Positions 1-64,000 of a stretch of DNA of 64,000 nucleotides are shown here, piece after piece (within the stretch, counting starts at the first letter, position 1; every line of letters begins with the position of its first letter). The notes under the pieces were generated by a model. The model worked only from the letters and a program-made list of their open reading frames with translations, was not told where the DNA came from and did not search any database. This DNA comes from Oscillospiraceae bacterium. Lineage in GTDB: Bacteria > Bacillota > Clostridia > UBA1212. Location of the stretch: the NCBI GenBank assembly GCA_015069195.1, contig SVJA01000009.1:1-64000 (forward strand), given 5' to 3'. A program made the translations under genes and the position numbers.

Positions 1-57
1 GACACAGCATTTCCCTACAAAGAAAAATTAAAACTCCCAGGACAACTTTTTGACTAA
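1..57 (+). CDS. C-terminal tail of an unidentified protein (partial)
   Basis: Frame 1 is open from the first base and reads DTAFPYKEKLKLPGQLFD before a TAA at 55-57. A terminator-like hairpin follows 12 bases later, which is what the end of a plus-strand gene would look like. Eighteen residues are too few to name a family, and chance openness over this length is quite possible. Confidence 0.3.
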   Translation, partial: DTAFPYKEKLKLPGQLFD

Positions 58-68
58 ACGAACAAACG

Positions 69-104
69 GAGCAGCGTGCCATTGATGGTGCGCTGCTCTT
101 GTTC
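69..104 (+). terminator. Hairpin after the left-edge ORF
   Basis: GAGCAGCG at 69-76 pairs with CGCTGCTC at 91-98. The stem continues through wobble pairs into CCAT/ATGG around a two-base loop. Only a weak T-rich tail (TTGTTC) follows on the plus strand, so it may be a terminator for the partial ORF or a shared end with the minus-strand regulator, whose stop codon lies at 143. Confidence 0.5.
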
Positions 105-142
105 AAATTCCCAATTTTCACATCTCCGTCAGAAGTACACGC

Positions 143-1558
143 CTACCCTACACATTCACACAAAAGTCTTACAGCCTCGGGAATTTTCGCTTCGGAAATT
201 CCCGAGTAATTTATTATCAATGTATGTTGCGGTGCATCTTTCGGATTTTCGTAGTATTGCGAAAGACACGATATTCGGAGACCTGAGTCTGCCGTTTTTT
301 TTATCAATTCCTCGTCTGAAATATTGAGCCTTGTTTTCAGCAAAAAGTGCAGACCGGCGTCTTCTTCTTTGATTTCGGTTATGCCTGCTATCTTGCTTTC
401 GGAAATTTGCTTTATAAGTGCATCGCGCTGTTTTCTGCAGTAATTTCTCATGCGGTTTATGTGTTTTTCAAAATAGCCTTTTTCTATGAAATCGGCAAGG
501 ACATATTGCTCGAAGTTTGATACGGTGCATGAATAAAAACTTAAATTTTCTTTGAAGCGCTCAATCAATTCAAACGGCAACACCATATAACTGATTCGCA
601 CCGTTGATGCAAGGCTTTTGGTAAAAGTATTCATATAAATTACTTTATCGTTTGCAGACATTCCGAACATTGCCGGCACGGGCTTTCCGCTGAAACGAAA
701 TTCGCTGTCATAGTCATCTTCGATTATATAACGGCCGCCTGCGGAGTTTGCCCATTTCAAAAGTTCATAACGACGGTCAACAGGCATTACCGTACCTGTC
801 GGGAAATGATGCGACGGAGAAATGTGCAAAACGTCAGCCCCCAAATGCTCGATGTCAGCAACCGTTGCACCCTTTTCATCCATGGGAATGTACACACATT
901 CAGCGTTATTACTCTTGTAAATATTGTAAATTTTTCTGTAACCGGGATTTTCTACTGCATAAATTTTATCACGGCCGAGCAATTGTATCAAAAGACCGTA
1001 GAGGTATTCCGTACCTGCACCGATGATTATTTGCTCGGGAGATACTTCTATTCCGCGAAATTGCATCAGATGCTCCGATATTGCCCTGCGCAACTCAAAA
1101 ATTCCTCCGGCAGGAGCCTTGTCCATAAGTTCTTCTCGCTTTTCGTTTATAACCTCACGCAAAAGTTTTGCCCAAATTGTAAAAGGGAACATTTCACTGT
1201 CGGCTTTATTGCTTGTAAGGTCCACAGAATACTTTTGCGGTTCAGTGTCATTTGCACGCGCAAAACCGGCCATTTGAGGCGATGTTGTATTTTTTGAGTG
1301 ATATTCTTCGATTCCTGTCACATCGGTCGCATAATAGCCTTTTTTAGCTTCTGAATAAATATATCCCTCTGCCATGAGCTGACCGTATGCATTTTCCACA
1401 GTAACCGTACTGACACCCAAATTTTCGGCAAATGCCCTTTTCGAAGGAAGCTTTGTCCCGGCCTTGATTTTACCGCTCAATATATCTTTTTTTATACACT
1501 CATATATATATTCATAAAGAAGTACGCCCTTTTTGGCATCCAATGAATATGTCAGCAT
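143..1558 (-). CDS. MocR-family (GntR/aminotransferase) transcriptional regulator, PdxR-like
   Basis: An N-terminal GntR winged helix (about residues 10-80, with LPSKRAFAENLGVS) is followed by a fold-type I aminotransferase-like domain. That domain contains EDDYDSEFRF and the PLP-lysine region TFTKSLAST, the classical MocR arrangement. PdxR-type members sense PLP and control vitamin B6 genes. The gene is divergent from a pyridoxal/pyridoxamine kinase, which supports that role by context. A start at 1558 is chosen because an AGGGAG-type site lies upstream; a longer reading to 1591 has no ribosome site. The DNA target is not known, and the regulator could act on the shared intergenic region from about 1559 to 1689. 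Confidence 0.88.
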   Translation of the reverse strand: MLTYSLDAKKGVLLYEYIYECIKKDILSGKIKAGTKLPSKRAFAENLGVSTVTVENAYGQLMAEGYIYSEAKKGYYATDVTGIEEYHSKNTTSPQMAGFARANDTEPQKYSVDLTSNKADSEMFPFTIWAKLLREVINEKREELMDKAPAGGIFELRRAISEHLMQFRGIEVSPEQIIIGAGTEYLYGLLIQLLGRDKIYAVENPGYRKIYNIYKSNNAECVYIPMDEKGATVADIEHLGADVLHISPSHHFPTGTVMPVDRRYELLKWANSAGGRYIIEDDYDSEFRFSGKPVPAMFGMSANDKVIYMNTFTKSLASTVRISYMVLPFELIERFKENLSFYSCTVSNFEQYVLADFIEKGYFEKHINRMRNYCRKQRDALIKQISESKIAGITEIKEEDAGLHFLLKTRLNISDEELIKKTADSGLRISCLSQYYENPKDAPQHTLIINYSGISEAKIPEAVRLLCECVG

Positions 1559-1689
1559 TTCCCCATATCTCCCTGTCACGAAATCTGGCATTATAAAAAA
1601 TACTCAAAATGACTATTTACGCAATGCCAATAATTATTATAATCAACATCGTAATATTTGTAAACACGGCAATCAAAGGAGTTTTCATT
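1559..1689. promoter_or_regulatory. Divergent intergenic region between regulator and kinase
   Basis: This 131-base A+T-rich spacer separates the two divergent translation starts. It must hold the promoters of both genes and, if the regulator works like PdxR, its operator. A TATAAAAAATACT stretch lies at about 1591-1604. I did not find a convincing pair of direct repeats by eye. Confidence 0.45.
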
Positions 1690-2526
1690 ATGAAAAAAAT
1701 CGTTACAATACAAGACATATCATGCGTGGGAAAATGTTCTCTCACCGTTGCACTTCCGATTATATCGGCAATGGGTGTCGAAACAGCAGTTATCCCCACA
1801 GCGGTTCTGTCTACACACACAATGTTCAGCAGATTTACATTCCACGACCTGACACAGGAAATAGATCCTATCGCAGACCACTGGAAAGAAGAAAAAATAG
1901 AATTCGATGCTATCTACACAGGCTATCTCGGATCGTTTGAGCAAATTGCTCTTGTATCAAAGTTTTTTGACACTTTTAAAAAAGATGACAACATAATTTT
2001 CGTTGATCCGGTTATGGCTGACCACGGAAAGCTCTACCCTGCTTTTGACGAAGCATTTGCTAAAGAAATGGCAAAACTGTGCGGAAAGGCTGACATTATT
2101 GTTCCAAACATCACAGAAGCTTGCTTCATGACCGACAGCGAGTACAAAGAAGTTTACGACGAAGCGTATATAATTGACCTTCTCAAAAAGCTCGTAGCCC
2201 TTGGCGCAAAGAAAGCAGTTCTCACAGGAGTTTCCCTTAAAGACGGAGACACAGGCGTTATGGGTATGGACAGCGCAACCGGCGAAACATTCTTCTACAG
2301 CCACAAAAAACTTCCCGTATCATTCCACGGCACAGGTGACATATTCGCAAGCACAGCAGTAGGCGCTTTGATGAATGGTTTTTCTATGGAAGATTCTTTC
2401 CGAATTGCCGCTGACTACACAGCAAAGACAATCGCTGTCACAGTCGATACCGACAGGGATATGTGGTATGGAGTAAACTTCGAGCAGACCATTCCGGATT
2501 TGCTGAAGTCGATTGGTAAGGTTTGA
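1690..2526 (+). CDS. pdxY: Pyridoxal/pyridoxamine kinase (PdxK/PdxY-type)
   Basis: This is a ribokinase-fold B6 vitamer kinase of 278 residues. It phosphorylates pyridoxal, pyridoxine or pyridoxamine with ATP in PLP salvage. Visible hallmarks are the N-terminal IQDISCVGKCS, VPNITEACFMT in the middle and the catalytic anion-hole motif GTGDIFAS near residue 218. The ATG at 1690 is preceded by AAAGGAG at the right distance; a longer in-frame reading from 1609 lacks a ribosome site. The gene stands alone on the plus strand, divergent from the MocR regulator, and ends at a strong terminator. Choosing between pdxK and pdxY naming is arbitrary from sequence alone. Confidence 0.9.
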   Translation: MKKIVTIQDISCVGKCSLTVALPIISAMGVETAVIPTAVLSTHTMFSRFTFHDLTQEIDPIADHWKEEKIEFDAIYTGYLGSFEQIALVSKFFDTFKKDDNIIFVDPVMADHGKLYPAFDEAFAKEMAKLCGKADIIVPNITEACFMTDSEYKEVYDEAYIIDLLKKLVALGAKKAVLTGVSLKDGDTGVMGMDSATGETFFYSHKKLPVSFHGTGDIFASTAVGALMNGFSMEDSFRIAADYTAKTIAVTVDTDRDMWYGVNFEQTIPDLLKSIGKV

Positions 2527-2551
2527 GAAATAAGGTTAACAATTAAACTGT

Positions 2552-2588
2552 AAAAAGAGCATCTGACCATAAGTCAGGTGCTCTTTTT
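2552..2588 (+). terminator. Rho-independent terminator of the B6 kinase gene
   Basis: A 16-base arm at 2552-2567 (A-tract then GAGCATCTGAC) pairs with 2573-2588 ending in TTTTT, around a five-base loop. The A-tract and T-tract on opposite sides make it able to work in both directions, serving the converging hypothetical gene too. Confidence 0.9.
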
Positions 2589-2608
2589 ATAATCTCATAA
2601 ATAAATTT

Positions 2609-3148
2609 TCAACGAATAATTCGCAATTTTCTTAATAATCTTTTGAAAAACGATTCCTGAGGAATTACATCCGGATAATCAGAAAAACATATTTCATCTT
2701 TAATAAATGCATCGAATTTGTTTAAGAAGTCTATTTTATCGATATATCCAACTTCTGCCTCATAAAACAGATCACCCATAAAATACATAGTCTGCCAAGG
2801 TTCATCAAAATACCGTTCGGTATGTACAGCTAATTCATACATCAATTCTGCTATATCTTTCCTCGGCATCGCCTCATCTGCATATTTTTTCTTAATAAAT
2901 GACATAACAAGCGAAAATACTGTTTTATCATAGTCAATATCAGAATCTTTAAACGACAATATATATTTGTTTAGTACAGACAACATCTTTTTTGAATCTT
3001 TTCCAATCAAAGACAGTTCCAATATAACATCAGAAAGAGGATCTTGCTCTGTGAGAGCATCTTCAATATACTGTTGCAGTTCTTCTGTATATCCGCACAG
3101 CAACAACAATTTAAAATATACAGCATATTCGCATGTCATATTTCTCAC
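2609..3148 (-). CDS. Hypothetical protein, helical, acidic
   Basis: I do not recognise this 179-residue protein. It looks soluble and mostly helical, rich in Leu, Asp and Glu, with a basic end (FFKRLLRKLRIIR). It has no signal peptide or clear membrane segment. Its start overlaps the stop of the upstream uracil-DNA glycosylase-like gene by four bases (ATGA type), so the two are translationally coupled. That links it to the DNA-repair pair by operon position only. Its size and composition also resemble small helical immunity-like proteins, but nothing specific supports that. Confidence 0.7.
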   Translation of the reverse strand: MRNMTCEYAVYFKLLLLCGYTEELQQYIEDALTEQDPLSDVILELSLIGKDSKKMLSVLNKYILSFKDSDIDYDKTVFSLVMSFIKKKYADEAMPRKDIAELMYELAVHTERYFDEPWQTMYFMGDLFYEAEVGYIDKIDFLNKFDAFIKDEICFSDYPDVIPQESFFKRLLRKLRIIR

Positions 3149-3777
3149 CCATTCAGCCTTGCCAACTCTTCATTAAGCCTCACTAAATCGGCATCGTAGA
3201 CAGTTTTAAGTTCAGGACGGTAAATCGTTCCTGCGGGATGATAAAGCGGAAATAGATACGATTTTGACTCTCCCGGAATTTCAAGTAAAACACCGTGATG
3301 ATCTTTCAGATTTATTCCCGTCATACCCGAAACTTCTGTAAAACCTTTGAGCGGAACATTGCCCAAAGTAACAACAACTTTCGGAGCAATTATATCAATT
3401 TCTCTTTTCAGATACGGAGCGCTAAACTCTATATCCTTAGCAGAAGCCGGTCGGTTAGCTAGAGTGCCTGCCCTTTTACCCTCACGAGCAAGACGGTATT
3501 TTATGATGTTTGTTATGTAGAGATTATCTCTTTCGAGACCTGCAGTTTCCAAAAAATGAGTCAGAATTTTTCCTGCCTGACCTACAAACGGTCTGCCTTG
3601 CAAAACCTCGTCTTTTCCCGGAGCCTCTCCGACCAAAACAACACTACTCGTAGCATTTCCAAAACCTTTCACAAACGAATAACCGCCTGCATTCTCCGGA
3701 AGCTCTGCGTTTAAAACAGCATCTTTGTATTCCTCAAAAAGCTCTGCTACACATTTTTCTTTATCAATCATACCCAT
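3145..3777 (-). CDS. Uracil-DNA glycosylase superfamily protein lacking Fe-S cysteines
   Basis: The protein has the family core: GEAPGKDE (motif 1), GRPFVGQAGK, YITNIIKYR, a central VVVTLGNVPLKGF strand and LYHPAG (motif 3). Family 4 enzymes excise uracil from DNA and hold a 4Fe-4S cluster through four Cys. Here the only N-terminal Cys is in EKC near residue 9, and the usual NVVKCRP Cys is replaced by KYR. The cluster is therefore probably absent, and substrate range may differ. It follows an intact family 4 paralogue 17 bases upstream, so the two are probably cotranscribed after a duplication. Confidence 0.82.
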   Translation of the reverse strand: MGMIDKEKCVAELFEEYKDAVLNAELPENAGGYSFVKGFGNATSSVVLVGEAPGKDEVLQGRPFVGQAGKILTHFLETAGLERDNLYITNIIKYRLAREGKRAGTLANRPASAKDIEFSAPYLKREIDIIAPKVVVTLGNVPLKGFTEVSGMTGINLKDHHGVLLEIPGESKSYLFPLYHPAGTIYRPELKTVYDADLVRLNEELARLNG

Positions 3778-3794
3778 TTTACAAAACCTCTTAA

Positions 3795-4355
3795 TTACTC
3801 TGCACTTCTTAACTCATCGAGTTTATCTTTTACTTTCTTTAAATCCTGCCACATAACAATCTTTTTAGACTCGTCACGAAGCAACGCTGCCGGATGATAT
3901 GTCGCAAAGAAAAGCGTACCGCCTTTTTCAATCCATCTGCCGCGCAGTCCTGTAATTCTGGCATTCTTTTCAATCAGATTTGATGCCGCAACACCGCCCA
4001 GACATACAACAATCTTTGGTTTAATAAATGAGAATTGTTTTCTCAGATACGGCATACAAGCATTACACTCCTCTTCAAAAGGAGTTCTGTTCTCAGGCGG
4101 TCTGCATTTTATAACGTTGGCAATGTAGTAATCCTCCGGTTTGTATCCACACGACACAAGTGCAAGTTCTAACAGTTGGCCAGCCTGCCCTACGAAAGGT
4201 ATACCTTGCTCGTCCTCCTGTCTACCGGGACCTTCACCGACAAACAATATATCGGCAGTTTCGTTGCCCCTACCGAAAACAACATTTGTTCTGCCCTCGC
4301 AGAGCCTGCAACGATTACAGCCGTTACACATATCTTTTAATTCTTGCCACGTCAT
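3795..4355 (-). CDS. Family 4 uracil-DNA glycosylase (4Fe-4S)
   Basis: This 186-residue enzyme removes uracil from DNA to start base excision repair. It has the N-terminal cluster cysteines (CNGCNRCRLC), motif 1 GEGPGRQEDEQG, PFVGQAGQL, NVIKCRPPENRTP with the downstream CNAC cysteines, VCLGGVAA and the YHPAALLR motif. The ATG at 4355 has AAAGGCGG upstream; a longer frame up to 4514 only overlaps the preceding gene and lacks similarity. The gene follows the CNNM-type transporter and precedes the cluster-less paralogue. Confidence 0.92.
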   Translation of the reverse strand: MTWQELKDMCNGCNRCRLCEGRTNVVFGRGNETADILFVGEGPGRQEDEQGIPFVGQAGQLLELALVSCGYKPEDYYIANVIKCRPPENRTPFEEECNACMPYLRKQFSFIKPKIVVCLGGVAASNLIEKNARITGLRGRWIEKGGTLFFATYHPAALLRDESKKIVMWQDLKKVKDKLDELRSAE

Positions 4356-4379
4356 ATTTTTACCGCCTTTTTCAGTTAT

Positions 4380-4408
4380 GCCCGAGTCGCCTGAAAGGCG
4401 GCTCGGGC
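4380..4408 (-). other. Strong GC-rich intergenic hairpin
   Basis: GCCCGAGTCGCC at 4380-4391 pairs with GGCGGCTCGGGC at 4397-4408 around a five-base loop, just after the stop codon of the transporter gene. There is no T-run on either side, so it is more likely a processing or partial attenuation hairpin than a full terminator. Confidence 0.6.
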
Positions 4409-4416
4409 ATCCTTTA

Positions 4417-5856
4417 TCAATCGTCATCTTTTTTAGAATTCTTTTCGTCCTTCTTTGACATCTTGTCAAAGAACTTTTCAATTTTTCTTTCATCCTCGTC
4501 GTCATCATCGTCATCGTCTTTTGACTTTGACTTTTCGTTTATAACAACCAAAAGCTTTGTGATAACTTTTTCCGTACTCTCTACTACTTTAAAGTCAATA
4601 TTCTCATAGCTGACTTCCGCTTCGCTGCCAACCTCGGGTATCTCGCCGAGTAAGTCGATTATAAAGCCGCTGAGTGTACTGAATTCCTCATCAGGGAGCT
4701 CCGTTTCCAAAGTGTCGTTCACGTCAGCAATTTCCGCAGAACCGTCTATCATGAAAGATCCGTCATCCTGTTTTATAATGAGGTCATATATTTCTTCCTC
4801 GACTTCATCATATTCATCTTGAATGTTTCCGACAAGCTCCTCTAAAATGTCCTCCATAGTTACGATACCGGCAGTACCTCCGAACTCATCAAGAACGACA
4901 GCCATATGATTTTTGGTTTCTTTGAGTTTATCAAAAACATCGTCAAGCTTCTGTGACTCAGGTACAAACACAGGTTTCCTTATATAATCCACGATATTAA
5001 AGTTCACTTTATCCTCAACACCTATAAGTGATCTTATATGAATAATACCGATTATATCGTCAAGACTTTCTTTGTATACGGGAAATCTTGAGAAACGCTT
5101 GAGACAATCAGAAGCTATAACCTCATCAAAAGTCGCATCCGAATCAAAGCCGGCTATCTCGGTACGGGGTGTCATTATGTCTCCGACGGTTGTATCCGAA
5201 AATTCAAGTACATTTGTTATCATTTCGCTTTCTTCAGCATCAATAACACCCTGTTCCTGACCTTCGTCAACGATAAGTCTGATATCCTCTTCGGTAACAT
5301 CGTCATCATCGTCATTCGGGTTTATACCCATAATTCTAAGTACACAATTTACTGAAAATGTAAGAAGCTTTACAAACGGTGAGAAAATCTTTCCGGTAAA
5401 GCGCAAAGGACCTGCGGCAAAGAAAGAAATCTTTTCACTTTTCTTCATAGCAACCCTCTTCGGTACCAATTCACCGAAAACGAGAGTGAAATACGAAAGT
5501 ACCATTGTGATAACCACAACGGACACACTCTGTGTAGCTGTCGCATATATTTGCAATGCGGGGAACAACTTAACAAGTCCGCTCGTCAACAAGTCTGCAA
5601 ATGTATCTGAAGCAAACGCACTGGACAAAAATCCTGACAGTGTTACACACACCTGAATTATAGACAATAACTTTCCGGGATTTTCTGTAAGCTTAAGTAC
5701 CGCGCGGGCTTTTTTATTCCCGTCTTCGGCAAGCTTTTTCATCTTAGAATCATTTACCTGCAAAAGAGCTATCTCTGATGCAGCGAAGAATGCATTTATT
5801 GCAATAAGAATTATAATTAAAATAACTTGAAGTATAATACTTCCGTCACCGTCCAC
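4417..5856 (-). CDS. CNNM/CorC (HlyC) family membrane protein with CBS pair
   Basis: An N-terminal DUF21/CNNM membrane domain (about residues 5-185, starting IILQVILIIILIAINAFFAASEIAL) is followed by two CBS domains (about 210-330, including MTPRTEIAGFD and FGGTAGIVTMEDILEE) and a C-terminal CorC_HlyC domain. Members are linked to Mg2+ or Co2+ export and resistance, though often mislabelled hemolysins. The last 35 residues are a charged, presumably disordered tail with seven Asp in a row. The GTG start at 5856 has AAAGGA farther upstream than usual, so the exact start is less sure. Confidence 0.88.
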   Translation of the reverse strand: MDGDGSIILQVILIIILIAINAFFAASEIALLQVNDSKMKKLAEDGNKKARAVLKLTENPGKLLSIIQVCVTLSGFLSSAFASDTFADLLTSGLVKLFPALQIYATATQSVSVVVITMVLSYFTLVFGELVPKRVAMKKSEKISFFAAGPLRFTGKIFSPFVKLLTFSVNCVLRIMGINPNDDDDDVTEEDIRLIVDEGQEQGVIDAEESEMITNVLEFSDTTVGDIMTPRTEIAGFDSDATFDEVIASDCLKRFSRFPVYKESLDDIIGIIHIRSLIGVEDKVNFNIVDYIRKPVFVPESQKLDDVFDKLKETKNHMAVVLDEFGGTAGIVTMEDILEELVGNIQDEYDEVEEEIYDLIIKQDDGSFMIDGSAEIADVNDTLETELPDEEFSTLSGFIIDLLGEIPEVGSEAEVSYENIDFKVVESTEKVITKLLVVINEKSKSKDDDDDDDEDERKIEKFFDKMSKKDEKNSKKDDD

Positions 5857-5953
5857 GGCTAAAAATCAATTCCTTTCAAAATAAACTGTATATTATACAT
5901 ACCTTTAAGTATAAGGCATTTAATACTTATATGCAAGTATCAGCACTTTACCG

Positions 5954-6709
5954 TCAAAGTTTCAATAACAATTTTATCAACAATATCGTCACAAGCATAA
6001 GCGGATATGCTGCATATGACAATATTTTTACACTTTTTCCCATAGTGCCATCATACTTTCTTATAAAATACAACGGCCATACACATCCGATAAGTGACAC
6101 ATTCTGCGTAATTTCCGCGGTATTCCTGAAAAATCCCATAAGATACATCACAGCATTTACCACAGCAAATGTTACGAAAAACATTGTTATATAAAAGTCA
6201 CGATACCGGATATTATCACTGTATAAGTGAATGATGAATATTAACACGAGCGCATACGGACACCATTCAAAACCGAATATAAACGACACGATGCACAAAA
6301 ATACCATCGTAAAGAGTCTGAGACGATTGCCTTTTATTTTTTCCATCATCAATACGCTTCCGACACACAAAAAGATTGTCATAGGGGATGAAAAGTAATT
6401 TGAAGGATTGAGAAGTTGTGCTTTCGGATCACCGTACACAAAGTAATACGGAACTGCTGATATCAAGGAAAGCAACAACAATCTTAGCATATACTTTGTA
6501 GTATTTTTGGAGTTTTTACAAGCCTCTTCCGCAAGAAAAGCGAACAATGTTATGGAACCGCTTCCTATGATTCCGAGCGGCAATTGGATAAAAGGATTCT
6601 TTATCAGTCCGCACCACGCAATATTAAGCAGAACCATCGCCGCCATAGCAATAGTTCTGAGTTGTATATTATTTAAACCTTTTTTCGTAGCGGTCGAATA
6701 ATCTCCCAT
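5954..6709 (-). CDS. TraX-like multi-pass membrane protein
   Basis: A 251-residue protein with about eight hydrophobic segments. It begins LRTIAMAAMVLLNIAW and carries the acyltransferase-3-like layout of TraX homologues. F-plasmid TraX acetylates pilin, but chromosomal Firmicute relatives such as this have no proven role and probably modify a surface molecule. AAAGG lies eight bases before the ATG. The downstream end of a three-gene run (galE, HdeD-like, this gene) with short spacers suggests cotranscription with cell-surface sugar metabolism. Confidence 0.75.
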   Translation of the reverse strand: MGDYSTATKKGLNNIQLRTIAMAAMVLLNIAWCGLIKNPFIQLPLGIIGSGSITLFAFLAEEACKNSKNTTKYMLRLLLLSLISAVPYYFVYGDPKAQLLNPSNYFSSPMTIFLCVGSVLMMEKIKGNRLRLFTMVFLCIVSFIFGFEWCPYALVLIFIIHLYSDNIRYRDFYITMFFVTFAVVNAVMYLMGFFRNTAEITQNVSLIGCVWPLYFIRKYDGTMGKSVKILSYAAYPLMLVTILLIKLLLKL

Positions 6710-6725
6710 TCCAAAAACCTTTCAA

Positions 6726-7289
6726 TCACATATCGCACTCTTCGCGATCTATGGTTATCTTGTAAGTAACAATCTCAGCAATAAACTGGACTGCAAGTAA
6801 TACAAAGAATATTCCGAATCCTGTAATCACATCAAACGGTTCCGAAAGGAAACGGAAATATGCAAATACACCGAATATAAGATCAATCATTCCGAAAGAA
6901 AGTAAAATCCACCATCTCTGGAATCCGAGACACTTTATCTGGAACGAAACAGACAAGTGCAATATAGCGGTAATCATCGCTATACACGGCAAAGAAAACA
7001 TCAGTATATCTTTCATACTTACCCTGCCGATCAACAACGCAGAAAGCATCATCACTCCGACAAAAATCCCCGCAAGACCCTGCGGCAGCAACCAACCCGG
7101 TCTGAAACGACATCTGCTTTTTGTCAGGAATGACGCAACAGACAAAAGACCGCCTACTACAACAGTCAAAGATATCAAATAAAAAATATATAAACTTTTT
7201 TCAAACAGCCCGAGTAACAGCACAGCCGCCGCAATCAAATGCACAAGACCCGCTATTAAACAGATAAAATTGCCATTATCACGCCTCAT
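6726..7289 (-). CDS. HdeD/DUF308-like six-helix membrane protein
   Basis: The 187 residues hold six hydrophobic helices with the repeated Gly-rich pattern seen in HdeD-type (DUF308) proteins, for example WLLPQGLAGIFVGVMML and WWILLSFGMIDLIFGVFAYF. In E. coli HdeD is tied to acid resistance, but in Firmicutes the function is unknown. Its start overlaps the end of galE by 11 bases, with GGAGGG inside galE as the ribosome site. That indicates coupling with galE. Confidence 0.7.
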   Translation of the reverse strand: MRRDNGNFICLIAGLVHLIAAAVLLLGLFEKSLYIFYLISLTVVVGGLLSVASFLTKSRCRFRPGWLLPQGLAGIFVGVMMLSALLIGRVSMKDILMFSLPCIAMITAILHLSVSFQIKCLGFQRWWILLSFGMIDLIFGVFAYFRFLSEPFDVITGFGIFFVLLAVQFIAEIVTYKITIDREECDM

Positions 7290-8277
7290 ACATTACAGCC
7301 CTCCAGCTGTCTCGACACATCTCTTCAAGTCCCAACACAGCAGACCAACCGAGAAGTTCTTTTGCAAGAGAAGGATCGGCATAACACTCAGCTACATCAC
7401 CGGGACGTCTCTCAACTATCTTGTGAGGTACTGTAACGCCGTTTACTTTCTCAAAGGTTTTTATAAGCTCAAGTACTGAGCAACCGTTACCTGTACCGAG
7501 GTTTATCTCTATCGCACCTTTGTTGTCAGCAATATAATCGATAGCCTTTACATGACCTTTTGCAAGATCTACAACATGAATATAGTCACGAACACCCGTA
7601 CCATCTCTTGTCGGATAATCATCACCGAATACGGTAAGATACTCTACCTCGCCCTTAGCAGCCTGTATAAGTCTCGGCATAAGATTGTTCGGAATACCTT
7701 TCGGATTCTCACGAAGCTTTGAACTTGCGTGCGCACCGACAGGATTAAAGTATCTGAGTATAACAACAGACCAATCCTTGTCTGATACACATACATCACG
7801 AAGAATATCCTCTATCATAAGTTTTGTACGCCCGTAAGGATTTGTAACTCCTAGCGGGAACGACTCATTTATCGGAACAGTCTCAGGAACTCCGTAAACT
7901 GTGGCGGAAGAACTGAATACAATCTTTTTAACATTATACTTAGCCATAGTTTCAAGAAGGATGACCGTACCTGTAATGTTGTTATTATAATACATAAGAG
8001 GCTTCGCAACAGACTCCCCTACAGCCTTATATCCTGCGAAATGAATAACCGCATCAATCGTATTCTCTTCAAATATTTTCTCAATAGACGCGCGATCAAG
8101 CATATCACACTCATAAATTTTAAACGACTTACCGGTAAGTTCCTCAACATTAGCAAGAGCCTCAGGGCTGCTGTTGTAATAGTTATCAAAAACAATTATG
8201 TCATGACCTGCATCAAGTAATTCAAAACATGCATGACTTCCGATAAATCCGGCACCGCCGCTGACAAGAATATTCAT
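7279..8277 (-). CDS. galE: UDP-glucose 4-epimerase
   Basis: An extended short-chain dehydrogenase of 332 residues that interconverts UDP-glucose and UDP-galactose (and often the N-acetyl forms) using bound NAD. The NAD motif GGAGFIGSH is at residue 7, the catalytic SSSATVYG serine region near 122-129, and the YxxxK pair is in NPYGRTKLMIE. The length is normal for bacterial GalE. GGAGGC precedes the ATG by five bases. It could feed both surface glycan synthesis and the amino-sugar salvage genes found at 52-55.7 kb. Confidence 0.97.
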   Translation of the reverse strand: MNILVSGGAGFIGSHACFELLDAGHDIIVFDNYYNSSPEALANVEELTGKSFKIYECDMLDRASIEKIFEENTIDAVIHFAGYKAVGESVAKPLMYYNNNITGTVILLETMAKYNVKKIVFSSSATVYGVPETVPINESFPLGVTNPYGRTKLMIEDILRDVCVSDKDWSVVILRYFNPVGAHASSKLRENPKGIPNNLMPRLIQAAKGEVEYLTVFGDDYPTRDGTGVRDYIHVVDLAKGHVKAIDYIADNKGAIEINLGTGNGCSVLELIKTFEKVNGVTVPHKIVERRPGDVAECYADPSLAKELLGWSAVLGLEEMCRDSWRAVMYEA

Positions 8278-8372
8278 AAAAAGCCTCCGTAAATTTCATA
8301 AATTATACCCATTTATTATAAAACAGACACAATTTTTTTGCAACCGCTTGATATAGTTTACCTTAAAAGCAC

Positions 8373-8409
8373 AAAAAAACTGCAACCGTTTTCTCACAGT
8401 TGCAGTTTT
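8373..8409 (-). terminator. Rho-independent terminator of the acidic membrane protein gene
   Basis: AAAACTGCAAC at 8377-8387 pairs with GTTGCAGTTTT at 8399-8409. Read on the minus strand, the stem runs straight into seven T residues. It ends the gene at 8436 and separates it from galE. Confidence 0.88.
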
Positions 8410-8435
8410 GTAATCTGAAAATGATTTTATATGTA

Positions 8436-8999
8436 TTATTCAACAGTTTCTTCGTCTGCTTCCACAGCCGGATTTTTGTCAAACTCAGGAGCATCAAACC
8501 CATCCTCTGCGGCATCATCAGATACCTCAATCTCATCGTCAGCAGTTTCTTCAACTTCGGTAATCTCCTCAAGTTCCTCTTCTGACGGAACATCCTCATA
8601 ATCGTCATCGTCATCATCAGGCTTTGCATCCAGATTTATAAAGAACTGAACGAAATAAAGCACTATAAATGATACCAATGCTACAGCAGTATTCTTTATA
8701 ACACCGAACGGATGGAAAAGGAGAAGTACAATAACAGCCGCTGCAAAAAGAATAACTTTCACAATCAACAGTATCAGATATTTCTTTTCCGAAAGTCTGT
8801 CCTTATGATCTATTACAGGAAAAACAATGTCAATCAGTATAACAGACAAAATAGCAACCGCAAGTGAAGCAATGCCTACTGAATTTCTCACGGACTGCTC
8901 CATATTTGAGAACACATTAAACTGCACGAGCAAGAAGAATGCCAACGCAGCAATAATCAAAATAGACAGAATATTTGTAAAAAGATTTCTGTTTTTCAT
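8436..8999 (-). CDS. Small membrane protein with acidic disordered tail
   Basis: I do not recognise the family. About 187 residues contain four hydrophobic helices, then a cytoplasmic-type tail with six Asp in a row and many Glu and Asp to the end. The ATG at 8999 has AAAGGGTGG eight bases upstream; an in-frame GTG at 9011 is less likely. It stands alone between its own terminator and hisS. Three proteins in this window (this one, the CNNM protein and the PASTA kinase) have comparable Asp runs next to membrane segments. Confidence 0.72.
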   Translation of the reverse strand: MKNRNLFTNILSILIIAALAFFLLVQFNVFSNMEQSVRNSVGIASLAVAILSVILIDIVFPVIDHKDRLSEKKYLILLIVKVILFAAAVIVLLLFHPFGVIKNTAVALVSFIVLYFVQFFINLDAKPDDDDDDYEDVPSEEELEEITEVEETADDEIEVSDDAAEDGFDAPEFDKNPAVEADEETVE

Positions 9000-9117
9000 A
9001 ACCAATACCACCCTTTCGAGTAATTAAAACTCATTAATACATTTCTATTTTATAGACAACACGCGCCTGTGTCAATTAAAAAAACACACATTGCACTCAT
9101 TATCCGTCCGTAAAAAA

Positions 9118-10440
9118 TTATTTTATTTCTGAAGAAATATCGTCTACCGCAACAAGATTCTGCTCTCCCGTAACCATATCCTTGAGCATCACGGAATTCT
9201 GTGCCATCTCCTCATCGCCGATAACACCTACATACGGTATACCGAGCTTGTTGGCATAAGTAAATTTCTTACCCATTTTTCCGCTGTTTAAGTAAACCTC
9301 TGTATTTATACCCTCTGCACGAAGCTTTGAAGCAGCCGCAAGTGTGAAATCCAAAGTGCCATCCATCGGTACAAGCATAATCTTTGAAGGGGTCGCTTTT
9401 CCGTTATTTGAAATAATGCCTGCAGCCTTGAGCTGGTAGAACAATCTCGAAAAACCTATTGAAATACCTACACCCGGCAAACTCTGTTTCGTATAATTTG
9501 AAGCAAGCTCGTCATAACGACCGCCGGAACATACACTTCCGAGTTCCGGATAATCGTTCAGGAATGTTTCGTAAACAGTACCGGTGTAGTAATCAAGACC
9601 TCTTGCAATCTTAAGGTTAAGTTTGAAGTTTTCATCCGGCACACCAAGAGCCTTTATACTGCTGCAAACAGCTTCAAGTTCGTCGATTCCGGCCTTGAAA
9701 TCCTCGTCAGCTACATCAAATTCTTTAAGTTTAGCTACGATGTCCAAAGGACTGCCGCTCATTCCTACAAGGTTCATTATAGCATCTATCGCGTCTGCAC
9801 CAAGACCCATCTTTGCAAGTTCTTCTTTTACGTAATCAGCTCCGGCCTTGTCAATCTTGTCAACGATTCGCAAAACTTCAAGAGCATCTGTAACATTATA
9901 TGAACGGAAAAAACCATTAAGAAGTTTACGGTTGTTTATCATAATGGTGAAATCACCGAAACCGAGTGCCTTGAACGTAGAATAAATAACGCTTACTATC
10001 TCAGCATCATTTATAATATTAAGTGAACCGTTTCCGATAATATCAATATCGCACTGGTAAAACTCACGAAATCTGCCCTTCTGAGGTTTCTCACCACGGT
10101 AAACCTTTGCTATATGGTATCTTCTGAAAGGAAACGTAAGCTCGCCGTAGTGCTGTGCAACATATCTTGCAAGCGGAACGGTAAGATCAAAACGAAGTGA
10201 CAAATCGTTGTCACCTTTATTGAAACGGTAAACCTGTTTTGCAGTGTCTCCGCCGCTCTTTGCCAGAAGCACTTCGGACTTCTCTATAACCGGTGTATCA
10301 AGCGGTATAAAGCCGAAACTTTCATAAGTCTTTTTTATAGTATCAAGCATATCGTTAAAAAGCATCTGATCTTCAGGAAGCAACTCCATAAAACCTGCCA
10401 ATATCGACGGCTCTACAATATTTCTCTTCTCGTCGCCCAT
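9118..10440 (-). CDS. hisS: Histidyl-tRNA synthetase
   Basis: A class II aminoacyl-tRNA synthetase that charges tRNA-His. Motif 2 is visible as FRRYHIAKVYRGEKPQKGRFREFYQCDIDIIG, shown here as parts: RGEKPQKGRFREF and QCDIDIIG. The histidine motifs ARGLDYYTGTVYE and SVCSGGRYDEL follow, and motif 3 is GVGISIGFSRL; an anticodon-binding domain closes the protein. The ATG at 10440 has AAAGGAG directly upstream, whereas a longer reading to 10467 lacks one. The spacer to the tRNA-Lys terminator is short, with no sign of a T-box leader. Confidence 0.96.
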   Translation of the reverse strand: MGDEKRNIVEPSILAGFMELLPEDQMLFNDMLDTIKKTYESFGFIPLDTPVIEKSEVLLAKSGGDTAKQVYRFNKGDNDLSLRFDLTVPLARYVAQHYGELTFPFRRYHIAKVYRGEKPQKGRFREFYQCDIDIIGNGSLNIINDAEIVSVIYSTFKALGFGDFTIMINNRKLLNGFFRSYNVTDALEVLRIVDKIDKAGADYVKEELAKMGLGADAIDAIMNLVGMSGSPLDIVAKLKEFDVADEDFKAGIDELEAVCSSIKALGVPDENFKLNLKIARGLDYYTGTVYETFLNDYPELGSVCSGGRYDELASNYTKQSLPGVGISIGFSRLFYQLKAAGIISNNGKATPSKIMLVPMDGTLDFTLAAASKLRAEGINTEVYLNSGKMGKKFTYANKLGIPYVGVIGDEEMAQNSVMLKDMVTGEQNLVAVDDISSEIK

Positions 10441-10498
10441 AGCGTAAACTCCTTTACATACGTGCAATAAAAATTAATAAGCGTTGGTCTTTTGTTAT

Positions 10499-10527
10499 AA
10501 AAAAAAGGGTTCCGAAACGGAACCCTC
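10499..10527 (-). terminator. Terminator after tRNA-Lys
   Basis: GGGTTCCG at 10507-10514 pairs with CGGAACCC at 10518-10525 around AAA. On the minus strand it is followed by a run of at least seven T. It ends the tRNA-Lys transcript, so hisS needs its own promoter. Confidence 0.92.
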
Positions 10528-10534
10528 AACTCAA

Positions 10535-10607
10535 TGACCCATTGGAGACTCGAACTCCAGACACCCTGATTAAAAGCCAGGTGCTCTACCGACTGAGCTA
10601 ATGGGTC
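10535..10607 (-). tRNA. tRNA-Lys (anticodon UUU)
   Basis: A full cloverleaf on the minus strand: acceptor GACCCAT pairs with ATGGGTC, the D-arm is TAGCTCAG, the anticodon loop CTTTTAA lies between CCTGG and TCAGG, and the T-arm contains GTTCGAGTC. The discriminator base is A and no CCA is encoded. Confidence 0.97.
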
Positions 10608-10639
10608 ATATCGGTGGTACGAATTTTTCGTACTCGCCG

Positions 10640-10668
10640 AGTATACCTTTTTATTCGGTACTTGTCAA
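10640..10668 (-). promoter_or_regulatory. Sigma-A promoter of tRNA-Lys
   Basis: On the minus strand TTGACA (10663-10668) is followed after exactly 17 bases by TATACT (10640-10645). Transcription would start near 10633, where GTACGA/TCGTAC can form a small leader hairpin before the tRNA. Confidence 0.88.
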
Positions 10669-10933
10669 CATCTTTTTTACAAAAATCGTTAAATTTTTGT
10701 CAAATTTTTTGCACGGACTTTAGATTGTCTGCTCCACCGCACCCTTACGTTAAAAAAAACTATAAATCTACACGCTTACTTCGGCTATTTCCCGGAAAAT
10801 TGTAATTTTTTCCAACTTGCGTTAACATCCTCTTGGGTGTTGCCAATAACGGTGGCGGTTATTTTCATCCGTTTCTCTAGTGTAGAACGGCGTGCTTGGA
10901 CACGACCTTACATATGAGAAGGGGGTGGTGTTT
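10669..10933 (+). other. Leader region of the toxin-like gene
   Basis: No gene is seen between the tRNA promoter and the toxin-like ORF. The stretch is probably the promoter and 5' untranslated region of the toxin mRNA. At 10838-10872 the segment GTTGCCAATAACGG with a following TTATTTTC resembles the start of the antisense RNA encoded downstream on the other strand. I could not pick a convincing sigma-A promoter for the plus strand here. Confidence 0.5.
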
Positions 10934-11011
10934 GTGTCAGATTATGAACTACTTACGCTTGTCTTGACCATTATAGGTCTAATCTTGATAGATAGAAAGA
11001 AAAAAAGATAA
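10934..11011 (+). CDS. Putative type I toxin, 25-residue holin-like membrane peptide
   Basis: A short ORF with a GTG start encodes SDYELLTLVLTIIGLILI followed by a DRKKKR tail: one hydrophobic helix with an acidic N-terminus and a basic C-terminus. That is the pattern of small membrane toxins of type I toxin-antitoxin systems in Firmicutes (the putative holin-like toxin group and Fst/TxpA-like peptides). AAGGGGGTGG lies five bases upstream; in-frame GTGs at 10925 and 10928 are alternatives. The stop codon sits inside the terminator stem, and a convergent antisense RNA with a near-perfect promoter overlaps the 3' end. Family membership is inferred from the layout and not from a database match. 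Confidence 0.72.
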   Translation: MSDYELLTLVLTIIGLILIDRKKKR

Positions 11012-11092
11012 CCGACCACTCTTCCACAAGTTCGGTTATCTTTAACTTTACTTTGCGAGGAAATTAACCGCTATCGGCAACGCCTCTTTATA
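11003..11092 (-). ncRNA. Putative antisense RNA antitoxin
   Basis: From the promoter at 11098-11126 an RNA of roughly 90 bases would run leftward and end in the shared hairpin at 11004-11043, followed on this strand by a T-rich tract. It overlaps the last codons and the terminator of the toxin mRNA by full complementarity. Its 5' part contains GTTGCCGATAGCGG, nearly the same as a segment of the toxin leader. The start and end points are estimates. Confidence 0.7.
11004..11043. terminator. Bidirectional terminator shared by toxin and antisense RNA
   Basis: AAAGATAACCGA at 11004-11015 and TCGGTTATCTTT at 11032-11043 form a perfect 12-base-pair stem. T-rich sequence follows on both strands, strongest on the minus strand. 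The toxin stop codon is at 11009-11011 within the left arm. Confidence 0.9.
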
Positions 11093-11097
11093 CTGTT

Positions 11098-11126
11098 ATA
11101 TTACACTTTCACCGTGCAGGTGTCAA
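11098..11126 (-). promoter_or_regulatory. Promoter of the antisense RNA
   Basis: On the minus strand a perfect TTGACA (11121-11126) and TAATAT (11098-11103) are separated by 17 bases. No ORF starts downstream, which points to a small RNA transcript. Confidence 0.85.
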
Positions 11127-11234
11127 ATAATATTCAAAAATCTATCCACAACAATTTACAAAAACAGGCTGCACAAACTTGTCGTGCAACCTGCTTTCTT
11201 ATCCAATATTATTAGGAATTATCGTTATATGATT

Positions 11235-13604
11235 TTAAATGCTGTTCAGCAATGCCATAACATCAAGTATATTTAATTTGCCCGATGTATTTCCGCTGAG
11301 TGATGTCACTGCAGAAACCTGAGTGTCAGTTAATGTGGCACTACCTCTGAGAGCTGCCATTACCATGCTTGCATCCGCTATTGTAACGGCGCCGTCATCA
11401 TCCACATCACCCTTTACCACCGGATCAGGCTCAACAGGTGTGTCAGTACCGGTGCTTGAGATAACAAAATCGTATGATGCGCTGTCTGCAGCATAATGTA
11501 CATTATTAAGATTTGCAGTATCAGAGCTACCCTTTGCATCATAAGCAACCCAAGCGGTGTAATTTCCTTCCGGAAGAGTTGTTCCGACAGCCGTACCGCC
11601 TGCTGCGCCTGCGGGGAATGTAGCACTGCCGCTTGCAGTTGACGCATATGTATAAAGAAGTGCTTTTCCGTTTCCGGGTGACGTGCCTTCAGCATAGATT
11701 GCGATGAAAGGAATCTGGTTTTGTTTTGTATCCAGATAGCTTGTCAAACCGGAATAGTTAAGTGTAATGCTTTCTCCTACTGCAAACGAAGTCTTATTTG
11801 TAGTGATAGTCGGAGTTGACGGTTTTGATGAATAGAACTTAACAGAACGCAAGTAAAGAATACTGTTTGCCTCTGTGGTTCCGTCAAAGAAGTCAAACCG
11901 AATTGAATTTATATTTCCTGTCCAATTTGAAAGAGCTGATAAATCGATCAGATAGTCATGCCACAATCCGTCATTTTTCCACTGCCAGCCTTTTGCACAA
12001 TCCTCCGTAGCACCTGAAATATTTCCGGCGCAAAGGTACATTCTGGCATTTGTATTTGCAGCAGAAGTTTTTGCAGTTACAACAATATATTTGTATGTAG
12101 AAGCACTGATAGCATCTAACTTTCCGAAATCCATACCGAGTTGAGGATCGTTTGAAGCTTCTGAAGTTACGACAAGACACTTATCTCCGCTTGCATCTGT
12201 ACCGAGTGAGGCACTCGCATCATTAAGGCCGGAATCCGAAATCCACTCTGCAGCACTTGCAGAATCAAATATTATATCATGCGGAGTAATAGAATATGTC
12301 TTAGCACCGGACGGTGAGAAAAGCAATGTTTCCATATGAGTTGTTGTAGTTCCGCTGTTAATTGTTATATTTACAACGTTTGACAAAACTTTACCCGATG
12401 AATTGTACACAAGAACTTTGTAATTTCCGGGAGCGTATGATTTGTAATTTCCGCCTCTGAGCATATAATCAAGACTGTTAGTGTAACCTATCAATGCCCC
12501 TGTGTTCGTATCAGTATCAAGAGCGGCATACTGCATAGCATCATAATAGAAAACCGCTGTATCTTTTGAATATGTTGTTGTACCGGATTTGAACAATCCC
12601 ATATAAGATCCCGGTTCAGCGCCATCAGAACGAACTACGATACCATCACCCCATGCATAAGTCAAAGCTGAAGTGAGAGCTGTGGGAGCTGTCGCAGTAC
12701 CACTGGCAGTAAATGTAACATTAATAGTAGCATTACCTGCAGGCATCGTAAAGTTGTATGAACATGAACCAGTAGCAGATTTTACTGCAATAGAAGTTCC
12801 GTTAACCGTGATAGAAGATACCTTGTAACCTGTAGCAGGTACTGTCCTAAAGAACACGTTGCTTCCGGCTGTAGCCATTCTGCTTGTCTGATCTCCGCCA
12901 AAGAAAACGGCACCTTTACCTGTTATGGAAGGTGAAGCAGTATAGAATGTAGAATTGCAAGCAGCTTTACTGATAAGACAGAAACCGTCTACAATCATAC
13001 GGCTGCTGTCACCGGTAAGTTCAGACGGAGTAAGCCAGCTACCCGATTTTGTTGTAAATCTTGCAGTAAAGTTAGCAGATGAGTCAAGTACAAGGATTCT
13101 GCCTGATGCAGCATCATAACCTGCAAGGCAAATAAAGTGGCTCTGTACGTGTGCTACCGCTACACCGCCTGCAGCAAGATGGTTTATAAGTTCAGGATCA
13201 GTAGCACCGCTTGCTTTCCATCCTTTGTCAACTTTAAATCCATACTCAGCACCAAATCTGGCCTGGAGATTCGGATAAAGCTGCCAACGCCAAGTACCGC
13301 CTTCATAGTAATACTTATTTGCGAAAGCCCAATCAACGAGTGTCTTTATATCAATAAAGTTACCTGTCAGATGATAAATCGCATTAACCGTAGAAACGAT
13401 ACCGCAACCGTTCGGACCTACCTGTGTACCGTCTGTACCGGGCTCGTACCAACCCCAAGCCGGGTCGTTCTGTGCAAAAACATTATACGTGTCAGTCGCC
13501 GCTTCAGACTTCAAAGCAACTTCTTCCGTAAAAGTTCCTGTCGCAAATGCCGTAAAAAGAATACAGCAAGCAAGAACAAAACTTAAAACTCTTTTTGTTT
13601 TCAT
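11235..13604 (-). CDS. Secreted C39-like peptidase with CBM-like modules and C-terminal dockerin
   Basis: This 789-residue exported protein has a signal peptide (1 to about 35) and a papain-fold, C39-like domain (about 40-215) with Cys67 in GPNGCG, His156 in SHFICLAGYD and Asp174 in LVLDSS as the likely catalytic triad. Next come a bacterial (InlB B-type) repeat (about 220-305), an Ig-like segment, a carbohydrate-binding-like module (about 440-600) and another Ig-like module. A type I dockerin (about 728-789) closes it, with Ca2+ loop DVDDDGAVTIAD. The second dockerin loop (NTSGKLNILDV) is degenerate. AGGAGAG precedes the ATG. It is a paralogue of the next, longer gene and probably docks onto a cellulosome-like scaffold outside the cell; its peptide substrate is unknown. 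Confidence 0.85.
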   Translation of the reverse strand: MKTKRVLSFVLACCILFTAFATGTFTEEVALKSEAATDTYNVFAQNDPAWGWYEPGTDGTQVGPNGCGIVSTVNAIYHLTGNFIDIKTLVDWAFANKYYYEGGTWRWQLYPNLQARFGAEYGFKVDKGWKASGATDPELINHLAAGGVAVAHVQSHFICLAGYDAASGRILVLDSSANFTARFTTKSGSWLTPSELTGDSSRMIVDGFCLISKAACNSTFYTASPSITGKGAVFFGGDQTSRMATAGSNVFFRTVPATGYKVSSITVNGTSIAVKSATGSCSYNFTMPAGNATINVTFTASGTATAPTALTSALTYAWGDGIVVRSDGAEPGSYMGLFKSGTTTYSKDTAVFYYDAMQYAALDTDTNTGALIGYTNSLDYMLRGGNYKSYAPGNYKVLVYNSSGKVLSNVVNITINSGTTTTHMETLLFSPSGAKTYSITPHDIIFDSASAAEWISDSGLNDASASLGTDASGDKCLVVTSEASNDPQLGMDFGKLDAISASTYKYIVVTAKTSAANTNARMYLCAGNISGATEDCAKGWQWKNDGLWHDYLIDLSALSNWTGNINSIRFDFFDGTTEANSILYLRSVKFYSSKPSTPTITTNKTSFAVGESITLNYSGLTSYLDTKQNQIPFIAIYAEGTSPGNGKALLYTYASTASGSATFPAGAAGGTAVGTTLPEGNYTAWVAYDAKGSSDTANLNNVHYAADSASYDFVISSTGTDTPVEPDPVVKGDVDDDGAVTIADASMVMAALRGSATLTDTQVSAVTSLSGNTSGKLNILDVMALLNSI

Positions 13605-13813
13605 AGTTCTCTCCTATAAAATATATTTAGTATCAAAATGTTGTTTTTATAATAACATATCTGCAGTTGTAATCTATTGTAAAAATCTTACATAACTTAT
13701 CTTTTTTTTACTTTATTATTTAGAAAATAAGAGAAATCGGCAGCAAACCCTACAAAAGCTTACTGCCGATGTTCCCATTAAGACTTTACTTATTTTTATC
13801 TAAATATATAGTA
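13605..13813. other. Spacer between the two dockerin protein genes
   Basis: About 209 bases of A+T-rich sequence without an ORF. At about 13737-13772 CGGCAGCAAACC...CTTACTGCCG has short arms (CGGCAG/CTGCCG) that may form the terminator hairpin of the upstream, larger gene. The rest should hold the promoter of the shorter gene. Confidence 0.45.
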
Positions 13814-16800
13814 TTATTTAAAAAGTTCCAAAACAACCTGCGCATACAATCTGACAATAAAATCATTCGGATGGTTTACGTTGTTACCTGTCATATCTAC
13901 AAAGCGTTTTCTTGTCAAAAGATATGAGTGAGGAGTTGTGATATCTGCAACCGCGCAGCCGGTTCCTTCGAATGACTCTAAAACAGGTAAATAACTTGCC
14001 TGATTATGACCGGCAGTCCAATCCGGATTAGAAAGCATAGTTGAAAGTAAAATCACTTCGCAATCAGGATTACTTGCTTTTACTGTGTCAATAATACTCT
14101 TAATATTAGATTTATAAGCACTTGTACTGACACTTGCAGAACCGTCATTCATACCGAATCCTATAATAATCAAATCAGGCTTACATGAAGCTGCAGTTGC
14201 TGCCTGAGTAACACCCCACGCCGAATCCATTCCGCCGACAGAAAGATTTGTAAATGATATCTTTGAGCCGTATTCTTTTGTCAATGAATCAGTTACCATC
14301 TTATACCAGTTAGCACTATATGGTGCGGCATTCACAAATTCTGTGGAATTTGCGCCTACCGATATACTGTCTCCCAACAGAACAACATTGAGTGATTCAC
14401 CGGCTTCGAGCTTAGCCATAGTTTTCGGTAACAAATCTGACTTCTGCTCCGGAACTGCACCGGTCCATGTACCGCTTTTTACATATGTAACAGCGAGTTG
14501 CATTTCGTGGAACACAGAACCTTCGGCAAAGTACATATATCCGTGTGCACTATCAGGTTGTGTTGAGGTTGACGACGATGACGGATACATAAAACTGTAG
14601 TCTATTGTGTCTATTGATCCTGTAGGCAAAATCTTGAGCATACCGTTTTCAACAACATAGTCCTTACCTTCGAAATAAATTTTTGTAAAATCTGAACTCT
14701 TTACAGATACAATTTCTTTAATATTGTACATCAACGAAACTGCAGGCACGCTGCCGTCTGAATTTTCAAGAGGCATTACCGATTCGTTGTATATAATATC
14801 GCTTTCCCAATAAGGCTGAGTATATTTATCAAGATCATATTCCATACAATCATCTGTGATAACTTCCGAGTAAACAATTCCGTTAAGAATTGCCATAACG
14901 TCCAATATGTTCATAGAAGATGAAGTATTTTTACTGCACTCTTTTACCGCAGCTTTCTGCACAGCAGAAATTGTAGTATATCCTCTGACAGCAGACAGCG
15001 TCGCAGCAGCATCAGAAACAGTAACCTCACCGTCACAATCAACGTCACCGCTTACAATCATTGTATAAGAAGTTGAACCTGCAGTTACTACCATACCGGT
15101 GGCAATAACAGCATTACTGTCACATTCTTTGCCGTCTTTCTTTATGGTAACACTTGTAACGCCTAATTTTGATTTAATATCAGCAATAGTATCAGAAACT
15201 GTATTTCCGCCGTTACAATAAACCTTTGAACTGTCTGTACGATCAACACAAGTTGCAATCTTACTGAAAGTTACCAAAACTTCAGTATCGGCAGCACCAA
15301 GTACAAAATTATATACGTGGTCAGCACCGTTATTCTCAACAGCAACGCTTACTCCGCCTACCGTAATAGCAGATACTTTATATCCATCAGCAGGAGTTGT
15401 CTGGAAATAAACGGTCGTACCCACTTTCAAAGTACCCTTTACATTTCCGTCACCGAAGTGTACTACACCCTTACCACCGACTGTCTCTGCAGATATTTCA
15501 TAAGTGTCATCAACTATTGTAAAATCATAGCTTGCACTTTGCGCCGCATAGTGAACATTGTTGAGATTTGCTGTCGATGCAGTACCTTTCGCATCATAGG
15601 CAACCCATGCCTGATATTTTCCTGCAGGTAAAGTTTTTCCGTATGAAATTCCGCCCACCGCACCTGCCGGGAATGCTGCACTGCCGCTTGAATTTGTTGC
15701 AAGAGCATAAAGAAGTGCACTGCCGTTTCCGGGTGATGTTCCGTCCGCATATATCGCAATAAACGGAATCTGGTTCTGATTAGTATTGAGATAACTATCG
15801 AGACCGGAATAGTTAAGTGTTATAGACTCTCCTACATTGTAAGAAGTCTTATCAGTAGTAATTGTCGGATTTGACGGTTTTGACGAATAGAACTTTATTG
15901 AGCGGAAATAAAGAGTGCTTCCGGCAGTTGTTGTACCGTCAAAATAATCAAAACGGATGGAGTTAAGATTTCCTGTCCAGTTTGAAAGAGATGAAAGATC
16001 AATCAGATAGTCATGCCACAATCCGTCATTTATCCAATCAACTGAAACTGCACAACTCTCTGTCGGTCCTGTAATAGTACCCGGACAGAGATACAATCTT
16101 GAGTCAATATTATAAGCAGTGGTCTTAGCTGTGATTACCGCATACTTATATGTCGAGGCACTGAGCGTACCTATATCCGAATAATTCATATAAACAAACG
16201 GATCAGATGATGATGCAGAAGTAAGCACCATACAAGTATCACCCTTGTTATCAACACCGAGCGAGACGGTAGTGTCTTTTTTAGTAGCATTTTCTACCCA
16301 GCTTACAGCAGGAGTTGAATCAAATATAATATCGGTTATGTCCTTGATTTCGGCGTCGCTTGCGTCAATTTCAAATGTAACTGAGATTACCGTAGTTTCA
16401 GCTTTCATCGTATACGAATAAATAGCATCACCGCCGTTATTCAATATAGCCTGCTCTACACCGTTTATAGATATCTTTGTAGTTTTATAGCCGGCAGCAG
16501 GTGTCACCTGATAATTGAATGTAGTTCCTGAGTACACATCTGCAGATGTAATATTCGCACCGAAATGCGCTACACCCTGTCCCGATACGATTTTTGTGCT
16601 GACATTATGTATTGTCGGTTCCGTAGTGCTGTTTTCGGCAATTGTAAACTCATATGATGAACTTTCGGCTGCATAATGAACATTGTTAAGATTTATGTCT
16701 TGAGTATCACCCTTACCATCGTAAGCAACCCATGCAGTATACTTACCTGCCGGCAAAGTTGTACCGTATGAAATTCCGCCGAATGCACCTGCAGGGAATG

Positions 16801-19558
16801 TCGCACTTCCGCTTGCAGTTGTTACGTAAGTATAAAGAAGTGCGCTGCCTTTTCCGGGTTCTGTACCGTCCGCATATATTGCGATAAACGGAGTCTGGTT
16901 CTGGTTTGTATTGAGGTAACTTGTAAGACCTGAATAATTAAGAGTTATACTGTCACCTACATTGTACGATGTTTTATTTGTTGAGATTGTCGCACTTGAC
17001 GGCTTTGACGAATAGAATTTTATCGAACGGAAATAAAGTGTACTTCCTGCCGTGGTTGTACCGTCAAAATAATCAAAACGGATAGAATTAAGATTTCCTG
17101 TCCAATTTGAAAGAGATGAAAGATCAATCAGATAGTCATGCCACAATCCGTCATTTATCCAATCAACTGAAACTGCACAACTTTCTGTCGGTCCTGTAAT
17201 AGTACCCGGACAGAGATACAATCTCGAGTCAATATTAGAAGCAGACGTTTTTGCAGTTATAACAATATATTTGTATGTCGATGCACTTAGAGTGCCGATA
17301 TTCGCATAATCCATATTGACGTGCGGGTCATTTGATGCAGATGATGTAAGCACCATACACGAATCCCCTTTATCATCTGTACCGAGCTTTACAGTAGTGT
17401 CATATGCTCCGGAAGCCTCTATCCATGAAGCAGCCGCATCAGAGTCAAAGATTATATCTGTAACATCTTCAATCAGATATACACTTTCGAAAGTTACGGA
17501 AATCACTGTATCTACAGCACCCATAGTATAATTGTATATATAGTCTGCACCGTCATTTTCAACAATCTGCTCTATACCGTTGATTTCTATTCTCGCAATC
17601 CTGTATCCATCCTCAGGTGTCACCTGATAATTAAAATTCTGTCCTGCGACAACAGAAGCAGTTGTTATATTGGCACCAAAATGAGCAACACCTTTTCCTG
17701 CTACAACTTTGGTTGAAACAGTATACAAGGTTGTAGATGATACCTTTGTAAACTTAACAGAAACCACACAATCAGAAGCAGGCATTACAAACTGATAAAC
17801 ACAGTCACCGCCGCCGTTTTGAACATCAACCGCAGTACCGCCTACGGTAATCTGAGATACTATATATCCGGATTTAGGCGTTGTCTGGCAATACACGGTA
17901 GTTCCTGCCTGAACATCCGCAGATGTTGCTCCGCCACCGAAGTGAACACTACCCATACCCGAATCAAATGATGCGCTTAACTTGTAAGCAGACTGAACCG
18001 GCGGAGTTGTCGAACCGCTTGTAGAAACAAATGTTACCGAAACCACCGTATCAGCAGCCGGCATAGTGAAATCGTATACAAAATCTCCACCATTATTTTT
18101 AACTTCTACATCAGTGCCGCCTACGGTTATTTTTGAAACTTTGTAGCCGCTTGCAGGTGTTGTCTGGAAATAAACAGTCGTGCCTGCACTTACAGAAGCT
18201 GATGTTACGTTGTTTCCGAAGTGAACACTACCCTGACCTGACACTACCTGAGCATTCAGACGATGGAAAGAAGTCGGAATGTATTTAAATGTATCAGCAT
18301 GTTTAGATGTTCCTGTAAGAGTTATATTTACAACATTTGACAGAACATTTCCGTTCGCATCAAAGATAAGTACTTTAAAATTACCGGCATTATAGGCCTG
18401 TACATTTCCGCCACGCATCGCACCCTGCATTTCAAATGTATAGCCCAAGACAGTGCCATCAACATTGTAATGCCAGAATTCAGGAACTGAATAATAGAAT
18501 ACTGATGTTTCTTTCGAATAAGTGGTTGTAGATGAAGTAAACATACCTGCATAAGAACCTACACTCGCACTATCCGCGCGCACGACGATAGACTGATCCA
18601 TAGTATATGAAGCAGCAGATGTAAGCATAGAATTTCCGTATGTAGCACCACCTGTAGAGAATTTTACGGAAACATTCGCATTTGCATACGGCATTGTAAA
18701 TGTATATGTAGATGCAGCACCGCCGGCCTGTACGGCAATAGCCGTACCATTTACAGAAACAGATGATACCTTATATCCTGATCCGGGAATTGCACGGAAC
18801 ATCACGGTATCTCCTGCAGCAAACTTTCCTGAAGTGTAATCGTTACCGAAAAATACGGAACCTGATCCTGTTACGGAAGCTGTCGCGGTATAATTTGAAC
18901 AATTTGCAACGGTACTGCTCATAAGACAGTATCCGTCAACTTTCATATAATCACTGTCGCTGGTAAGCTCAGAAGGAGTAAGCCAGTTACCGCATTTTGA
19001 TGTAAATCTTTTTTCAGAATTCGGTGCAGAATCAAGCACAAGAATTCTGCCGGTGGCAGCATCATAACCTGCAAGGCAAATAAAGTGCCTCTTTACGTGA
19101 GCTACCGCAACACCGCCGTTTGCCAAATGATTTATCAATTCAGGATTTGTAGCTTTAGCCGCTCTCCATGTAACAGGAGTTGTAAATCCGTATTTTGCGC
19201 CGAACTTTGCAGCAAGATTAGGATATAATTTATATCGGTTTGAACCGCTGGTACCGTACGCACCGCTGCTGTAAGCCCAATCCGCAAGAGCTTTTATATC
19301 GACACGATTACCATTGAGGAAATACACGGCATTTACGATGGACATAAGTCCGCAACCGTTACGTGCAATCGTAGCACCCGAATTGTGAGTGTTATACGAT
19401 CCCCACGTCAGATCTGTCTGTAAAAATACATTGTAATGTGTCGGTGTAGTCGCAGCCTCAACCTCAAGCGGAGTTTCCGAAGCTCTGAATCCGACATTTA
19501 CAGAAGTAAACACAAGACAAAAAACAAGTAATAAGCTTAGAATTCTTTTCGTTTTCAT
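13814..19558 (-). CDS. Giant secreted C39-like peptidase, repeat, dockerin and SGNH esterase protein
   Basis: About 1914 residues. Order of parts: signal peptide (1 to about 36); C39-like peptidase with Cys69 (ARNGCG), His158 and Asp176; InlB B-type repeat; Ig-like segment; three more bacterial repeats; CBM-like module, Ig-like module, bacterial repeat; a second, very similar CBM-like and Ig-like pair; another repeat; a small domain; a dockerin near 1505-1565 (GDVDCDGEVTVSD, second loop degenerate); and a C-terminal SGNH/GDSL hydrolase with GDSIS (Ser about 1731), GGMDS, GMND and the NHPND His near 1896. Two enzymes, a peptidase and an esterase, are thus joined by binding modules. The dockerin is internal and not terminal. 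The ATG at 19558 has AAAGGG upstream. Probably part of a surface degradative complex; substrates unknown. Confidence 0.86.
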   Translation of the reverse strand: MKTKRILSLLLVFCLVFTSVNVGFRASETPLEVEAATTPTHYNVFLQTDLTWGSYNTHNSGATIARNGCGLMSIVNAVYFLNGNRVDIKALADWAYSSGAYGTSGSNRYKLYPNLAAKFGAKYGFTTPVTWRAAKATNPELINHLANGGVAVAHVKRHFICLAGYDAATGRILVLDSAPNSEKRFTSKCGNWLTPSELTSDSDYMKVDGYCLMSSTVANCSNYTATASVTGSGSVFFGNDYTSGKFAAGDTVMFRAIPGSGYKVSSVSVNGTAIAVQAGGAASTYTFTMPYANANVSVKFSTGGATYGNSMLTSAASYTMDQSIVVRADSASVGSYAGMFTSSTTTYSKETSVFYYSVPEFWHYNVDGTVLGYTFEMQGAMRGGNVQAYNAGNFKVLIFDANGNVLSNVVNITLTGTSKHADTFKYIPTSFHRLNAQVVSGQGSVHFGNNVTSASVSAGTTVYFQTTPASGYKVSKITVGGTDVEVKNNGGDFVYDFTMPAADTVVSVTFVSTSGSTTPPVQSAYKLSASFDSGMGSVHFGGGATSADVQAGTTVYCQTTPKSGYIVSQITVGGTAVDVQNGGGDCVYQFVMPASDCVVSVKFTKVSSTTLYTVSTKVVAGKGVAHFGANITTASVVAGQNFNYQVTPEDGYRIARIEINGIEQIVENDGADYIYNYTMGAVDTVISVTFESVYLIEDVTDIIFDSDAAASWIEASGAYDTTVKLGTDDKGDSCMVLTSSASNDPHVNMDYANIGTLSASTYKYIVITAKTSASNIDSRLYLCPGTITGPTESCAVSVDWINDGLWHDYLIDLSSLSNWTGNLNSIRFDYFDGTTTAGSTLYFRSIKFYSSKPSSATISTNKTSYNVGDSITLNYSGLTSYLNTNQNQTPFIAIYADGTEPGKGSALLYTYVTTASGSATFPAGAFGGISYGTTLPAGKYTAWVAYDGKGDTQDINLNNVHYAAESSSYEFTIAENSTTEPTIHNVSTKIVSGQGVAHFGANITSADVYSGTTFNYQVTPAAGYKTTKISINGVEQAILNNGGDAIYSYTMKAETTVISVTFEIDASDAEIKDITDIIFDSTPAVSWVENATKKDTTVSLGVDNKGDTCMVLTSASSSDPFVYMNYSDIGTLSASTYKYAVITAKTTAYNIDSRLYLCPGTITGPTESCAVSVDWINDGLWHDYLIDLSSLSNWTGNLNSIRFDYFDGTTTAGSTLYFRSIKFYSSKPSNPTITTDKTSYNVGESITLNYSGLDSYLNTNQNQIPFIAIYADGTSPGNGSALLYALATNSSGSAAFPAGAVGGISYGKTLPAGKYQAWVAYDAKGTASTANLNNVHYAAQSASYDFTIVDDTYEISAETVGGKGVVHFGDGNVKGTLKVGTTVYFQTTPADGYKVSAITVGGVSVAVENNGADHVYNFVLGAADTEVLVTFSKIATCVDRTDSSKVYCNGGNTVSDTIADIKSKLGVTSVTIKKDGKECDSNAVIATGMVVTAGSTSYTMIVSGDVDCDGEVTVSDAAATLSAVRGYTTISAVQKAAVKECSKNTSSSMNILDVMAILNGIVYSEVITDDCMEYDLDKYTQPYWESDIIYNESVMPLENSDGSVPAVSLMYNIKEIVSVKSSDFTKIYFEGKDYVVENGMLKILPTGSIDTIDYSFMYPSSSSTSTQPDSAHGYMYFAEGSVFHEMQLAVTYVKSGTWTGAVPEQKSDLLPKTMAKLEAGESLNVVLLGDSISVGANSTEFVNAAPYSANWYKMVTDSLTKEYGSKISFTNLSVGGMDSAWGVTQAATAASCKPDLIIIGFGMNDGSASVSTSAYKSNIKSIIDTVKASNPDCEVILLSTMLSNPDWTAGHNQASYLPVLESFEGTGCAVADITTPHSYLLTRKRFVDMTGNNVNHPNDFIVRLYAQVVLELFK

Positions 19559-19708
19559 AAGTTTCCCTTTCGTATGATATAAACATAATGTAATAATAAA
19601 CACATAACTACCATGATTATAACATATAGAAAGACATATCGAACTATAATTTTCTTACACACTTTGTCTTTTTTTTACTATTCATACGTATCTCACATTC
19701 TTTCATAG

Positions 19709-19759
19709 AAAAAAACTCAAAGCACCTGCAACCCTTCCTTGACTGTTGCAGTTACTTTG
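19709..19759 (-). terminator. Terminator of the DUF3791 gene
   Basis: CAAAGCACCTGCAAC (19718-19732) and GTTGCAGTTACTTTG (19745-19759) form an interrupted stem. On the minus strand it leads into GAGTTTTTTTC. The core CTGCAAC/GTTGCAG is the same as in the terminator at 8373-8409. Confidence 0.8.
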
Positions 19760-19825
19760 AGATTTTACCGAAATTCGAAATCGCTAATTTTTTATATTCC
19801 GGAAACCCTGTGCCATACACATTTT

Positions 19826-20026
19826 CTATTTTCTCGCATCATTGTACATATCAATATCAGCAACCAGATACGCCCTGCCTTGCGTATTCAATACATCAAA
19901 ACAGTTATCAATATAATCAAACACACCATATTTTTTAAACAATGACTTAACATCTCTACCCGCCATCTTCTTCTCATTACGGTAAGCTTCAAAACAAAAA
20001 ACTTTAAATTCTAATGTATCTGTCAT
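19826..20026 (-). CDS. DUF3791-family small protein
   Basis: A 66-residue protein from the ATG at 20026, which has AGGTG six bases upstream; a longer reading to 20071 has no ribosome site. The sequence pattern (FKVFCFEAYRNEKKMAGRDV, then LFKKYGVFDYI and AYLVADIDMYN) matches the DUF3791 family as I know it. These proteins are common in gut Clostridia and often sit beside DUF3990 (ADP-ribosyltransferase-like) genes in what look like toxin-antitoxin modules. No such partner is here, so it is an orphan. Function unknown. Confidence 0.72.
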   Translation of the reverse strand: MTDTLEFKVFCFEAYRNEKKMAGRDVKSLFKKYGVFDYIDNCFDVLNTQGRAYLVADIDMYNDARK

Positions 20027-20223
20027 ATAACACCTATTATGAAGTGGCATCTTGTCAAGAGTAAATTTCATAACGTGTGGTATCCATAACAGAATTTGAA
20101 ATCATAGCCATTATACTTACTGTGATAAAAATCATTATAATTTTACCTACAAATTCCACAAAAAAAGTAATCGTCAACGCAACCCACCAAAGCTGTACTT
20201 TACAAAACCATCGCAGTTGCACC

Positions 20224-21087
20224 CTACTCTTCCCCGATATTTTCTAACCATTCGAAATCATCAACTATCGAAATTTTGTCTATATATTTTTCATCCTGTG
20301 TTACAGATACTTGCAGATATTGAACTTTGCCGTTTTTTTCAGGTAATTCATAATAAGTATAAATACATTCGCCGACCGGTTCACCAAACTTTGCCTTGAA
20401 TTCGGAATAATCGTCGGATTCTTCGAAAAATTGTTCTACTTCACTTATGTTCAAAACTTTATCGGGTTTAGTATACATAACCGCCTGACCGTTTATGCAT
20501 CTGATTTCTTGCACAAGATTTTTCTCGGCATATACAAAAAGACCGCAGGTCTCAGGCTGTTCTTCGGGAAGTTCATTCTTAATATTTTCATCAAACGAAT
20601 CATCAGTTTCAGGCTCGTAGTATTCGTCGGCAGTGTAAAAACACAATTCTGCAACGCCTATCTCATCTTCATTACCGTCATTCTCAAGAACCAACCGCAT
20701 ATAAATCCAATAATACGTATCATCACAAAGCACGGGAAAATGAGACTCTACGATCTGACTGTGATCTCCGTCACTCATTGATTCAGACGCTTGCAAAAGT
20801 CCGACCCAACCGATCTCGCTCACAGGACCTTCATATGCAGCAAATAACTTTTCGACCTGTGCATCAAGTCCTGTATGCTGATTCCTCACAAACGGAGAAA
20901 ATAACTCGATTACAGCGTCCTTATCCTTTGTATCCAATGCAGTAAATAACGAATTTATTGTTTCTTCGTATATTTCTTCTTCGTTTTTTGATTCAATAAA
21001 TCGTGTTGGAATGCAACTGCACACAAATGATACAGATGTCAAAAGTAATGCACAGCATAGTATTTTAGTAAATTTCATAATATGCAC
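20224..21087 (-). CDS. Lipoprotein, DUF5104-like
   Basis: A 287-residue protein with an N-terminal signal and a lipobox-like SFVCSC, so it is probably anchored outside the membrane. After the lipid cysteine comes a helical segment (LFTALDTKDKDAVIELFSP, with later EKLFAAYEGPV) typical of DUF5104-type lipoproteins, then an acidic linker and a C-terminal beta domain. A GTG at 21087 is five bases after AAGGA; an ATG at 21078 is an alternative. It is 12 bases from the GH78 gene, suggesting cotranscription. Function unknown. Confidence 0.7.
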   Translation of the reverse strand: MHIMKFTKILCCALLLTSVSFVCSCIPTRFIESKNEEEIYEETINSLFTALDTKDKDAVIELFSPFVRNQHTGLDAQVEKLFAAYEGPVSEIGWVGLLQASESMSDGDHSQIVESHFPVLCDDTYYWIYMRLVLENDGNEDEIGVAELCFYTADEYYEPETDDSFDENIKNELPEEQPETCGLFVYAEKNLVQEIRCINGQAVMYTKPDKVLNISEVEQFFEESDDYSEFKAKFGEPVGECIYTYYELPEKNGKVQYLQVSVTQDEKYIDKISIVDDFEWLENIGEE

Positions 21088-21099
21088 CGTTATCCTTGA

Positions 21100-23499
21100 T
21101 CACACATAGCAAACATCAATATTTATATTCTCTTCATCAAGTCCTTTTACATACGGCGGAAGTTTGACTTCGCACTTGTATTCGCTTGGTGCGGTAACTT
21201 TGAGTTCAAATTGACCGTTATCGCACACAAATGATACTGACAAACAGCCGCAATCCGTTTTAACGATGCCTTTTGCCCATCTTAAGCCTGCCGGATGCGG
21301 AGCAATGATGATTTTCTTCTCTGCCTCACAAACGTCTGCAACGCCCAAAATATCACGTGTAAGGTGTACGCCTACATGAGCATTGAAACCGTGGCAACGG
21401 CTGGTAGCCTCAATAACCTCGTTCTCCCAGAGAGTTCCTGGGCCTTCTTTGAGTTGCTGGAAGAAAAGATATTTTATCTCTTCGAACATCGTTTCAATTC
21501 TGCCGAGCTTCACGAGCATATCAAAGCGCACACAATCGCCTATGAAAAGACCGCTCTTACCTATATTCGGATGTGCCTTGAATTTCGGCATCGGCCCCAT
21601 TTTGTCAACGACATTGAGTTTTATTGAATTTTTCTGTTCCTTCATATCTCCGCGGAAATCTGTTCCGAGAAGTTCTGCCCAAAGTGATGTGAAGTGTGCC
21701 GCTTCGGTGTATACTCCGTTATCGACAAAAACACCATCCTTAAAAGTAAGACTGTCAGGAATACGTTCTTTTTCATTGCATACTGTCAAAACAGCTTTTT
21801 TGAGTATTTCTGACATTTCGTCGGCAAGTGAAATTCTTGCAGAATCATTCATAACCTTACCGTACTCACGAACTGCATAAGCATACAAAGCATTGCACGG
21901 AACGCTGATAGGCTGAGTATTCGGACGTAAATTTGACTGCGACCAATCGATAAATACAATCGGAACATTTTCCAAAAGACCCGACTTGCCTCTCAAAGCA
22001 AGTATTCCGTCAATAACCGCATCAATACGAGCACTGTGCTCTTTTATCATTTCAATGTCGCCCGAACGTCTCACATATTCAGCAATTTCAGCCAAAAGCC
22101 AGAAACTCCAAGTAGCAAGTTCGTCTGACGGATGTCCGCTTACATTCGGATATACAGACGGGAACAATCCATACTTATAAAGTGCAGGATCCGTCAAAAG
22201 GAAGTTTTCGATAAAAGCCTTCTCTACTTTTGTGTCACCGAGCATTACGGCAGCCGCTCTTGCCGTCCAGAATGAGTCACAAAGCCAACCGCCGCGTTCT
22301 CTGTCGGGACAATCCATAAATATGTCAAGAGTGTTCAGAATCAATGTTTTTCTCGCAGCATTGTAAAGTCTGTTTACATCCTCATCGCTGCAAGTAAATG
22401 TACCCTCGTTAAGCTCCGGATATGAATACGAAATCATATGAATATCACTTATTTCCATCTCCGCCTCGCCTCTTATATAAAGTCTGAAATATCTTGCAAG
22501 ACAAGGATCAAAACGAGTAATTGAATATTCACCGGCTTTTATATAGAATCTTGTACCTGTATTGAAATCATACATAAGTGTACCGTCCGGCTGTGTAAGT
22601 TCCGTGCAGACGAGATCAATTATGATATCTTTGTCAGTCTTTACTTTGAATCCGGTAAATCCCACAAAACTTTCACCGAGATCGTAACTGAGATATGAAT
22701 TTCCCTTTGATATAATCTTTACGCCGTCTTTTATGTATGAAACCTTTGCATTGCCCGCATGCTCGCGTGTCAAAACGAGATCACGCAAAAGGTGGTCTTG
22801 CGGGTTATTGTAAAAATCAGCGCCCCACTGCTCGTAAAAATTCAGTTTGTACTCTCCCTCATACGCAAAAGAACCAAATTCAACGAGCTTTGCACCGCCA
22901 CGCTTTGTCATATCCGGATAGAACATTCTTCTCGGAAGAAGTTTAAAATCCTCATCAATAAGAGTTGATTTCACAAAGGTACTGAAATCTTCGGTATCAC
23001 GCCATGCAAAATAACTGCCGTCAATATCATAAATCTCAACAGCTTCTCTGCAATGTGAACGTCTTTCAACCTTCTGATGGCGATTTGCCAGGCGGATTGC
23101 ATTAGTGTCTTTTGACGAAGCTGCAACACTTTTGCCGTCTTTGTCAAAAATCTCGAAAAGGATAACTCCCGGTTCCAATGTAATGTTGTTTGAATAACCG
23201 TTGTACGGATTTGAAAAACTTATCTGCTCTATCGCGATAATATTTTTACCGCAAACTACATAATCGCTTATATCAATCTCATCCACTCTGAGATAGCCTT
23301 TTGCAGTTCTTGCAGGACCGTGCATCACAAAAGTACCGTTTACATACAAACGATAAAAACTTCTGCCGGTGATACTTATTTTATAACTTTTACACGTTTC
23401 CGAAGCTTCAAAATCAGCTCGGTAGCCACACGAAACAACCGGCTCTTTATTATCAGCCTGTACAAAAATCGGTTTCGCATTTACAAAAAATTCATTCAT
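21100..23499 (-). CDS. GH78-type alpha-L-rhamnosidase-like protein, cytoplasmic
   Basis: The 799-residue protein has N-terminal beta-sandwich modules (with FYRLYVNGTFVMHGPART, typical of the rhamnosidase N-domain), then an (alpha/alpha)6 catalytic barrel with DCPDRERGGWLCDS near residue 395, the signature region carrying the general acid Glu, and a C-terminal beta domain (HPAGLRWAKGIVKT). GH78 enzymes remove terminal alpha-L-rhamnose. There is no signal peptide, so it would act on imported oligosaccharides. The Cys in GGWLCD replaces the usual Gly of GWxGD, an unusual change worth checking. No transporter or regulator is next to it. Confidence 0.82.
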   Translation of the reverse strand: MNEFFVNAKPIFVQADNKEPVVSCGYRADFEASETCKSYKISITGRSFYRLYVNGTFVMHGPARTAKGYLRVDEIDISDYVVCGKNIIAIEQISFSNPYNGYSNNITLEPGVILFEIFDKDGKSVAASSKDTNAIRLANRHQKVERRSHCREAVEIYDIDGSYFAWRDTEDFSTFVKSTLIDEDFKLLPRRMFYPDMTKRGGAKLVEFGSFAYEGEYKLNFYEQWGADFYNNPQDHLLRDLVLTREHAGNAKVSYIKDGVKIISKGNSYLSYDLGESFVGFTGFKVKTDKDIIIDLVCTELTQPDGTLMYDFNTGTRFYIKAGEYSITRFDPCLARYFRLYIRGEAEMEISDIHMISYSYPELNEGTFTCSDEDVNRLYNAARKTLILNTLDIFMDCPDRERGGWLCDSFWTARAAAVMLGDTKVEKAFIENFLLTDPALYKYGLFPSVYPNVSGHPSDELATWSFWLLAEIAEYVRRSGDIEMIKEHSARIDAVIDGILALRGKSGLLENVPIVFIDWSQSNLRPNTQPISVPCNALYAYAVREYGKVMNDSARISLADEMSEILKKAVLTVCNEKERIPDSLTFKDGVFVDNGVYTEAAHFTSLWAELLGTDFRGDMKEQKNSIKLNVVDKMGPMPKFKAHPNIGKSGLFIGDCVRFDMLVKLGRIETMFEEIKYLFFQQLKEGPGTLWENEVIEATSRCHGFNAHVGVHLTRDILGVADVCEAEKKIIIAPHPAGLRWAKGIVKTDCGCLSVSFVCDNGQFELKVTAPSEYKCEVKLPPYVKGLDEENINIDVCYV

Positions 23500-23531
23500 T
23501 TATTTTTCCATCCAAATCAATTTATTTTATA

Positions 23532-23583
23532 AAGAAAACCCGATGAGTAGCTTTGCATTTAAAGTAAAGTTACCTCATCGGGT
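23532..23583 (-). terminator. Terminator of glmM
   Basis: ACCCGATGAG (23538-23547) pairs with CTCATCGGGT (23574-23583), and the interior adds CTTTGC with GTAAAG pairing. Minus-strand sequence continues TTTTCTTTAT. It lies between glmM and the rhamnosidase gene. Confidence 0.82.
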
Positions 23584-23604
23584 AAAGTCGCACAATATTT
23601 AATA

Positions 23605-24957
23605 TCAGATACCGAGTTTGCTCTCGATAAGAGCTGCCAAAAGCTCTGCACGATGTTTTATATAATTATAATCTTTTCCCTCTATCATAACACGGACAAT
23701 AGGCTCTGTGCCGGAAGGACGTATAACAACTCTGCCCTCTCCGTTGAACTCATTTTCAAGCTCGTCACACATAGCCTTTATGTCCGGATTCTCCATAAAT
23801 GTGTACTTGAGATCATTTCTTACCTTAGCATTTATAAGAACCTGTGGAAGTGCATGGAATACGGAAGCAAGCTCTGAAAGTTTCTTTTTCTCTGTACACA
23901 TAGCGGAAGCTACCATAAGTGATGTTACAAGTCCGTCACCGGTTGTGTTGTGGCGAAGTGAAATCACGTGACCTGATTGCTCACCGCCGAGAACATAACC
24001 ATTCTTAAGCATCTCTTCAAGAACATATCTGTCACCGACTTTTGTCTTTACAATATCGATACCATTCTCTTTCGCCATTATGTCAACACCCATATTACTC
24101 ATAATAGTAATAACAAGAGTATTTCTCACAAGAGTGCCTTTTTTCTTCATATCAATAGCAAGCATAGACATAATAGCGTCACCGTCTACCATCTCGCCGT
24201 TTTCGTCAACAGCTAAAAGTCTGTCTGCATCACCGTCATAAGCAAAACCTACGTCAGCACCGTTCTCTTTAACAGCTTCCATAAGTTTCTCCATATGGGT
24301 AGATCCGCATTTTTTATTTATATTTATACCGTCAGGAGCATTTCCGATAACTGTAACATTTGCACCGAGCTTTTTGAACAATGCCGGAGCAACCTTATAT
24401 GAAGCACCGTTTGCACAATCAAGCACAACCTTGAGGCCATCAAATCTGCATCCGGCAGAAGTCAAAAGATAATCAAGATAATCCTCAAAAGCCTCAGTGC
24501 ACTCTATACGTCTGCCCAAAGCATCACCGACAGGATTCGGAATCACATCATCTTCAGCCATAACAAGCTTCTCTATCATATCTTCAGTTTCGTCAAGAAG
24601 TTTGTATCCTTTATCACTGAAAAACTTTATGCCGTTAAATTCGAAAGAATTGTGTGAAGCAGATATCATAACACCTGCATCAGCCTCATATTTTCTTGTG
24701 AGATATGCGATAGCCGGTGTAGGAATAACGCCTGCACACATAGCTGTAGCGCCGGTAGAACAAATACCTGCAACGAGTGCATTCTCAAGCATACCGCAAG
24801 AAAGTCTTGTGTCAGAGCCGACTATAATAACAGGCTTATGACTTTTCGCCATAGCAAGTACATATGCACCTGCACGACCGAGTTTGTATGCCAATAATGG
24901 AGTAAGTTCTTTGTTTGCGATACCACGCACACCATCAGTTCCGAATAATCTTGCCAT
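23605..24957 (-). CDS. glmM: Phosphoglucosamine mutase
   Basis: Converts glucosamine-6-phosphate to glucosamine-1-phosphate for UDP-GlcNAc and peptidoglycan synthesis. The start ARLFGTDGVRG, the phosphoserine loop ISASHNSFEFNG (Ser about 100), the metal loop DGDADR (about 240) and the sugar-phosphate site RPSGTEPIVRVM are all present. The length of 450 residues is normal. The ATG at 24957 has GGAAGG upstream; a GTG nine bases earlier is less well placed. No glmS or glmS ribozyme is next to it. Confidence 0.97.
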   Translation of the reverse strand: MARLFGTDGVRGIANKELTPLLAYKLGRAGAYVLAMAKSHKPVIIVGSDTRLSCGMLENALVAGICSTGATAMCAGVIPTPAIAYLTRKYEADAGVMISASHNSFEFNGIKFFSDKGYKLLDETEDMIEKLVMAEDDVIPNPVGDALGRRIECTEAFEDYLDYLLTSAGCRFDGLKVVLDCANGASYKVAPALFKKLGANVTVIGNAPDGININKKCGSTHMEKLMEAVKENGADVGFAYDGDADRLLAVDENGEMVDGDAIMSMLAIDMKKKGTLVRNTLVITIMSNMGVDIMAKENGIDIVKTKVGDRYVLEEMLKNGYVLGGEQSGHVISLRHNTTGDGLVTSLMVASAMCTEKKKLSELASVFHALPQVLINAKVRNDLKYTFMENPDIKAMCDELENEFNGEGRVVIRPSGTEPIVRVMIEGKDYNYIKHRAELLAALIESKLGI

Positions 24958-25065
24958 AAAAGTCACCTTCCGAAATTAAGATTTAAAATACAATAAATAT
25001 TATGCGGATGAAACAAAAAAGTTCGTATAATACATTTTCCGGTGACAGCAAAAATCTTCTCAGAA

Positions 25066-26115
25066 TTACGAAGACTCTTTTGCAGAAGGCATAAGATAAT
25101 ACTTAATCAAAACCTTTCGTCTGTAATCGCAATCACCGTCAAAACCCATCATATCGCCGCACAACGTATACGCGGAAGCTGCACAGCCTTTTCCGCAAAT
25201 AGAACGCACCAAACATCTCTTACAACCGTAGTCCATCTCTGTACGCGCAATAAGCGTCTGTCTCATCGTCTCCGCTTCTTTTATTATCGCACTTAAATCA
25301 AAATCATGCAATATGCCGAGCGAAAATTTTTTATCATACAGACCCTGACACGGGTAAATATCACCGTAAGGAGTCACACACAGATTGAATTTATTCTTTC
25401 TGTCCGTAAGCGCACATTTTATCGTACAAAAAGGAGCCGGAATATTTTCTATCTTTCTTTTTTTATATTCATCAATGATTACTGTCAAAGATTCAAGTCT
25501 CTGTGAATCATTTAATGAAATTTCTTCCCATATTTCGTTTGCATTTCCGTGCTTTGAAGTATACGAAAAGGTCGGTGTTGCATTATGCTCCTCCGCGAAA
25601 TCAAAATACTCTTTTATGTTATCTCTGTTAAACGGAGCAACAACCATATGAAAATACGGTTTAACTTTAGGTTTTATCGCAGCAATATTCTTCATCGTTA
25701 TGTCAAATTTGCCTTTGCCCCTCATTTGGTCATGAATTTCCGCACATGTACCGTCAATACTGTACTGAACAGTCACGTGGTCATTATTTTCAAGAAGTTC
25801 TTTTAAACGCTTATTTCCGGTAGTTCCGTTTGTAATTACAGTAAATTTGATATGCTTCATTCTTTCAATCATATCACATACTTCATTCCATCTCGTGTGC
25901 ATCGTCGGTTCACCACCCGAAATAGAAAAAGACTTTGCGTCACAATTTTCATAAAGCATTGTTATAAACTTTTCCAAATCCTCGGGAGTTATCTCACATG
26001 TAGTGCAATTAAGTCCCGAAGCATTGTAGCAATCTCTGCAATTAAGGTTACAACGGTTTGTTATCTCTATGTATGCACCGCTTATCTCGCTGTCTTTTAT
26101 TTCATTCTCTGCCAT
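25066..26115 (-). CDS. Radical SAM/SPASM protein, putative peptide maturase
   Basis: The 349 residues begin with a radical SAM core whose cluster motif is C22-N-L-N-C26-R-D-C29, followed by the GGEPT motif in SISGGEPTMHT. A C-terminal SPASM-like Cys region includes CVTPYGDIYPC, CKRC and SICGKGC. Such proteins usually hold extra Fe-S clusters and modify ribosomally made peptides or proteins. It is the third gene after a PqqD-like and an S26-like peptidase gene, with 21 bases to the latter. That makes RiPP maturation the best inference. There is no obvious precursor gene nearby, so an enzyme-maturase role (anSME-like) is the main alternative. Confidence 0.85.
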   Translation of the reverse strand: MAENEIKDSEISGAYIEITNRCNLNCRDCYNASGLNCTTCEITPEDLEKFITMLYENCDAKSFSISGGEPTMHTRWNEVCDMIERMKHIKFTVITNGTTGNKRLKELLENNDHVTVQYSIDGTCAEIHDQMRGKGKFDITMKNIAAIKPKVKPYFHMVVAPFNRDNIKEYFDFAEEHNATPTFSYTSKHGNANEIWEEISLNDSQRLESLTVIIDEYKKRKIENIPAPFCTIKCALTDRKNKFNLCVTPYGDIYPCQGLYDKKFSLGILHDFDLSAIIKEAETMRQTLIARTEMDYGCKRCLVRSICGKGCAASAYTLCGDMMGFDGDCDYRRKVLIKYYLMPSAKESS

Positions 26116-26136
26116 AAATCATTTTGCTCCCATTTA

Positions 26137-26466
26137 TTAACTTTCTTTTATTACCCTTGCAAGACAATATTTTTCCGGAATCAGTTCGCACGCATCCGAA
26201 TTATCGCCCTTGATTTTGTATATGACACCTTTATCATTCACAATAATTTCAACAACTCTATGTATCAAAAGCCTGCAAGGATCATCAATAGCTATTATAA
26301 TATCGCCGATTTCGTACCGAGGCGCGGTTTCTACCATAACCTTGTCACCGGCGTAATACGTCGGCTCCATACTGAAACCGCGTATCTCAATCGTATTATC
26401 AAATTTAATTTGTCTGAGAAATATCGTTTTCAAAATATTTTTCTCACTTATATTTTCGATACTCAT
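26137..26466 (-). CDS. S26-type (SipW-like) Ser/His peptidase, short form
   Basis: Only 109 residues, with the signal peptidase core: EIRGFSMEPTYYAGDKV (nucleophile Ser in SMEP), GDIIIA and LLIHRVVEI, then IKGDNSDACE. The HRVVEI His replaces the Lys of bacterial-type enzymes, as in ER/SipW-type signal peptidases. Unlike SipW there is no membrane helix, so it is probably cytosolic. The PqqD-like gene ends seven bases upstream. It may remove a leader from a modified peptide; that role is inferred from context only. An S24-like regulator is less likely because there is no DNA-binding domain. Confidence 0.75.
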   Translation of the reverse strand: MSIENISEKNILKTIFLRQIKFDNTIEIRGFSMEPTYYAGDKVMVETAPRYEIGDIIIAIDDPCRLLIHRVVEIIVNDKGVIYKIKGDNSDACELIPEKYCLARVIKES

Positions 26467-26473
26467 TTATGTA

Positions 26474-26743
26474 TTACACAGCCTCTTCTATAATTTTTTT
26501 ATTTATCAAAGTCTGTGTAAATGCGGATACACCCTCTGAAATTTCACCGGATTCCGCATCGAACTCCGCCGCAATTTCAGAAACTGCCTCATCAAGTGTC
26601 ATACCCATACCGACAGTATTTAAAACAGCAGTCGCCGCAACATCTAATATATGGGACTCTCCGCTTTCAACATCAAAACAAATAACAGTATCCTCTCCGT
26701 CTACCTTTGTTACTTCAATATTGTTGCAAATTTTGTATTTCAT
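26474..26743 (-). CDS. PqqD-like RiPP recognition protein (cassette A)
   Basis: This 89-residue protein has the PqqD winged-helix pattern: an N-terminal beta hairpin (TVICFDVESGESHILD), a helix with AATAVLNTV and a C-terminal helical pair around LDEAVSEIAAEFD. PqqD domains bind leader peptides and present them to modifying enzymes. It is the first gene of cassette A, with GGAG before the ATG and a promoter-like TATAAT about 45 bases upstream. Its partner is most likely the radical SAM protein two genes on. Confidence 0.8.
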   Translation of the reverse strand: MKYKICNNIEVTKVDGEDTVICFDVESGESHILDVAATAVLNTVGMGMTLDEAVSEIAAEFDAESGEISEGVSAFTQTLINKKIIEEAV

Positions 26744-26787
26744 GAATTACCACTCCGTTTCTGTAGTCTTATTTTTATAATAAAATA

Positions 26788-26796
26788 ATTATAACA
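26788..26796 (-). promoter_or_regulatory. Extended -10 promoter for cassette A
   Basis: On the minus strand TGTTATAAT places a perfect -10 (TATAAT, 26788-26793) with TG close upstream. The best -35 at 17 bases (CTGTTT) is weak. It lies between sleB and the PqqD-like gene and would drive the PqqD, S26 and radical SAM genes. Confidence 0.5.
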
Positions 26797-26836
26797 CTGT
26801 TGTAAACACAAAACAGAATATTTAAACAAAATTAAA

Positions 26837-27586
26837 TTATTTCCCCACCGAGAATACGTGCTTACCAATTCTTACAGTTATCGGAAGTGTTTTTATCCAT
26901 TTATTTGTCGCGGTTGCCGGGTTGTAGTAGTAAATACTTCCGTAAGTCGGATCCCAGCCGTTCAGAGCATCACGTGCAGCCTGATATGCAGTCTGATTCG
27001 GTGTATAATTTATCTGTCCGTCTGAAACAGCGTCAAATGCACCTGACTGATATACAACTCCCGCAATAGTTTTAGGAAATCGGCTGTCTTCCACCCTGTT
27101 CAATACAACCGCCGCAATAGCCACCTGTCCTACATACGGCTCACCTCTTGCTTCGCCGTAAATGATTCTTGCTAGAAGTTCAACATTTGCAGAAGTAGCG
27201 GATACAGAAGACGAACTTGAATTTCCGGAGGAAATACCCATAGCAGAAAGAGTTCTCGGTCCTGCTATACCGTCCGCAGTCAAACCATTATTTCGCTGAA
27301 AACTTTTTACAGCACTTTCCGTTCTGCTTCCGTATATACCGTCAATTTCACCATTATAATAACCCCAACTTTTTAGTTTCGTTTGAATCTGTCTTACCTC
27401 ACTTCCGTAAGAACCCCTTTTCGATAGAGCATCCGAAGTTTCTTCATTAGTTTTTGATGTATTTAATTTAATATTTATTAATTCGTTAGTACCGTAAAAA
27501 TATGCTTCGCTTATTGTCAATGTTGCAACAAAAGCTACGGCAAGAGTCAATACACAAACGACTTCATAAAGTTTTCTCATGCGCAT
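26837..27586 (-). CDS. sleB: Spore cortex-lytic enzyme SleB
   Basis: A germination lytic transglycosylase that cleaves cortex peptidoglycan after muramic lactam formation. About 249 residues: an N-terminal signal or anchor helix (RKLYEVVCVLTLAVAFVATL), a peptidoglycan-binding domain (GSYGSEVRQIQTKL to GIAGPRTLSAMG), a Ser-rich linker and the SleB hydrolase domain (LLARIIYGEARGE with the catalytic Glu, then AIAAVVLNRV and SIYYYNPA). The ATG at 27586 has GAGGGTGG upstream. In Bacillus ypeB follows sleB; here it does not. A hairpin in the leader covers the ribosome site. Confidence 0.93.
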   Translation of the reverse strand: MRMRKLYEVVCVLTLAVAFVATLTISEAYFYGTNELINIKLNTSKTNEETSDALSKRGSYGSEVRQIQTKLKSWGYYNGEIDGIYGSRTESAVKSFQRNNGLTADGIAGPRTLSAMGISSGNSSSSSVSATSANVELLARIIYGEARGEPYVGQVAIAAVVLNRVEDSRFPKTIAGVVYQSGAFDAVSDGQINYTPNQTAYQAARDALNGWDPTYGSIYYYNPATATNKWIKTLPITVRIGKHVFSVGK

Positions 27587-27592
27587 AAAAAC

Positions 27593-27623
27593 AACCACCC
27601 TCGATAATAAATCTTAGGTGGTT
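27593..27623 (-). promoter_or_regulatory. Leader hairpin masking the sleB ribosome site
   Basis: In the sleB transcript AACCACC (27617-27623 reversed) can pair with GGTGGTT (27593-27599 reversed). The right arm overlaps the ribosome-binding sequence GAGGGTGG. The 17-base loop is A+T-rich. The stem is short, so an effect on translation is possible but unproven. Confidence 0.45.
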
Positions 27624-27664
27624 ATTTTGTCCGTTTTTTTAGTTTTTATTACACAATTTACCTT

Positions 27665-28693
27665 TTATTTCTGTCCGGGGAATCGCTTGAGCCAAGCAGC
27701 AGACCACGGAAGGCCGGACTCTGAGCTTTTTACAAACTGTCCGACTTCATTAAATTCGAACCAAACACCCATATCGGTGTTCGGATTCTCTATAACGGCT
27801 ATCTCTGTCGCAGGAGTATTTCCCTCTGCAAGCATAAATATTTTTTTCCCTGTTTCTTTATTTACGGCAACATCTACAACAAAAATAGCATGACCGTATT
27901 TTATGTCGAGATCGGGATTTATCGCAGAAGCAACGGCCTGAAGCTGTGACACGCCGACTACAAAAGCATCACCTATCTGAATATCATCCATAGCAGGAGA
28001 AGAACTCATATCTCTGGCAAGAGAATCAGTGTTTGCAAACTGGTACACAAGATCCAAATATTTCTGAAAAGTTTCATAAGTATCACTCGGTTCAGCTTTT
28101 AATTCCCACTTGTTGGTTTTCATATTGAAACGATTACCCTGCATATAACTCATCCAATCACACACAAATCCATTCGCAAACGTAAAAGATATTTCAGAAT
28201 ATTTCTTTTCAGCATAAAGATGTTCCGCATAAAGCATAATTACGGAATCTGCACACTGCATCCAACGGTTAAGTGCAGTCGGGAGCTGAAATACTCCGAG
28301 TTTAGATGCCTCTTTGTTCTCAAGATAAGAACCGGTTTTATCGTCATAATAATATGCAACGGAATTGAATGGCTTTAATGTATAGTTCCTTATAAACTCT
28401 GCATAGCTACCTGAATCAACATCCACCTTAACATAACCTTCGGGAGGATTAAATCGCTCACCAAGCGTAGTAGCGTCTTCTACTATAGGTTTTTTTACAG
28501 GCTCCTCTGTCGCAACAGGAGTAGCGCTCAATGCAGGCGTACCATTCGGATTCTTGTCTTTTCCGTCACCGTTATTTATCAATAAAATCGCAAGCACTAT
28601 AGCAGCCACCAACACTACGCCGAGTGCCGATGATAAAATTATAATTAACTTTTTGTCGCCTAACTTGTTCTTTTTTATGTACAAATTGTCCAT
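27665..28693 (-). CDS. Membrane-anchored DUF4846 protein
   Basis: The 342 residues start with a basic segment and one membrane helix (IIILSSALGVVLVAAIVLAI), then a Pro/Thr-rich linker. An extracytoplasmic domain follows that fits DUF4846: ERFNPPEGYVKV, SYAEFIRNYTLKPF, LNRWMQCADSVIMLYAEHLY, ISFTFANGF and GHAIFVVDVAVN. The family is widespread and uncharacterised; a Cys in LQQCAD-type position and the conserved His in GHA have been suggestive of an enzyme fold, but I have no direct evidence. It sits upstream of sleB and downstream of the DUF624 gene in the same direction. Confidence 0.8.
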   Translation of the reverse strand: MDNLYIKKNKLGDKKLIIILSSALGVVLVAAIVLAILLINNGDGKDKNPNGTPALSATPVATEEPVKKPIVEDATTLGERFNPPEGYVKVDVDSGSYAEFIRNYTLKPFNSVAYYYDDKTGSYLENKEASKLGVFQLPTALNRWMQCADSVIMLYAEHLYAEKKYSEISFTFANGFVCDWMSYMQGNRFNMKTNKWELKAEPSDTYETFQKYLDLVYQFANTDSLARDMSSSPAMDDIQIGDAFVVGVSQLQAVASAINPDLDIKYGHAIFVVDVAVNKETGKKIFMLAEGNTPATEIAVIENPNTDMGVWFEFNEVGQFVKSSESGLPWSAAWLKRFPGQK

Positions 28694-28769
28694 AACAGTT
28701 GCTCCTTTTATTTTGTATGATTTCTTGTATATTTTACATATTTCGTTGATTTTATTCTGATTTAGTCTG

Positions 28770-29768
28770 TCAATCTTCTATCCACATTCCGTTTTCAAAT
28801 CTGCCGGTGGAAGTCTTTTCTTCTGCCGCAACTGCAGCATTATCATCTGTACCGCCGTTTTCCGACTTATCCGCATTCGGATTATCTATCAAATATTTTT
28901 TCACCGTAGGATATATATAGAAATTGTTTAAAAAACCTATAAAAGCCGGTGTAATAAATAAATACAAAACCAATGTTACAATGAAATCAAAATACTTTGT
29001 GAATATGAGGAATATCGGAATCGCTATCAAAATGCCTTCGAATATCAACATAAGCAAATTCGGCAACCACTTCATCATCACAAGTATAAAAGAATTCTTA
29101 TAAAGCTGTCTGAGCGTGACTTTAAATGTAACCATCATATTGTACATATAGAGGTTCATCATCACCAATATCATAAACAGTGCTATTATAACAAATGCCA
29201 CGATAAACAGTAAAAATCCCGGGATCACACCTGCATACGGACCTTTCGGATCACTTATTATCAGATATGCAGTAAAATTTAGAATAAGTACAGTCGCCGC
29301 AATTCCGTTTATCAAACTTACCTGCCATGCAAGTTTTCTGTTCGATCTGGATTTTGTAATAAAGTCATGCCACAAAAAGCAAGGTTCTTCTTTTACAAAA
29401 GATTTCATAATGTAAGAAAAGCCTGCCTGTAAAGGCCCCACCGCAAATATCGGCACAGATGTCAGAAACACCGCAAAAAACAACATAAATTGGAAATATC
29501 GTGATATCTGACCGGACTCTAAAAGATTCACAGCCCAATCAGCACTGCCGCTGAATGCACCATAGAGAGATATTGCAACATAGAATATTCCGCACACCAA
29601 TACAGGTGAAAGGATATTTAGCAATACATATATAAGATTTATCCCTATAAACTTATATTTCTTTCTCCACAATATTTCAAAAAACCTGAAAAGCGGGCGT
29701 TTTTGTTTACCATCTTTTTCTATGCCCTTTCCTGGTTTTGTATATTTGTCAGAACTAAAAAATCCCAT
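28770..29768 (-). CDS. DUF624 (YesL-like) membrane protein
   Basis: A 332-residue protein with about six membrane helices (for example KYKFIGINLIYVLLNILSPV and YMYNMMVTF). The pattern of large N-terminal helices, FLWHDFITKSRSNRKLA and the late LPNLLMLIFEGI segment matches DUF624/YesL. YesL is linked to carbohydrate uptake loci in Bacillus, but this gene has no such neighbours. The ATG at 29768 follows GGAG by seven bases. The C-terminus (from about residue 310) is hydrophilic and acidic. Confidence 0.78.
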   Translation of the reverse strand: MGFFSSDKYTKPGKGIEKDGKQKRPLFRFFEILWRKKYKFIGINLIYVLLNILSPVLVCGIFYVAISLYGAFSGSADWAVNLLESGQISRYFQFMLFFAVFLTSVPIFAVGPLQAGFSYIMKSFVKEEPCFLWHDFITKSRSNRKLAWQVSLINGIAATVLILNFTAYLIISDPKGPYAGVIPGFLLFIVAFVIIALFMILVMMNLYMYNMMVTFKVTLRQLYKNSFILVMMKWLPNLLMLIFEGILIAIPIFLIFTKYFDFIVTLVLYLFITPAFIGFLNNFYIYPTVKKYLIDNPNADKSENGGTDDNAAVAAEEKTSTGRFENGMWIED

Positions 29769-29928
29769 AATCAATCTCCAAGAACTCAATGGTTTTATCA
29801 TAACCTAAAATTTATTCTATCATAAAAAAAACATATCGCAAGCTGAAATATTTTGAAATTTATGTTGCAAGCTTTTTACCGGCAAGTTATTATATTTATA
29901 TGTAATAACACAGTGAGGTTTGCATATT

Positions 29929-31701
29929 ATGCCATATGACGGTATCGTTGCCTCGGGAGTTGTCTGGGAGCTTTCCGGACTTCTGTCGGGCGGAAGAATA
30001 GAAAAGATTTATCAGACCGAGCAGGACGAAATTATCCTGCTTTGTCACTCTATGCGAGAAAAATACCGTCTGCTCTTAAGTGCAAGCCCGGCAAACCCAA
30101 GAATACATCTGACAAAACAAAAAAAAGAAAATCCTGCTTTTGCCCCACCGTTTTGTATGGTTTTGAGAAAGCATATCCAGGGCGGAAAAATATCAGAGAT
30201 TACACAAGAAGGCTTTGACAGAGTTATAAGTATAAAAATTGATACCTATAACGAAATGGGTGACCCTATCGAAAAAAAACTCATTATAGAGATTATGGGC
30301 AGACACAGCAATATTATGCTTGTAAGTCCCGGCGGAGTCATCTACGATGCCATAAAGCACATCGACAGTTCAATGAGCAGTCTGCGAGAAGTACTCCCTG
30401 CTCATCCTTATGTATTACCGCCGCAACAAGACAAGATTTCTCCGAATGACAAACGTCTGATTTTGGAATTTACAACACGCGATATTCCGGAAGATTTCAA
30501 AGGTAGTATGTCATCTTATCTTTTGGAAAGCATAAGCGGTTTCAGCCCCCTGCTCTGCAAAACCATTTGCAACAAAGCAGGCGTATCTCCGCAAAACCCG
30601 GCAAGGCTTCTTTCACAAGAAGAAAAAAAGCTTGTTTTCAATGAGCTCATTAATGTTTGCGATCATATCGCCGGACATATGTACAGACCGGCGGTGATAA
30701 TCGACGACCCGACCGCCGGAAATTATGAAGCGGTTGACTTTCATTGTTTAGATACAGTATTCGATAACTTTAAAGTTAAAAATTTCAGTTCGATAAATCT
30801 TATGCTCGATGAGTTTTATACACAAAAAGATATTGTCGAAAGAAGCAGACAGAAAAAATCTTCGATAAAAAAACAACTTTCAAACGCTGTCTCACGAGCA
30901 GAAAAAAAGCTACAGATTTATGACAGTGCTTTACGTGAATCAGAAAACTTTGATAATTTAAGGATCAAAGGCGAACTTATTACGGCAAATATGTATATAC
31001 TAAAGGGCGGAGAGAGCTCGATAGACGTTGTGAATTATTACTCCGATTCCGGAGAAATATTAAGTATCGAACTTGATAAAAACAAGTCCGCTGCTGCTAA
31101 TGCGCAGATTTACTATAAAAAATACAAGAAAAAGAAAAGCACATATGAAAATGCATTGCAGTCTCTTAAAAAATGCTCGGAAGAGCTTGCGTATCTCAAA
31201 AGCGTCGAAGAGCACCTCGAAAGCTGTGTAGAAAGTGCCGACATTGCAGAAATAAAAGAAGAACTTTCAGAGCAGGGATATTACGGTTTAAGGCAAGAGA
31301 ATAACCGAAAAAGTTCAAAAAAAAATACAACAAAAATTGCAGAAGGTTCGCCGATTTCTACTTTTACAACCGACGGATATGAAATATTGATAGGTAAAAA
31401 CAACAAACAAAATGATACATTGACATTAAGGACGTCAAATCCCAATGACCTTTGGTTCCATGTAAAAGATGCTCCGGGTTCGCATGTAATCCTGAGAATT
31501 TCACAGAAAGACTGCATCATAACAAATAAAGCCGTGACTGAAGCAGCCATAGAAGCAGCTCGCCACAGCAGTCTTAAAAGTTCATCTAAGGTGGAGGTCG
31601 ATTATACACGAGTAAAGTATGTAAAGAAACCGAGCGGGGCAAAGCCCGGTAGAGTTATCTATACAAACCAAAAGACTATTATCGTTTCACCAAATACTTG
31701 A
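29929..31701 (+). CDS. rqcH: Rqc2 homologue RqcH (NFACT protein)
   Basis: The ribosome quality control factor of bacteria; it binds stalled 50S subunits and directs alanine tailing of nascent chains for degradation. About 590 residues: NFACT-N (PYDGIVASGVVWEL, SPGGVIYDAIKHID), a helix-hairpin-helix-like part, a long coiled coil (about 280-440) and NFACT-R (about 470-590) with DLWFHVKDAPGSHVIL. Older names call it a fibronectin-binding protein. The ATG at 29929 follows GTGAGG. It is one of few plus-strand genes and its 3' end overlaps the converging S26-like gene by 23 bases. Confidence 0.93.
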   Translation: MPYDGIVASGVVWELSGLLSGGRIEKIYQTEQDEIILLCHSMREKYRLLLSASPANPRIHLTKQKKENPAFAPPFCMVLRKHIQGGKISEITQEGFDRVISIKIDTYNEMGDPIEKKLIIEIMGRHSNIMLVSPGGVIYDAIKHIDSSMSSLREVLPAHPYVLPPQQDKISPNDKRLILEFTTRDIPEDFKGSMSSYLLESISGFSPLLCKTICNKAGVSPQNPARLLSQEEKKLVFNELINVCDHIAGHMYRPAVIIDDPTAGNYEAVDFHCLDTVFDNFKVKNFSSINLMLDEFYTQKDIVERSRQKKSSIKKQLSNAVSRAEKKLQIYDSALRESENFDNLRIKGELITANMYILKGGESSIDVVNYYSDSGEILSIELDKNKSAAANAQIYYKKYKKKKSTYENALQSLKKCSEELAYLKSVEEHLESCVESADIAEIKEELSEQGYYGLRQENNRKSSKKNTTKIAEGSPISTFTTDGYEILIGKNNKQNDTLTLRTSNPNDLWFHVKDAPGSHVILRISQKDCIITNKAVTEAAIEAARHSSLKSSSKVEVDYTRVKYVKKPSGAKPGRVIYTNQKTIIVSPNT

Positions 31702-32152
31702 TTTTTATTTTTAAATTTCGATAAAACTTTCTGAAAATCCGTGTTTTTACCCAAAGCACGGATTTTATTTTATATGAAGCAGAATTGCAGAAATATCTCT
31801 TTCCGTCTCTTATGTAAGCATCCATAACGGCAATTATGTTTTCTTTAGGAATACCTTTTTCGATTTCTGTCTGGTTATCACCGCAAAAATCAAATTTATC
31901 TCCGTGTATCGCCACTATTCTATGAAGTACTACACCGCCGCTCTGTCTTACATAAAAAGCGACATCATAAATTGACGGTTCATCAGATTTTTTGAGAAGT
32001 ACCGTATCTTTCCCGTCTTTCAAAAAAGGAAGCATACTTTTTCCGGAAACCTTTAAAAAAAACATTCCGCCGTCATCAACAACATTTTTGACGTCGGAAA
32101 CATATTCTGAAATATTCTCTTTTATTGTGATTTCATATTCTTTAAAGTCCAC
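31679..32152 (-). CDS. S26-type Ser/His peptidase (cassette B)
   Basis: From the GTG at 32152, 157 residues. The core reads VSGKSMLPFLKDG (nucleophile Ser), YDVAFYVRQSG, VVLHRIVAIHGDKF and FCGDNQTE, a signal peptidase/S26 pattern with His in place of Lys, as in SipW-type enzymes. There is no clear membrane helix; the last 40 residues are very basic and could bind membrane or nucleic acid. GGAG lies six bases before the GTG, which is one base after the PqqD stop, so the two genes are tightly coupled. The longer reading to 32194 uses TTG and overlaps PqqD. Related in kind to the cassette A peptidase. Confidence 0.75.
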   Translation of the reverse strand: MDFKEYEITIKENISEYVSDVKNVVDDGGMFFLKVSGKSMLPFLKDGKDTVLLKKSDEPSIYDVAFYVRQSGGVVLHRIVAIHGDKFDFCGDNQTEIEKGIPKENIIAVMDAYIRDGKRYFCNSASYKIKSVLWVKTRIFRKFYRNLKIKIKYLVKR

Positions 32153-32153
32153 T

Positions 32154-32423
32154 TTAATCTCCAAAAACACCGTGAGGAAGAAGTTTATCAACAAAGGATT
32201 TTACATAACCCATAGCTATTTCGTATTCGATGTCAAACTCTTTTGAAATTTTTTCGGCAACATTCTCCATAGCAGTATCTTCTTTGAAACACTCCCAAAG
32301 ATACACGGCAGATTCATTTTTAAGAGTTATCATGCCATTCAAATTTTTTGCCGCCGCACCTACCGGCACAACCACATTTTTACCGGCTATATTCTTCAGT
32401 AAGAAATTTTCATTTATTTTCAT
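32154..32423 (-). CDS. PqqD-like RiPP recognition protein (cassette B)
   Basis: About 89 residues from the ATG at 32423, which has GGGAGA eight bases upstream. The sequence has the standard PqqD layout: FLLKNIAGKNVVVPVG, NLNGMITLKNESAVYLWECF and a helical end with VAEKISKEFD. It would bind a leader peptide for a modifying enzyme. It sits between the kinase-like and peptidase genes with spacers of about 17 bases and one base. Confidence 0.86.
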   Translation of the reverse strand: MKINENFLLKNIAGKNVVVPVGAAAKNLNGMITLKNESAVYLWECFKEDTAMENVAEKISKEFDIEYEIAMGYVKSFVDKLLPHGVFGD

Positions 32424-32440
32424 AAAAACATCTCCCGTTT

Positions 32441-33157
32441 TCAACAATTTTCATTAAGATATTCCCACGCGCACTTTGCACTATCAATTTTCGGTGTGCA
32501 CTTCATCACAAATACAGGTACACATTTTAAAAGTCGGTCAATCAAATCAAATTGCACTTCTGCCCTCTGCATACTTATGCAGTGAAGAACTTGCGGCATT
32601 ATTCTTTCGACAGCGTCTTTACCGCTGATTCTTTCTATTGAGAAAGTATCTCCTCTTTCTAAAAATACAACCGCCGAAACGTTTGCACATTGGTTTGTAC
32701 TTTCATCCGTTTTACCGCTCCACGGAGTTCCGTATACGGTAAATCTCCCATTTTTGTACATTATCGCCGGTTTATCATCATTTAAAACAGTGGCGCGACT
32801 CCCGAGATAATCTTTCCACAATGCAACATGAGTAGATTTTCCCGTTCCGCTGTTTGCAGTAAACAAATAACCTTTTCCGTCTACCGCAACACATGAAGAA
32901 TGTAACATAAATCCTTCAAAAGATATAAGTTTCTGGTAAAAATCCATACCCGACAAAAAATACTCTGCATAATCACGATCAAAAGTTCTGTTTATTTCCA
33001 AGGTTTTTTCTATACGAGAATCGCTGACTTTTATCTCAATATCAGCAGCACCGTCAAAATCGTTTTCGTACTTCAACCCGTTCCTTTTAAGCACTTCGGA
33101 TGAATGCGTAACCAAAACGTTTAAATCTGCAATTTTATATCGGTAATTACGCTTCAT
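32441..33157 (-). CDS. HPr-kinase-like (HprK-fold) protein
   Basis: About 238 residues with a P-loop at 102-109 (NSGTGKST), LNDDKP at about 125-130 and GTPWSGK at about 143-149. This set is found in HPr-kinase-like proteins that accompany PqqD genes, some of which phosphorylate peptides in lasso-type RiPP pathways. The classical HprK C-terminal signature is not seen, so HPr itself is an unlikely substrate. The ATG at 33157 follows GGGGGA; the reading to 33175 starts with TTG. It is 25 bases after rpe, so it is probably read from the long priA-rpe operon. Confidence 0.8.
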   Translation of the reverse strand: MKRNYRYKIADLNVLVTHSSEVLKRNGLKYENDFDGAADIEIKVSDSRIEKTLEINRTFDRDYAEYFLSGMDFYQKLISFEGFMLHSSCVAVDGKGYLFTANSGTGKSTHVALWKDYLGSRATVLNDDKPAIMYKNGRFTVYGTPWSGKTDESTNQCANVSAVVFLERGDTFSIERISGKDAVERIMPQVLHCISMQRAEVQFDLIDRLLKCVPVFVMKCTPKIDSAKCAWEYLNENC

Positions 33158-33182
33158 ACGACATTCCCCCGACAACCGTAAT

Positions 33183-33830
33183 TCAGGCGTTCTTTATTTT
33201 ACGGATTGTTTCCGCCATATCTACGGCTTTGTATACCGCTGAACCTGCAACCAATATATCCGCACCGGCATAGGCTGCTTCTTTGGCAGTTTCGGCATCT
33301 ATTCCTCCGTCAACTTCTATATCAAAAGACAGTCCTGACTTTGCGCGGAATTCTTTCAACTGTTTTATCTTCGGTGTAACCGAATGAATATATGACTGTC
33401 CTCCGAAGCCGGGATTTACACTCATAACAAGCACCATATCTACATCGGCAAGCACATCTTCTATAACATCAACGGGAGTTGCGGGATTTATAGACACACC
33501 AACCTTAACATCCAACGCCTTTATCTGCTCTATAACAGCCTGCAAGTCCGTACAAGCTTCTGCATGAACAGTTATAATATCAGCACCCGCATTTTTGAAA
33601 TCCGCAATATATTTTTCCGGATTTTCTATCATAAGATGTACATCAAAAGGCAAATCGGTAGCTTTTCGCACACATTTTACAACCGGTGCACCAAAAGTAA
33701 GATTCGGTACAAAATGGCCGTCCATAACGTCAATATGTATCAAATCTGCACCTGCAGTTTCAACTTTTTTTATTTCATCGCCGAGAACTGAAAAATCTGC
33801 CGACAATATCGAAGGAGCAACTTTATTCAC
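33183..33830 (-). CDS. rpe: Ribulose-phosphate 3-epimerase
   Basis: Interconverts ribulose-5-phosphate and xylulose-5-phosphate in the pentose phosphate pathway. The TIM-barrel motifs APSILSADFSVLGDE, HIDVMDGHFVPN, DVHLMIENPE, MSVNPGFGGQ and EVDGGI are all present with the metal-binding His and Asp. The GTG at 33830 has GAGG six bases upstream; the TTG at 33842 does not. Coupled to rsgA, as commonly seen in Firmicutes. Confidence 0.96.
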   Translation of the reverse strand: MNKVAPSILSADFSVLGDEIKKVETAGADLIHIDVMDGHFVPNLTFGAPVVKCVRKATDLPFDVHLMIENPEKYIADFKNAGADIITVHAEACTDLQAVIEQIKALDVKVGVSINPATPVDVIEDVLADVDMVLVMSVNPGFGGQSYIHSVTPKIKQLKEFRAKSGLSFDIEVDGGIDAETAKEAAYAGADILVAGSAVYKAVDMAETIRKIKNA

Positions 33831-33842
33831 CCTACACCTCAA

Positions 33843-34739
33843 CTATTTATATTTGTTCTTTTCTTTTTCTTTTAATTCTTTGTACAGGTACACATAGCGC
33901 TCATAACGTTTTCTATCAAAAAGACCTGTTTCGAGAAGTGTATTTGCTATGCAATCCGGCTCACCGGTATGACTGCAATCCATAAATCTGCAAGTTTTTT
34001 CACTTTTTGCAAACTCCGGATAAAAAGTATGCAGCTCAGACGACTCAATGTCCGTAAGATCAAACAAACTGAATCCCGGCGAATCTATGATATAAGAATT
34101 ATCAAAACCCGGCACCGAAAAAATCTCGGAGTGCCTTGTGGTATGTCTGCCTCTCTCCGTCTTTTTGCTCAAAGTACCTGTTTTCAGTTCACTGTCACCG
34201 AGAATGACACCTGACAAAGTAGTCTTTCCTGCACCTGACTGTCCGCAAAAAACCGATATTCCTTCACCTATAGTTTCTAAAAGTTCGTCAACACCTGTAT
34301 TCTCCGTAGCAGATGTAATAATACATTTTTCCGTACAAACAGAATATACTTTGAAAATCTTTTCGGCGATCGCATTATCCTGGTCGGATTTATTTATAAC
34401 CAACACAACCGGAATATCTTTGGCATTTGCCGAAATCAATAATTTATCAGTAAGCAACAGATCAGGAGTCGGTGCCGTCGTCGCGATCACAAGCACAATC
34501 CTGTCAACATTTGCGACAGCCGGTCTTATAAGTGAATTTTTTCTGGGATAAATCTCGTCAATAACCGCAGTTTTTTCGCTCTGTACGATCTCTCCCAACC
34601 GTACATAATCACCTATCATAGGCTTTTGCGAATCTTTTCTGAATATGCCGCGGGCATTGCACGAATAAATACCTTCATCAGTTTTTACACTGTATAGTCC
34701 GCCAACACCTTTTATTATCACACCGTCAATCATACACAT
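33843..34739 (-). CDS. rsgA: Ribosome small subunit-dependent GTPase RsgA
   Basis: A circularly permuted GTPase for late 30S assembly. An N-terminal OB fold (to about 65) is followed by the permuted G domain with VINKSD (G4) before GQSGAGKTTL (G1) and DSPGF (G3), and a zinc site with CRFMDCSHTGEPDC. The 298-residue length is typical. It overlaps the end of prkC by 14 bases; an ATG at 34733 is a possible alternative start. Confidence 0.95.
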   Translation of the reverse strand: MCMIDGVIIKGVGGLYSVKTDEGIYSCNARGIFRKDSQKPMIGDYVRLGEIVQSEKTAVIDEIYPRKNSLIRPAVANVDRIVLVIATTAPTPDLLLTDKLLISANAKDIPVVLVINKSDQDNAIAEKIFKVYSVCTEKCIITSATENTGVDELLETIGEGISVFCGQSGAGKTTLSGVILGDSELKTGTLSKKTERGRHTTRHSEIFSVPGFDNSYIIDSPGFSLFDLTDIESSELHTFYPEFAKSEKTCRFMDCSHTGEPDCIANTLLETGLFDRKRYERYVYLYKELKEKEKNKYK

Positions 34740-37044
34740 ATATTCTCTTGTAATGAATTTCTCGGTTATCCTGATCAGGCATATATATATCTACTCTTGT
34801 CACATCACTGCCGTAAGCAAATGGAACACTCAAAACTTTCGGAAAATCATCATATCCGAGATTCGTGAATAAATCAGATTTTACCGCACCTGTTTCGAGA
34901 GTATATTTTATTCTGATGTAACTTATGTTGCCGGACTTCACCAAATCTGTAGGATACTTAAGTTCTATAGTTTTTGTCTCTCTTATTTCCGCAGTAACTG
35001 TTCCGTCAGAGTCAGTCTTAATGTTTTCAAGATTTGACAGCATATCCAGATTATAGAAATACAAATCAACAGTCTCCCACTCATATATAAGCGTACCTGC
35101 CGGCGGGAACTGACTTACAACAGTCTTAGAAGCAAACTGATGCTGTATCTGTTCTTCGTAAATATTATCATTTTCACCGTTTGGATCTTCCAAATCAGGA
35201 GATTCTGTCTCAAGAGGATACTGGTCTACGGTAACATCCGGTTCTTCATCAAATTCCTGGTCAGGAGTCCCCGACGGTACAGGATTTGCAAAAGCATCCT
35301 GAGCATCTTTTATTAACTCAATCAATTCGGTTATATCAGAACCTGCACCCACGTGCATGTTAGGAGTAAGCATACCTGCAGAAACAGCGGTATCGATCAA
35401 TTTACTTGTATCCATACCCACAAAGTTCGGAACCTCAATCTGATTATTTAACTTGGATGCACAAACATACAAGGTCACTTTCTGACCTTTCTTTATATAC
35501 GAACCTATTTCCGGCTCTGTACGTACCACATAACCTTTTTTTACATTTGAGCTTAGAACCTTAAATGACTCTACCAAAGCACCTTTCTCATTAAGTATCT
35601 GTTGTACCTCCTCAAAAGTTTTGGAAGTATTTACAATATCCGAACTGAGTTCAAAAGAATCCTTAGGACATGATACAAGAATATTTACCTCTTCGCCCTC
35701 GGAAATCTCTACACCGGGCAATACACTCTGTGCCATTACGACACCGGCCGGTAGATCGTCTGTGTACTCGATCTCACTTGTAACGATAATACCTTTTTCT
35801 TCGAGAGTCTTTACAACGCCATCATATTTGTGTCCCTCAAAATCCATCATAACATACGGTTTCTGTTCGAACATACTCGTAAGCGATGTCTTTGACTTTG
35901 TATAACAAGAAACTACCCATGTAACCGCAAGCACAGCAAAAGCAGCCGCAGCAGTATAAGTCAAAACAAGCGCTATAATTCTGCCTGCACGTACAGCCTT
36001 GCTCTCATTTTCAGAAACAGCGTCTGCATCTTCATCATTAAAATCATCATCATCAAACAAATCAACATTTTCCGACACAGCGTCCGTAAATAAATCTTTT
36101 CCTGTATCTGCAGAATTTGTAGTATCGGATAATGGCGTATCCGAAAAATCAGAAAGAACCGCCGCAACAACTGCCTCCGGGTCGTCAATTTCTCTGTCGA
36201 TCAAAGGCTCATTCGGATTATCAATGACTTTTCTTATCTTGGAAATCATCTCTCTTGCAGACTGGAATCTCATGTTAGGGTCTTTTCTTGTCGCAATAAC
36301 AACCAAGTCACTGACACCTATCGGGATATCGAGATCTATCTCATGCGGAGGCATAATTCTTTCATTAAAATGTTTAAGAGCAACAGAAACATTTGACTCG
36401 CCGTCAAAAGGAACCACGCCTATAAGCATTTCAAAAAGTGATATACCAAGTGAATATATATCTGATCTCGCATCTATCGAGTATGAATTTTTTGCCTGTT
36501 CAGGCGAAAGATAATGAACGGAACCTGCGTCATTTCGGTCATTTATGGTAGCTCCGGTAACAGCCTTTGCAATACCGAAGTCACCGAGCTTTACCGAATT
36601 GTCGTTTCGTATCATAATATTCTGCGGTTTTATATCACGATGAATAACATTTTTGGAATGAGCATGATCCATCGCCAAAAGTATCTGTGCAGTAATTTTG
36701 AGTGCATCGTGCCACGGAACCGTCTGGTACGCCTCAATGTAATCCTTAAGCGTAATACCTTCCACATACTCCATTACGATATAATGAATATCTCCGTCAT
36801 TTCCTGCACCGTACATAGATACGATATTCGGATGCTCCAAAAGCGAAGCTGCTTTGGCTTCGTTGTGAAAACGTTTTATAAATTCTGCATTTGAAGAATA
36901 TTCCGGTTTCAGTATTTTTAAAGCGACATAAACATCAGATTCTTTGTCCAAAGTTCGGTAAACTTCCGACATACCTCCGATGCCTATACATTCTATAACT
37001 TCATATCTCTGATTTAAAATAGTTCCGGCTGAGATGCTTCCCAT
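34726..37044 (-). CDS. prkC: PASTA-domain Ser/Thr protein kinase
   Basis: A transmembrane receptor kinase that senses muropeptides or lipid II and controls growth and cell-wall processes. The Hanks-type domain (about 12-275) has GIGGMSEVY, VIHRDIKPQNIM, LGDFGIAKA and SVHYLSPEQA. An acidic linker follows, then one membrane helix (about 355-380) and two to three PASTA units (about 390-580). After them comes a Pro/Asp/Glu-rich linker and a beta-rich C-terminal domain of about 130 residues. The ATG at 37044 follows GGGAGG. The phosphatase gene precedes it, as in B. subtilis. Confidence 0.95.
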   Translation of the reverse strand: MGSISAGTILNQRYEVIECIGIGGMSEVYRTLDKESDVYVALKILKPEYSSNAEFIKRFHNEAKAASLLEHPNIVSMYGAGNDGDIHYIVMEYVEGITLKDYIEAYQTVPWHDALKITAQILLAMDHAHSKNVIHRDIKPQNIMIRNDNSVKLGDFGIAKAVTGATINDRNDAGSVHYLSPEQAKNSYSIDARSDIYSLGISLFEMLIGVVPFDGESNVSVALKHFNERIMPPHEIDLDIPIGVSDLVVIATRKDPNMRFQSAREMISKIRKVIDNPNEPLIDREIDDPEAVVAAVLSDFSDTPLSDTTNSADTGKDLFTDAVSENVDLFDDDDFNDEDADAVSENESKAVRAGRIIALVLTYTAAAAFAVLAVTWVVSCYTKSKTSLTSMFEQKPYVMMDFEGHKYDGVVKTLEEKGIIVTSEIEYTDDLPAGVVMAQSVLPGVEISEGEEVNILVSCPKDSFELSSDIVNTSKTFEEVQQILNEKGALVESFKVLSSNVKKGYVVRTEPEIGSYIKKGQKVTLYVCASKLNNQIEVPNFVGMDTSKLIDTAVSAGMLTPNMHVGAGSDITELIELIKDAQDAFANPVPSGTPDQEFDEEPDVTVDQYPLETESPDLEDPNGENDNIYEEQIQHQFASKTVVSQFPPAGTLIYEWETVDLYFYNLDMLSNLENIKTDSDGTVTAEIRETKTIELKYPTDLVKSGNISYIRIKYTLETGAVKSDLFTNLGYDDFPKVLSVPFAYGSDVTRVDIYMPDQDNREIHYKRIYVYD

Positions 37045-37067
37045 ACCCAAAATCCTCCCGCTGAATT

Positions 37068-37820
37068 TTAAGGCTGTATAACGGCAACTGTTATGTTGTC
37101 CGTTCCGCCGTTATCATTTGCGCATTTTATAAGTTTTTTACAGGCAAGTGTGACAAAAAGGTTACCGTTCATAATATCGGCAATCTTTTTATCCGGCACC
37201 ATAGATGTAAGACCATCAGAACAAAGCAAAATTCTCTCACCTTTGGAAATGTCCTTTACGAACACATCTGCGCCCTTTTCTTCGAGGAATCCGAGAGCTC
37301 TCGTGATAGCATTTTTTTTCGGATGATTGTTTACTTCTTCACGAGTAAGGTGACCGCTTCTTATCAACTCTTCTACATAAGAATGATCTACGGTTATCTG
37401 TTTTATTCCGGTGTATTTGTTTGCAATATATGCTCTGCTGTCTCCGACATTACCTATAACCGCTTTTTTGCCGTAGATGGCACATATCACGGCAGTGGTA
37501 CCCATGCCGAAGCAATTATCACCGCCTCGTGATTTTTTTATAATACGTCTGTCTATTTTAAAAACGGTATCTTTGATGAACTTACTGAGTCTGTCCGGCA
37601 TACTCGTAGGACGAATATGAGCGGCATCAAATTCGGAAGCGCACTCGATAAAAGTATCGACCGCCGTCTTGCTGGCAATTTCACCTGCATTGTGGCCGCC
37701 CATACCGTCAGCGACAATAAAAAACCTGACTGAACCGTCAGCAGAGGTGCAATGACCGTAGCTATCCTCGTTCAGTGTACGTTTTTTACCGATATCACTT
37801 TCAAAATGAAAAAATATCAA
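37068..37820 (-). CDS. prpC: PP2C-type protein phosphatase
   Basis: A metal-dependent phosphatase that reverses PrkC phosphorylation. The PP2C motifs are clear: SDIGKKRTLNEDS, VADGMGGHNAGE, GNVGDSRAY, LCSDGLT and GTDNITVAVI. About 250 residues, normal for Stp/PrpC. The best start is a TTG at 37820, which is less common and leaves the start a little uncertain. It is 23 bases from prkC. Confidence 0.94.
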   Translation of the reverse strand: MIFFHFESDIGKKRTLNEDSYGHCTSADGSVRFFIVADGMGGHNAGEIASKTAVDTFIECASEFDAAHIRPTSMPDRLSKFIKDTVFKIDRRIIKKSRGGDNCFGMGTTAVICAIYGKKAVIGNVGDSRAYIANKYTGIKQITVDHSYVEELIRSGHLTREEVNNHPKKNAITRALGFLEEKGADVFVKDISKGERILLCSDGLTSMVPDKKIADIMNGNLFVTLACKKLIKCANDNGGTDNITVAVIQP

Positions 37821-37846
37821 CTAACTCACGCTTCCTATCAATAAAA

Positions 37847-38893
37847 TCAATTACTCTCTGTAGTTTCCGTCTCGACGTGTTGTTTACGAAGCTGTCCGCA
37901 TGCGGCATTTATGTCACGACCTAATTCTCTCCTGACGGTAACCGATATACCGCTTTTTTCGAGAATCTGTGAGAACTGTTCTATGCTCCTTTTGTGACTT
38001 CGCTCAAAGCTCTTTCCGGAAACTTTATTCATCGGGATGAGGTTTACATGACAAAGCATTCCGCGAAGCCTCGCGCTGAGTTTTTCGGCATGCTCCGAAG
38101 AGTCATTTACCCCTGAAATCATGGCGTATTCAAAAGTAATTCTACGCCCCGATTTAACTATATAACTATTACACGCTTCAAGCAATTTGTCAAGGTTATA
38201 TTTCCTGTTTATAGGCATTATAAGGCTTCTCTGGTCATCAAACGGGTTATGCAGAGATATAGAAAGAGTTATCGGAATATTCTCCTCAGCAAGTCTGTAG
38301 ATCCCCGGTACAACTCCGCATGTTGAGAGCGAAATTTTTCGATAACTGATATTCACACCCAAAGGTTCACCGACGTTTCTTAGAAATTTGATGACATTTT
38401 CATAATTATCAAGAGGTTCACCGATACCCATTATGACAATGTGTCCTATTTTAATATTTTTATCACGGTTTACCGTAAGTATCTGAGCAAGCATCTCGCC
38501 GGCAGAAAGACTTCTTGAAAAAGGTATATCCGACGATGCACAGAACTTACATCCCATACGGCATCCGGCCTGAGACGAAATGCAAATCGAATATCCGTAC
38601 TTGTATTTCATAAGTACACTTTCTATGATACAACCATCCTCAAGACAAAAAATGTATTTGCAGGTATCATCAATCTCTGACTGTAACTTCTGACGTATTT
38701 TCAGGAGTCCGACTGAAGAGTTTTCTTCAAGAACATCACGCATCGCAACAGGAACGTTTGTCATCTCATTAAATGACCAAACGCCCTTCATAAGCCACTC
38801 ATATATCTGTTTTGCACGAAATGCAGGAAATCCGAGCGACGTAACATATTCTTTTAATTCTGTCGGATTTAAGTCAAGTAAATTAAGCTTCAT
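37847..38893 (-). CDS. rlmN: 23S rRNA (adenine-2503-C2)-methyltransferase
   Basis: A radical SAM methyltransferase that acts on A2503 of 23S rRNA and on some tRNAs. The cluster motif is CRMGCKFCAS, GIGEPLDN is near the middle, and the conserved Cys of FSTCGV-type (SLSTCGVVPG) and C-terminal NAACGQLR carry the catalytic cysteines. In many Firmicutes rsmB lies between fmt and rlmN; here there is none. Confidence 0.96.
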   Translation of the reverse strand: MKLNLLDLNPTELKEYVTSLGFPAFRAKQIYEWLMKGVWSFNEMTNVPVAMRDVLEENSSVGLLKIRQKLQSEIDDTCKYIFCLEDGCIIESVLMKYKYGYSICISSQAGCRMGCKFCASSDIPFSRSLSAGEMLAQILTVNRDKNIKIGHIVIMGIGEPLDNYENVIKFLRNVGEPLGVNISYRKISLSTCGVVPGIYRLAEENIPITLSISLHNPFDDQRSLIMPINRKYNLDKLLEACNSYIVKSGRRITFEYAMISGVNDSSEHAEKLSARLRGMLCHVNLIPMNKVSGKSFERSHKRSIEQFSQILEKSGISVTVRRELGRDINAACGQLRKQHVETETTESN

Positions 38894-38911
38894 ATAATTA
38901 ACCGAATATCA

Positions 38912-39889
38912 TTAAATAGTATTTTTAAAAATCTTTCCGCAATCTATTTTGTGACCGTTAAGGTAATCCCGGACGGACATTCTCTTTGACGAATTGCCTT
39001 GGAGTTCAAGTATTCTGACAATTCCGCCGCTACCGGTCGAAACATCTATACCGTCTTTTGAAACGCCAATCACAGTTCCCGGACAAACATTGTCAGCACT
39101 TTCTTTACCGGATTTTTTTATCACGCAGGTTTTCCATACCTTTATGCGTTCACCGTCAAGATAGGTAAAGGCTGTCGGGAACGGATTAGTTCCTCTTACA
39201 ACATTGTGAATATCATTTGCATCGGAGTCCCAATCAATATTTCCGTCCTCTTTTTCGACCATAGGCGCATACGTAGCCTTATCATGATCCTGAGGGGTAC
39301 GTACTACACTTCCGTCAAGTAGTCCGTCAATAGTCTTAACAATAAGATCAGAGCCCATTTCGGAAAGTTTATCATAAAGCTCCCCCACTGTCATATCTTC
39401 GTCAATCGCACATTTTTCGGCAAGCAAAATATCACCTGTATCCATACCCTCGTCGGTAAACATTGTGGTGACACCGGTTTCTTTTTCACCGTTCATAATA
39501 ACTCTCCATATAGGAGCAGCGCCTCTGTAATAAGGAAGCAGGCTGGCATGAACATTTATACAACCGAACTTGGGTATCTCTATAATCTTTACAGGTAAAA
39601 TTTTTCCGTATGCAGCCGTGACAAACAAATTAGCTCCGTATCCGCACAAATCTTCATAAAACTCATCTGTACGTACATTCTCAGGTTGGAGAACATCTAT
39701 TCCGAGCTCTAAAGCAAGCTCCTTTACGGGAGACGGTGTGAGTTTGTTTCCTCGGCCTTTCGGCTTATCAATTTTTGTAACCACAGCAACTACCGTGTAT
39801 TTTTCAGCCAAAATTCTGAGCACCGGCACCGCAAAATCCGGCGTACCCATAAATATAACTTTTAAATTTTTATTTTTGTGCTGCTCCAT
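38912..39889 (-). CDS. fmt: Methionyl-tRNA formyltransferase
   Basis: Adds a formyl group to initiator Met-tRNA. The N-terminal FMGTPDFAVPVL, the active site NVHASLLPYYRGAAPI and the EDMTVGEL region are typical, followed by the C-terminal OB-like domain. The ATG at 39889 lies within the end of def, with AAGG nine bases upstream, giving 325 residues; a TTG six bases earlier is less likely. The overlap with def implies coupling. Confidence 0.96.
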   Translation of the reverse strand: MEQHKNKNLKVIFMGTPDFAVPVLRILAEKYTVVAVVTKIDKPKGRGNKLTPSPVKELALELGIDVLQPENVRTDEFYEDLCGYGANLFVTAAYGKILPVKIIEIPKFGCINVHASLLPYYRGAAPIWRVIMNGEKETGVTTMFTDEGMDTGDILLAEKCAIDEDMTVGELYDKLSEMGSDLIVKTIDGLLDGSVVRTPQDHDKATYAPMVEKEDGNIDWDSDANDIHNVVRGTNPFPTAFTYLDGERIKVWKTCVIKKSGKESADNVCPGTVIGVSKDGIDVSTGSGGIVRILELQGNSSKRMSVRDYLNGHKIDCGKIFKNTI

Positions 39890-40331
39890 ATTCAAACGCC
39901 TTATCCTTATACAAAATTCCGTCGAGATGATCTATCTCGTGGCACATAATCACCGCAAGAAAACCTTCTGCCTCTACGGTGAACTCTTTTCCGTCACGAT
40001 CAAGAGCTTTCACAGTAACTTTAAGAGGTCTCTTTACCCTGCCTGCAAAGCCCGGCAGACTGAGGCAACCTTCCTGTGAAATCTGTTCACCCGACGTCTC
40101 GGTAATAACAGGATTTACCATAGCATACTTATGTCCCTCAGTATCATCTATAACAACAATTCTTTTAACAATACCGATCTGAGGTGCCGCAAGTCCGACG
40201 CCGTTTGAATCGTACATAGTATCGAACATATCATCTATAAGTCTTTTCAAACTGTCAGTAACCTCCGGAACATTTTTACAAACCGTTCTGAGTACGGGAT
40301 TTCCTTCTGTCTTTATATTTCTGAGTGCCAT
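39870..40331 (-). CDS. def: Peptide deformylase
   Basis: Removes the N-formyl group of nascent proteins. All three motifs are present: GVGLAAPQIG, EGCLSLPG and HEIDHLDGIL, giving the metal ligands Cys and two His. The length of 153 is typical of type 1 enzymes. AAAGGAG precedes the ATG. Confidence 0.97.
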   Translation of the reverse strand: MALRNIKTEGNPVLRTVCKNVPEVTDSLKRLIDDMFDTMYDSNGVGLAAPQIGIVKRIVVIDDTEGHKYAMVNPVITETSGEQISQEGCLSLPGFAGRVKRPLKVTVKALDRDGKEFTVEAEGFLAVIMCHEIDHLDGILYKDKAFEYGAAQK

Positions 40332-40352
40332 AACATAACTCCTTTTTTTACA

Positions 40353-42602
40353 TCATAATATGTCAATATTTGTTCTGATATCTGCTTTTGTTTTTTTCTT
40401 CAATACGCTTATATTATACCGCAATTTATCTGCAAGGTTAAGCATATTTTCGAGAGATTTGCATTTAAATACTATACGCCACCTGTACCAACCGTTCACT
40501 TTTTGTATCGGACGTCTTGCCGGTTTCAGAAGCTCAATATCATCAATAGAATTTTCTGTCAGAATATCTTCTGCAATTTTTTGAAGAGCAACTCCGAATT
40601 CGTATGCCCCCCTGTCGTCTTGGCTACTGAAATTTATAAATCCGATATGATAAAACGGCGGATAACAAAGTGCCTCACGGATCAAAATTTCATTTTCATA
40701 AAACTTTTCATAATCCTGCTCTGCGGCGCATTGAATAGTGTAATCATCTACATTATACGCTTGTATATATGCCCTGCCCGGTTTTTCCGCTCTGCCGGCT
40801 CTGCCAGCAACCTGTGCCATAAGTTGGAACGCTCTTTCTGACGAACCGAACTCCTGCATATTTATAAGGCTGTCCGCTGACACAACACCTACAAGTGTAA
40901 CATTCGGAAAATCATGACCTTTTGCGATCATTTGGGTACCTACGAGAAAATCAGCTTTTCCGTCAACAAATTCCGAAATAAGTTTTTCGTGAGCATCACG
41001 CCCTGACGTGGTATCCGTATCCATTCTGACGGTATGACACCCGGGAAAAAGTCGCTTTAACTCCTGTTCAACACGTTCTGTACCGAAACCTTTTGTATCA
41101 AAGTGTCCTGTACCACATGACGGACATATTTCCGGTGCAACTGCGGTATTTCCGCAATAGTGGCATATCAAACGGTTATTTTTTGAATGATAAGTCATCG
41201 TAATATTACATTTTCTGCAACGAATGACCTTTCCACAGTCACGACAAAGAAGCTGTTTAGAAAAGCCTCTGCGCTGAACGAAAAGAACAGATTGTTCTCC
41301 TCGCATATAATTTTTTTCAAGCTCGTCTTTTAAAACAGGACTGAAAATTTCGCTGACCGTCTTGTCTGTATTTTCTCTCATATCAATTATACGAGTATCC
41401 GGAAGCGAATTATTTTTTGCGCGGTTCTTCATAACAGCATACTCTATCTCACCGGACTTTGCTCTGTAAAAAGTTTCTATCCGAGGTGTAGCAGAACCGT
41501 ATATCACCACTGAACCATATTCTTCCGCACGCATAACGGCAATCTCCGACGCACGATATCTGACTGCTTCATCTTCCGCTTTATAAGAAGGTTCCTGTTC
41601 CTCGTCAATTATAAAAAGATCAACTTTATCAAAAGGAGCAAACACCGCTGAACGCGCTCCGATAACAACGTAAACTTCGCCACGTTTTATACGCATCCAT
41701 TCATCATATCGTTGTTTTTCAGTCAACCTGCTGTGCAGCACGGCAACACAATTACCAAAACGTCCGTAAAAGCGCTTAACCATCTGCGGAGTGAGCGATA
41801 TCTCAGGAACAAGCATTATCGCCCTGCCGCCCTTTTTTATGACCTCTGAAATAGAATGTAAATAAACTTCGGTCTTTCCGCTGCCGGTAACTCCGTGCAG
41901 TAACAATTCACCGAATGTACCCGACACTAACAGCGACCTGATCTTTGCGAAAGCAATTTCCTGCTCGGAATTAAGAGACAACTCCGGGAAGCGTGCAATT
42001 TCACAGGATAAAGAATTATCAGAACTGTCAGCTTCCGCATCATAAATTTTAACGTAGCCGTATTTACAAAGAGTTCTGATTGAACTGTCACTTGCACCGT
42101 AATCTCTGACAAGTGACGTAACCGGAGTATCTCCGTTCTCCAATAAAATTCCGATAATTTTAATCTGTCCGATGTTGCGTAAAATATTTGAATTAAAAAG
42201 TTCATAAGCCTCTTCCGAAGAAACAGCAAGACCTACCGTTCTGACAATCTTGGCAGACTTCAACTTCGGCGACATAAAATAATGAATCGCATCACCGGTG
42301 ACACAAAGATATCTTTTCTTAATCTTCTCACAAAGCCGCATTTGCGTAGCGGTAAGAGGAAAATAATCACGATTTATACCGATTATATCTTTGAGTGTGT
42401 ACCCATTTTTTTTAGCCCCTGACGGAGTCGGCAAATGGTCAACCGACCATACAACACCGATACGCTTTGAATTATACTTTCCGAAAGAAACATCGACAAA
42501 CACACCCGGATTTATTTCCTCGGCAATATCATCCGGTACACGATAAGTATACATAAGTTCAAAATCAATATTCGATTCTAAAAGAAAAATATCGACAGTC
42601 AA
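40353..42602 (-). CDS. priA: Primosomal replication restart helicase PriA
   Basis: A 3'-5' helicase that reloads the replisome at stalled forks. An N-terminal DNA-binding domain is followed by Walker A GVTGSGKTEVY (about 240), the DEEQEPSYK box, a zinc region with eight Cys in CRDCG, CRKC, CHYC and CPSC form, and helicase motifs including GTQMIAKGHDFPNVTLVG and QVAGRAGRA. It heads the operon leading to rpe. The start is TTG at 42602 with AAAGGA upstream, and no better start is evident. Confidence 0.95.
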   Translation of the reverse strand: MTVDIFLLESNIDFELMYTYRVPDDIAEEINPGVFVDVSFGKYNSKRIGVVWSVDHLPTPSGAKKNGYTLKDIIGINRDYFPLTATQMRLCEKIKKRYLCVTGDAIHYFMSPKLKSAKIVRTVGLAVSSEEAYELFNSNILRNIGQIKIIGILLENGDTPVTSLVRDYGASDSSIRTLCKYGYVKIYDAEADSSDNSLSCEIARFPELSLNSEQEIAFAKIRSLLVSGTFGELLLHGVTGSGKTEVYLHSISEVIKKGGRAIMLVPEISLTPQMVKRFYGRFGNCVAVLHSRLTEKQRYDEWMRIKRGEVYVVIGARSAVFAPFDKVDLFIIDEEQEPSYKAEDEAVRYRASEIAVMRAEEYGSVVIYGSATPRIETFYRAKSGEIEYAVMKNRAKNNSLPDTRIIDMRENTDKTVSEIFSPVLKDELEKNYMRGEQSVLFVQRRGFSKQLLCRDCGKVIRCRKCNITMTYHSKNNRLICHYCGNTAVAPEICPSCGTGHFDTKGFGTERVEQELKRLFPGCHTVRMDTDTTSGRDAHEKLISEFVDGKADFLVGTQMIAKGHDFPNVTLVGVVSADSLINMQEFGSSERAFQLMAQVAGRAGRAEKPGRAYIQAYNVDDYTIQCAAEQDYEKFYENEILIREALCYPPFYHIGFINFSSQDDRGAYEFGVALQKIAEDILTENSIDDIELLKPARRPIQKVNGWYRWRIVFKCKSLENMLNLADKLRYNISVLKKKTKADIRTNIDIL

Positions 42603-42747
42603 TGCTACTTTAATCCTTTCGCTTACTCAAGTGTGAAAACAACCAGCCTCATTATAGCAGATTTTTCCGGTTAAAACAAACCAAGGTATGGTAAAAAACG
42701 ACACAATATAAAATTTAACAATCGAATACATTTTCACTCTGATAAAA

Positions 42748-42787
42748 CAAAAAAATAACAGCTGTGCAATTTATTTCACACAGCTGT
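42748..42787 (-). terminator. Terminator between the P-loop gene and priA
   Basis: ACAGCTGTG (42758-42766) pairs with CACAGCTGT (42779-42787); minus-strand sequence continues TATTTTTTTG. It ends the gene at 42812 and precedes the likely priA promoter region (42603-42747). Confidence 0.88.
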
Positions 42788-42811
42788 CATAACCAATCAC
42801 AACAATTCTGA

Positions 42812-43234
42812 TCAAATATATTTTTTAATATAACCGGGAACGTTGTTCTCGTCACCGTTTATACTTATGTAGAAATCAACATTGTGGGCTTCGGTAATCT
42901 GCTCAATGCCTTTAAAGAACTTTTCAAGAGCCGCAGCATCATCACCGATAATATATGTCAAACCATCGATAAATAAAGTCTCTATGTCGTAGTTCTGTGA
43001 TGCAACGCCGCATATAAATCCCAAGAAAGCCTCGGCACCGAAGATACCTTCATTAAATTTAGGATAATCAAGAACATTTATAAATCTGATCTTGTGAGAA
43101 AGCTTTGAAAGAAGCTCGTTGCTATCATCAACGTAAACAACATTTCCTCTGCTCTCGTTTGCAACGCCATTAGCACAATCAAGCATGTTCTTTGTCTTGC
43201 CCATGCCCTTCTTTCCGTAGAATACCTTTATCAT
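42812..43234 (-). CDS. Small P-loop protein of unknown function
   Basis: This 140-residue protein has a Walker A motif at the N-terminus (FYGKKGMGKTKNM, residues 5-17) and a Walker B-like TLFIDG near residue 87, with a RecA/KaiC-like strand order. It is too short to be a full motor ATPase. Related sequences occur in Clostridia and are often named PilT-like or left hypothetical; no pilus genes are here. It has its own terminator and is followed upstream by ssb, transcribed the same way. Function not assigned. Confidence 0.75.
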   Translation of the reverse strand: MIKVFYGKKGMGKTKNMLDCANGVANESRGNVVYVDDSNELLSKLSHKIRFINVLDYPKFNEGIFGAEAFLGFICGVASQNYDIETLFIDGLTYIIGDDAAALEKFFKGIEQITEAHNVDFYISINGDENNVPGYIKKYI

Positions 43235-43377
43235 GATAATTCCTCCTCTGTTTAGTAAATTATTTTAAACGTTATCTATGTCTGTATAATACTACAAAAA
43301 AAACATTTTCACAATACCATAGCGAAAAATTTTTATGCAATCTTTACAAAAACACCGACTCTACGCAAAAATAATAA

Positions 43378-44103
43378 TTACTGAGCATCGGAATTGCCGA
43401 CAGCAACCCTGTCTCCTGCATTTATAAGCTCAAGTCTTGTAACAGAAACTTCGTAGGCTACTTTATCTACCACAGTACCATCCTCGTACTTTTTCTGATA
43501 TGTACGGCTCTGGATTCTGCCTGTAACCTTTACATTCTCGCCGACTTTTCTTTTACCGCAGTATCTGGCATTTCTGCCCCATGATATACAGGGTATGTAG
43601 TCCGACTTGTTGTAAGATCTGTTTACAGCAAGCAGAATATCCGCAATTTCCCTGTTGAACGGAGTTGTTCTGTATATAGGCGGCTTACATATATAACCGT
43701 TCAGAATAACCGTATTTTTGTCCTGTACCTCCGGGTTCTCTTCAGTAAGTTTTTCTGTGTCTTCATCCGATGTATCTTCTGAAAAATCAATCGCACTTTC
43801 TCTGCCGAATGATATCTCACGGGCAAAAACCATAAGCATAAGCTTAGAACCGTTTTCTCCCACTGAATTGTATGAGCGGAACTGACCCTCTACCGTTATG
43901 TACTCTCCTATCTCAAACTCGTCTATACCGGCAAGTCTGTCAGAAACCATAACAGGAATCCTATCAAAGCTGTTACTAAGGCGTTTTACATCTACATACA
44001 AACTGTAAAAGCCTTCTCCGTACACCTCATGACTAAAAGTCGGAACCGATGCAATTGTACCCGAAATGGTCGCGTAGTTGCTCTCGCACTGACTGTTGAC
44101 CAT
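43378..44103 (-). CDS. Two-domain single-stranded DNA-binding-like protein
   Basis: About 241 residues with two OB-fold parts. Residues 1-105 look like a degenerate OB fold (SGTIASVPTFSHEV, GEYITVEGQF). After an acidic linker (about 110-130) a better SSB-like domain covers about 135-225 (NGYICKPPIYRTTP, IADILLAVNRSYNKSDYIPCISWG, VGENVKVTGRIQSRTYQKK). The C-terminus does not carry the acidic DDDIPF-type tip of the main SSB, so this is probably an accessory SSB. The ATG at 44103 follows AAAGGAG. Confidence 0.78.
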   Translation of the reverse strand: MVNSQCESNYATISGTIASVPTFSHEVYGEGFYSLYVDVKRLSNSFDRIPVMVSDRLAGIDEFEIGEYITVEGQFRSYNSVGENGSKLMLMVFAREISFGRESAIDFSEDTSDEDTEKLTEENPEVQDKNTVILNGYICKPPIYRTTPFNREIADILLAVNRSYNKSDYIPCISWGRNARYCGKRKVGENVKVTGRIQSRTYQKKYEDGTVVDKVAYEVSVTRLELINAGDRVAVGNSDAQ

Positions 44104-44306
44104 ATTCAAATCTCCTTTCGCGTGTCAAGTAAACACCTGCGCCATTATACCCACGGCAAAATCAAATTGCAACCCTTTTTTACTTTAAATAAAGGATTTT
44201 TGCAAATCACTGTACCGCAATCACTGTTAATATATATGAAAGTACAATTGTTTTATGACACGAATCTTCTGTTTTTTATAGTTTCTTCTAAGTAATTTTT
44301 AAAATG

Positions 44307-45437
44307 TTATTTCAATTTTTTTGTAAAATCAGCTAACGCCTCGGATATCTTTATCTGTTGCGGGCAAACTGCCTCACAACTGCGGCAACCGATGCATGCA
44401 GACGGACGCTTATTTTCCGGCAGTGAAGAAACTTTCATCGAAGGGATAAAACCGCCCCCTGTAAAGCAATATTCGTTATAAAGATAAATAAGATCCGGTA
44501 TGTCAAGGCCCATGGGACAATGATCCGTACAATATCTGCATGATGTACAAGGAAGTGCAATCCGTCCTACCATATCATCGGCAACATTTTTTAAAACTTT
44601 GAGTTCAGCGTCGCTGAGCGGTTTTTCTGTTTCAAAAATCTCTATATTTTCACGAAGCTGTTCAAAATCAGACATGCCTGACAAAGTAACCTTAACACTT
44701 TCAACGGTCTGTAAAAACCTGAATGCCCATCCGACAACACTTTCATCAGGCCTTGCAGATTTAAGTTTGGACACATATTCGTCGGACAACACGGCAAGTT
44801 TTCCGCCGCGGAGAGGTTCCATAACCCATACCGGTATGCCGTACTCATTAAGCAATTCGACCTTATCCTTTGCCTTTTGGAAATCCCAATCGAGATAATT
44901 GAGCTGGATCTGGCAGAATTCCATAGCATCGCCGTATTCTTCCAGAAATCGCTTTGTAACCTCATAACTTCCGTGAACCGAAAAACCAAGGTGCTTTATT
45001 CTGCCGTTTTGTTTTTGCTCAAGCAAATAATCAAAAATACCGTAACTGCGATCAAGGTATGCATCTATATTCATTTCGCAGACATTGTGAAACAAATAGA
45101 AATCAAAGTATTCTTCCGAACACTTTTTTAGCTGCTCTTCAAAAATTTCTTTTACTTTGTCCATATTTGACAAGTCATATCCCGGGAACTTATCGGCAAG
45201 ATAAAAACTTTCTCTCGGATACTTTTTCAAAGCGTTTCCGGTAACAATTTCAGATTGTCCGCCGTGATATCCCCACGCTGTATCAAAATAATTCACACCG
45301 TGCGCAATCGCATAATCTATCATTTTTTCGGTCGCTTCGATATCAATTTCTGAAAAATTACCGTCAACCACGGGAAAGCGCATAGTACCCATACCGAGCG
45401 CTGACAATTTTTTATTCTTAAAATCTTTGTAAATCAT
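44307..45437 (-). CDS. Aldo/keto reductase with C-terminal 4Fe-4S domain
   Basis: A TIM-barrel aldo/keto reductase (about 1-275; GMGTMRFP, FDTAWGYHGGQSE, the Tyr and Lys catalytic region DKFPG) joined to a ferredoxin-like end with two cysteine sets: CTSCRYCTDHC and CIGCRSCEAVC. Such fused enzymes are common in strict anaerobes and probably take electrons from ferredoxin. Substrate unknown. AAGGAG precedes the ATG. The next gene (DUF1893) ends 11 bases upstream of this reading direction's start, so they form an operon. Confidence 0.92.
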   Translation of the reverse strand: MIYKDFKNKKLSALGMGTMRFPVVDGNFSEIDIEATEKMIDYAIAHGVNYFDTAWGYHGGQSEIVTGNALKKYPRESFYLADKFPGYDLSNMDKVKEIFEEQLKKCSEEYFDFYLFHNVCEMNIDAYLDRSYGIFDYLLEQKQNGRIKHLGFSVHGSYEVTKRFLEEYGDAMEFCQIQLNYLDWDFQKAKDKVELLNEYGIPVWVMEPLRGGKLAVLSDEYVSKLKSARPDESVVGWAFRFLQTVESVKVTLSGMSDFEQLRENIEIFETEKPLSDAELKVLKNVADDMVGRIALPCTSCRYCTDHCPMGLDIPDLIYLYNEYCFTGGGFIPSMKVSSLPENKRPSACIGCRSCEAVCPQQIKISEALADFTKKLK

Positions 45438-45448
45438 AAAAGTTCTCC

Positions 45449-45871
45449 TTAAGAATTAAGCTTACTATATGTTTCTTTTATTGCAACCAAAGCATCAAGC
45501 GGATTTGTAACATCCATCACCGCGGTCTCCATAGGACAATATCCTGTGTTGTCACGATTTTTGATTCTTTCTACCAGATTACCGTAAAAAACTTTCACAT
45601 TATTTTCCTCAAGAACAGACAAGGCAGACTCACTGATAGTCCCCGCATAAATTTCTTCTATACCAAGCAAAACATACAAAAACGCTGCAGCTTTTCCCAC
45701 AACTTTATCGGCAACAGAAAAACCCTGGAAAATCCTTTTCGTATTTATAAAAAACAATAGTGTTTTGACACCGCGTTCAGAGTCAGAATACATCTCGCCG
45801 CTCTTGCAGAAAACTAAGGTACAACCGGTATTTTCGAGGAAGCTCTTTGCTTTTAAGGTAAAATCATTCAT
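45449..45871 (-). CDS. DUF1893 family protein
   Basis: A 140-residue protein of a family described as cytidine deaminase-like in fold. Visible are TLVFCKSGEMY, the GVKTLLFF strand, VGKAAAFLYVLLGIEEIYAG (helix) and the end CPMETAV, which may hold the remaining zinc-type Cys and Glu. Catalytic activity is not proven for the family. It lies with the aldo/keto reductase gene. Confidence 0.8.
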   Translation of the reverse strand: MNDFTLKAKSFLENTGCTLVFCKSGEMYSDSERGVKTLLFFINTKRIFQGFSVADKVVGKAAAFLYVLLGIEEIYAGTISESALSVLEENNVKVFYGNLVERIKNRDNTGYCPMETAVMDVTNPLDALVAIKETYSKLNS

Positions 45872-45901
45872 ATTTTTGCCTTTCGCTTTTGAATCATAAA
45901 A

Positions 45902-46699
45902 TTAAAATCTTCCGCCACCGCCGCCGTGACTTCTGCCTGAAGACGAACGATGTGTACCACCACCGCCGCCGGAACTGCTGCTTTTCGGACGCGCCGTTTT
46001 ACTCACAGTCTTATACAAGAATACATCACTGCTGTTTTTGACATCCATACTTCCCTGTTTTTCGTACCCTTTTGCAGAATAATTTGATCTCACAGACTTC
46101 AACTGAGCTTTCATCACCGAAACCGATATCAGCGCAATAACAAAACCGATTGCAACTGCTACAAAAAGATTTGAAAAGAAAGAGAACGGAGCTTTGTACG
46201 GAGAACCTTCACGGGCACTTGTGACATATCCTTCGGTAAGTTCAACAAATGCCACGAAAGCATCATAGTATTCATCAAAAGTAAGATGGTCCTCAAGAAC
46301 TTCTTTTGTATTATCAATCGCATCATCTGTAAATGCATCAATACCGAATCCTCTGGTAGAAAAATGATACTCCCTTTCATCCATGCCTACAGCAAGAAGC
46401 ACACAGTCCTCTCCGCCGTTATACCCGTAGCCGTTGTAATCCATATAGTCATCAGCAAAAGCTTCTGCGGTTTTGTATCCCATATCGTCAACGGTAACAA
46501 TAACGACGTCGAGCTTGATTTTCTCGCTCACTTCATCAAGCATAGTTATCAAAATCAACTCTTCTTCATCTGTAAGAATATCTGCATCATCAACCAATCT
46601 GGGATCAGTAGCAGCAAACACTCCGAAGCCTGCAAAGCAACTCAGCGATACACTTAGACAAATAATAAATAATAAAAGATTTTTTATGTATTTTTTCAT
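45902..46699 (-). CDS. TPM-domain membrane protein (YdjH/YgcG-like)
   Basis: Signal peptide, then a TPM domain (about 32-160; DDADILTDEEELIL, DVVIVTVDDMG, LLAVGMDEREYHFSTRG), a membrane helix (about 180-205), and a Gly/Ser/His-rich end (GGGGGTHRSSSGRSHGGGGGRF pieces such as SSSGGGGG). TPM proteins are membrane-linked, with roles in photosystem or envelope repair. GGAGGC precedes the ATG. Gene order SPFH, zinc-ribbon protein, TPM matches B. subtilis ydjI, ydjG and ydjH, which anchor the PspA system. Confidence 0.87.
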   Translation of the reverse strand: MKKYIKNLLLFIICLSVSLSCFAGFGVFAATDPRLVDDADILTDEEELILITMLDEVSEKIKLDVVIVTVDDMGYKTAEAFADDYMDYNGYGYNGGEDCVLLAVGMDEREYHFSTRGFGIDAFTDDAIDNTKEVLEDHLTFDEYYDAFVAFVELTEGYVTSAREGSPYKAPFSFFSNLFVAVAIGFVIALISVSVMKAQLKSVRSNYSAKGYEKQGSMDVKNSSDVFLYKTVSKTARPKSSSSGGGGGTHRSSSGRSHGGGGGRF

Positions 46700-46712
46700 A
46701 GTATCGCCTCCT

Positions 46713-47798
46713 TTATATCAACCAGAAAAGGAACAGTAACGCCATTATAGCCGCACTGCAAACACCTGTAAGACCCCAAAGCCATCTGTGGTATGCAGCC
46801 TTATCAAGAGGCAGATCTCCTACGAATTTTCCGGTCTGTCCATTCATCGCAAACGTATACTTTTTATCTTTCCAAGTAGTATTAAGCAACCACACCGGAT
46901 AAAGAGCATATTTAGCGTTGCCATTTGAAATTTTTATACTGCTGTGTTCGGCAACGACACTTGAATAACCATTTACCGTAGATGCAAATGCCTGCTCAGT
47001 ACTGCGTTTTATTCTCTCATTGGCACGGGGAATACACATTTCAGAATCAATATCATATTTGTCAGCAAGGTAACCTGCAAGATATGCAGTCTGAAAATCC
47101 ACCATATCTTTTGAGTTATATGGTTCTATAGACTCCATAAGATCGTCCGCCATTTTCTCCGAACCGTCAACAGGCACTTTTTCAAAGCCTATACTACCCT
47201 CACGCAAAACAGAGAAAAAGCTGGTCTCCCTATATGTGTAATTACTGTCAGACCAACTTCTTACACGTGTAGCTTTGTAACGAATGCTTGCATCGGTGTC
47301 CGCATCGAAAAGCCAGAAAGGCACATATACTCCCTTTATCTCGTCAATGTGGTTCTCATCCTTAAACACTTTCGGGAGAAGTTTTTTACCCTTAAGGTGA
47401 TTCTTTAATGCAGTTTTTGCCGCTTCTTTATCAAGTTTGAAAGGAATGACATAGTCCGGTTTCAGAACTCCCGACAATCGACCTTTCATTACTACAGGAT
47501 TATCACAATACGGGCAACTTGTAGCAGCAGTATTTTCATCACCGATTATCTCACCGCCACACGAATTACAAATAAACGAGCACAAGCCTTCAGCCTCGTT
47601 TTCAGTCCATTCTCCACCCGGAGCATTATCCCAGGTCATATCATCCTCTGCGTCTTTTTTCAGGTCTGCATCGTACGCCTTTAATGTGTCCATTTCGAAT
47701 TCTGTATCACAGTACGGACATTTTACCTTTTGGATATCCGAATTAAATTCAAGTGCACCACCGCAACACGGACATTTATATTCAAATAATTCACTCAT
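46713..47798 (-). CDS. Zinc-ribbon membrane protein (YdjG-like)
   Basis: The 361-residue protein has two zinc-ribbon motifs near the N-terminus (CPCCGG with CPYC, and CNSCGGEI with CPYC), a beta-rich middle (IPFKLDKEAAK, KGVYVPFWLFD) and C-terminal membrane helices (VCSAAIMALLFLFWLI). The family resembles the TFIIB-type zinc-finger protein YdjG. The ATG at 47798 follows GGAG by nine bases. The SPFH gene lies upstream, separated by a GC-rich hairpin. Confidence 0.87.
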   Translation of the reverse strand: MSELFEYKCPCCGGALEFNSDIQKVKCPYCDTEFEMDTLKAYDADLKKDAEDDMTWDNAPGGEWTENEAEGLCSFICNSCGGEIIGDENTAATSCPYCDNPVVMKGRLSGVLKPDYVIPFKLDKEAAKTALKNHLKGKKLLPKVFKDENHIDEIKGVYVPFWLFDADTDASIRYKATRVRSWSDSNYTYRETSFFSVLREGSIGFEKVPVDGSEKMADDLMESIEPYNSKDMVDFQTAYLAGYLADKYDIDSEMCIPRANERIKRSTEQAFASTVNGYSSVVAEHSSIKISNGNAKYALYPVWLLNTTWKDKKYTFAMNGQTGKFVGDLPLDKAAYHRWLWGLTGVCSAAIMALLFLFWLI

Positions 47799-47828
47799 TT
47801 TATTATTCTCCAATTAATAAATTCAACA

Positions 47829-47854
47829 ACGCCGCCGTCAAACAACGGCGGCGT
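47829..47854 (-). other. GC-rich hairpin between SPFH and zinc-ribbon genes
   Basis: ACGCCGCCGT (47829-47838) and ACGGCGGCGT (47845-47854) form a perfect ten-base-pair stem. No T-run follows, so it may be a processing site or partial attenuator that sets the ratio of the first gene to the two downstream ones. Confidence 0.6.
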
Positions 47855-47873
47855 CATCCGGTAAAATATCTAA

Positions 47874-49208
47874 TTATTTTTTATCTCCGTCGTCAAAACG
47901 GTCTCCGCAGTTCGGACAGAACTTCGGAGGATTCTTGGGATCTTCAGGCTCCCATCCGCACTTGTTACACATAAACGAAGGAGCTGCTTCAGGCTTTTTA
48001 GCACCGCAATTAGCGCAGAAATTACCTTTGTTTACAGAACCGCAAGCACAAGTCCAGCCGTCTGCTTCAGGTTTCTTTGCGCCGCACTCTGCGCAGAACT
48101 TACCGCCTGCCATAGCTCCGCATGAACACTTCCAGCTTTCAAGTGTAGCAGGTTCGTTAACTGCAGGCTGCGGTGCAACCTGAGTCTGCTGAGCCTGTTG
48201 CTGCTGACCCATAGCATAGAGATTCTGAGCATTCATACCGCCGGCATTCATCGCCATACCCATACCCATAAAGCCTGTCATAGCACCGGCCTGATTTCCG
48301 GCAGCGGTCTTCATAGCATCTGCCTGTGCACCTACCAAAGTAGCGGCAGCCATTGTAGGATCACGCATAATAGCTACGCGCTGAGCTTCCTTAATCATAT
48401 CTGCATCTTCTTCGGGAAGTGTAACAGAACCGAGAGCAACACTTACAACCGTCAAACCTCTGAGTTCAGCCCATTTAGCAGTAAGGGCTTCGTTCATAGC
48501 GTTTTCCAAATCAGTATTGTGTGTAACAATCTGGTTAGGTCTGAGTTCGAGTTCGGAAAGCTTTCCGAATGCAGGCTGAAGTGCGCTGATGAACTCTGTC
48601 TTAAGCTGTGTATCAATTTCAGATCTTGTGTACTCCGCCTCAACATTACCGCAGACATTTGTATAGAAAAGAATCGGGTTTGAAATTTTGTAAGAGTAAA
48701 CACCGGAACAACGGATAGATACATCTATATCAAGGCCGATCTTTGAGTCAACAACTCTGAACGGAATCGGATTGGGAGTACCAAACTTGTTATCCATAAG
48801 CTCTTTTGTATTGAAATAGTAAACTCTCTGATCTTTTCCTGTGTCTCCGCCGTATGTAAAACGCTTACCAATCGTCTTAAAAGTATCAATAATACTCTGA
48901 CCGAGGCTACCTGCGAAAATGCTCGGCTCCGTAGAAGAATCGTATGTATATTCGCCGGGTTCTGCACAAACATCTACAACTTTACCCTGCTCAACAATAA
49001 TCATACACTGTCCGTCTGCTACTGCGATACCGGAACCATTTGAAATAATGTTGTCACTCGCCTTTGTATTTGAAGAGAGACCGCTGATGCGCTTTACACC
49101 CTTTGTAACCAAAACATCTTTGTCAATAGATTCGCAATAGAAAAACTCTTTCCACTGATCTGCCAATGTGCTGCCGAGAGCACCAAGACCTGCTTTAATA
49201 AGTCCCAT
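47874..49208 (-). CDS. SPFH-domain protein with zinc ribbons (YdjI-like)
   Basis: The 444 residues contain an SPFH (stomatin/flotillin-like) domain (about 20-300; CMIIVEQGKVVDV, YTRSEIDTQLKTEF, LRGLTVVSVALG), a helical, Gln- and Met-rich region, and a C-terminal part with zinc ribbons (CSCGAMAGGKFCAECG, CACGSVNKGNFCANCG, and CNKCGWEPED with CPNCG). SPFH proteins form membrane-associated rings; YdjI helps recruit PspA in B. subtilis. It is the first gene of the set. AAAGGAG precedes the ATG. pspA itself is not here. Confidence 0.9.
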   Translation of the reverse strand: MGLIKAGLGALGSTLADQWKEFFYCESIDKDVLVTKGVKRISGLSSNTKASDNIISNGSGIAVADGQCMIIVEQGKVVDVCAEPGEYTYDSSTEPSIFAGSLGQSIIDTFKTIGKRFTYGGDTGKDQRVYYFNTKELMDNKFGTPNPIPFRVVDSKIGLDIDVSIRCSGVYSYKISNPILFYTNVCGNVEAEYTRSEIDTQLKTEFISALQPAFGKLSELELRPNQIVTHNTDLENAMNEALTAKWAELRGLTVVSVALGSVTLPEEDADMIKEAQRVAIMRDPTMAAATLVGAQADAMKTAAGNQAGAMTGFMGMGMAMNAGGMNAQNLYAMGQQQQAQQTQVAPQPAVNEPATLESWKCSCGAMAGGKFCAECGAKKPEADGWTCACGSVNKGNFCANCGAKKPEAAPSFMCNKCGWEPEDPKNPPKFCPNCGDRFDDGDKK

Positions 49209-49437
49209 AATAAAAAATCTCCTTTCAAATTAAAACAATGTATGTAAGTCTAAATAATTACATTACCAACCGCTACTATTATATTACATTAACTTAAATT
49301 TAACAATATTTTTCCGCCTTGCTAAAGTCGACTTTTTTTGACAGAGTTCGACAGTTAAATTCTCCGCTCATTTTAAATCATTGTATTAGTTAAAAGACTT
49401 TGATAAAATCAAGAAAAAATTTATAGGAGACAATAAT
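49209..49437. other. Divergent spacer, no gene seen
   Basis: An A+T-rich region of 229 bases between the SPFH gene and the plus-strand orphan. It must hold both promoters. I saw no strong hairpin or repeat beyond the short GTCGAC/TTTTTTTGACAGAGTTCGACAG pairing near 49328-49352. Confidence 0.4.
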
Positions 49438-49815
49438 ATGATAACTTTTGAAGACTTTACAAAAATGTTTTCCGTTGATTTAAACGGAAAAATGTGCATT
49501 GAAATAGAATTTAATATTATCGGATATCCAAATTATCAGTATTGTTGGATGGGTAAAATGCCCATTCAAAGAAAAACCAAACTAATAAATCTACAACTTT
49601 TCAAAAAGAAAAATGCCCGTGACATTTATTGGTTTGGACTACCAAACAAAGAGCAAGAATCTTATGACTACGATAACTTTGAGAACTTCTGCGAAAGTTC
49701 CGTATTTAACGGCAGATCGTTGAAAGAATTGTGGGATTATGTCGAATTATTATCCATCGACGGCTGTGATCCGGATGAAAGGATTAAGTTTTATTTGAAC
49801 TACTCAATTAAATGA
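49438..49815 (+). CDS. Orphan hypothetical protein
   Basis: A 125-residue protein on the plus strand with a good AGGAG site and a strong terminator, so it is probably real. I do not recognise the family. It is aromatic-rich (WFGLPNKEQES, YDYDNFENFCESS), has no signal peptide, and ends with FYLNYSIK. Its lone reversed position and composition resemble immunity or accessory genes, but no partner is adjacent. Confidence 0.72.
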   Translation: MITFEDFTKMFSVDLNGKMCIEIEFNIIGYPNYQYCWMGKMPIQRKTKLINLQLFKKKNARDIYWFGLPNKEQESYDYDNFENFCESSVFNGRSLKELWDYVELLSIDGCDPDERIKFYLNYSIK

Positions 49816-49827
49816 ACACACAAAAAC

Positions 49828-49875
49828 AACCACATCACCTTGGAAAAACTCCAAAATGATGTGGTTGACTTTTTT
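49828..49875. terminator. Bidirectional terminator between convergent genes
   Basis: AACCACATCA (49828-49837) pairs with TGATGTGGTT (49857-49866); the plus strand continues GACTTTTTTG and the minus strand has TTGTTTTTG. It probably serves both the orphan gene and the GGGtGRT gene. Confidence 0.9.
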
Positions 49876-49954
49876 GTTATTTGATTTTTGTAATAAGTCT
49901 TTTACAACCAGCGTCCGAAAGCTTAAAAGCCTCAGAAAGCCTTATAAATACTTA

Positions 49955-50953
49955 TTATCTGAAAGCTTCTTCTACTGCAACTGCGCAAGCAACTGTCATA
50001 CCAACCATCGGGTTGTTACCTGCACCGATAAGGCCCATCATCTCAACATGGGCAGGGACTGAAGAAGAACCTGCAAACTGTGCGTCAGAGTGCATACGAC
50101 CCATAGTATCTGTCATACCGTAAGAAGACGGACCTGCAGCCATGTTATCAGGGTGAAGTGTACGACCTGTACCGCCGCCTGAAGCAACTGAGAAGTATTT
50201 AACACCGTTCTCTACGCACCATTTCTTATATGTACCTGCAACAGGATGCTGGAATCTTGTCGGGTTTGTTGAGTTACCTGTGATAGATACGCCAACGTTT
50301 TCGAGCTTCATAATAGCAACACCTTCGGGAACATTGTCTGAACCGTAGCAGTTAACGTTTGCACGAGGACCGTTTGAGTAAGCGATTCTCTCTACAACCT
50401 TAACTTCTTCTGTAGCAGGATCAAATTCAGTCTTGCAATATGTGAAACCGTTGATTCTTGCGATAATCTGAGCAGCGTCTTTTCCGAGACCGTTGAGGAT
50501 AACGCGGAGAGGCTGTTTTCTTACTTTGTTAGCATTAAGGGCGATCTTTATAGCACCCTCAGCAGCAGCGAATGACTCGTGACCTGCGAGAAAGCAGAAG
50601 CACTCTGTAGACTCTGTGAGGAGCATCGCACCGAGGTTACCGTGGCCGAGACCAACCTTACGGTTTTCAGCAACAGAACCGGGGATACAGAAAGCCTGAA
50701 GACCGATACCGATAGCGGCAGCAGCTTCTGCGGCTGTTGTAGCACCTTTCTTTATAGCGATAGCACAACCTACTGTATATGCCCAGATAGCATTTTCAAA
50801 GCAGATGGGCTGTGTTTCTCTTACGATAGTATCGCAGTCGATACCTTTTGCAAGAGTGATTTCTTTACATTCTTCGATAGACTTAATTCCATACTCGGCA
50901 AGTACAGCGTTTATTTTGTCTACTCTTCTCTCATAACCTTCAAATAAACTCAT
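49955..50953 (-). CDS. GGGtGRT protein
   Basis: The name motif is visible as SVASGGGTGRTLHPDN near residue 255. The 332-residue protein also has IGLQAFCIPGSVAENRKVGLGHGNLGAM pieces (for example GLGHGNLGAML), the CFCFLAGHESFAAAEGAI region and MVGMTVACAV at its end. The family is well conserved in anaerobes, is often highly expressed, and has no agreed function. AAGGAGG precedes the ATG. It follows the NifU-like gene by 17 bases, a pairing I believe is recurrent. Confidence 0.92.
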   Translation of the reverse strand: MSLFEGYERRVDKINAVLAEYGIKSIEECKEITLAKGIDCDTIVRETQPICFENAIWAYTVGCAIAIKKGATTAAEAAAAIGIGLQAFCIPGSVAENRKVGLGHGNLGAMLLTESTECFCFLAGHESFAAAEGAIKIALNANKVRKQPLRVILNGLGKDAAQIIARINGFTYCKTEFDPATEEVKVVERIAYSNGPRANVNCYGSDNVPEGVAIMKLENVGVSITGNSTNPTRFQHPVAGTYKKWCVENGVKYFSVASGGGTGRTLHPDNMAAGPSSYGMTDTMGRMHSDAQFAGSSSVPAHVEMMGLIGAGNNPMVGMTVACAVAVEEAFR

Positions 50954-50970
50954 TACACTATACCTCCTTA

Positions 50971-51663
50971 TTATTCTTTACGCGGGTCAATGTACTTAAC
51001 CGCGTCAGCAAATCTGCCGTATGTACCCTTAGACTTGTCGTAAGCTTCGTTGGGCTCCATACCTTTTTTGATAAAGTCAGTCATCTTTCCGAGTGATACG
51101 AACTCGTAACCGATAACGTTGTCGTTCTCATCGAGAGCCATTCTTGTGCAGTAACCCTCTGTCATTTCGAGGTATCTTACACCTTTAGCCTTTGTGCCGT
51201 ACATAGTACCAACCATAGAACGAGCACCTTTACCGAGGTCCTCCATACCTGCACCGATAACAAGACCGTCCTCAGAGAAAGCAGACTGTGTACGTCCGTA
51301 AACAATCTGGAGGAAGAGTTCGCGCATAGCTGTATTGATCGCATCGCAAACGAGGTCAGTATTGAGTGCTTCGAGAACTGTCTTTCCGGGGAGAATTTCA
51401 GCTGCCATAGCTGCTGAGTGAGTCATACCCGAACAACCGATAGTCTCTACAAGAGCCTCTTCGATAATACCGTTTTTAACATTAAGAGAAAGCTTACAAG
51501 CTCCCTGCTGGGGTGCACACCAACCGATACCGTGTGTATAACCTGAAATGTCAGCGACTTCTTTAGCTTTTATCCATCTGCCTTCCTCAGGAATCGGTGC
51601 CGGGCCGTGATTTGCGCCCTGCTTTACACATACCATTTCTTCTACTTCGCGAGAATAATTCAT
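50971..51663 (-). CDS. NifU/IscU-like Fe-S scaffold-domain protein
   Basis: The 230 residues include an IscU/NifU_N-like core with Cys49 and Cys56 (GWCAPQQGACKLSL), Cys77 (ETIGCSGMTHSA) and Cys106. Classical IscU has three cluster Cys in a different spacing, so cluster binding is an inference. The C-terminal part (MTDFIKKGMEPNEAYD) is extra. It is cotranscribed with the GGGtGRT gene. No iscS or sufBCD genes are close by. Confidence 0.82.
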   Translation of the reverse strand: MNYSREVEEMVCVKQGANHGPAPIPEEGRWIKAKEVADISGYTHGIGWCAPQQGACKLSLNVKNGIIEEALVETIGCSGMTHSAAMAAEILPGKTVLEALNTDLVCDAINTAMRELFLQIVYGRTQSAFSEDGLVIGAGMEDLGKGARSMVGTMYGTKAKGVRYLEMTEGYCTRMALDENDNVIGYEFVSLGKMTDFIKKGMEPNEAYDKSKGTYGRFADAVKYIDPRKE

Positions 51664-51799
51664 ATGTTTCTAGCCCCTTTCGTTATCTTATAAATTTCTT
51701 TAACTAATAATTACAACATTCCGATTATACATTATCGGTCAACTCATTGCAACCGACTTTGTGCTTTAAGCGCAACAAAATTTAACGGAATTTTGCAAT

Positions 51800-53143
51800 T
51801 TATTTCATAATTTCAATCTTGATTTTCAATATTCTTTCAAGCGACTCATTGATTCTGTTTTCAGTAATAGTTCCGTTTTTGACAGCATCCAATACACCTT
51901 CGTAGGCATCCCTAAAGTCATCGGGCATTAAAATCATATCCGAACCTGCCAAAAGTGTTTTGACAGCAGCCTCAGCAGATGAATATTGCTTCGTGATCGC
52001 ACCCATATTAAGAGCATCGGTGATAATTATTCCGTCATACCCCATCGTCTCTCTAAGCACTCCGGTAATCATTTTTTCCGAAAGCGAAGCCGGTGTATTG
52101 TCACCTGTAACATTCGGTAATGAAATGTGCCCGACCATTATGAATTCTGCACCGTTTTTTATACCGTCAGCAAAAGGTATCAATTCACACTTTTCAAGTT
52201 CATCCAATATTTTTGAAGTATATGCGTAACCCTCGTGCGTATCTCCCTCTGTAGCTCCGTGGCCGGGGAAATGTTTAAGAGTTCCGTAGACGCCTTGTTC
52301 GGCAAGACCATCCATAACTGCAAGTGACATATCCGACACAACTTTTGAATCGCTTCCGAAAGAACGTTTTTTTACCACCGTATTATCCGGATTGCTCAGA
52401 ACGTCGGAAACCGGTGCAAAATCGACATTAAATCCGAAATCAGAAAGATACTCACCTATCGTCGTACCAACGTTTTTTGCAGCCGAAATATCGTTTGAAG
52501 CGCCTATATCACACATATTCCCTACTTTTGTAACATTTATCGAAGAGTTTGCAATTCTTGCAACAATTCCGCCCTCTTCGTCAATGCAGGTAAAAAGCGG
52601 CACACCCACTCTGTCATAGCTGTACTTCTGCGATTTTGTAATCATATTTTTAACCTGCGATTCAGAAACAATGCTGTTTCCCATATAGCAGAAACCGCCT
52701 ACCGGATATTTTCCAAAAGCTGTTTTATATGCTTCATTTGCTTCGTTGGCATCAGTAATATCAGTAAGTGCATACGGCACTACAACAAAAAGCTGTGCAA
52801 CTTTTTCTTCGAGAGACATTTCTGAAATCAAAGTGTCAACGCTCAACTCATCTTTATTTTCACCGTTCGTAATAGTAGGTGTAGGTGTAGCCGGAGCAAT
52901 AGTTATCGGACTTGCTGTTTCTGTCGGAAGAGGAAAAGACTCGGACGGACTATTAAACGAGCCATCCGTTGAAATCGGGGTTTCAGTCCAAGGTGCATTA
53001 GTAATCCTTACAGGAACGGTTATCACGGGTGCTGTCGGACTGTTAATCAAATCACTTTTCGTATTACCTGCACAAGCGGTCTGACAAAGCAAAACTATCA
53101 TCAAAAAACACGACAAAAACGTCTTAACAAATTTTCTTTTCAT
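51800..53143 (-). CDS. nagZ: GH3 beta-N-acetylhexosaminidase lipoprotein (NagZ-like)
   Basis: An extracytoplasmic GH3 enzyme that removes beta-N-acetylglucosamine from muropeptides or glycans. From the ATG at 53143 (GTGGAG upstream) the protein has a signal peptide and lipobox QTACAGN, a Pro/Thr-rich linker (about 35-100), and the catalytic barrel with KHFPGHGATEGDTHEG (catalytic His/Asp dyad), MVGHISLPN and IITDALNMGAI (nucleophile Asp). About 447 residues. A longer reading to 53275 overlaps the tRNA and is rejected. Next upstream on the strand are the tRNA, nagA and a NahK-like gene. Confidence 0.93.
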   Translation of the reverse strand: MKRKFVKTFLSCFLMIVLLCQTACAGNTKSDLINSPTAPVITVPVRITNAPWTETPISTDGSFNSPSESFPLPTETASPITIAPATPTPTITNGENKDELSVDTLISEMSLEEKVAQLFVVVPYALTDITDANEANEAYKTAFGKYPVGGFCYMGNSIVSESQVKNMITKSQKYSYDRVGVPLFTCIDEEGGIVARIANSSINVTKVGNMCDIGASNDISAAKNVGTTIGEYLSDFGFNVDFAPVSDVLSNPDNTVVKKRSFGSDSKVVSDMSLAVMDGLAEQGVYGTLKHFPGHGATEGDTHEGYAYTSKILDELEKCELIPFADGIKNGAEFIMVGHISLPNVTGDNTPASLSEKMITGVLRETMGYDGIIITDALNMGAITKQYSSAEAAVKTLLAGSDMILMPDDFRDAYEGVLDAVKNGTITENRINESLERILKIKIEIMK

Positions 53144-53220
53144 AATTCTATTATCTCCACTCTCGCAATAAAAACACAGCAAAACAATCAACACCGGTGC
53201 AAAAAATCTCACGCCGGCGG

Positions 53221-53255
53221 TAAAAATAAAATCCGAACTGGAACAGTTCGGATTT
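53221..53255 (-). terminator. Terminator after the CAU tRNA
   Basis: AAATCCGAACTG (53229-53240) pairs with CAGTTCGGATTT (53244-53255) around a three-base loop; the minus strand goes on to TTATTTTTA. It separates the tRNA from nagZ. Confidence 0.9.
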
Positions 53256-53267
53256 ATCATATAAGTA

Positions 53268-53341
53268 TGGGCCATCAGGGACTCGAACCCCGGACCAACC
53301 GGTTATGAGCCGGTTGCTCTAACCAACTGAGCTAATGGCCC
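53268..53341 (-). tRNA. tRNA with CAU anticodon (Met elongator or Ile2)
   Basis: A full cloverleaf on the minus strand: acceptor GGGCCAT with ATGGCCC, D-arm TAGCTCAGTTGGTTA, anticodon loop CTCATAA between ACCGG and CCGGT, T-arm GGTTCGAGTCC. It could be elongator tRNA-Met or the lysidine-modified tRNA-Ile2; the loop and arm sequence fit both, and comparison with the other CAU tRNAs of the genome would decide. No CCA is encoded. Confidence 0.92.
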
Positions 53342-53362
53342 GTTTGCCAAAACGCAAGGCTG

Positions 53363-53391
53363 ATTATATACAAATATTTACGCAATGTCAA
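53363..53391 (-). promoter_or_regulatory. Consensus sigma-A promoter of the CAU tRNA
   Basis: A perfect TTGACA (53386-53391), 17 bases and a perfect TATAAT (53363-53368) on the minus strand, the strongest promoter seen in the window. Confidence 0.93.
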
Positions 53392-53488
53392 CAGTATTTA
53401 ACTAAAAATTTATGCAATTTCGTAATTTTTTTGATACGCTATGCACAGAATTATCCGGGTACAAAATTAAAGTCTTGATAAAAGGCTT

Positions 53489-54553
53489 TTATAATAATTT
53501 ACCGCCTATGACAGTCTGACAAACGCTTAAGTCATCGTTCAAAATAACCAGATCAGCGTCATAACCTGACTCTATTCTGCCTTTTCTCAAACCAAGCATT
53601 TCAGCCGGTGTCGCAGATGCCATCTTTACCGCCTCGTAAAAATCGATTCCGAATTCAACTGCCTTTTTCACACCTGCGAGAAGCGAAACAGATCCTCCTG
53701 CCAAAGTACCGTCTTCGAGAGCAAGTACACCGTCATTCATATATACGTCCAAGCCTCCCGAAATATACTTTCCGTTCGGAAGTCCTGCAGGTCTTATGGC
53801 ATCGCTTATAAGTATAAGTCTGTCAGCGGAAAACATTTTGTATAATGCAAGAAACGCAGCCTTTGATACATGTCTTCCGTCACATATAACTTCCGCATAA
53901 ATATTTTTTTCAAAAGCCGCTCCTATCGGTCCCGGTTCGCGATGTAAAAAAGAAGGCATCGCATTAAAAGTATGTGTCAGACACTTCGCACCTGCATCAA
54001 TCGCTTTGAGAGCTGTGTCATAATCACAATCGGTATGTCCAATAGAAACTATTGCATCGCATTTTTTTATAAATGCCTCTGCCCCCTGAAGTTCAGGCGC
54101 TATTGTGACGATACTTACATTTGCAAGCTTGTTAAACTCTGATATATCCGGATTTTTTATAAACTTCTCGTTTTGTGCACCCTTTCTTTTTTTTGAAATA
54201 TAGGGACCTTCTACGTGAAAGCCTATAATCCGTGCACCATCTGTTAAAAGCAACTGTTTTGTCACTTCTGCAAGTTTTTCTATATCATCGGTCATCGTTG
54301 TCGGAAGCCACGCAGTTGTGCCGTTTTGAGCTAATTCAACGCTTATTTCGCCCAATTTTCCCAAATCAGAAGTATCATATCCTCCGAATCCGTGAATATG
54401 CACATCTATAAGACCCGGAATAACGATTTTTCCTACTGCGTCGAACTCTTCTGCATCACAAAAAGAACCTACTCCTGTAATAATTCCGTTTTCGATTTTT
54501 ATGTCCGCAATTTTATCTTTAAACTTTGCGTTTTTTATGACCAAATCATTCAC
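53489..54553 (-). CDS. nagA: N-acetylglucosamine-6-phosphate deacetylase
   Basis: Deacetylates GlcNAc-6-P in amino-sugar salvage. An amidohydrolase barrel with the first metal motif HIHGFGGYDTSD, then GFHVEGPYIS, SIGHTDCDYD, CLTHTFNAM and LISDAIRPAG (catalytic Asp). The 354-residue length is slightly short but normal for Clostridia. The start is GTG at 54553, seven bases from the upstream kinase stop, so the two are an operon. nagB is not in the window. Confidence 0.95.
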   Translation of the reverse strand: MNDLVIKNAKFKDKIADIKIENGIITGVGSFCDAEEFDAVGKIVIPGLIDVHIHGFGGYDTSDLGKLGEISVELAQNGTTAWLPTTMTDDIEKLAEVTKQLLLTDGARIIGFHVEGPYISKKRKGAQNEKFIKNPDISEFNKLANVSIVTIAPELQGAEAFIKKCDAIVSIGHTDCDYDTALKAIDAGAKCLTHTFNAMPSFLHREPGPIGAAFEKNIYAEVICDGRHVSKAAFLALYKMFSADRLILISDAIRPAGLPNGKYISGGLDVYMNDGVLALEDGTLAGGSVSLLAGVKKAVEFGIDFYEAVKMASATPAEMLGLRKGRIESGYDADLVILNDDLSVCQTVIGGKLL

Positions 54554-54559
54554 CCCGGA

Positions 54560-55669
54560 TTATTTGTACTTTTCTACAACAGACTTCATTTCGTCCCACA
54601 TAGATTCCATTTCTTCGACAAGTCTGAACTGTGTACGGCAACGCACCAGATTATGCTCCGGGTACGCAGTTTTAAAATAGGTATCACCGTCAATATAGTC
54701 CGTCAAAAATCTCATACCGCATTCTAAAGTCATCATTTTTGCACCGGCAGGCAAAAGATCAAGCTCAGCCTCGGTAAGATTTTTTCCGCAAGCCTCCAAA
54801 AAACCTTTTGTATATATCTCAAACTGATGCAAGTCAAAATGTACCTTTGAAAGATCTTTTTCATCCTCTACGGCGGTACTGGCACCTACTCTTATGGCAT
54901 CACCGAAATCTGTTACGGAATAACCGGGCATAATTGTATCAAGGTCAACGACACAAACAGGTTTTCTTGTAATCTTATCAAGCATTACATTATTCATTTT
55001 GGTATCGTTGTGTGTCACGCGCTTCGGGAGAACACCTGCTTCGTGACTGTCCTCAAGAACTTTCATAAACTCGGCGCGAGCCTTGACAAACTCAATCTCA
55101 GCCGAAACCTTTTCCGCTCTGCCCGACGCATTTTTATCAAGCGATTTCAAAAAAGTTTCATACCTTGCAGGTGTATTGTGAAAATTCGGTATAGTTTCAA
55201 AAAGTGTCTCGGCAGGATATTTATCAAGCATACTCTGGAACTCACCAAAAGCTACGCCTACCTGATAAAAATCTTCGTCGGTTTCAGGGAGGTCAAGCGA
55301 TACACAACCGTCAATAAAAGCCAAAACTCTCCAGCAGCCGCTTTCATCACTATAGAACCCGTTTCCGTCATTCGTCATAATAACTCTAACAGCACGTCTT
55401 TCGGCATCTTCACCCATCTCAGTCAGAATACCACGAAGATACGATGTAACGCCGATTATATTTGACATAACCTGCTCAGGATTTTTGAAAATATTTGTAT
55501 TTATCCTCTGCAATATATATTTTTCGTCACTTCCGTCACAGTTAAATTCAATCAAAAAAGTGTCATTTATGTGACCGTTTCCGTACGGATTGCACGAAAC
55601 AAGTTCACCCGTAAAATTAAACTGCTTCAATATATTTTTTACATTTTCCTTTATACCTTTTGTTGCCAT
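54560..55669 (-). CDS. N-acetylhexosamine 1-kinase-like (NahK/LnpB-type) protein
   Basis: An aminoglycoside-phosphotransferase-fold kinase of 369 residues. Motifs seen are NGHINDTFLIE (nucleotide loop), VTHNDTKMNNVMLD (catalytic Asp) and VVDLDTIMPG (metal Asp). The N-terminal and middle sequence (ILQRINTNIFKNPEQVM, FHNTPARYE) is that of NahK-like proteins, which phosphorylate GlcNAc or GalNAc at C1 in mucin and milk-oligosaccharide use. It lies next to nagA, supporting a role in hexosamine use. Substrate choice is not settled by sequence alone. Confidence 0.85.
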   Translation of the reverse strand: MATKGIKENVKNILKQFNFTGELVSCNPYGNGHINDTFLIEFNCDGSDEKYILQRINTNIFKNPEQVMSNIIGVTSYLRGILTEMGEDAERRAVRVIMTNDGNGFYSDESGCWRVLAFIDGCVSLDLPETDEDFYQVGVAFGEFQSMLDKYPAETLFETIPNFHNTPARYETFLKSLDKNASGRAEKVSAEIEFVKARAEFMKVLEDSHEAGVLPKRVTHNDTKMNNVMLDKITRKPVCVVDLDTIMPGYSVTDFGDAIRVGASTAVEDEKDLSKVHFDLHQFEIYTKGFLEACGKNLTEAELDLLPAGAKMMTLECGMRFLTDYIDGDTYFKTAYPEHNLVRCRTQFRLVEEMESMWDEMKSVVEKYK

Positions 55670-55724
55670 ATTTTTTCACCGATTTTCTTTCAAAACTTTC
55701 TAAATCAATACTGTTTTATTAAAT

Positions 55725-55771
55725 TTTTATAAATGGCGGCGGTTCGCAATAACCTTTAAACGAACCGCCGC
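55725..55771 (-). terminator. Strong hairpin after metK
   Basis: GCGGCGGTTCG (55736-55746) pairs with CGAACCGCCGC (55761-55771). Minus-strand sequence then reads CATTTATAAAAATTT, a weak T-tract, so termination is probable but not textbook. Confidence 0.72.
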
Positions 55772-55793
55772 ATCATAAGTCTATTACAAATTA

Positions 55794-56936
55794 TTATACC
55801 GCAGCAGACTTAATTTTATCTACCATATCAAGTTTCTCCCACGGGAGATCAATATCGGTTCTTCCGAAATGTCCGTATGCTGCCGTCTGCGCGTATATCG
55901 GACGGCGAAGTCCGAAATGCTCGATGATACCCTTAGGAGTCATATCAAAATTATCACAAACAATCTGCTCTATCTTTGTAACAGGAATCTGCTCAGTATC
56001 AAATGTGTCTACGCGTACAGAAACCGGATAAGGAACACCAATAGCATAAGCTAGCTGTACTTCACAACGATGTGCAAGACCTGCCGCAACAACATTCTTC
56101 GCAATATAACGAGCCATATATGCTGCTGAGCGGTCAACCTTTGTCGGATCTTTTCCGGAGAAAGCACCACCGCCGTGACGTCCCATACCACCATATGTAT
56201 CAACGATAATCTTACGACCTGTAAGACCTGAGTCTCCGTAAGGTCCGCCTATTACGAATCTGCCTGTCGGGTTTACATATACTTTTGTATCTGCGTCCAT
56301 CATATCTGCAGAAATGATAGCGTCTATAACATATTTTTTGATATCAGCTCTGATCTGCTCAATAGTAACATCTGCAGAGTGCTGTGAAGAAATTACGACA
56401 GCGTCGATTCTTACAGCCTTTCCGTTCTCGTCATACTCTACCGTAACCTGGCTCTTTCCGTCTGCTCTGAGATAAGGAAGTGTACCGTTTTTTCTTACCT
56501 CTGTAAGTCTGCGGCTGAGTTTGTGGGCCAAGGCAATAGGCATAGGCATATATTCAGGAGTTTCGTCGGAAGCATAACCGAACATCATACCCTGGTCACC
56601 TGCACCGTCAACATCAACACCCATAGCGATATCAGGAGACTGCGCGTGCAAGCAATTAAGTACAGAACATGTATCTGCGTCAAAACCCATCTCCGAACTT
56701 GTGTAACCAATCTCTCTTACGACTCTTCGTGCAATCTCTGCATAATCAATTTTAGCCTTGGTTGTAATCTCACCCATAATGAGAATCTGTCCGGTAGCTA
56801 CTGTAGTCTCACACGCAACTCTCGAATATGGGTCCTCCGCAAGCAATGCATCAAGTATATTATCCGAAATCTGGTCACATATCTTATCGGGATGTCCCTC
56901 TGTAACTGATTCTGAAGTAAAAAGTCTTCTGCTCAT
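55794..56936 (-). CDS. metK: S-adenosylmethionine synthetase
   Basis: Makes SAM from methionine and [19 protein letters not shown] (ATP site), [34 protein letters not shown] (seen as [11 protein letters not shown] and SGLTGRK) and the [19 protein letters not shown] signature are present. The 380-residue length is slightly short of 396 but typical for Clostridia. The 75-base leader is too short for a SAM riboswitch, and none is seen. Confidence 0.97.
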
Positions 56937-57011
56937 ATATCAAAATCTCCTCTCGCAAAAATGCTGCAAATAGTAAACTGTGTATTTTTCATTTATTATA
57001 TCATACTTTTA

Positions 57012-57815
57012 TTACACAAGAAATACTTCAAAAAATATATTTGTAAAAAGTTGGTCAAAAATTACGAGCGCGCCCAAAATTCCGACATATGCCGCAAACC
57101 ATATAAGGCTGCGCTTTTTGAAGAAATCAAGCATAAATTTTATCGTCGCATAACCCGAAATACCTGCGGCAAGCATACCTACCAATGTCGCAAGCACGTC
57201 AAAGTTTGCAGGTTCTTGTATAACGTCTTTTACACCGAGTACAGCCGAACCCAATATTACAGGGATAGACATTATAAAAGAGAACGCAAGTGCAGTTTCT
57301 TTTTTCAGTCCCATAAAAAGTCCTGCCGCAAGTGTACTTCCCGATCTGGATATACCGGGCATAACTGCTATACCCTGTGCTATACCGATAACAGCAGCAT
57401 CGGTATATTTTATATCGGCATCATCTTTTACTTTTTTGCCTATTTTCTCTGCCAATATAAGCACCACTGCCGTGATTAAGAAAGCAATTCCCAAAAATCC
57501 TCCGCTTGCAGAAATTTCATCGATAAAATCATCAAACAAAAGGCCAACGACAACTGCAGGAATTGTTGCTATCGCTATGAGATATACATACTTTTGAAAC
57601 GGTTTTTTCAAAAGTGCCCATATCTGTGCTCTGAATACTACCATAACTGCAACCAACGTAGCTACATGTACAGCAATGTCAAAAGGCAATCCGAACATAT
57701 CGGCATCTATTCCGAATAAATGCTTTGTCAGTATCAGATGTCCGGAACTACTCACCGGAAGAAATTCCGCAATACCCTGCACGATACCCAATATCAATGC
57801 ATATAAATATTTCAT
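57012..57815 (-). CDS. uppP: Undecaprenyl-diphosphatase
   Basis: A membrane phosphatase that recycles undecaprenyl-PP in cell-wall synthesis. The BacA motifs [14 protein letters not shown] (near residue 17) and [12 protein letters not shown] (near 153) hold the catalytic Glu, Ser and Arg. 267 residues with about seven to eight helices. Its start overlaps the clpX stop by four bases (ATGA). Confidence 0.96.
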
Positions 57816-59197
57816 GCGCCTGTCTCCTCAACATTCTCTGTTGTTTCAACAACATTTTTTTCTTTCTTTTTATTCTTTTTCGGTGCGGAATATACCAACG
57901 TCGGTTGAGCTCCGTTCTCTACGGTTTCACGAGTCACAATACATTTTTCAACATTATCGATAGACGGAATATTAAACATTACATCAGTCATAACGCTTTC
58001 TATGATTGCACGAAGACCTCTCGCACCTGTTTTTCTGGAAAGAGCAACTTCTGTGATAGCATCTATCGCATCATCTTCAAATTCAAGAACCACGTCATCA
58101 TACGCCAAAAGTTTCTGATATTGCTTTATAAGAGCATTCTTCGGTGCGGTCAATATCTGTTTAAGCATATCTTTATTAAGTGCCTGAAGTGTAACTATCG
58201 AGGGTACACGACCTATAAATTCAGGTATCAAACCGAATTTCAATAAATCCTGCGGTTCAAGTTTTGAGAGTAAATCATCAACATCTGTATCCGACTCGGA
58301 GCGAACCTTGCCAGAGAAACCGATTGTATTTTTCCCGAGTCTGCTCTCAATGATTTTAGGCATACCGTCAAATGCACCCGAGCATATAAAGAGTATATTT
58401 GTAGTATCTATTTGCAAAAACTCCTGGTGAGGATGTTTTCTGCCGCCCGTAGGGGGAACGGAAGCTACGGTACCTTCAAGTATTTTGAGCAAAGCCTGCT
58501 GTACACCTTCTCCGCTTACATCCCTTGTAATGGACGGATTGTCGCTTTTCTTTGAAATCTTATCAATCTCATCGATAAATATAATACCTCTTTCGGCGTG
58601 TTCAATATCACCGTCAGCAGCCTGTATAAGTCTCAGAAGTATATTTTCTACGTCCTCGCCAACATAACCTGCCTCTGTAAGCGATGTAGCATCTGCTATG
58701 GCAAAAGGCACATTAAGAATCTTTGCAAGCGTCTGTGCAAGGTAAGTTTTTCCGACACCGGTAGGGCCTACCAAAAGCACATTACTCTTTGAAAGTTCTA
58801 CAAGAGCAAGCGGATTCTGATGATCCTCTACACCGTCAATTTCCGCACTCTTGCGTTTAGCTTTTGCCTCTCTCAACTCAGAAATATCCTCTATGCGCTT
58901 GTAATGGTTATATACCGCTACGGCAAGAGCCTTTTTGGCAGCATCCTGTCCTACAACATATTCGTCAAGGGCTTTCTTTATCTCAACGGGTTTTAAAAGT
59001 CTGACAGAACCTCTGCGAACACCGTCTTTAGATATCGATTCCTCCTCGTCACCGAATTCCTCATAAAGAATATCACAGCATAAATCCACACACTCATCAC
59101 AGATACACACTCCGGGACCTGCTATAAGTCTTTTTACCTGCGCCTCTTTTTTTCCGCAGAAAGAACATCTTATCTGGCTGTCTTCTATTTTGGACAT
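57812..59197 (-). CDS. clpX: ATP-dependent Clp protease ATPase subunit ClpX
   Basis: AAA+ unfoldase of the ClpXP protease. N-terminal zinc domain (CSFCGK and CDECVDLC), Walker [13 protein letters not shown], Walker [11 protein letters not shown], the RKHPHQEFL region and the ClpP-docking IGF loop (NTIGFSGKV) are visible. The C-terminus carries a Lys/Glu-rich tail of about 25 residues beyond the usual end. No strong ribosome site is seen just before the ATG. Confidence 0.97.
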
Positions 59198-59299
59198 CTA
59201 TATCAATGACATGTAAAAATACATGTCTCTCCTTTCCTATTCACTTCAATTTCGACAAAACAGTAAAAACACCGTCAAAATTCTACATTCTTTTACATA

Positions 59300-59338
59300 C
59301 TAAACAGCAATCCGCGCCTTTTAGGGCACAGATTGCTG
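59300..59338 (-). terminator. Hairpin between clpP and clpX
   Basis: CAGCAATC (59305-59312) and GATTGCTG (59331-59338), extended inward by GCCC/GGGC-type pairs, followed on the minus strand by TTTAG. A partial terminator or attenuator; clpX probably also has its own promoter in the remaining spacer. Confidence 0.6.
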
Positions 59339-59349
59339 AAAGCATTTTA

Positions 59350-59934
59350 TCATTCTCTCTTTTCTATGACACGGTCAATAAGTCCGTATTTCATAGCTTC
59401 TTCCGCAGACATATAATTGTCACGGTCTGTATCGGCAACAATCTTGTCAAACGGCTGTCCCGTAACTTCACTGAGTATACGGTTTATCTTATTCTTTGTA
59501 TTCACGATGTGGTCGGCAGCTATCTTAACATCAGTAGCCTGACCGCTTATACCTCCGAGAGGTTGGTGAATCATTATCTCACTGTTAGGAAGAGCAAGTC
59601 TCTTACCTTTTGTACCTGCAGCAAGCAAGAATGCACCCATACTCGCTGCACGACCTACACAAATAGTAGATACATCACACTTTATAAACTTCATCGTATC
59701 ATATATAGCAAAACCTGCGGATACACTTCCTCCGGGACTGTTTATAAAGAACTGAATATCCTTATCCGGATTTTCAGACTCCAGGAACAAAAGCTGTGCA
59801 ACTACAACACTCGCTGTCGCATCATCCACCTGGTCACTGAGAACAATTATTCTGTCATTGAGCAATCTGGAATAGATATCATAAGATCTCTCTCCACGAC
59901 TTGTCTGCTCCACAACGTACGGCACTAACGGCAT
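59350..59934 (-). CDS. clpP: ATP-dependent Clp protease proteolytic subunit
   Basis: Serine protease core of ClpXP. The catalytic triad regions are [17 protein letters not shown] (Ser), [11 protein letters not shown] (His) and DTDRDNYMS (Asp). 194 residues, normal length. AAAGGAGG precedes the ATG. Operon position between tig and clpX is standard. Confidence 0.98.
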
Positions 59935-59965
59935 ATAAATACGCCTCCTTTCAATACAAAGGATA

Positions 59966-61252
59966 TTACGCCTTTACGGCACTGTCAAGCAAGAATGCAA
60001 TAGTAAGTTCTACTGCAATCTCGTCACCGAAATAATCACGGTCAGTGTCTGTTACTCTTTCTTTAAGTTCGTCAAGTGACATTTTGTACTGTTCTGCAAG
60101 TTCAGCAAGTTTAGCGTCGATCTGCTCGTCTGTTGCTTTTATATCCTCCGCCTTTGCGATAGCTTCGAGAACAAGGCTCTCACGAACATTTTTCTCAGCG
60201 CCTTCTCTGAGGTCATTTCTCATACCTTCGATTGTGAGACCGCACATAGAAACATACTGCTCAAAAGGAATGCCGACCTGCTGTGCAACCATGTTCTTAT
60301 ATCTTTCGATCATAGTATCAATCTTTCTCTCAACCATGCACTTGGGAACTTCGATAGTAGCATTAGCTGTAGCTTTTTCGATAACTTCGTTTTCCATAGC
60401 CTGCTTGGACTCTGTAGCTTTCTTCTCAGCCATTTTAGCCTTGAGGTCTGCTTTGTACTCGTCGAGAGTCTCAAACTCACTTACGTCAGATGCAAAATCA
60501 TCATTTATCTCAGGAAGCTCTCTTGTCTTTATTCCGTTCACTTTTACTTCAAATACTACCGGCTTACCCTTAAGCTCTTCTGCATGATAGTCATCAGGGA
60601 ATGTAACATTTACATTTATCTCATCGCCTACGCCTGCACCTACGAGTTGATCCTCAAAACCGGGAATGAACTGACCGGAACCGAGTGTAAGTGAATGACC
60701 TTCCGCTGTGCCGCCTTCGAAAGCTTCTCCGTCAAGGAGTCCCTTGAAGTCGATATCGAGTGTATCACCGAGAACTGCTGTTCTGTCCTCAACGTTTACC
60801 ATACGAGCATTTGACTCTGCAACTTTTTTAAGTTCTGCTTCGATGTCTTCGTCTGTAACATCAGCGCTTACATTCTTTATCTCAAGTCCTTTGTAATCAC
60901 CGAGAACTACCTCGGGCTTCACGTAAACTTCTGCGGTGAATACGAGTTCGTCTTTGCCAATCTTAAGAATATCGTACTTAGGCTCGTCAACGGGCTCGAG
61001 TCCGAGTTCCTTTACTGCATCGTAATATTCCCCGGGCAATACATAGTTAAGAGCGTCATCATAAAGAACACCCTCACCGTAAACCTGCTCTACCATCTTA
61101 CGCGGAGCTTTGCCGGGTCTGAAACCTTTTACATTAAAATTCTTAGCATTTTTTTTGAAAGAATAAGCAAGACCTTCTTCAAATTTCTCAGGTGCTACTT
61201 CTACTTCGATTTTTACAAGATTTTTATCAATTGTTTCAAATTTTGCTTTCAT
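59966..61252 (-). CDS. tig: Trigger factor
   Basis: Ribosome-bound chaperone with peptidyl-prolyl isomerase activity. The ribosome-binding motif [13 protein letters not shown] is at about residue 43, the FKBP-like domain about 150-240 ([30 protein letters not shown]), and the helical C-domain fills the rest. 428 residues. AGGAGG precedes the ATG. Confidence 0.97.
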
Positions 61253-61297
61253 TTTTTATCCTCCTGAATATATTATGAAAATCCTTTTTTTGATAGC

Positions 61298-61322
61298 AAA
61301 AAAGCCTGCCAAAACGCAGGCC
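61298..61322 (-). terminator. Terminator of rpmE
   Basis: GCCTGC (61304-61309) pairs with GCAGGC (61316-61321) around a six-base loop; the minus strand continues TTTTTTG. It separates rpmE from tig. Confidence 0.88.
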
Positions 61323-61346
61323 TCTTTATAATATGCCAATGTAGTA

Positions 61347-61544
61347 TTACAGGCCGTATCTCTTTTTGAACTTGTCAACACGTCCGCCTGTATCAACCAA
61401 CTTCTGCTTGCCTGTGTAGAAAGGATGGCACTTAGAACAAATTTCTACATACAAATCCTTTTTTGTTGAATATGTGATAAAAGTCTCACCGCAAGCACAT
61501 TTTGCAGTTGTCTCCTCAAATACCGGATGGAGTCCCTCTTTCAT
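61347..61544 (-). CDS. rpmE: 50S ribosomal protein L31
   Basis: Zinc-containing form of L31: [14 protein letters not shown] and [14 protein letters not shown] give four Cys. About 65 residues. The ATG at 61544 follows GAAGG by eight bases; a GTG nine bases earlier is an alternative. Its place right after rho is usual in Firmicutes. Confidence 0.96.
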
Positions 61545-61679
61545 TACTGTCACCTTCCTCGATAATCATGCTGTTATAACAACATCGCGACCTATTATAC
61601 TAAACAATTCCAAATAAAGCAATAGAAATTTTCTTTATTTTTTAATTTATTTTTTTGCATCGAAATTTGCCTCAAACAA

Positions 61680-63548
61680 TCACTTACCTTCTTTTTCAGT
61701 AAACTTTACAGAAGATATAAACTCCTCGTTATTTTCAGTTTTGGTAAGCTGATTTACAAGTATCTCCGTAACATCTGCAGTACCAAGGTTCGACATTGCT
61801 CTTCTGATATTGAAAATAGTATTTAATTCTTTTTCGGTAAGAAGTAAATCCTCTCTTCTTGTACCAGACTTGTTTATATCTATCGCAGGGAATATTCTCT
61901 TCTCAGACAGTTTTCTGTCCAAGTGAAGTTCCATATTACCAGTACCTTTAAATTCCTCAAATATTACATCATCAAGTTTACTTCCGGTATCAACGAGTGC
62001 CGTCGCAACAATCGTAAGACTTCCGCCGCCTCGTATATTTCTGGCAGCACCGAAAAACTTTTTAGGTTTGTGCAAAGCTCCCGGATCAAGACCGCCGGAG
62101 AGAGATCTTCCCGTCGGAGGAATTGTCAGATTGTACGCTCTTGCAAGTCTTGTGATACTGTCCATAAGAATTACAACGTCTTTTCCGTACTCTACCAATC
62201 TCTGTGCTCTTTCAAGAACAAGTTCAGAAACCTTTATATGTCTTTCCGGAAGTTCATCAAATGTTGACGATACTACGGTTCCCTTTACCGACTCTTTCAT
62301 ATCGGTTACTTCCTCGGGACGTTCATCGATCAGAAGTACAAACAATTCTACATCAGGATAATTCGCAGTAATGCTGTTTGCAATTTTTTTGAGGAGCACG
62401 GTCTTACCTGCCTTCGGCGGAGATACTATCATACCTCTCTGACCTTTACCGATAGGAGCAATAAGATCAATTAATCTTGTAGAAAGTTCTTTCTTATCAA
62501 CTTCAAGAACAAACTTTTCTTCCGGATAAATAGGTATCAACGTTTCAAACGGTCTGCGCTTTGGATGTTCATTCAAAGAATAGCCGTTAACGGTACTTAT
62601 CCACATAAGAGCCTGACTTCTGTCAGAATCTTTTTGGATTCTGCACTTTCCGCACACAAGGTCACCTGTTTTAAGTCCGTACTTTCTTATAAGCGTAGGC
62701 GGTACGTAAATATCCTTGCTTCCGGAAACAAAATTCTCTACGCGAAGGAAACCGTAACCCTCCGCCATAATTTCCAGAATACCCTCGACATCTTTGCCGT
62801 TGTCATTTTGGTGGCGAGCCTCTTTCTGTACGGGAGTTTCCGATGCACTGACAACATCCGTAACTTCTGCATCAGTAGCCGTGACAGGTTCGGTCTCAAC
62901 TTGGCTCTCATCTTCGGCGGCATCTCTCTGTGCCTCGGCACTTTCAACAGCCTCGTCAAGCAACTCCATAACTTCGGCAACTTTTTCGTTCTCGTCTGCC
63001 TTTACATCTTCAACCTTTTTAACAGGCTTGCTTCCGCGTTTTTTAGGTGTAGCCTTTTCCTCGATCACGGTTTCAGAAACGACATCGGAAGACTCCGGTA
63101 TCTTAACTTCCGTATCTTCCGGAACATTCTGCGTCGCTACCTCCTCTGCAATAACATCGAGAGTTTTCGCAGTCTTTTCTTTTGCTGTTTTCTTTGTCTG
63201 CGTCTTTCTGTCTGCAGTTTTCTTCCCAGGCTTTTTCTCCTCCTTGGCAGGCTTTTCGGCTACCGGTTTATCGAATTTTTTCTTGGCAAGAGTTTTTTTG
63301 GACTTTGCAGACTTCTCTTTCTTTGTTTTTTCGGACGCCTTTACATCGCTCGTTTCTGCGACAACTGCTTCCGAAGCAGGTACACTCTGCACAACCGGTG
63401 CAGATTCCGCACTATCTGTGACCTCGCTTGTAATAATAAGCTCTATAAGCTCATCTTTTTTGTACTTTGTAGGGGACTTGATATTCATCATTTTAGCGAT
63501 GTATCTCAAATCATTTAAAGACTTCTTTTCAAGATTGCCTTTATCCAT
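61680..63548 (-). CDS. rho: Transcription termination factor Rho
   Basis: Hexameric RNA helicase that ends transcription. N-terminal Rho_N helices ([16 protein letters not shown]), then a long Lys/Ala/Glu/Val-rich insertion (about 45-245), the RNA-binding OB fold ([25 protein letters not shown]), Walker [25 protein letters not shown] and the R-loop/Q-loop segment [10 protein letters not shown] with [15 protein letters not shown]. About 622 residues against about 420 in E. coli; the extra length is the insertion, as seen in some Clostridia and Actinobacteria. The ATG at 63548 follows AAGGTGG. Confidence 0.97.
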
Positions 63549-63720
63549 GTGATTAACCACCTTGACTATAAATTTTTAGTTTATTGAAAAAATAAACGCA
63601 CTTAACCCTCGAAGAATAAATAAGATTATAATTTGTAAGAATATAAAACTTTATAAATGAGAATAAATAGAAATACAAAAAGCGCATCTGTTTTAGAATT
63701 AACACTCGGATTGTATCAAA

Positions 63721-63791
63721 AAAAATTCATCCGTGCAACATTAAAAAATCGCCCGATATCGATTTTATTAACATTGCACGGATGAATTTTT
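63721..63791 (-). terminator. Long hairpin, probable terminator
   Basis: Perfect 18-base arms (63721-63738 and 63774-63791, core TTCATCCGTGCAA) enclose a second A+T-rich paired section. On the minus strand the stem leads into eight T. It would stop transcription coming from the right, before rho. The inner part contains one copy of the repeated 16-mer. Confidence 0.65.
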
Positions 63792-63880
63792 ACATGAAGA
63801 ATAATTAAATCGGATTGAAATCCGATTATAGCATTTGCACAGTGAGATTTTTGCGTATAAAAAGAAAATCGCCCGATATC
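63745..63880. repeat. Direct repeat AAAATCGCCCGATATC, two copies
   Basis: The 16-mer occurs at 63745-63760 and 63865-63880, 120 bases apart, with similar flanking sequence (A-tract before, GATTT after). Its centre is a small palindrome, ATCG-CC-CGAT. It could be a protein-binding site or a remnant of duplication. Confidence 0.6.
63811..63826. repeat. Small tetraloop hairpin
   Basis: CGGAT-TGAA-ATCCG with one more A/T pair outside, between the two copies of the 16-mer. No T-run follows, so its role is unknown. Confidence 0.5.
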
Positions 63881-63930
63881 AGATTTATATATCAATTACA
63901 GAATGCGATGTTTAGATAAGTATAACGGTG

Positions 63931-63959
63931 TTGACACATTTTTACTATTACACTAACAT
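63931..63959 (+). promoter_or_regulatory. Rightward sigma-A promoter
   Basis: A perfect TTGACA (63931-63936), 17 bases and TAACAT (63954-63959) on the plus strand. Transcription would start near 63966 and read out of the window, so the product is not visible. Confidence 0.72.
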
Positions 63960-64000
63960 ATTAAAAAGTGCATCGCCTTGAACGGTTATGCTCCTTAGTT

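Follow-up and report, generated by a model that had tools for sequence, protein, structure and literature searches.

In lasso peptide systems, HprK-like kinases phosphorylate the linear precursor (PMC10368454, PMC8498205). In the bsf system, the linear precursor carries a YxxPxL leader, and the PqqD protein BsfB1 assists its phosphorylation by the HprK-like kinase as well as the removal of the leader (PMC10368454); for pseudomycoidin, a nucleotidyltransferase reportedly attaches hexoses to the phosphate group (PMC8498205). The phosphorylated and phosphoglycosylated lasso peptides (paeninodin, pseudomycoidin, and bsf) resemble the system described here in their HprK-like kinase, PqqD (B1), and, in some cases, a nucleotidyltransferase, which act with a YxxPxL-leader precursor (PMC8498205, PMC10368454); a similar leader motif occurs in the peptides of relatives. 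The lasso systems differ in that our locus encodes a Ser/His signal-peptidase-like enzyme, with neither a cyclase nor a transglutaminase-like B2 peptidase seen, and in that the peptides of the relatives are dispersed and paired with secreted-protein genes.

Several other described families show partial likeness to the same locus. The best NCBIfam match of its kinase is ScmC of the SynChlorMet system (TIGR04249, E 5.8e-6), and its PqqD protein weakly matches ScmD (TIGR04248), but these scores reach 25.8 bits vs. a cut-off of 125 and 15.5 vs. 100, respectively, and the trio is without a radical SAM enzyme. The HPr-rel-A system also pairs an HprK-related kinase with PqqD; however, its kinase model TIGR04352 gives 14.2 bits vs. 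a cut-off of 200, and our PqqD has no TIGR04353 match at E<=0.1. HPr kinase/phosphorylase and PEP carboxykinase share the fold, the P-loop, and the Asp-Asp motif with our kinase, but identity in the structure matches is low (about 13–18% for HprK/P) and the hpr-ser model scores 13.3 bits vs. a cut-off of 240. SipW and the archaeal-type signal peptidase I have the same Ser/His pair and the GxSMxP and GDN boxes as our peptidase, while the latter reaches the cut-off of none of the named signal peptidase models, has no obvious membrane span in its sequence, and neighbours a PqqD gene.

The locus lies in a stretch of 64,000 nucleotides from an Oscillospiraceae bacterium (contig SVJA01000009.1; hereafter, the window), where genes for a kinase, a PqqD protein, and a peptidase follow rpe on the minus strand. 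We consider it probable that this trio makes up the linked part of an RRE-guided system of four enzymes for peptide modification, acting in trans (kinase, PqqD, peptidase, and an NTP_transf_5 protein), and that dispersed peptides, found in related gut bacteria, are its likely substrates along a PqqD–kinase–NTP_transf_5–peptidase route. Our confidence in the identity of the system is fairly high.

Table 1. Features of the rpe-linked locus in the window, with the evidence for each.
Feature	Coordinates	Strand	Evidence
HprK/PEPCK-fold kinase (predicted), 238 aa	32441..33157	-	P-loop NSGTGKSTH, NDD, GTPWSGK; AF2 model; Foldseek; G001 orthologue
PqqD-family (RRE) peptide-binding protein, 89 aa, ATG 32423	32154..32423	-	Pfam PqqD; dN/dS
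Soluble S24/S26-type Ser/His peptidase, GTG start 32152	31679..32152	-	Pfam Peptidase_S24; invariant Ser39, His77
rpe, ribulose-phosphate 3-epimerase	33183..33842	-	TIGR01163 293.9 bits; gene order
rqcH/NFACT, flanking gene outside the system	29920..31701	+	Pfam NFACT_N E 4.7e-139
Terminator-like hairpin for rqcH	31734..31766	+	14-pair stem, then T-rich tail

On the minus strand, the three genes lie where the preliminary description had placed them, and the identities and operon position that it gave proved right. rpe is the last housekeeping gene ahead of the trio, and 25 bases separate its stop (33183) from the kinase ATG (33157), a gap in which a sequence scan of the coding strand found no terminator-like site. 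The peptidase GTG at 32152 stands one base past the PqqD stop. Ribosome-binding sequences support the starts of the kinase (GGGGGAA ahead of the ATG) and the peptidase (GGAG ahead of the GTG). rqcH is convergent with the trio, its 3' end overlapping that of the peptidase gene by 23 bases, and the terminator-like hairpin of rqcH sits within the peptidase gene 3' end; the convergent overlap is also present in the sister genome (G001) and in the related genome G002. All three genes of the trio are conserved in G001 at 63–70% identity (65% for the kinase orthologue). Comparison with this genome indicates purifying selection on PqqD (dN/dS 0.06) and the peptidase (dN/dS 0.24), and the kinase (dN 0.29, with dS saturated) is read in the same way.

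The kinase has no Pfam match above the cut-off, and its AlphaFold model (pLDDT 94.5, from a 12-row alignment) finds HprK/P (1kkl, E 2e-6) and PEPCK as the best Foldseek matches. Together with the motifs already noticed in the preliminary description (NSGTGKST, LNDDKP, and GTPW, here seen as ANSGTGKSTH, LNDDKP, and GTPWSGK), the model predicts an HprK/PEPCK fold with a P-loop plus an Asp-Asp pair, and the P-loop and the conserved Asp motif are retained where partner genes occur. PqqD matches the Pfam PqqD model (28.6 bits vs. a cut-off of 23.4), and the peptidase matches Peptidase_S24 above its cut-off (27.8 bits), with the catalytic Ser in GxSMxP and a conserved His, Ser39 and His77 being invariant in 16 homologues. 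A PqqD/RRE protein is encoded together with modifying enzymes, as in RRE-guided RiPP systems. The preliminary description missed the fourth enzyme, and no precursor was found in the locus.

The overlooked fourth partner is NTP_transf_5. The order kinase–PqqD–peptidase, often followed by NTP_transf_5, occurs in many genomes; in several relatives, NTP_transf_5 lies behind the peptidase gene or is fused to it, a natural peptidase–NTP_transf_5 fusion being seen in L048. In the window genome (G000), the single NTP_transf_5 gene is unlinked to the trio and lies on contig C5 after ddl and murI, the same place that it occupies in G001 and G002. Among the 58 genomes surveyed, it was detected in 29 of the 30 with an intact kinase vs. 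7 of the 28 without (Fisher p 7e-9); the 30 are the 34 genomes with a kinase homologue less G004, G005, G007, and G008, which have the P-loop-less form only. The seven genomes with NTP_transf_5 and no intact kinase count against the four-enzyme reading.

Upstream of the kinase gene in seven loci (L038, L043, L060, L062, L064, L066, and L067), we found short open reading frames with strong ribosome sites, whose products share the start MKxYxxPx[IVL]E[IV]xxFxxEDVITxSG, with a short tail of variable sequence behind it. These belong to a family of peptides of 31–60 aa with the leader [YF]xxPx[IVL]E[IV]xxFxxEDVITxSG, similar to the lasso RRE motif Y(-17)xxPxL(-12), and dispersed copies number up to about 18 per genome by the refined model. 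This family is previously unnamed: the Pfam and NCBIfam models had no match to the peptides tested, and a text search for the leader motif found no relevant paper in the literature library searched. At E<=0.01, the refined model detects peptides in 27 of the 30 genomes with an intact kinase and in none of the 28 without (p 1.6e-13). Since its training set was drawn from kinase-bearing genomes, the first model represents the cleaner test; at E<=0.05, and with the eight training genomes excluded, it gives 13/22 vs. 0/28 (p 1.4e-6). Contrasts within families agree with this picture (G003 and G006 vs. G004, G005, G007, and G008; G013 vs. G015). One scan of genome contigs with peptide patterns yielded three loci only. 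Two weak leader-model matches were rejected on reading, one in G000 (E 0.56), a TTG frame without the motif, and one in G005, antisense to a larger frame.

In the window genome and its sister G001, no peptide was recognised with three models, nor was one seen in the targeted stretches of G000 that were read directly. Within the window, the short frames with ribosome sites near the trio, near a second PqqD cassette, and behind two large secreted-protein genes (11235–19603) included no precursor. The close relative G002, which carries the same rpe-linked trio, does have a canonical peptide (L181), and the gene ahead of it exceeds 2,200 codons; the match of the first model in this genome does not look real, the peptide there being L181. 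Either the substrate has diverged in the genus of the window or the trio acts there on something else.

Of the peptide genes, 47 of 65 start within 80 nt of where an upstream gene on the same strand ends, and mostly they lie 14–45 nt behind genes for large secreted proteins. By a crude hydrophobicity rule, signal-peptide-like starts occur in 21 of 27 complete upstream genes vs. 102 of 507 in the background. Both sets of counts are partial, as the upstream gene is truncated in several short flanks. Domains found in the upstream proteins are LamG, PKD, Ig-like, cleaved-adhesin, and dockerin, while others have no known domain. Gene order alone points to a tie between the peptides and secreted proteins. 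In the window, the two large secreted proteins at 11235–19603 have dockerin-like ends and related N-terminal regions, and no leader peptide was found behind their genes; similar secreted proteins are encoded near NTP_transf_5 on contig C5 (L211 and L212).

Concerning the genomic position, a kinase homologue was found in 34 of the 58 genomes (the window genome included), among them all nine of its family. In eight of these nine it directly follows rpe, and in the remaining one (G006) the contig stops short of the rpe position, with rqcH following as in the others. The preliminary description had called for a survey of how often the trio follows rpe and would have taken its absence from all close relatives as evidence against it; the full order of rpe, kinase, PqqD, and peptidase was found in the genus of the window (G000 and G001) and in G002, so that two close relatives carry the trio and this objection does not hold. 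In genus g3 (six genomes), the kinase homologue stands alone between rpe and rqcH with its P-loop lost, and PqqD and the peptidase are both missing from this locus. These P-loop-less versions (L071–L076) mostly keep their length, one pair showing a dN/dS of 0.14, and may have a non-kinase role. Two of the six, G003 and G006, carry another kinase gene at a different site; that of G006 has an intact P-loop and adjoins PqqD and a peptidase homologue. No kinase was found behind rpe in the genomes sampled from other families of the order or class; thus, placement behind rpe is characteristic of the family and not general. A single origin of the rpe-linked kinases was neither shown nor rejected by the tree (AU p 0.23).

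For the mode of action of the proposed system, in which our confidence is moderate, we infer all chemical steps by analogy with the lasso precedents. PqqD would bind the YxxPx[IVL] leader and present the peptide to the kinase, which may phosphorylate a Ser or Thr residue of it; NTP_transf_5 would then transfer a nucleotide or a sugar onto the phosphate, and the peptidase would remove the leader, presumably cleaving near VITxS/G. The product is probably a tag, an anchor, or a maturation factor for a secreted protein. More tentatively, one can suggest a companion system for surface proteins, in which tiny RRE-addressed peptides are encoded behind large secreted proteins and one central set of kinase, PqqD, Ser/His peptidase, and nucleotidyltransferase modifies all these peptides in trans to give a phospho-linked tag or anchor; this is possible, but we would not yet rely on it. 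The almost perfect co-occurrence of enzymes and peptides across many related families suggests an unstudied type of peptide modification, linked through gene order with large secreted proteins, and makes the peptides concrete candidates for what HprK-like kinases and NTP_transf_5 enzymes may act on outside the lasso peptides.

Since an HprK-like kinase, PqqD, and a nucleotidyltransferase are all known as lasso tailoring partners, and the YxxPx[L/I/V] leader motif is found in the peptides too, the trio might be regarded as the tailoring remnant of a lasso cluster, its cyclase and B2 having been lost or located elsewhere. However, the B2 leader peptidase (PF13471) is absent from G000, G001, and G002 and stays below the cut-off in 58/58 genomes, with a control genome positive, even though 30 of the 58 have an intact kinase. 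Of the Asn_synthase (PF00733) matches in G000, one is full-length, in a 634 aa frame, and the others are short fragments; no lasso cyclase was seen among these matches, and the peptides are without the consistent ring pattern (Gly1 with Asp/Glu at 7–9). We rejected lasso membership of the trio on the absence of PF13471, with no cyclase seen among the PF00733 matches of G000; its derivation from a lasso cluster is largely refuted and very improbable. The comparison with lasso kinases made in the preliminary description retains its value as a fair mechanistic lead, because in lasso systems the kinase does act on the linear precursor, with help from PqqD in bsf, but the locus itself is not of the lasso type, lacking PF13471 and having a signal-peptidase-like enzyme in place of B2.

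The lack of a recognisable peptide in G000 and G001 and the fixed housekeeping-operon position across the family would also agree with a regulatory role of the trio, in which PqqD recruits a host protein by its YxxP-like N-terminus for phosphorylation by the kinase, much as HprK acts on HPr, the system having been re-purposed, or its substrate having diverged beyond recognition, in this genus. A 107 aa protein of G012 and G014 with the leader-like start MKMYEKPKLRFEEI, encoded directly before the kinase, may be named in favour of such a role. It is nevertheless an unlikely explanation, as PqqD and the peptidase are retained under purifying selection, which fits a cleaved substrate, and the canonical peptide of G002 coexists with the same rpe-linked trio. 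The loss of the P-loop in six g3 genomes, with PqqD and the peptidase gone from the locus, could alternatively be seen as the end stage of a decaying, functionless relic held in place by the operon structure. This appears the least probable of the readings considered: in the genus of the window, all motifs are kept and the three genes are under purifying selection, and even among the g3 versions most keep their length and one pair has the dN/dS of 0.14 given above. The four-enzyme system modifying dispersed peptides in trans is the interpretation that we prefer.

PqqD genes also occur in other surroundings. On the minus strand of the window at 25066–26743, a second cassette comprises PqqD (26474–26743), a small S26-like protein (26137–26466), and a radical SAM/SPASM protein (25066–26115); no precursor was found beside it, and G001 (L037) has its PqqD and S26 genes as well. 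Loci L069 (G014) and L070 (G012) link both cassette types, as they contain two PqqD genes, a radical SAM gene, the 107-aa protein mentioned above, a kinase homologue, and two S26-like proteins. Finally, a radical SAM/SPASM protein of the window genome (L092 6402–7784, on G000:C17) has a weak N-terminal PqqD-like match and resembles the SCIFF-type maturases.
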